From a virus: a DNA stretch of 20,537 nucleotides. The DNA lies in the IMG/VR virus record IMGVR_UViG_3300004369_000835, positions 1 through 20,537 of that record. One strand, written 5' to 3'. Shown in pieces: positions 1-20,537 of the stretch (the stretch's first letter is position 1; every line of letters begins with the position of its first letter). The position numbers and the translations under genes were made by a program. The notes beneath the pieces were generated by a model that saw nothing but the letters and a program-made list of their open reading frames with translations, searched no databases and had not been told where the DNA came from.

Positions 1-42
1 GGTGCCTCTACATCAAAAGATGGTGCCTCTACATCAAAAGAT
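1..42 (+). repeat. Tandem 21-bp coding repeat
   Basis: Two exact copies of a 21-base unit lie at 1-21 and 22-42, followed by the first four bases of a third. The length is a multiple of three and encodes GASTSKD twice in the frame of the first gene. More copies may lie upstream of the window. Confidence 0.95.
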
Positions 43-597
43 GGTGTAAACCAAACTCAGAGGGGATTGAACTTCTTTGAACAGATGCAGGATAAAGTTT
101 TTGGAAGATCAGAGGACCCTGATGATACTCTTGGACGTGATCTCAAGATGGGCTACACCTACAATGCATTAGGTAAAGGACTTGATTATCAACTTACCAA
201 AGGAATGGCCGAATTCCAGTCTGGATTGTATAAGGATAATGCTTTGTTCGGTGCTGACCTTGAGTTAAGGAACCAGCGTGATGCTCGTGCTGATGAGTTT
301 GGATATGGCATGCGTGCTATGGACAAGCAGTTCGAACTACAAGATGAATATCAGAACCGTGAGTTTGGTAGAAATATTGGATATATGCAAGCAACTGGTG
401 AGCAGACCCGGAAGAACTACAGATCACAAGGGGTTGAAGAACGTCTGACAAGAATTACCCAGGGTGAACAGGATCGCTTAGGCACTGCTGCAACAGGAGA
501 TCAAGAACGTAAGAGCTATGACTTTAAAGACCGCATCAACTCACGTACAGAGCAAAGGGCACAAGACCGATCTAACGCTCTTGCACGAGGTTTCTGA
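1..597 (+). CDS. Repeat-rich charged virion-type protein, 5'-truncated
   Basis: The frame is open from the first base of the window, so the true start lies upstream; 198 residues and the TGA stop are visible. A TTG at 67 could be read as a start, but the upstream codons in the same frame encode a clean seven-residue repeat (GASTSKD twice), and the G-rich tract before the TTG is only one base away, so I treat the gene as partial. The rest is strongly charged, with recurring short units such as GEQDRLG, GDQERKS and TEQRAQDR in the last 90 residues, which suggests a long helical or coiled-coil rod. No enzyme motif is present. Similar Gln/Arg/Glu repeat proteins sit beside terminase genes in cyanophages, as far as I recall. 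The stop overlaps the next ATG by one base (TGATG), implying coupled translation. Function unknown; a structural role is inferred from context. Confidence 0.75.
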   Translation, partial: GASTSKDGASTSKDGVNQTQRGLNFFEQMQDKVFGRSEDPDDTLGRDLKMGYTYNALGKGLDYQLTKGMAEFQSGLYKDNALFGADLELRNQRDARADEFGYGMRAMDKQFELQDEYQNREFGRNIGYMQATGEQTRKNYRSQGVEERLTRITQGEQDRLGTAATGDQERKSYDFKDRINSRTEQRAQDRSNALARGF

Positions 598-1130
598 TGA
601 CGGTTGCACAATCTAAGACAGGTAAGGTATATGTCACTTATGTAGATCAGTGGCTTGATACCTTACCTGCTGCTGAGTCTGAAGACTTCAGAGAATTTGC
701 TGAGGTAACTCCATCAGTCATTGAGATTTGGGTATATGCAGGAATCTTGAAATACCCAGGTACATTTAATGATATGGCCCGTTGGGTCAAAATGAAATTT
801 AAGAAACTAAATCGCCGTGAGATACTCAATAGCGAGATTGCTGCTCTCCACTCCGATATACAAGACCTACGAATGGCCATTACCTCGGGCGAAATCAAAG
901 GCTCGGATGGTGCGGCTCGTCTGGCTTCGTTGGAAAAGGAACTCCGCTCGCATATTGAAACGTCTGATCGAATGAACAAGACGACTGACAAACGTGGACT
1001 GATCTTGGCTGGTGCTGATCGTGTTATGCGCGAACTGACTGCAATTTTCAAAGATGATCCGCATTTTGCAGAACCCATCGATAATGCAATGAACGCTGTG
1101 TGGTCGAAGATCTACAGTGAGCTGAATTGA
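597..1130 (+). CDS. Possible terminase small subunit (unproven)
   Basis: This encodes 177 residues starting at ATG 597, which shares its A with the upstream stop. Residues about 35-70 (VTPSVIEIWVYAGILKYPG and after) look like a small helix-turn-helix-type fold ending in a basic stretch (KMKFKKLNRRE). Residues about 72-120 form a heptad-like coiled coil, and the C-terminus is helical. A DNA-binding N-terminus followed by an oligomerising coiled coil, located two genes before the large terminase, is the usual plan of a small terminase subunit, which recognises phage DNA and loads the motor. I see no signature that proves it, so the call is by architecture and position. It could equally be an unrelated helical virion or packaging accessory protein. 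Confidence 0.4.
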   Translation: MTVAQSKTGKVYVTYVDQWLDTLPAAESEDFREFAEVTPSVIEIWVYAGILKYPGTFNDMARWVKMKFKKLNRREILNSEIAALHSDIQDLRMAITSGEIKGSDGAARLASLEKELRSHIETSDRMNKTTDKRGLILAGADRVMRELTAIFKDDPHFAEPIDNAMNAVWSKIYSELN

Positions 1131-1411
1131 TGTCTGTCAATCGCCCTCAGCTAAAAGAACTACCTTCAATAGTTGACGTAGGTACGTCAGGCATCCGATT
1201 AGCAAATACTTTGCCTAAAGTCCCTCCACTAATTGATGCAGCTGGTTCCGGAACTTCTGCACGACAAATTGCTGATGCAGAGATGAAACGAGATATGAGT
1301 ATTGCCTTTGCAGAATCGAAAGCTATGGCAGCACGAAGTAAAGCCATTCAACGGATGAAGAATCAGGCGTATGAAAGAGAAGCTAAAAACTATGGACTAA
1401 AACGGAGATAG
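1130..1411 (+). CDS. Small basic protein of unknown function
   Basis: The 93-residue frame starts at ATG 1130, overlapping the previous stop by one base (TGATG); a TTG one codon upstream is less likely. The N-terminal half is Pro/Gly/Ser-rich and apparently flexible. The C-terminal half (from about residue 48) is a predicted amphipathic helix rich in Ala, Lys, Arg and Met that ends in NYGLKRR. There is no membrane segment or known motif. Lying between the possible small terminase and the large terminase, it is probably co-translated with the former. Function unknown. Confidence 0.7.
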   Translation: MSVNRPQLKELPSIVDVGTSGIRLANTLPKVPPLIDAAGSGTSARQIADAEMKRDMSIAFAESKAMAARSKAIQRMKNQAYEREAKNYGLKRR

Positions 1412-1447
1412 CAATAATTGGTTAAACTTGGGGTAAAGACTTAACTT

Positions 1448-2986
1448 ATGGCAATATCAAGCGCTGCATTAGCCTATAAACGTTCAGCATTAATGACAGC
1501 GACAAAGGTAACTGTCAAAGCACCTTCAGAAGAAGTATTAGAAGCAAGAGATAACTTTCAGGCTTTTTGTAAGTTGATGGGAAAAGCTCCAGCTAAACAT
1601 ATGCTGGAGTGGCATGCAGAATTATGTACAGGAGAAGATAGCGAATGTCTATTGGGAATCGCAGGACCAAATACTACGATCCTCGCACCCCGTGGATCTG
1701 CAAAAAGCACTGTGCTTGGTTTGTTTGCAGCTTGGATGATAGGCCGTCATGCCGCTGCCAAGCGGATGCTGAGGATCTTGTACATTGCTTACATGGTGGA
1801 CATTAGTAGAGCAAAATCAGCAACTATTAAAGGCATTCTTACATCTACTAAATACCGTGAAGTCTTTCCTATGGTAAGACTATCGAAGATTAAACGAAGC
1901 GATGAATATTGGAGTATTGACTATGAGTTTGCAGGAATTGATACGGCGGGTGAAGAAGCTTTCACTATTGCGTGTGGGGGTCTCAAAGGTGCAATTACCT
2001 CAAAGCGATCCCAACTTGTTCTTATTGATGACCCTATCAAGTCAGCTGCATCCATCAACAATCCGGATATTAGGAGAGAGATGGAACAGACGTGGTCTAA
2101 CGTTATCGCTCCTACCATGTTCCAGGGCGCTAGGGCAATCTGTCTTGGGACAAGGTTTCACTTTGACGATATACACTCCACGCTATTTGTTCCAAAAAAT
2201 AATTGGAAGCAAATTGTTCAGCAAGCTGTTCTAACCGACGACGACGGTAAACAAAGATCTTATTGGCCAGAATTCTGGTCTATGAAATATCTGAATGAAC
2301 GCAAACTTGAAGATCGAGTTGCTTTTGCTTATCAGTATCTAAATGCAGCTGTCAGATCCACCGAAGTTGGCATATCACCTGAGTTGATTATCAAAGGTGA
2401 AGTACCTGAAGACTATGACTGCCTAGGCGTTGGCATTGACTTAAGTGCAGGCCTGAGGGAGAAGAATGATTGGACCGTGATGACGCTGGGCGGCATTAAA
2501 GAAGGCAAAATCTACATGATTGATCAGCGTCGTGCTCGCACCATGGGCAATCTTGAAAAGATGGACCTCCTCTGCGAGATGCTTGCAGATTGGAACATTC
2601 TTGCTGAAAACGATGAAGGTCAATTCTTTCCAACAATGTCACCGTGCGTAATATGGCCTGAAGCCGTTGCATATCAGAATTCATTTGAAGGAGATTTCAA
2701 AAGGGTAGTAATTGAACAACGTGCTTTATACAACTTGTCCGTATCCCCTGTAAAAGGATTTAAGGGAGATAAATTAGCCAGATTAAGAGGCGTTCTAGGA
2801 TTATATGAAAATAAACGAGTGGTTTGGAATAAGTGGAGAAAGTGGAATGTCCTCGAAGATGAACTGTTGAACTTTGGTCACTCAGCATATGATGATGCTG
2901 TCGATTCGATGGTATTAACAATGGGTGGATTATTGAGAAGAGGTAATTTACAAATTGACTACAATAGTGATAGCTTTGATTTATAA
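1448..2986 (+). CDS. terL: Terminase large subunit (packaging ATPase-nuclease)
   Basis: The product is 512 residues, a usual length for the family. It powers packaging of phage DNA into the procapsid through the portal and cuts the concatemer. The N-terminal ATPase carries a Walker A-type loop APRGSAKST at residues 80-88 (R82, K86) and a Walker B-like LVLIDDP with D194/D195; the second position is Asp where many terminases have Glu. A GTR at 234-236 followed by FHFDD fits the coupling region. The C-terminal RNase H-like nuclease shows GIDLSAG with D331, followed by a beta strand of the form WTVMTLGGI, and closes with DDAVDS (D482, D483, D486), the usual metal-binding acidic residues. The ribosome binding site is weak (a GGGG tract about 15 bases upstream). 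The gene is followed by a short regulatory region rather than an overlapping gene. Confidence 0.93.
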   Translation: MAISSAALAYKRSALMTATKVTVKAPSEEVLEARDNFQAFCKLMGKAPAKHMLEWHAELCTGEDSECLLGIAGPNTTILAPRGSAKSTVLGLFAAWMIGRHAAAKRMLRILYIAYMVDISRAKSATIKGILTSTKYREVFPMVRLSKIKRSDEYWSIDYEFAGIDTAGEEAFTIACGGLKGAITSKRSQLVLIDDPIKSAASINNPDIRREMEQTWSNVIAPTMFQGARAICLGTRFHFDDIHSTLFVPKNNWKQIVQQAVLTDDDGKQRSYWPEFWSMKYLNERKLEDRVAFAYQYLNAAVRSTEVGISPELIIKGEVPEDYDCLGVGIDLSAGLREKNDWTVMTLGGIKEGKIYMIDQRRARTMGNLEKMDLLCEMLADWNILAENDEGQFFPTMSPCVIWPEAVAYQNSFEGDFKRVVIEQRALYNLSVSPVKGFKGDKLARLRGVLGLYENKRVVWNKWRKWNVLEDELLNFGHSAYDDAVDSMVLTMGGLLRRGNLQIDYNSDSFDL

Positions 2987-3009
2987 ATCATAATATCTAG
3001 AAAGGCTGG
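2982..3009 (+). promoter_or_regulatory. Degenerate duplicate of the downstream promoter/start region
   Basis: TATAAATC at 2982-2989 covers the end of the terminase gene and is followed at 2998 by TAGAAAGGCTGG. The same arrangement recurs about 100 bases later (TATAAATA at 3081, TAGAATGGCTGG at 3098). In the frame matching the downstream gene this copy would read ISRKAGSDEFKK and stop, with ATA in place of ATG. It is either a decayed duplicate of a gene start or an additional weak promoter. Confidence 0.35.
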
Positions 3010-3080
3010 TAGCGACGAATTCAAAAAGTGTTTGGGAAATAAACATATCTAATTTTTGTACAATGAAGACAGTTTTAATA

Positions 3081-3088
3081 TATAAATA
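3081..3088 (+). promoter_or_regulatory. T4-late-like promoter element TATAAATA
   Basis: An exact TATAAATA, the late-promoter -10 consensus of T4-like phages, sits 32 bases before the preferred ATG at 3120. If it works as in T4, transcription would start about 3094-3096, at or past the ATG at 3093, which supports the internal start at 3120. Whether this phage has a gp55-type factor that reads such sites is not visible in the window. Confidence 0.45.
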
Positions 3089-3107
3089 GCTGATGTCTAG
3101 AATGGCT

Positions 3108-3115
3108 GGGGAAGG
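3108..3115 (+). promoter_or_regulatory. Ribosome binding site choosing the start at 3120
   Basis: GGGGAAGG lies 4-7 bases before ATG 3120, whereas the in-frame ATGs at 3093 and 3102 have no purine-rich tract upstream. This and the position of the TATAAATA element favour 3120. Confidence 0.5.
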
Positions 3116-3119
3116 CAAT

Positions 3120-4043
3120 ATGGCCTCCTACGTGGAATATTTAAATAACTACGATCGTAAAAAACGTGGTGCTGGATCTAGCAAAGATACAGATCGTTTT
3201 AGTGGTTTAGATATTCGACACGTACGAGATGCCGCACGAGATTTTGGTGTTGATAAATATGATGCAGCGGATCAAATCATTCAATATGCCAGACGTAACG
3301 AAGACACGACAAAAATGGGTGAAAGGGCTAATACTAAATTAGATAAATTAAGAAACTTGCTTAAAGACCGTCCCCAAGACGAACCTAAGACCGACACAGA
3401 CACTGACACAGATACTGATACAACGATTACTAAGCCTGGACAAGGTGGCGGTGGGCAAACTGTCGGTAACGTAACAGGTGGAAACTCCTCCATTGCCTCG
3501 CCCATCTCTCAAAACAATGACATCGGTATTGACGGTAACAACAATCAAGTAAATCAAGATAACTCTATTAATCAGACGATTGATAGTAGAGATCAGTCTG
3601 ACAACCGCCGTTACTATGGCGGAAGCAGCCGCATCTTTAATTACAAAGGCGGTGAAGGTGAAAGCAAGCTGTATGACAGCCCCGTAAGCATGGGCACAAT
3701 GGGTGGTTTCTATGATACGGATGACAGCCCGGCTGCGGCAGCCAAGTTCATGGATATGTATGTTGATTCGATTGTTCTGGGTCAAAGAGATATTCGCAAA
3801 GACTATGACAACCGTAAGATCACTGATTATGGTGCCAATGATCCAGGCAGAATGTCTCAATTAGAATCAAGACTTGATAAGTCTATTCAGGGTTCAAGCT
3901 CTCGTGCTCGCAAACAGGAACGTAAAATGTTTGGTAACAATCCATTCAGTGGAACCTTTAACTTGCCGCAGCTTCCTGACCCTGTTGTAGACAACACCAA
4001 GGATATTTATGAAGACGCAATGGATAGGATTAAAAAGATCTAA
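3120..4043 (+). CDS. Low-complexity Asn/Gln-rich virion-type protein
   Basis: 307 residues from ATG 3120; an open frame nine residues longer begins at 3093 but lacks a ribosome site. The N-terminal ~85 residues are charged and helical. A hinge follows, made of five Asp-Thr pairs and a Gly/Gln stretch. Next comes a segment rich in Asn, Gln and Asp (about residues 130-170, units like GIDGNNNQVNQDNSINQ) whose periodicity suggests a beta-solenoid. Then comes a Tyr/Gly-rich stretch with GGFYDTDDSPAAAAKFMDMY and a charged C-terminal helix. I recall this layout, especially the Asn-rich repeats followed by GFYD.DDSPAA.AKF, from virion proteins of marine T4-like cyanophages, but I cannot assign a function. 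It lies between terminase and portal and is probably made late. Confidence 0.75.
   Translation: MASYVEYLNNYDRKKRGAGSSKDTDRFSGLDIRHVRDAARDFGVDKYDAADQIIQYARRNEDTTKMGERANTKLDKLRNLLKDRPQDEPKTDTDTDTDTDTTITKPGQGGGGQTVGNVTGGNSSIASPISQNNDIGIDGNNNQVNQDNSINQTIDSRDQSDNRRYYGGSSRIFNYKGGEGESKLYDSPVSMGTMGGFYDTDDSPAAAAKFMDMYVDSIVLGQRDIRKDYDNRKITDYGANDPGRMSQLESRLDKSIQGSSSRARKQERKMFGNNPFSGTFNLPQLPDPVVDNTKDIYEDAMDRIKKI
3393..3422 (+). repeat. Hexanucleotide repeat encoding Asp-Thr
   Basis: Five consecutive 6-base units (GACACA, GACACT and close variants) encode Asp-Thr five times within the 3120-4043 gene. It is a flexible acidic linker and a likely site of length variation by slippage. Confidence 0.9.
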
Positions 4044-4069
4044 ACTGTAAGTAACTAAAGAGAAATAAT

Positions 4070-6343
4070 ATGGCGAGCAGTGCCGTTAAAGGTGAATTTC
4101 AGCAAATCCTCTTAGCTGCTAAGGAACGTCGAGGGGACTTATCTATAGACACGATGATTGTGTCTTCACACCTTGCCCAGATGCGTACATTCATGCTTCG
4201 TAGAGGCATTGAATTTTATTCGGAGCAAGATTCCTACGGTAAACGTAGAGATTTCATGGCACGTGTAGTCGAAGAGAACATGCTGGAAATGAAATACGAC
4301 AGTATTGTCGATTATTTCTTGTGTGATGGTCAAGGTCTGTTTTACTTCAGACCTTCTGGAGAGAGTTATCAGATTTTATTCTTCCCACAAGACAGTTATC
4401 GTGCATATCGTAACCAAATTGGCGAACTTGAGTCTGTCGTACTTGTCTATTCCTTTAATGTCCAGCAAACCCATGGATTAGCTGACAACTATCCATCTGC
4501 CAACGGAAAGTCAGGCAAAAAGAAGTGGATTCAGTTAAAGGTCTTCAAAGATCGAATTGAGCAGACTATCTCAGACGAAAAAATTGAGTTTGCCAATCAG
4601 ATGGGTGCTATGCCTATGGGCAACCCTGGCCAAACTGAGGTATTGACTAATAGCCTTGGTTTTATTCCTGCAGTTGAAGTGTTTAACCACATGGACTGCA
4701 CTGGAGAAGCTACGGGCAATGGTGAATTCGATTGGTTGGCACACCAAATTCTGTATCACGACGAATTAGTGAGAAACATCCGTAAGAACATGAAGTTCTT
4801 CGGTAACCCCACTCTTATTTCAAGCAGACCTAAGCATGACATCGTTGATAGTGGTGACGAGAATTCATTCCGACCTACCATTAGTTCTCAGGCAGGTTTT
4901 GCTCCGATTGGAGGATCACCTAGGGCTAGTACTCGTGTGAGTCAGCCCTTTGGTGGTGCATCACTTGATGGTCAGATCAAGGTTCCCCGCGTGATCGCAA
5001 ACCTTGAGCCGACTGACCGTGTTGGATACATGACACCTGACAGCGTGTCTGGTGACCAAAACTTGTACGTCAAACAGTACCGATCTGAAATTCGTTTGGC
5101 ATTAGGTGGTGTTGATGACATTGATATCAATACAGCCGCTACTGCATATGAGATTAAAACTCTGTATGGACGTGTTGCAGCTACTGCTGAGAAAAAAGCA
5201 AGGTCACTGTTCACGTATGGACTTTGTCGTTTATTTGCAATGATGATTTACGCTGAAGAGCGTAATTTCAGAGAATCATTTGCGGTTGCGATTGAACTTG
5301 AGGAGCCAATGTTGCCTCTCCCCGAAGAATATCAAGACGAGGAGATGTTTAAAAAAGCTGCTGAGAAATATAAGAAGGACTATCGCAAATTCATTGAGAA
5401 ACGTGATACCGAGATGCGTGCTAGACTAGATTCAGGTGAGATACCTCCTGGTGTCACTGGCCTCATCCCAGACGGCTCTACAAAAGTCAGCTGGAGATGG
5501 ATGGGAGAAGTCTTTGAAGAAAGCACTGAAGACATTCTGAATAACAGTATTGTCGTCCGCAACCTTCAAGAATTAGGAGTTGATTCTATTGAAGCTCTTA
5601 AATATCTCTTCCCCGGAAAAACTGACGAAGAAAGGGCCGCAATGCTAAGCGGATTTCCGTTCAGGATGGTCCAGCAAACCCAAAGCAGTATCAACAGTTT
5701 TATCAGTCTGCTCGGTAGTTTCTATCAATTACCGCACCCACAAATGCCAGACATGCCTCTGGCATCTGACCCGAACCTTGATATGACAGGGTTCTTATAT
5801 CGATCTTTAGAATTCTTACGTAAGGAGTTAAGTTACAGTGGAAGTTACAAACCAGGCGATTCAAGCAGCACCCCAGACGAGCTCAGCAGCGCCGACCAAT
5901 TACGTGCCCAGCGCGGCCAGTCAGTACGCGACGAGCGCATACCAAACCTCCCAGGTATCACCGGCCCAATCGGTGACACCGCAGGCACCGGTTTACCAGG
6001 CACCGGTTTACCAGGCACCGGCCCCGGCCCAGCAGGCTTCGGCACCTCAGGCCAATCCATGGCAGCAGGCGTTTCAGGCTCTGAGCGCAAGCCTGAATAC
6101 GTCCAACCCCTCCCAGGCCCAGGTTTCACCCTCGGCTTACCAAACGACGCCAACTCCGCAGGCAACTACACAACCCAGCTGGGCTTCAATGGCGCAATCG
6201 GTAGCCCCGACTTCGCAGCCCCAAGTTTCAACCCAGGCGTTTTCGGAAGCAGAGGTCAGCCAGCTGGTGCAGCAGGCGGCTCAGTACGGAGCAAGCCAGG
6301 CTCAAGATCAGTATCTAAGCGGAATCAGCAACGAAAGTCTTGA
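4070..6343 (+). CDS. Portal protein with a long overprinted C-terminal tail
   Basis: 757 residues, long for a portal. Portal proteins form the dodecameric ring at the capsid vertex through which the terminase drives DNA. Evidence is moderate: position straight after the packaging genes and before a scaffold-like gene, plus a core (residues 1 to about 590) with the mixed alpha/beta and charged-helix composition of portals. That core includes SIVDYFLCDGQGLFYFRPS followed by YRAYRNQIGELESVVLVYSF near residues 85-130 and long helices at about 420-460. The tail (about 590-757) is Gly/Pro/Ser/Thr-rich and basic at the end; it coincides exactly with the part shared with the next gene in another frame. 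The tail is therefore probably disordered and shaped by the overlapping gene. The ATG follows an AAAGAG tract at a normal distance. Confidence 0.75.
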   Translation: MASSAVKGEFQQILLAAKERRGDLSIDTMIVSSHLAQMRTFMLRRGIEFYSEQDSYGKRRDFMARVVEENMLEMKYDSIVDYFLCDGQGLFYFRPSGESYQILFFPQDSYRAYRNQIGELESVVLVYSFNVQQTHGLADNYPSANGKSGKKKWIQLKVFKDRIEQTISDEKIEFANQMGAMPMGNPGQTEVLTNSLGFIPAVEVFNHMDCTGEATGNGEFDWLAHQILYHDELVRNIRKNMKFFGNPTLISSRPKHDIVDSGDENSFRPTISSQAGFAPIGGSPRASTRVSQPFGGASLDGQIKVPRVIANLEPTDRVGYMTPDSVSGDQNLYVKQYRSEIRLALGGVDDIDINTAATAYEIKTLYGRVAATAEKKARSLFTYGLCRLFAMMIYAEERNFRESFAVAIELEEPMLPLPEEYQDEEMFKKAAEKYKKDYRKFIEKRDTEMRARLDSGEIPPGVTGLIPDGSTKVSWRWMGEVFEESTEDILNNSIVVRNLQELGVDSIEALKYLFPGKTDEERAAMLSGFPFRMVQQTQSSINSFISLLGSFYQLPHPQMPDMPLASDPNLDMTGFLYRSLEFLRKELSYSGSYKPGDSSSTPDELSSADQLRAQRGQSVRDERIPNLPGITGPIGDTAGTGLPGTGLPGTGPGPAGFGTSGQSMAAGVSGSERKPEYVQPLPGPGFTLGLPNDANSAGNYTTQLGFNGAIGSPDFAAPSFNPGVFGSRGQPAGAAGGSVRSKPGSRSVSKRNQQRKS
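5822..5827 (+). promoter_or_regulatory. Ribosome binding site inside the portal gene
   Basis: AAGGAG, one of the best Shine-Dalgarno matches in the window, lies 10 bases before GTG 5838. An in-frame TAA at 5829-5831 prevents any earlier start of the overlapping gene, so this site fixes its start. Confidence 0.75.
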
Positions 6344-6839
6344 GGTACTTGAGCACTTTGGTGCTGAAGCCCCAGCTCTCCTGAACACCTATGCATGTGC
6401 CGTTGAGGACGCTCTGATTGAGCAGGTTCACCGTGGCAATGATGTTCTGACCAGCCTCCAGGCTTCTCACGAGCAGAACGGTGCTATGAACCTCATGCTC
6501 ACCAACCCCGACGTGCTTGCTGACTATGTCAACGAGTTCTTCGGTCCCAACGGTCCCTACCCCACCGAGACTGCTGAGGAGACTGCTATCCGTCAGCAGC
6601 ACGAAGCACGTGCTCAGTTCGAAGCTGAAATTGAAGCTCAAGAGCAGGGTCAAGTTCCCCCGAACTTCCAGCGTCCTCAAATGAACATGCCTACACCTGG
6701 TCGCCAACAGAACGTTGCTAACGACTTCTGGGCCTCTTTCAGCCAGATGATGGACAACAATCCTGAGCGAGCTTGGCAGTACCTCTCCCAGGCTCCTCAA
6801 GGAGCTCTGCAAACCAAAGCCCTGATCGCTGATACGTGA
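5838..6839 (+). CDS. Scaffold-like protein starting within the portal gene
   Basis: 333 residues from GTG 5838, preceded by AAGGAG. The first ~168 residues are read from DNA that also encodes the portal tail in another frame; they are rich in Gln, Ala, Ser and Pro and include three APVYQ-type units from the 15-bp repeat. The non-overlapping part (about 169-333) is helical and acidic with AEEEA-like stretches and ends in aromatic and Met-containing helices (DFWASFSQMMDNNPERAWQYL). A Gln/Ala/Glu-rich helical protein of this length between portal and capsid is typical of scaffolding proteins, which nucleate procapsid assembly and leave before or during packaging. The 3' half uses C-ending codons like the capsid genes, suggesting high expression. 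Function is inferred from composition and place. No protease motif is seen. Confidence 0.65.
   Translation: MEVTNQAIQAAPQTSSAAPTNYVPSAASQYATSAYQTSQVSPAQSVTPQAPVYQAPVYQAPAPAQQASAPQANPWQQAFQALSASLNTSNPSQAQVSPSAYQTTPTPQATTQPSWASMAQSVAPTSQPQVSTQAFSEAEVSQLVQQAAQYGASQAQDQYLSGISNESLEVLEHFGAEAPALLNTYACAVEDALIEQVHRGNDVLTSLQASHEQNGAMNLMLTNPDVLADYVNEFFGPNGPYPTETAEETAIRQQHEARAQFEAEIEAQEQGQVPPNFQRPQMNMPTPGRQQNVANDFWASFSQMMDNNPERAWQYLSQAPQGALQTKALIADT
5982..6026 (+). repeat. 15-bp tandem repeat coding in two frames
   Basis: A 15-base unit is present exactly at 5982-5996 and 5997-6011, with a third, partly changed copy at 6012-6026. Because 15 is divisible by three, it gives in-frame repeats in both overlapping genes: GTGLP-type in the portal tail and APVYQ-type in the scaffold-like protein. 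Confidence 0.9.
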
Positions 6840-7213
6840 TGGGTTACAACTCTGGCGCTAGAGCAAGAGAACTAGGCATCGGCTCTTCGGGGTCGTTGCC
6901 TTCTAATCCTGATCTGGATTATGTGTTCCACGGCAAAATCACTCCTCAAATTCTTGAGAAGGTTTTAGGTCGGAAGCCAACGTCAGAGGACATTGAAATT
7001 GCTATTCAGCTTGCATCTAGACCTGAAAACAAGAATCTAGATATTTTTGTTAAAGAGCTTTTAGGTGTTGGGGGCGACTATGCACTCAAAAATAGAGCCC
7101 CTGAAACCAACACTCAAAGAATGGCTGGTCAAGTACTTGCTGGGTCTGGAGGCCTCGCTGCACTGTTAGCAGCAATCGATTATGCAGATGGGCCAGAGCA
7201 AGGTCGTATTTAA
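6839..7213 (+). CDS. Small protein of unknown function, coupled to scaffold-like gene
   Basis: 124 residues from ATG 6839, which overlaps the scaffold stop by one base (TGATG); a GTG one codon earlier is possible. The N-terminus is Gly/Ser-rich. Residues about 30-80 form charged helices (ITPQILEKVLGRKPTSEDIEIAIQLA). A short Gly/Ala/Leu-rich hydrophobic helix occurs near the C-terminus (VLAGSGGLAALLAAI), too short and polar-flanked to call a clear membrane anchor. The coupling to the scaffold-like gene suggests a head-assembly role, but no family is recognised. Confidence 0.7.
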   Translation: MGYNSGARARELGIGSSGSLPSNPDLDYVFHGKITPQILEKVLGRKPTSEDIEIAIQLASRPENKNLDIFVKELLGVGGDYALKNRAPETNTQRMAGQVLAGSGGLAALLAAIDYADGPEQGRI

Positions 7214-7224
7214 TTTGCATACAA

Positions 7225-7232
7225 TATAAATA
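7225..7232 (+). promoter_or_regulatory. T4-late-like promoter element TATAAATA
   Basis: The second exact TATAAATA in an intergenic gap, 19 bases before the ATG at 7252. A start point about 6-8 bases downstream would leave a leader of roughly 13 bases. It marks a likely new transcription unit for the small genes before the sigma factor. Confidence 0.45.
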
Positions 7233-7251
7233 ACAACGAAAGCTCGTAGAA

Positions 7252-7650
7252 ATGATTAATCCGACTTTAGCTCAGGCTCATTTAAATAAAGGCGAAGTAG
7301 GTATGGTTCAAAAGACGCCTCTGGTTAGCAACCTGATGGATGCGGGTACTGCTAGCAAAGTTGCTCTGAATCCTCAGCAGCAAATTAGTGCTCAAAAGCT
7401 TATGACCAATGTTGGGCAAAATGCCGACACTGCAGTTATTGGGCAAAGAGCTAAAGAAGAAGGTGCTATACGTACTGCTCAGCTTCAGCAGTCCCAAGCA
7501 CAGCATGATGCTTCTCAAGCTATTTCTACGATGATTTATGCACAGCATGGTGCTAACTCTGCAACCGCCTCATTTGCACAACCTGGAGAAGCTGAACGAA
7601 GAGGTGTCAGTGTGATGCAGCAATTAGCCATTAAAAACTCAATGGCCTGA
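7252..7650 (+). CDS. Gln/Ala-rich helical protein of unknown function
   Basis: 132 residues from ATG 7252, with only a weak purine tract upstream. The protein is rich in Gln, Ala, Ser and Met; residues about 40-100 form a long amphipathic helix (units such as AQLQQSQAQHDASQA). No signal peptide, no cysteine and no enzyme motif is seen. Composition resembles small internal virion or scaffold-associated proteins, but that is only a guess. It has its own TATAAATA element upstream. Confidence 0.65.
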   Translation: MINPTLAQAHLNKGEVGMVQKTPLVSNLMDAGTASKVALNPQQQISAQKLMTNVGQNADTAVIGQRAKEEGAIRTAQLQQSQAQHDASQAISTMIYAQHGANSATASFAQPGEAERRGVSVMQQLAIKNSMA

Positions 7651-7695
7651 TATTCGTAATTGATAGAATTAATAGATAATACTTAGTTCATCATT

Positions 7696-7986
7696 GTGAA
7701 TATTAGAAAGGCTGGTGATTGCGCTAATGATCCTGAAATCTTTCAAACCATTTGGAAGCATTTAAAGACTGATGGCGTTCCTGATCAGGCTGCTAATCAA
7801 ATGACAGCAGAAATGCTGACTCATGGTGAAGACTTTGAAAGTAGTGTTGAGGCATATCAGTCTGCCTATCAAAACTTTAGAGAGCGTGGATATAACGAAC
7901 ATGCTGCACAAGCAATGGCGGTTGAATCACTTGAGGGCAAAGAAAAGCCCACTGAAAGTATTAGATTCGCTCGCATTTATAGTTGA
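7696..7986 (+). CDS. Small acidic helical protein of unknown function
   Basis: 96 residues. The start is GTG 7696; no ATG occurs near the beginning and no good ribosome site is present, so the start is uncertain. The sequence is helical and acidic with regular alanines and aromatic residues (EAYQSAYQNFRERGYNEHAAQAMAVESL). Its first codons (NIRKAG) lie in the TAGAAAGGCTGG element that also occurs near 2998 and, with one change, at 3098. It ends 47 bases before the sigma-factor ATG. Function unknown. Confidence 0.6.
   Translation: MNIRKAGDCANDPEIFQTIWKHLKTDGVPDQAANQMTAEMLTHGEDFESSVEAYQSAYQNFRERGYNEHAAQAMAVESLEGKEKPTESIRFARIYS
7704..7715 (+). repeat. Dispersed 12-bp element TAGAAAGGCTGG
   Basis: Identical to 2998-3009 and one base different from 3098-3109. 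All three lie at or just after a potential gene start and encode (S/I)R(K/M)AG in the same phase. Confidence 0.5.
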
Positions 7987-8033
7987 TAATTTAAACATTC
8001 ACTGCTAGAATTAAGTATCAGTGAAGATTGAAT

Positions 8034-8975
8034 ATGGCACAAGTAAAGAGTTCTGGAGATTCTGTTCGCTCCTATTTGCGCGACATTGGAAGAATCCCAC
8101 TTCTTGAGCATGATGAAGAGATTCTGCTTGGACGCAAAGTTCAACGGTTGATGGAAATTAAAGCGTGTGAGGATCTGGCAAATACTGTTACCAAAGAGGA
8201 TCTGGCAGGCGTACTAGGCATGACTGTCAAAGATCTAAAACGTGAGATTCGAGATGGTGAAAAGGCTAAAGACAAAATGGTGACAGCAAACTTGCGTCTC
8301 GTTGTGTCAGTAGCCAAAAAATATACCAAACGAAATATGGATCTACTTGATATTATTCAAGAAGGAACTATTGGGCTTGTAAGAGGTGTCGAAAAGTTTA
8401 ATCCAGGCCGTGGCTATAAGTTTAGTACTTATGCTTATTGGTGGATTCGGCAAGGGATTACTAGGGCGATCGCTGAAAAATCGAGGGCGATTCGGCTACC
8501 AATTCATGTTACAGAGAACCTCAACAAACTTAAGAAAGCCCAGCGTGAGCTAAGTCAGCTGAATGGTGAAATTCCAAACGTTTTTGAGTTGTCCGAGTAC
8601 CTGAACCTTAGTGTTGATGAAATCAAAGACCTCATGTGTAAGGCTCGTCAGCCAACATCTCTAGAGATCAAGATCGGTGAAAACAGAGATACAGCACTAA
8701 TCGACCTGCTTGAGGATAAAACCCAACTACCTGACTTGCTTCTGGAACAGCAGTTCATTAAAGAAGACATTCGAGATCTGATTGATGATCTGCCTGAAAT
8801 GCAAGCCGCTGTTATCAGTATGCGCTACGGCATCGGTGATGAGATGCTTGAACCAATGTCAATGACAGCAATTGGTCAGATCTTGAACATGAGCCGAGAC
8901 CGTGTAAGGACTCTCGAACACAAAGCACTTAAAGCTCTCAGGGAGAAATCCGAATGTGTAAGTGATTATGTTTAA
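8034..8975 (+). CDS. RNA polymerase sigma factor, cyanobacterial group-2 type
   Basis: 313 residues from ATG 8034 (a TTG two codons earlier is less likely). Sigma-70 regions appear in order. Region 1.2 is VRSYLRDIGRIPLLEHDEE from residue 11. Region 2 is at about 85-148, with NLRLVVSVAKKYTKR, DLLDIIQEGTIGL, the core-binding and -10 recognition part, and KFSTYAYWWIRQGITRAI. Region 3 follows with IRLPIHVTE. Region 4.2 has a helix-turn-helix (AIGQILNMSRDRVRTLEHKAL) from about 277. The RIPLL.HDEE signature, the length and the absent region 1.1 match the primary-like, non-essential group-2 sigma factors of cyanobacteria. It should bind host RNA polymerase and redirect it to particular promoters. 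Capture from a host is the simplest origin. Being set among virion genes is unusual. Confidence 0.92.
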   Translation: MAQVKSSGDSVRSYLRDIGRIPLLEHDEEILLGRKVQRLMEIKACEDLANTVTKEDLAGVLGMTVKDLKREIRDGEKAKDKMVTANLRLVVSVAKKYTKRNMDLLDIIQEGTIGLVRGVEKFNPGRGYKFSTYAYWWIRQGITRAIAEKSRAIRLPIHVTENLNKLKKAQRELSQLNGEIPNVFELSEYLNLSVDEIKDLMCKARQPTSLEIKIGENRDTALIDLLEDKTQLPDLLLEQQFIKEDIRDLIDDLPEMQAAVISMRYGIGDEMLEPMSMTAIGQILNMSRDRVRTLEHKALKALREKSECVSDYV

Positions 8976-9004
8976 TACAATAGAAGAAAGTAAGATTGTG
9001 AAGC

Positions 9005-9694
9005 ATGAACGTCACAGCAGAAATCTTAAAGCACGATCAGGTCTATTCTGCTAGTGATAATACCAACCCAGATCGCTATGCCTCTGGGAAGGTACTTAAC
9101 TATGCAAGTGGTGCAAGTATCAACAAGCCAGACGTAGAAGAAATAAGTGTTGTCCCATACAATCTTCATTACGAAGATTCTGTGGGATTATTTGGCGTTG
9201 AGAACTACTTCTTACGCATCAACCTAAATGTTGTTGGTGACATTGTCCTGGCTGAATATATGGAAGCTGGGTATAACGCAGCAAGCATTGATTTATTCGA
9301 AACATCAGTATCACCTGGCTATACATTAGCTACTAAGGATGATGATGCTCCCGAGAATGACGTTGATTGGAATAGTGCTGCTACCCCTGCGTTGACTTTG
9401 CCGGGTGTGGGCACAGAAACTTACTTGAGTGTTAAGCTCGTTAATCACGAAACCGGGAACATGTACAACGACACTCACCTTGATGTACGTTTATATACAA
9501 GTGAACACGAAGAGCATCCATACGACCTCATGTTCATCAAACCAAAAGACCACTTCTTTGTTGGAGTTCATGCAAGAAATACTCGTAGGCTGCCCTACAA
9601 CATTGAAGTAAAAATTGGAGAGGAGTACACTCCCCTCGAATCAATTACCAATAGGTCCTACATCATGAAGAGTAACGACCGACCTTCTTATTAA
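9005..9694 (+). CDS. Beta-rich structural-type protein of unknown function
   Basis: 229 residues from ATG 9005, about 30 bases after the sigma-factor stop. It is acidic and rich in Asn, Asp, Tyr and Val, with alternating hydrophobic strands and turns (for example FLRINLNVVGDIVLAEYM, TYLSVKLVNHETG and DVRLYTSEHEEHPYDLMFIKP), typical of a beta-sandwich virion or neck protein. There is no signal peptide, cysteine pair or catalytic motif. It is the last plus-strand gene before the minus-strand cassette and ends 11 bases from the convergent gene. No terminator is evident between them. Confidence 0.7.
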   Translation: MNVTAEILKHDQVYSASDNTNPDRYASGKVLNYASGASINKPDVEEISVVPYNLHYEDSVGLFGVENYFLRINLNVVGDIVLAEYMEAGYNAASIDLFETSVSPGYTLATKDDDAPENDVDWNSAATPALTLPGVGTETYLSVKLVNHETGNMYNDTHLDVRLYTSEHEEHPYDLMFIKPKDHFFVGVHARNTRRLPYNIEVKIGEEYTPLESITNRSYIMKSNDRPSY

Positions 9695-9705
9695 TCTAAA
9701 TTCTT

Positions 9706-10209
9706 TTAGGTAGTCTTCTTAGAAAGTTTGACTGTAGGAATAGGTGATGTCTTGGTATTTACAATTGGTGTGGTCTTTGTAGATTTAGCTGGAGCAGCTT
9801 TTTGTGCTACAGGTGCTTGAGGCTTCTCAGCAGATCCTTGTGGCTTAACAGTCATGACCTTGCCACCACTCATCGTTGGAAGGACATAGTGCTCAATCAG
9901 CCCAAGATCACGGGTAAACAGAGCAGCACGGGTCACACTTTTAGCACCATAGAAAGTAAAGTTCAGCTTCCCATCGTGGTCAATACGTAGATGCGTGCCA
10001 TTGGTTGAAGCGACTGCAAGTTTCAGAATTTCACCGTTAGCAGTTACATCAAAAATAGTGCAGTCAACATATTGAACACCATTGGTTGCATGCCACCATT
10101 CCTTCACTTTATGAGTATCACCACCACGCTTGGGCCGGGTCAAAAGAAGCTCTTTACCAGTATGCTTGCTTACGCCTTTTACACCTGTAAGAATAAGACT
10201 ATCAGCCAT
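9706..10209 (-). CDS. Basic-tailed protein of unknown function (endonuclease partner)
   Basis: 167 residues on the minus strand, starting with ATG at 10209 and overlapping the stop of the HNH gene by 8 bases, so the two are translated together. Residues 1-115 look globular and mixed (LLLTRPKRGGDTHKVKEWW, NFTFYGAKSVTRAALF). The last ~50 residues are Lys/Ala/Pro/Thr-rich and basic without acidic residues after the linker, like a nucleic-acid-binding tail. No family is recognised. It is one of only two minus-strand genes here and converges with the 9005 gene. Confidence 0.65.
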   Translation of the reverse strand: MADSLILTGVKGVSKHTGKELLLTRPKRGGDTHKVKEWWHATNGVQYVDCTIFDVTANGEILKLAVASTNGTHLRIDHDGKLNFTFYGAKSVTRAALFTRDLGLIEHYVLPTMSGGKVMTVKPQGSAEKPQAPVAQKAAPAKSTKTTPIVNTKTSPIPTVKLSKKTT

Positions 10210-10579
10210 TTTTGCGAATACAACTTTCTTCTATTTTAGTCCATTTAAGATTGCCAACGATGTTGTTATCCTTTTTACCATCAACATGACGAACTCTGCT
10301 ACATGACTTTGTTCGACCTGGCAGTGATAGCGGGGGTTTCAAAAATGCGAGCGCAACAAGTGCATGGACAGCTGCTGTAATTGTTTTCTTTCTTCCAATC
10401 CTTTGAGTGAGATTAACTTGCATGTAGCCATTCTTGTTCCTACGCTGCTTCAATATTTTCTCAGTCTTGCCCTTCGTACTTTTGATTAGACCTTTGCTAT
10501 TAATATAGTATTCAATACAGCACTCATAGCCCGGTAAAGTGTGGATCGGAGTCCATTCATTGTCGTCGATAAATTCCAT
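10202..10579 (-). CDS. HNH homing-type endonuclease with NUMOD4-like N-terminus
   Basis: 125 residues from ATG at 10579; a TTG five codons upstream is less likely. The N-terminus (EWTPIHTLPGYECCIEYYIN, then SKGLIKS) matches the NUMOD4 DNA-binding motif (W..I.GYE..Y.I...G.I.S). The C-terminal half has VHALVALAFL, then VRHVDGKKDNNIVGNLKW, the usual HNH arrangement (V-H-LVA-AF ... N/R-H-DG-K-NN-EN-W), with the two His and the Asn kept. Such enzymes cut a cognate allele and copy their own gene into it. It lies antiparallel to the capsid operon, immediately upstream of the capsid gene, an expected place for a free-standing homing gene. No self-splicing intron is evident around it. Confidence 0.82.
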   Translation of the reverse strand: MEFIDDNEWTPIHTLPGYECCIEYYINSKGLIKSTKGKTEKILKQRRNKNGYMQVNLTQRIGRKKTITAAVHALVALAFLKPPLSLPGRTKSCSRVRHVDGKKDNNIVGNLKWTKIEESCIRKNG

Positions 10580-10647
10580 CGTTATTAACCACAAAATATT
10601 GGGGTATATATCTCAAAGTATAGCAATAACTACTAATATCGTTATAT

Positions 10648-10666
10648 GTGACTAAGTCGAAGTCAC
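10648..10666 (+). promoter_or_regulatory. Inverted repeat upstream of the capsid gene
   Basis: GTGACT and AGTCAC form a perfect six-base inverted repeat around a seven-base spacer (AAGTCGA), 35 bases before the capsid ATG and within the divergent gap shared with the endonuclease gene. TTATAAAC follows directly at 10667. No T run follows, so it is not a terminator; it could be an operator or, if transcribed, a leader hairpin. Confidence 0.4.
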
Positions 10667-10686
10667 TTATAAACTTTTTAGCTTAC

Positions 10687-10690
10687 GGAG
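10687..10690 (+). promoter_or_regulatory. Ribosome binding site of the capsid gene
   Basis: GGAG 10 bases before ATG 10701. It stands out because most of the neighbouring small genes have no clear Shine-Dalgarno match. Confidence 0.6.
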
Positions 10691-10700
10691 TTACGATCCT

Positions 10701-11849
10701 ATGTGGATTGATAATGATTTTCCGAAGCTTCTTGGTGCAGAACTTTATCGTCCCCACCCGGCTTACATCATTGAGATGGCAGTAGAGCCCGTGGTGGTTC
10801 ACGATTTCTCCAAGCAACCCGGTCAAACTGTTCAGTTAGATCGCTATCGCTTCTGGGGTAAGCCTGGCACTAAGGAGTCCCGTGAGCGGACTGCTGATCA
10901 AACCCTTGGATCCGCCTCCGCACGCAACATCGTGAAGGACAAAGTGCTGGTTACTCTCCGTGAGTACACCGGTCCTGCTGATTCCCGCGATTCCTCCCAA
11001 CCTTCCACCTTCAAGGTGGCTCGTGAAACTCTGATCACTGCTCAGCGTCTGCTGCTGGATACCGGCAACCTGAACGTGTTCCATCAGAGCATCGGTTCTT
11101 TGACCCTGCTCGACGACTATCGCCGCTGGCGCGACCGGGTGTTCGCTAACGAACTCCTCAAAGCCGAAGCTGCTGGTCAAGCAAGCAAGGACCAAGGTGG
11201 TTACTACCTGCCCGGCGGTAAGGCCAAGGGCGGCTCTGGTGGCACCCTCGGCGTTACCTACGCCGCTGGCGAATCCGCCAAGTTCGATGTGAAGACCGAC
11301 CTCCTCGAAGTCGTCAAGGACATGCGTAAGCGCAACGTCCCGACCTTCGCTGATGGCTACTACCGCTGCATCGTGGATCCGACCGCGATGATGCACCTGC
11401 GCCAGAACGCTGACTTCCGCGAGATCGCTCGCTATCCGGGCAACGGCATGATTAACCCCATGCAGCCCAACCAGGCTCCCAACGCCAACTTCTACCAAGG
11501 CATGGGTCCTGCTTACGGCCAAGCTGGCTTCGTTGCTGGCCAACCCGTTATGCCGACTGGCTTCCTCTTTGAGGGTGTCCGTTGGTTCGAGTCCACCAAC
11601 CTGCCCGAAACCTCTTACAACCTCGTTGTGACTGATGAAAGCAGCTCCGCCGCTGACTACACGGCTTCTCAGCTGATCTTCTTCGGCCCTCAGGCTGTTG
11701 GCGTGGGTATTGGTGGTAACAACGCTCAGATTCTGCTGAACAACAACGACGACTTCAGCCGTTTCATCATCATGATCTGGAGCTTGTTCGCCGGTTTTGA
11801 AACGCTTAATCGCGATTTCATTACGGTTGGTTACTCTTTCGTTTATTGA
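10701..11849 (+). CDS. Major capsid protein (probable)
   Basis: 382 residues, within the range of tailed-phage capsid proteins. The call rests on four things: it follows portal and scaffold-like genes; codons are strongly biased to C- and G-ending synonyms unlike the AT-rich genes around it, as expected for the most abundant phage protein; it has a clear GGAG; and it is followed by one co-transcribed gene and then a strong terminator. Regions visible are an N-arm with DFSKQPGQTVQLDRYRFWG, a long spine-like helical part (about residues 108-165), a Gly/Lys-rich loop (GGKAKGGSGG near 173-182), and a C-terminal beta-rich part. HK97 fold is assumed from family knowledge, not shown. It does not resemble T4 gp23 as I know it. 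Confidence 0.78.
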   Translation: MWIDNDFPKLLGAELYRPHPAYIIEMAVEPVVVHDFSKQPGQTVQLDRYRFWGKPGTKESRERTADQTLGSASARNIVKDKVLVTLREYTGPADSRDSSQPSTFKVARETLITAQRLLLDTGNLNVFHQSIGSLTLLDDYRRWRDRVFANELLKAEAAGQASKDQGGYYLPGGKAKGGSGGTLGVTYAAGESAKFDVKTDLLEVVKDMRKRNVPTFADGYYRCIVDPTAMMHLRQNADFREIARYPGNGMINPMQPNQAPNANFYQGMGPAYGQAGFVAGQPVMPTGFLFEGVRWFESTNLPETSYNLVVTDESSSAADYTASQLIFFGPQAVGVGIGGNNAQILLNNNDDFSRFIIMIWSLFAGFETLNRDFITVGYSFVY

Positions 11850-11850
11850 T

Positions 11851-11855
11851 AGGAG
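11851..11855 (+). promoter_or_regulatory. Ribosome binding site of the second capsid-operon gene
   Basis: AGGAG directly after the capsid stop and 10 bases before ATG 11866, consistent with high-level expression from the same transcript. Confidence 0.65.
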
Positions 11856-11865
11856 CTAACTAACT

Positions 11866-12507
11866 ATGTCCGTAATTTTTCCCGGTAACTATGTTTCTCA
11901 CCTGAACGCATATCGCGAACAGGGTGTTGAAGCTCTCCCTGGTGTCGAGTTCTACCGCATCGTCGGTGCGCTGGTCCTGGATCCTGACAACGCTGGCACT
12001 CTGTCTAGCGGTTCCCTGTCGGCTGGCACCTACAACTTGAAGGTTCTGTCCCCTGACCTGCGTCAGGATGACAAGCCCCGTACCGATAAGAACTTCGTGA
12101 TCCCCAAGGATTCCGTTGTATATCGCACCGCTATTTCCGCTCCTGGTGTGAAAGCAGCTGCTTCTGGTAACACCATCAAGATTGCTGCTCTTGGCAGTAA
12201 CGCCCCTGGTGACACCGGTAGTGAAGTGACCCTGACCGCTGGTTCCGACCTGTTCTTCCCTGCGGCTGGTGCAATTTCTTCCATGCTGGGTGTCCTGAAT
12301 GGCACTGCTGTTAGCACCTCTGCTGACACTGCAGTCCAGGTCGTCACCTCTGCATCCTTCACCGCTGAGCAGAAACCCTCTGCTGGCGCTGAGCGTAAGA
12401 GCCCTTCCGCCATCCTGGTTGAAGTCTGCTACTACCGTGGAGCTTCTGCTCCTGACATTGACGACGCTCACATTCCTTATGGAATCGAAGCTGGTCAAGG
12501 CACCTGA
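11866..12507 (+). CDS. Abundant small structural protein (decoration or tail candidate)
   Basis: 213 residues, 16 bases after the capsid gene and sharing its C-ending codon bias, so it is probably made in large amounts. The sequence is rich in Ala, Ser, Gly, Thr and Val with alternating beta strands (TYNLKVLSPDL, KDSVVYRTAI, EVTLTAGSDLFFPAAGAI, SAILVEVCYYRG). No helix-rich segment, signal peptide or catalytic motif is visible. A head decoration/cement protein or a major tail protein would fit this place and composition; I cannot separate these. It is the last gene before the terminator at 12525. Confidence 0.7.
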   Translation: MSVIFPGNYVSHLNAYREQGVEALPGVEFYRIVGALVLDPDNAGTLSSGSLSAGTYNLKVLSPDLRQDDKPRTDKNFVIPKDSVVYRTAISAPGVKAAASGNTIKIAALGSNAPGDTGSEVTLTAGSDLFFPAAGAISSMLGVLNGTAVSTSADTAVQVVTSASFTAEQKPSAGAERKSPSAILVEVCYYRGASAPDIDDAHIPYGIEAGQGT

Positions 12508-12524
12508 TTTATACAATCAGCATC

Positions 12525-12553
12525 AAGAGCGTCTCTTCGGGGGCGCTTTTTTT
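12525..12553 (+). terminator. Intrinsic terminator of the capsid operon
   Basis: An eight-base-pair stem (AGCGTCTC with GGGGCGCT, two G-U pairs) closes a TTCG tetraloop at 12528-12547 and runs into seven T residues. The C(UUCG)G loop is unusually stable. It begins 18 bases after the stop of the second capsid-operon gene. Confidence 0.9.
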
Positions 12554-12558
12554 GTGCC

Positions 12559-12564
12559 TATAAT
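12559..12564 (+). promoter_or_regulatory. -10-like TATAAT after the terminator
   Basis: A perfect TATAAT lies 6 bases after the terminator T run and 23 bases before ATG 12588. The -35 position would fall in the terminator stem and shows no good match to TTGACA. Plausible restart of transcription for the following genes. Confidence 0.45.
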
Positions 12565-12587
12565 AAGATTAGGTATACCCCAAAGAT

Positions 12588-13022
12588 ATGTCCGACCACA
12601 AATTATTTCAAGACACCAAAACCGGTAAGTTGGTGGAATTTATTTCTCAGCACGATAAAGAATTCGCAATGGTTAAAGACGCTTCAGGTGGCGTCACTTA
12701 TATGATGTTGGATCAGCTTGTTCCATATGATCCTCAGAAGGGACGAATGGCAAAGATCGCTCCTGTAGAACAGGAAGCTCCTGAAGAGCAAATCCCTCAG
12801 ACTGTTGTGCCGATTGAAGATACTCGTTTGAATTTAAATGCTGCACCTGCCGAGCAAATTGCTAAGCGACTTCCCGGTGTTGGTTTTGCCACAGCTAAGA
12901 AGATTGTTGAGCTACGTATGTCATTGAGTGGTGAACGGTTTGCCAACCTTAAACAGTTGGAAAATATTCCCCGCGTCAACTGGGATCAATTGATTGAAGA
13001 AGACTTGATCTTTATTAGTTAA
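12588..13022 (+). CDS. Small protein with ComEA-like helix-hairpin-helix domain
   Basis: 144 residues from ATG 12588; no strong ribosome site. The N-terminal ~60 residues are a small beta-rich part (KTGKLVEFISQHDKEFAMVKD). An acidic Glu/Pro linker leads to a C-terminal domain at about 80-144 that reads LNLNAAPAEQIAKRLPGVG, FATAKKIVELRMS and FANLKQLENIPRVNWDQL. This matches the double helix-hairpin-helix of ComEA and related proteins (LN.N.A...L..LPGIG...A..I...R...F..L..L..V), which bind DNA backbone non-specifically. Its place among head and tail genes suggests a role at the DNA-filled head or portal end. No signal peptide, unlike ComEA itself. Confidence 0.72.
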   Translation: MSDHKLFQDTKTGKLVEFISQHDKEFAMVKDASGGVTYMMLDQLVPYDPQKGRMAKIAPVEQEAPEEQIPQTVVPIEDTRLNLNAAPAEQIAKRLPGVGFATAKKIVELRMSLSGERFANLKQLENIPRVNWDQLIEEDLIFIS

Positions 13023-13051
13023 ACTAGTGATATCAAAGTAAAAGTGTAGTA

Positions 13052-13504
13052 ATGGCTATTAGTATTGAAGAAGCGTTACTAGCGAAAGCGGCGCAAGACG
13101 AACAGAACCGTATGGGTCTTGGCACTGCTACAGCCCTTGGTGCTGGTTTTGGTGCATTGACTGGAGCTACCGCTGGTGCAGTTCCTCATGCTGCTGGCCT
13201 GCAGATCAACAAGTTGAAGGATCGGTTGGCAGCAGGTCAAGGTCTAGTCCCAGCCCCCAATACAGGAATGAGAGGCGTACGTAACGCAGTACGTCCTGGT
13301 ATGAGATTCGCTGGCGGTTTGGTTGGAGCAATCCTTGGTGGTGGACTGGGTGCCGGAGTCCGACAGGCAACCATGCAGAACTCCCCTGCAGCCACACTTC
13401 TGGCAAAAATCCAGACTGGTCAAGAGCTGACACCAGTAGAAATTCAAATGCTTGAGAACGAACTGGCTACTACTTACAGCAACATCACTAGAGGAGTTGC
13501 CTGA
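13052..13504 (+). CDS. Glycine-zipper hydrophobic virion-type protein
   Basis: 150 residues from ATG 13052. Two Gly/Ala-rich hydrophobic segments, about residues 22-50 (LGTATALGAGFGALTGATAG) and 84-104 (RFAGGLVGAILGGGLGAGVR), carry small-residue spacing typical of glycine zippers, which pack in or through membranes. The remainder is helical and charged. In phages such proteins can be internal virion proteins ejected with DNA to cross the host envelope, or holin-like; the location among virion genes favours the former. The stop overlaps the next ATG by one base (TGATG). Confidence 0.7.
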   Translation: MAISIEEALLAKAAQDEQNRMGLGTATALGAGFGALTGATAGAVPHAAGLQINKLKDRLAAGQGLVPAPNTGMRGVRNAVRPGMRFAGGLVGAILGGGLGAGVRQATMQNSPAATLLAKIQTGQELTPVEIQMLENELATTYSNITRGVA

Positions 13505-14001
13505 TGGAACTAGACGATTATCTAAAATCCAAAGTTCGATTTCACCTTGGTTTCAATGCCGGTGCACAAATCCCTGCTGGTGATCGGTCACGGCTAGAAG
13601 AAGCGATGTCGCTTATTCCAGATGACTACTGGTATGAGCAGATTGGCTATCACGTCAAACGGTGTGACATCGCATGGAAAGCAAGTGCCGCTATCCCAGA
13701 TGACTACTTCGATGACGGTGGCAGCAGAGTGCTTAACCCATCGAGGCAAGAGATCATTTCTGGAGACGTTAGCCGAACAATTAGTACTTCAGACCCACTG
13801 AAAGGTGATGAGTATTTCAGGGAGATTTACCTGAGAGAAGTTGATCGTCTGGCGGAGAGCCTTTACGTACCTAATTATCGCCGCCCAGAAGTAAGACGAT
13901 ATGCATTTGAAAGATCAGGTGCTGAATTTATTATGGCTGTACCCGGCCCAGCTGACACAGCAGTTGGTACACGTATGATGCTCAGCACTAATTGGTCTTA
14001 A
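13504..14001 (+). CDS. Putative head-tail connector or structural protein
   Basis: 165 residues, ATG 13504 overlapping the previous stop. A globular alpha/beta protein with many Asp, Tyr and Arg (IPDDYWYEQIGYHVKRCDIAWK, YFREIYLREVDRLAESLY) and no low complexity. The repeated IPDDY(W/F) units (about residues 38 and 63) hint at two related halves. It lacks motifs of known connectors. The neck or adaptor suggestion rests only on gene order downstream of the capsid genes. Confidence 0.68.
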   Translation: MELDDYLKSKVRFHLGFNAGAQIPAGDRSRLEEAMSLIPDDYWYEQIGYHVKRCDIAWKASAAIPDDYFDDGGSRVLNPSRQEIISGDVSRTISTSDPLKGDEYFREIYLREVDRLAESLYVPNYRRPEVRRYAFERSGAEFIMAVPGPADTAVGTRMMLSTNWS

Positions 14002-14035
14002 GTGTAGAATAGGTTTAGGCTATTTAAATAAAATC

Positions 14036-14335
14036 ATGCATGCCGTTAATACTCACGGTGCTCATAAAATTACAATGAATAGTCAGGAAGCTGACTATCA
14101 GGAAAGACTTAAGCAAGCACTTGCTCAGGGCGATGGAAATCCATATACCAGTGGACTTCAGCCAGTTGCTGAAAGATCTCCTGAACCTGAGACAACTCCA
14201 ATGCCTCCTGCGCCTCCAGAGCAAAATAATGTTGGCACTGACAAATTAGATCAGCGCCTTGCACTATATGCAAAAGCTGCAGGTAATGCTGACTTTGGAA
14301 ATAATGATCGTTCTGAAACCATGAGGATTGCATAA
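14036..14335 (+). CDS. Small proline-rich protein of unknown function
   Basis: 99 residues from ATG 14036, or 86 from ATG 14075; neither has a ribosome site, and an AT-rich TTTAAATA element at 14023-14030 would place a T4-like start point close to the first ATG, slightly favouring the second. Charged N-terminal helix, a Pro/Glu-rich middle (ERSPEPETTPMPPAPPEQ) and a short C-terminal helix. Its stop overlaps the next ATG by one base (TAATG). Function unknown. Confidence 0.6.
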   Translation: MHAVNTHGAHKITMNSQEADYQERLKQALAQGDGNPYTSGLQPVAERSPEPETTPMPPAPPEQNNVGTDKLDQRLALYAKAAGNADFGNNDRSETMRIA

Positions 14336-14907
14336 TGGCAAGATCTAAAGTTCAACAAAACTCAATTGCTCTTGATCCTAATCGGGAAAGGCTGTCAATC
14401 AATATGTCGGTTACTCCTGGTGACCCGACAACTCAAATGAATAATCCTGGTAATGTCACAAGCTTTGGGCCTCAATTGAGTGCACTGCCTGGTCTTGACG
14501 GAAGGGTCATTAACGAGTTTCCTTATGGCGACAAAGGTTTGATGAATGCTTCTCAGCTTGGTGTTGACGGTGGTGACATTAATCCTGCTTTCATCCCTCG
14601 TTCACAGATGCCAAACCAAGGGTCTGGAACTATGCGTGGTCATCAGCGTGGCACGCTTGCGCTATTTGCTGCACCGACACCCCCTGCCGAGATGATGCAG
14701 GCAAATCTGATGAACATGCATCCGTCTATGCAAGATAAGCCTCAAAGCTTTATGGGACTTACTGGTCAGCCTGCCAATGTTCAAACCCCTCCAGGTTTCA
14801 ATGCTGGTCAAGGAACACCTTTACCCACTATGGATCAATACGCAGGTATGGCAATGACGCCAGGTGCGACGAAGCAAGTAAAAGGAAAGAAAGGAGGTAA
14901 AGCGTAA
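14335..14907 (+). CDS. Disordered Pro/Gly/Met-rich virion-type protein
   Basis: 190 residues, coupled to the gene before and after through TAATG overlaps. Very rich in Pro, Gly, Asn, Gln and Met, with little predicted secondary structure; the C-terminus ends in a Lys/Gly run (KQVKGKKGGKA). The Lys-coding end supplies the strong ribosome site of the next gene, so selection on the DNA may explain part of that tail. No motif recognised. Confidence 0.68.
   Translation: MARSKVQQNSIALDPNRERLSINMSVTPGDPTTQMNNPGNVTSFGPQLSALPGLDGRVINEFPYGDKGLMNASQLGVDGGDINPAFIPRSQMPNQGSGTMRGHQRGTLALFAAPTPPAEMMQANLMNMHPSMQDKPQSFMGLTGQPANVQTPPGFNAGQGTPLPTMDQYAGMAMTPGATKQVKGKKGGKA
14891..14898 (+). promoter_or_regulatory. 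Strong Shine-Dalgarno AAGGAGGT
   Basis: The best match to the anti-Shine-Dalgarno sequence in the window, eight bases before ATG 14907 and embedded in the end of the preceding gene. It predicts the 169-residue product is made in quantity. Confidence 0.8.
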
Positions 14908-15416
14908 TGGCTTCAACATCTACTAATAAACAACCACTTCTGGTTGACCGCGTACTTCATGAGATCGTTGACCTTGCTGGTGCAACGGTTGAAGTTAACT
15001 CTGTTATTACCATTGGTGGCTCCAACGGTGCAAAGCTAATTGTCGATTGCACTACAAATGATGGTGCAATCATCAGTGAGATCTATACGTTGGCTAGAGC
15101 AACGAGTGCTGCATATACAGTCAACATGTACATGAGTAGTGCCAAAGACTTCCTGAGAGCCTCTCAGGCTTCCTTCCTTGGAACCTTCAATGGTGCAACG
15201 ACTGAAGGCTCTAAGACTGTTTACGGTGCAATGCCTTATGTGCTGAATCCTGTTCCTGGTCAAGGCTCTACTGATTCCAGCATCGTGATTGGTACACAGT
15301 TCCAAGCTCTCTATATTCCCAAAGGCAAGTGCTTGTGGGCAGCGGTCAAAAAGAAAACCTCTAGTGACACAGCAACAGAAGCACCATTACTTGGAGTCCA
15401 TGGCGGATTCTATTGA
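14907..15416 (+). CDS. Beta-rich structural protein candidate
   Basis: 169 residues with a near-perfect ribosome binding site. The composition (Thr, Ser, Gly, Val, Ala) and alternating strands (ATVEVNSVITIGGSNGAKLIVD, FQALYIPKGKCLWAAVKKK) suggest a compact beta-sandwich such as a tail, neck or decoration subunit. No enzymatic motif, no signal peptide. The strong translation signal suggests a multi-copy virion component. Stop overlaps the next ATG (TGATG). Confidence 0.7.
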   Translation: MASTSTNKQPLLVDRVLHEIVDLAGATVEVNSVITIGGSNGAKLIVDCTTNDGAIISEIYTLARATSAAYTVNMYMSSAKDFLRASQASFLGTFNGATTEGSKTVYGAMPYVLNPVPGQGSTDSSIVIGTQFQALYIPKGKCLWAAVKKKTSSDTATEAPLLGVHGGFY

Positions 15417-17323
15417 TGCCAAGAAAACGAAGCGACTTCAATCCCGGCGTATACGCCTTTAAGGGCTTTGCAGGTATTAATCGGTCTCTTGGTAATCCAA
15501 GAGGTTCTGGTTTTTATCCAAGCAATCGGGAATTTGGATCTACCGTACAACGAAGCGTAATCGATCATTGGAACCTAGAGAGTGATTGGGTCAAGTGGAG
15601 AAAAGGTTATGAGATCTATAACCGCGCTGCTTGGTCCACACTAAAGATTAAAAACCAGAATTACGATCCAGGTCTAGAAGAGACAGACAGCAATACAGAA
15701 TTTATCGATGCTTTACTAGACGCGACACTATATAGGAATACACCATACGAAATTAGTAATACGTTTTCGGGATATGAATATCCCACTATGAGTGCAGATA
15801 CAAATACCCACTATGTAGTGAAACGCACTCCAGAGGAAAAATCACTGGGCACAGTCACAAGCGTCATGAATGATTCGTTTGTATATACGGATAACTATAA
15901 CAATGGAGAAGTATTTGTATCAATAAATCCTGATGCCACAACTGGTCGATTGCTACTGCAAATGGTTGGTGAAAGAGTAGCTGATGGAGCTTACACCGAT
16001 AACAATAGAACAGAAGCAACTCTAAAGAAAATTCTGACCGCAGATACAAAACCTGCGATATATACAGGCAGAACACTTTCTGATGAACTTAAGAACTTTG
16101 TTGAACTAGAACAAAAGCCCACAACAGTAAAAATTACAATACCTGTAGCAGATGTAAATGTCACTTCTAATAGTGGTGACTTCGTTCCAAACCAAGGTGT
16201 AAATAATCAGGTCAAGAATTCAGAAGGAACATTAGATATCCTTTCAAATCCAGAGTTACTGACTAACAAAATTATTTATCTCACAGATTTTTTTATTGAC
16301 AAACCACTGTCAAGTATGACCAATGTGACCTTCAATGATGACGACTACTTCTTTGAAGTATCAATTAGTGGAAGCGAAACAGGACAAGCATTAGTCGGAC
16401 TAGATCAGGGTGTGAACGAGCTTCCTCCTTCAATGTTGGACCTCACTGATCTGCCCACTATCTTTACGACATCAAATGCGTCGTATACGATTGAAGGTTC
16501 ATACGTATTTAAAAAAGCTTCTTATCAGAAGTACTTTGGAAGTCAGTATTTAACTGGAGAAGTCGTACAAGGCTTGGTTCAGGACATCTCATATTCAATC
16601 ATCCCCTTTGTAGTTGAAAAAGCTGATATAGTTAACAACCAATTTATCATTGAATCTAGACCTTACTTTGCAGAAGTAAAACTATACCCTGCACTGGAGT
16701 CGGGTACTCAGCTTGTATTCACAGACAACAGCTTTGCTAAAACCTATACAACAGCTGAGAAGTGGACAGATCTGCATACTGATGTGAATCCATGGATGGA
16801 TGAAGTCTTTACAAGTGGTTTACCGTTGAGACCATCGATCACTTATTCCTGCTCTTGCCCGAATTATTCTCATACGGTGCTTGCAATGCCTCAATCAACG
16901 CAGAACAGCGAGACACGTAAAACAAATAGACAGCTCAGGTACCCATTACCTACGGCATTAAGTCCTGATGAGTTTGATATTATTGGTCAAAACCAAGTAG
17001 CAGGTAAAGCTGCAAGTTGGGAAACAGATCAACACCGTCTAAGCTTCAAATTATGTAAGCATGTTATTGCATCTATGTTCAATGATGCTGTTCGTGTAAG
17101 AGAGCCGAATCAATATCCTATTGGTAGTGACAATCGTTATTCGAATGCTGCGGAAAAGTTTAACGAAAAACTTGTCCAAGAAATAATTAATTCTGCTAAC
17201 GCCTTTAATTTGTCGTATCAAAGAACTGGTATATCGATTTCAGAAATTGTATTTGCAATGTCAAATAGCTTGAACTTAGATTCAATCGAGACAGCATATG
17301 TAGTCCTCGACAGCACTCAATAA
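15416..17323 (+). CDS. Large structural protein with SWIM-like Cys/His signature
   Basis: 635 residues from ATG 15416 (a TTG one codon earlier is less likely). Mostly beta-rich and acidic, Asn/Thr/Tyr-rich, as in tail or baseplate proteins. The N-terminus (about 1-120) is aromatic and basic. Near the C-terminus is C479-S-C481-PNYSH and, 65 residues later, C547-K-H549 within LCKHVIASMF. C-x-C-x(n)-C-x-H with an aromatic after the CP and a hydrophobic helix after CKH is the SWIM zinc-binding pattern, though n is longer than usual. No other cysteine lies in the stretches I checked around it. The final ~60 residues are helical. Structural role is inferred from size and position; the metal site is inferred from the motif. 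Confidence 0.72.
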   Translation: MPRKRSDFNPGVYAFKGFAGINRSLGNPRGSGFYPSNREFGSTVQRSVIDHWNLESDWVKWRKGYEIYNRAAWSTLKIKNQNYDPGLEETDSNTEFIDALLDATLYRNTPYEISNTFSGYEYPTMSADTNTHYVVKRTPEEKSLGTVTSVMNDSFVYTDNYNNGEVFVSINPDATTGRLLLQMVGERVADGAYTDNNRTEATLKKILTADTKPAIYTGRTLSDELKNFVELEQKPTTVKITIPVADVNVTSNSGDFVPNQGVNNQVKNSEGTLDILSNPELLTNKIIYLTDFFIDKPLSSMTNVTFNDDDYFFEVSISGSETGQALVGLDQGVNELPPSMLDLTDLPTIFTTSNASYTIEGSYVFKKASYQKYFGSQYLTGEVVQGLVQDISYSIIPFVVEKADIVNNQFIIESRPYFAEVKLYPALESGTQLVFTDNSFAKTYTTAEKWTDLHTDVNPWMDEVFTSGLPLRPSITYSCSCPNYSHTVLAMPQSTQNSETRKTNRQLRYPLPTALSPDEFDIIGQNQVAGKAASWETDQHRLSFKLCKHVIASMFNDAVRVREPNQYPIGSDNRYSNAAEKFNEKLVQEIINSANAFNLSYQRTGISISEIVFAMSNSLNLDSIETAYVVLDSTQ

Positions 17324-17366
17324 ATAAGTGCGCTATTGTTTTAACAGGTAAATGATATAAGTAATC

Positions 17367-17585
17367 ATGTTTAAACCTGACGACTTTGAGCTACCGCTAG
17401 AGAAGGTACTAAAACTTCGAGTAATTACAGATGAAGTAGATGAGTGCACTGATGTGGAAGTATTAAGGCGTAGTTTAAAAGAAGTGAGCAAATTACTCAT
17501 GAAATATCAGCACTTGCTTTCTGCAGTTCTTAAGGAGCAACTCTTGGCTAACTCAGGTAAAATTGGCATTAGTGATAAAAGCTAA
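17367..17585 (+). CDS. NblA-like small protein, candidate phycobilisome-degradation adaptor
   Basis: 72 residues from ATG 17367. Residues about 8-24 (ELPLEKVLKLRVITDEV) resemble the first helix of NblA (L-LE--F-LR---DQV as I know it), and the second helix ends in MKYQHLLSAVLKEQ, comparable to the NblA C-terminal helix (---Y--LLK-Q). NblA is about 55-65 residues, a helix-loop-helix that brings Clp protease to phycobilisomes. nblA genes are established in several cyanophages (for example Microcystis phage Ma-LMM01) and in an uncultured marine lineage. The middle of the alignment is weak and requires a gap, so a generic two-helix protein is possible. It lies alone between two structural genes; AATAAATA at 17320 or TATAAGTA at 17356 could be its promoter. 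Confidence 0.5.
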   Translation: MFKPDDFELPLEKVLKLRVITDEVDECTDVEVLRRSLKEVSKLLMKYQHLLSAVLKEQLLANSGKIGISDKS

Positions 17586-17587
17586 AA

Positions 17588-17595
17588 TATAGATA
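17588..17595 (+). promoter_or_regulatory. Late-promoter-like TATAGATA before the tail-fibre gene
   Basis: One mismatch from TATAAATA, 27 bases before ATG 17623. It is followed by the ten-base string TGATGTCTAG, which also follows the TATAAATA at 3081. The TCTAGGG at about 17607-17613 could serve as ribosome site. Confidence 0.35.
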
Positions 17596-17622
17596 TCAAG
17601 ATGATGTCTAGGGCGTTTATCA

Positions 17623-20034
17623 ATGAAGATTCAGTTAAAGAATTCAAATGTCTTAGATGGTGGATCGGCTAAGGAACCCACCGCTGCCAATATGCTGGAT
17701 GGCGAATTAGCCATCAACTTTAACTCTAATGATCCCTCTATCTTCATTAAAGATAGTGCTGGATCGATCGTAAGGCTGGCTGGTAAAAACAACCTGTCAT
17801 TTACGAACTATCAAGCCATTATCCCTACAACAGCTACACCGCCAACAAGTCCTGGTGCTGGAAACTTATATTGGGATGCTGATGACGAACGTCTTTATAT
17901 TTACTACGATGATGGAAGTGCAGCGCAATGGTTAGACGCTAGTAAAGAGAAATTTGATACCAACCTAATTCCTGATCCTACAAACAGTAGTCATCAGAGT
18001 GGTACCTTAGATGATCGGTATGTAAATTCAAATGGTGACACGCTTACTGGAAACCTAGTATTAAATGCTGGTCTAAACGTCAATTCATCAGATATTTATT
18101 TAAACAATGGAAATATAACTTTTGAAGGATCTACAGCAGATGCCAATGAAACAACTCTGTCAGTAGTCAACCCTACAGCTGATAATACCCTGTTACTTCC
18201 AAATGTTTCAGGCACCCTTGTAAGCACAGGCGATACCGGATCTATTACAAGTGCAATGATTGCCGATGGAGCAATCGTTGACGCAGATATCAATGCTTCT
18301 GCTGCAATTGGCTTAAGCAAGCTCGCTACAGGAACTCTTCCTTCTGGTGTTCAGGTAGCAAGTGCCAATATTGTTAATGGTTCAATCGTTGATGCTGATA
18401 TCAATGCCAGTGCAGCTATTACGTTGACCAAGCTTGCAAATGGCGCACTGCCTTCTGGCGTTACGCTCCAATCATCTCAGATTTTAGGTGGTGTTGCACC
18501 TGGAGATATTGCTGCAGGCGCTTTACCTTCCAACGTAACTGTTAATAGTGCAAACATTACTAACGGAAGTATTGTTAATGAGGACATCAGTTCTTCAGCA
18601 GCAGTTGATGTAAGTAAGCTGGCTGACGGTTCATCGTATCAATTACTTCATACCAATGCTGCTGGAACAGGGGTTGAGTGGACTTCCAACATTGATGTTC
18701 CAGGAACATTGGATGTAACTGGTATCTCGACCTTCGATAATAATGTCACAATTGCAGGAACGCTTACGGCTACTGGTACAAGCATTTCCTTAGATTCTCC
18801 AATTGTGACGATCAAGGATTCCAATATCCAACTCGGCACAGTATCCACTCCCACCGACGTTACTGCAGATGGCGGAGGTATCACACTTAAAGGTTCAACA
18901 GACAAGACATTTGGTTGGGCAAACAGTACTGATGCTTGGACCTCAAGTGAACATATTGACCTTGCATCAGGTAAGTCGTATTACGTTAATGGCAGTCAGG
19001 TTTTAACTGAAACGACCCTTGGTGCAGGCGTTACAGGATCTAGCTTGACGGCTGTCGGAACGATTAGCACGGGTACTTGGCAAGGATCTCAAATTGCCGA
19101 TGCGTATCTGGCAACAATTACAACGTCTGGCAAGGTTGCGAACTCAGCAACGACAGCTACAAACTTAAACACAGCAAATGCAATTGTTTCTCGTGATGCT
19201 TCTGGTGACTTCACAGCTAGAAACATCACAGCCACACTGCTAGGCAATGCGAATACCGCTTCAGCACTTCAGACAGCAAGAACAATCAGTCTTGCCGGTG
19301 ACTTAACAGGTTCTGCATCGTTCGATGGTTCAGCAAACATTACCATCAACACAACTGCAAGCTTTGTTGGTACAACCAATCTGTCTTATGACAATGCTAC
19401 AAGAGTCATTGCGTCGGATACTGGTACAAATGCAACGCTTCCTCTATTCAGCAGCACCATTGCAGGTTTGACACCACTCTCGGGTGGTGGCAGCGTCAAC
19501 TACTTACGAGCTGATGGGACTTGGGCATCTCCACCAGGCACACCCACAAACCTGGGATACACCACAAATACTTCAACAATTACTTCTAGTACTGGCACTG
19601 GGGTAGCTCTTCCAACCTTTACTTCAACGATCAATGGACTCGTTCCATATTCAGGTGGCGGTACTCAAAAATTCCTTAGAGCTGATGGAAGCTGGATCAC
19701 AGTTGGTAGCCGACAGACGTTCGTTGGCACCTCTGCTCCATCTAATGCAAATGATGGTGACCAATGGTTTGACACAGATGAAGGCCGTACATACATTTAC
19801 TACACCGATACTGATTCTAGTCAGTGGGTTGAAGGAAACCCCAGCTGGAATGGAGGTATACCTGTTGGCTCTGTAACGCCCTCATATCTTAGTACTGGTG
19901 GACCACAATGGGATACAAATGGCAACTTAGAATTAACGTCAGCAAGTGCTGGTGTAATTTTAAAATCTCCTGATGGTACTCGTTATAAAGTTACTGTCTC
20001 TAATGCAGGTAGCCTTGCTGTAGCAGCAGCGTAA
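17623..20034 (+). CDS. Tail-fibre-like protein
   Basis: 803 residues from ATG 17623. The N-terminus (MKIQLKNSNVLDGGSAKEP, then LDGELAINFNSNDPSIFIKD) is a form I associate with cyanophage fibre proteins. A cassette around residues 75-110 (GNLYWDADDERLYIYYDDG) recurs near 705-745 (DGDQWFDTDEGRTYIYYTD). Residues about 207-340 hold three related units (ADGAIVDADINASAAIGLSKL and variants), and 585-638 and 642-700 are two copies of a TNL.Y ... LRADG(T/S)W unit. The C-terminus is a short beta part (GTRYKVTVSNAG). Repeats of this type build trimeric fibrous shafts. No C-terminal autoproteolytic chaperone is recognisable. It should reach the host surface; receptor unknown. Confidence 0.85.
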   Translation: MKIQLKNSNVLDGGSAKEPTAANMLDGELAINFNSNDPSIFIKDSAGSIVRLAGKNNLSFTNYQAIIPTTATPPTSPGAGNLYWDADDERLYIYYDDGSAAQWLDASKEKFDTNLIPDPTNSSHQSGTLDDRYVNSNGDTLTGNLVLNAGLNVNSSDIYLNNGNITFEGSTADANETTLSVVNPTADNTLLLPNVSGTLVSTGDTGSITSAMIADGAIVDADINASAAIGLSKLATGTLPSGVQVASANIVNGSIVDADINASAAITLTKLANGALPSGVTLQSSQILGGVAPGDIAAGALPSNVTVNSANITNGSIVNEDISSSAAVDVSKLADGSSYQLLHTNAAGTGVEWTSNIDVPGTLDVTGISTFDNNVTIAGTLTATGTSISLDSPIVTIKDSNIQLGTVSTPTDVTADGGGITLKGSTDKTFGWANSTDAWTSSEHIDLASGKSYYVNGSQVLTETTLGAGVTGSSLTAVGTISTGTWQGSQIADAYLATITTSGKVANSATTATNLNTANAIVSRDASGDFTARNITATLLGNANTASALQTARTISLAGDLTGSASFDGSANITINTTASFVGTTNLSYDNATRVIASDTGTNATLPLFSSTIAGLTPLSGGGSVNYLRADGTWASPPGTPTNLGYTTNTSTITSSTGTGVALPTFTSTINGLVPYSGGGTQKFLRADGSWITVGSRQTFVGTSAPSNANDGDQWFDTDEGRTYIYYTDTDSSQWVEGNPSWNGGIPVGSVTPSYLSTGGPQWDTNGNLELTSASAGVILKSPDGTRYKVTVSNAGSLAVAAA
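18241..18640 (+). repeat. Internal shaft repeats of the fibre gene
   Basis: Three degenerate units encoding A.GAIVDADINASAA...SKLA.G-type sequence lie in a row; the first two share the long string VDADINASAAI. They are in-frame and probably form a repeated fibre shaft element. Confidence 0.75.
19375..19720 (+). repeat. Two tandem fibre modules
   Basis: Two adjacent units of about 55 residues align with each other: each begins TNL(S/G)Y, continues with a Ser/Thr-rich part and STI.GL.P.SGGG, and ends LRADG(T/S)W. They begin at about 19375 and 19546. Confidence 0.8.
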
Positions 20035-20074
20035 ATGTTGATTAGATTAGAATTATAAAAGTTATGTAGATACA

Positions 20075-20257
20075 ATGGCTTGTAAAAAATCTGATCTAAT
20101 TACAGCTGTCAATTCATATGCTGCTGCCAAATCAACAGGTGATAGCACTTTGCTTGCCTTAAGCGTTAATCTTCTTCAAGGACTTATAGATACTTTAGAG
20201 TTTGAAGAAGAAATTTTATTGAATAATAATTCACCATCTGATGAGCAACAGGAATAA
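20075..20257 (+). CDS. Small acidic helical protein of unknown function
   Basis: 60 residues from ATG 20075, 40 bases after the fibre gene. Two predicted helices (SDLITAVNSYAAAKSTG and LLALSVNLLQGLIDTLEFEEE) and an acidic, Gln/Glu-rich tail. TATAAAAG at 20054-20061, two mismatches from the late element, lies just upstream. Its place between two fibre-type genes could indicate a fibre-assembly accessory, but there is no direct evidence. Confidence 0.6.
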   Translation: MACKKSDLITAVNSYAAAKSTGDSTLLALSVNLLQGLIDTLEFEEEILLNNNSPSDEQQE

Positions 20258-20327
20258 GTATTGATGCGGCTTTTTCGATATACTAAAGATACCCCACTGA
20301 AGTCGTAAAACTGCAGGGAGATTAATA

Positions 20328-20537
20328 ATGGCTGCAATCCAGTTTCCAAATAATCCGGGTGCAGGTGACCTATTTACTGCTGCTAATGGCATTAAATATA
20401 CCTATGACGGTGAAAAGTGGAAAACTCTTGGTACATCAACTGCAGTAACTGGTGGCAATCAATTTATTGAGACACCTACTACTCTCACTGTAGACAAGGT
20501 TATCACCGCTAATACTAATACTGGTGCAGTAGGAACT
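20328..20537 (+). CDS. Fibre-like protein, 3' end outside the window
   Basis: ATG 20328 follows GGAG with a seven-base gap; 70 residues are visible and the frame runs off the window. The start, FPNNPGAGDLFTAANGIKYTYDGEKWKTLG, matches the small N-terminal module (P..PG.GD.YT..NG..Y.YDG..W) common to cyanophage fibre and adhesin proteins and echoes the GD.W.D...GR.YIYY module of the preceding fibre gene. Thr/Val-rich beta sequence follows. Likely a second tail fibre or host-recognition protein. Confidence 0.7.
   Translation, partial: MAAIQFPNNPGAGDLFTAANGIKYTYDGEKWKTLGTSTAVTGGNQFIETPTTLTVDKVITANTNTGAVGT

Follow-up and report, generated by a model that had tools for sequence, protein, structure and literature searches.

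Organization of the head-gene locus

The window analyzed here, a 20,537-nt stretch of viral DNA, carries two open reading frames on its plus strand, at positions 4070-6343 and 5838-6839, which have 506 nt in common but are read in different frames. According to the open reading frame list, the upstream gene, encoding a putative portal protein of 757 aa, extends from the ATG at 4070 to the TGA at 6341-6343, and the downstream gene, encoding a scaffold-like protein of 333 aa, extends from the GTG at 5838 to the TGA at 6837-6839. Each scaffold codon is composed of positions 2 and 3 of a portal codon and position 1 of the next one. A Shine-Dalgarno sequence, AAGGAG (5822-5827), lies on the same strand within portal Lys-Glu codons, 10 nt from the GTG, and an in-frame TAA (5829-5831) lies shortly before the scaffold start. 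These coordinates, frames and start signals, described in an earlier note on this DNA, were all reproduced on the window. The dual-frame stretch (5838-6343, plus strand) is defined both by its open frames and by purifying selection in both of them, as detailed below.

The portal protein consists of a folded part (residues 1-589) and a low-complexity Gly/Pro/Ser/Ala tail (residues 590-757) with a basic patch at its end. This basic C-terminus, RSKPGSRSVSKRNQQRKS, is encoded on the plus strand at 6284-6340, by the DNA that also encodes scaffold residues ~149-167. The scaffold-like protein has a disordered N-terminal half rich in Gln, Ala, Ser and Pro, a helix with the motif NPWQxAFxxL (residues 73-87) and an all-helical acidic C-terminal half. 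The shared part also contains a 15-bp tandem duplication (5986-6015 on the plus strand, register approximate) which is in phase for both genes, as had been noticed earlier: the unit caccggtttaccagg reads TGLPG in the portal and VYQAP in the scaffold. The second copy is absent in close relatives, whose overlaps are 491 nt long. The duplication is recent and lengthened both proteins simultaneously, by five residues each. The GC content is 0.58-0.66 over most of 5838-6343, against ~0.43 upstream and 0.53-0.57 downstream; the shared part had been described as GC-richer than both flanks, which is clear on the upstream side and modest on the downstream side.

The portal gene is located near the genes for the terminase large subunit (TerL, 1448-2986) and the major capsid protein (10701-11849), as expected for a portal, and several genes intervene between the scaffold-like gene and the major capsid gene. 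One of them (8028-8975) encodes a sigma factor of the RpoD family, of cyanobacterial type, that scored above the cut-off of TIGR02997 (Sig70-cyanoRpoD) and could direct late transcription. Another, on the minus strand at 10202-10594, is an antisense insertion just upstream of the capsid gene and encodes a NUMOD4-motif protein, probably a piece of a homing endonuclease.

The upstream gene product matched PHROG 20475, annotated as "virion structural protein" (4e-185), while matches of its homologues to the portal PHROGs 64 and 104 were weak (E 0.0017-0.25). A sequence search against solved structures returned no match for either the portal or the scaffold-like protein. Structures were predicted for sequences taken from the window and from the scanned loci. 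In a fold search with the portal model, portal proteins made up the entire set of 28 PDB matches with E<=0.001 (T7, P-SCSP1u, 80alpha, phiCD508 and others); since the model is poor (pLDDT 50, low TM-scores), the match rests on the Foldseek E-values and on the consistency of the hits. The portal assignment, proposed earlier from the sequence, is thus supported by structure prediction. Residues 622-757 have a pLDDT<50, and the tail is predicted to be disordered.

Both frames are conserved and under purifying selection

Scans of viral and genome collections retrieved relatives belonging to three clades, marine-A (which includes the window), the S-EIV1 clade and marine-B, about 50-55% identical to one another in the portal core. 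Some contigs were retrieved more than once, so the number of distinct overlap sequences, 176, is the fair count. Both frames are open in all 216 loci spanning both genes, with an overlap of 446-638 nt and the same +1 phase throughout. Within a single clade, the overlap length differs by up to 120 nt and the phase is always retained. The third sense frame is open in no locus. Frame conservation in related phages had been proposed as a check on dual coding, with close homologues lacking the tail as the observation that would speak against it; such homologues are excluded among these spanning loci. Two apparent exceptions (L102 and L197) proved to be contig ends, the only early portal stop (in L102) lying 9 bases from the end. 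An antisense ORF at 5845-6165 was discarded: it is unconserved, and the antisense frame is open in just 1 of 74 loci. The marine-B contigs (L164, L165, L168 and L173-L216), some of which had been binned into archaeal or bacterial MAGs, retain the overlap.

Openness in one sequence is weak evidence, because a G/P/S/A-rich frame and a Q/A/P-rich frame both avoid stops. When synonymous portal codons were reshuffled with the protein fixed, the scaffold frame remained open in 0.2-16% of trials, and single-sequence openness was therefore rejected as proof of dual coding. Its recurrence in 216 of 216 loci is beyond chance, and the 176 concordant sequences rule out a sequencing error or frameshift.

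The effect of selection was then read from pairs of sequences 85-90% identical in the portal core, with divergence tallied per portal codon position. At positions 1, 2 and 3, divergence was 0.044, 0.013 and 0.325 in the core, and 0.065, 0.022 and 0.055 in the overlap of the same pairs. At the overlap border, divergence at portal third positions thus drops from 0.33 to 0.055: the portal gene loses its synonymous freedom where its third positions are also the second positions of scaffold codons. In a sliding profile, the period of divergence switches through the overlap and is scaffold-like beyond 6343.

Changes were also classed by their effect in both frames (OLGenie logic, own script, uncorrected proportions), with bootstrap intervals over codons. 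For the portal frame, pNN/pSN in the overlap was 0.20-0.61 in the three clades; the control, a phantom portal frame read in DNA encoding the scaffold alone (marine-A), gave 1.23-1.41. For the scaffold frame, pNN/pNS was 0.14-0.50 in the three clades, and the corresponding control, with a phantom scaffold frame read in the portal core, gave 0.70-0.82. Point estimates are far apart from the controls in every class; as sequence pairs are non-independent, the weight of this comparison rests on its replication in three clades. This dual-frame test, a counterpart of the dN/dS check suggested earlier, shows purifying selection on the portal frame as well as on the scaffold frame in each of the three clades.

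The portal tail carries additional marks of selection. The mean net charge of the last 20 portal residues is +6.4 to +8.0 in the three clades, compared with +2.4 expected for the same residues if the scaffold frame alone mattered, and the basic end is therefore a selected feature of the portal. PxPG and the basic end recur in portal tails across clades. In the other frame, the scaffold-like protein is conserved in all relatives, and its NPWQxAFxxL helix lies inside the overlap.

The scaffold start site is conserved as well. The Shine-Dalgarno sequence is formed by the portal codons AAG and GAG, which are 100% fixed in the 84 distinct sequences of marine-A and the 58 of the S-EIV1 clade; the synonymous AAA and GAA are never used there, while codons slightly upstream vary. 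An in-frame stop lies 3-6 nt ahead of the scaffold start in nearly all relatives, which speaks against ribosomes reaching this frame by an upstream frameshift. In marine-B, the ATG or GTG start is kept and the preceding stop mostly kept, with no strong Shine-Dalgarno sequence before the start. In the loci inspected, no start convincingly backed by a Shine-Dalgarno sequence was found downstream of the portal stop.

These data bear on three explanations in which only one layer of information matters. If the portal functionally ended near residue 590, the tail would be tolerated as passive read-through of a scaffold gene. The tail is indeed low in complexity and predicted to be disordered, and its G/P/S/A/T fraction (0.57) is near the 0.48 given by scaffold codons alone. 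The portal-frame ratios, far below their control, speak against this, as do the basic C-terminus, conserved beyond expectation, and the recurrence of PxPG and the basic end between clades; moreover, with the scaffold protein alone kept, the portal frame averages 8.3 stops and is open in 0.03% of draws. We regard passive read-through as very unlikely. The converse, that the portal frame alone matters and the scaffold-like protein begins after the portal stop, corresponds to the GenBank annotation of phage S-EIV1, and accidental openness has some backing in the shuffles, up to 16% of which leave the other frame open. It is hardly credible given the scaffold-frame ratios, the NPWQxAF motif conserved within the overlap, the frozen AAGGAG, the GTG or ATG start kept, and the start-site search past the portal stop. 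Constraint from the nucleic acid itself, through a packaging site, a promoter or an RNA structure, would account for the high GC content and the low overall nucleotide divergence of the shared part, but it would not explain why the three-base divergence period fits the scaffold frame on top of the portal constraint, or why the phase survives length differences of up to 120 nt between members of one clade. No Rfam match was found either, and this explanation too has next to no credibility in our view.

Nature of the second protein and proposed mechanism

With a pI of 4.15, the scaffold-like protein is acidic, and its AlphaFold model, of poor confidence (pLDDT 55), contains helices only. No known scaffold was matched in comparisons with PHROGs, Pfam, NCBIfam, PDB, T7 gp9 and P-SSP7 gp9, and a fold search with the model gave no match. 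Scaffolding proteins are diverse, so missing homology does not exclude a scaffolding function. An acidic, mainly helical or disordered protein encoded between portal and capsid genes has the characteristics expected of a scaffold. The second gene product is therefore probably a scaffolding protein, an assignment based on position, acidity and helical/disordered prediction and not on homology; the label given in the earlier note stands on the former grounds and found no backing on the latter.

Dual coding could also be real with a second protein that is no scaffold, being instead a minor component of the head or an internal protein of the virion. The absence of scaffold homology in any library or profile comparison would fit, as would the several genes that separate it from the major capsid gene in the window. 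P-SSP7 likewise has unrelated genes between its scaffold and capsid genes, and in S-EIV1 only one small gene lies between the second gene and the major capsid gene. Together with a protein that is acidic (pI 4.1), helical, Q/A-rich and, like the T7 and P-SSP7 scaffolds, encoded immediately downstream of the portal, this makes a minor head protein unlikely.

We therefore consider it likely that the overlap, in which two head genes share one strand with a +1 shift, is genuine and old, and that the locus operates as follows. From a single late mRNA, ribosomes on the portal gene would run through to 6343, while others would initiate independently at the internal GTG 5838, by means of the AAGGAG embedded in the last structured codons of the portal. 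The 506 shared nucleotides would thereby encode both the flexible, basic-ended portal tail and the disordered, acidic N-terminal half of the scaffold-like protein, and dual coding would be tolerated because both sharing segments are disordered. In established portal architecture, portal C-termini face the capsid lumen, and the capsid interior is the site of the acidic scaffold and later of the DNA. The basic tail would for this reason meet scaffold or DNA, and most likely contacts acidic scaffold or packaged DNA during procapsid assembly. The overlap had also been thought to fix a stoichiometric link between portal and scaffold. This was not borne out: ribosomes translating the portal gene would, if anything, pass over the scaffold start site. 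A more ambitious version, which we rate as rather unlikely, holds that in this ancient overprint the basic portal tail binds the acidic scaffold made from the same bases, that portal-vertex recruitment and scaffold co-evolve, and that portal translation throttles scaffold initiation.

Origin of the overlap and comparison with known systems

The relative age of the two frames was addressed with a single outgroup, the Acaryochloris phage A-HIS1 (FN436268), and with extant sequences that are co-adapted. A-HIS1 ORF063 (460 aa) is a distant homologue of the portal family (hhalign 95.5%, PHROG 20475 in common) without a tail, followed by an unrelated gene with a 4-nt overlap. It is the only tail-less homologue found; no relatives of this portal were found in viral contigs, and a profile search of A-HIS1 found no scaffold homologue. 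Aligned by eye on a common motif, the A-HIS1 portal ends ~60 residues before the overlap start. The proposal that the extra portal tail is exactly the shared part consequently holds for the low-complexity segment, but not for the point at which this shorter portal stops. Between its portal and capsid genes, A-HIS1 carries a charged, coiled-coil-like gene (7798-8442; L172, FN436268.1) that resembles a conventional scaffold, and its product has no similarity to the scaffold-like protein of the window.

The composition of the two frames is asymmetric. The Q/A/S/P/T fraction of the scaffold is 0.69, against 0.34 expected from the portal frame, and the G/P/S/A/T fraction of the portal is 0.57, against 0.48 expected from the scaffold frame. 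The scaffold composition is thus no by-product of the portal frame, and that of the portal comes closer to being a by-product of the scaffold frame. This asymmetry and the tail-less A-HIS1 portal hint at a portal that grew into a scaffold gene already present, a direction that is weakly favoured from these sequence comparisons. Counting against it, a stop-free portal frame (0.03%) is rarer by chance than a stop-free scaffold frame (6%), and codon usage points to neither frame as older. Extension of one protein by overprinting the other, as suggested earlier, is thus plausible, with its direction split between the tail-less outgroup and indecisive codon usage.

The same protein pair is encoded in the same phase by the Synechococcus phage isolate S-EIV1 (KJ410740), with a portal core 49% identical, an overlap of 554 nt and AAAGGAG followed by an ATG start. 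The deposited annotation misses the overlap, the second gene being placed after the portal stop and given 133 aa instead of 325. In the same record (L081, KJ410740.1), the capsid frame is open at 12317-13474 and matches the window capsid protein; in the deposited annotation, a minus-strand ORF (12248-13009) covers the beginning of this gene, and the capsid protein is reduced to its last 156 aa. The S-EIV1 terminase large subunit (5544-8084, 846 aa) contains an intein of ~330 aa (Pfam Intein_splicing, TIGR01445, TIGR01443), which the window terminase (512 aa) lacks.

In T7 (genes 8-9-10) and P-SSP7 (gp8-gp9-gp10), the scaffold directly follows the portal and precedes the capsid, and unrelated genes may intervene. 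T7 genes 8 and 9 are 99 nt apart and P-SSP7 gp8 and gp9 overlap by 1 nt, whereas the window pair shares 506 nt; the scaffold-like protein has no sequence similarity to gp9 of either phage. In lambda, the scaffold Nu3 is made from an internal start within another head gene, the protease gene C, in the same frame; the window pair uses two different frames, and the gene containing the scaffold start is that of the portal. A survey of virus genomes gave a median length of 14 nt (IQR 8-26) for same-strand +1 overlaps (PMC8903798), compared with 446-638 nt in the present loci, where both overlapping genes are large head genes. Overprinted gene pairs are already known as a kind. No prior report of an out-of-frame portal-scaffold overlap was found in the literature searched, which did not include the S-EIV1 genome paper, and the pairing thus appears to be unreported.

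Long out-of-frame overlaps usually go with small genomes. The complete S-EIV1 genome is 79 kb, and the overlap is formed by two large head genes in an arrangement fixed throughout three diverged clades. With 176 distinct sequences, it provides a well-sampled natural system of two disordered protein segments sharing DNA. It also allows the annotation of this widespread cyanophage lineage to be corrected, the second gene being truncated in S-EIV1, and offers a concrete prediction of how portal and scaffold may meet during head assembly.
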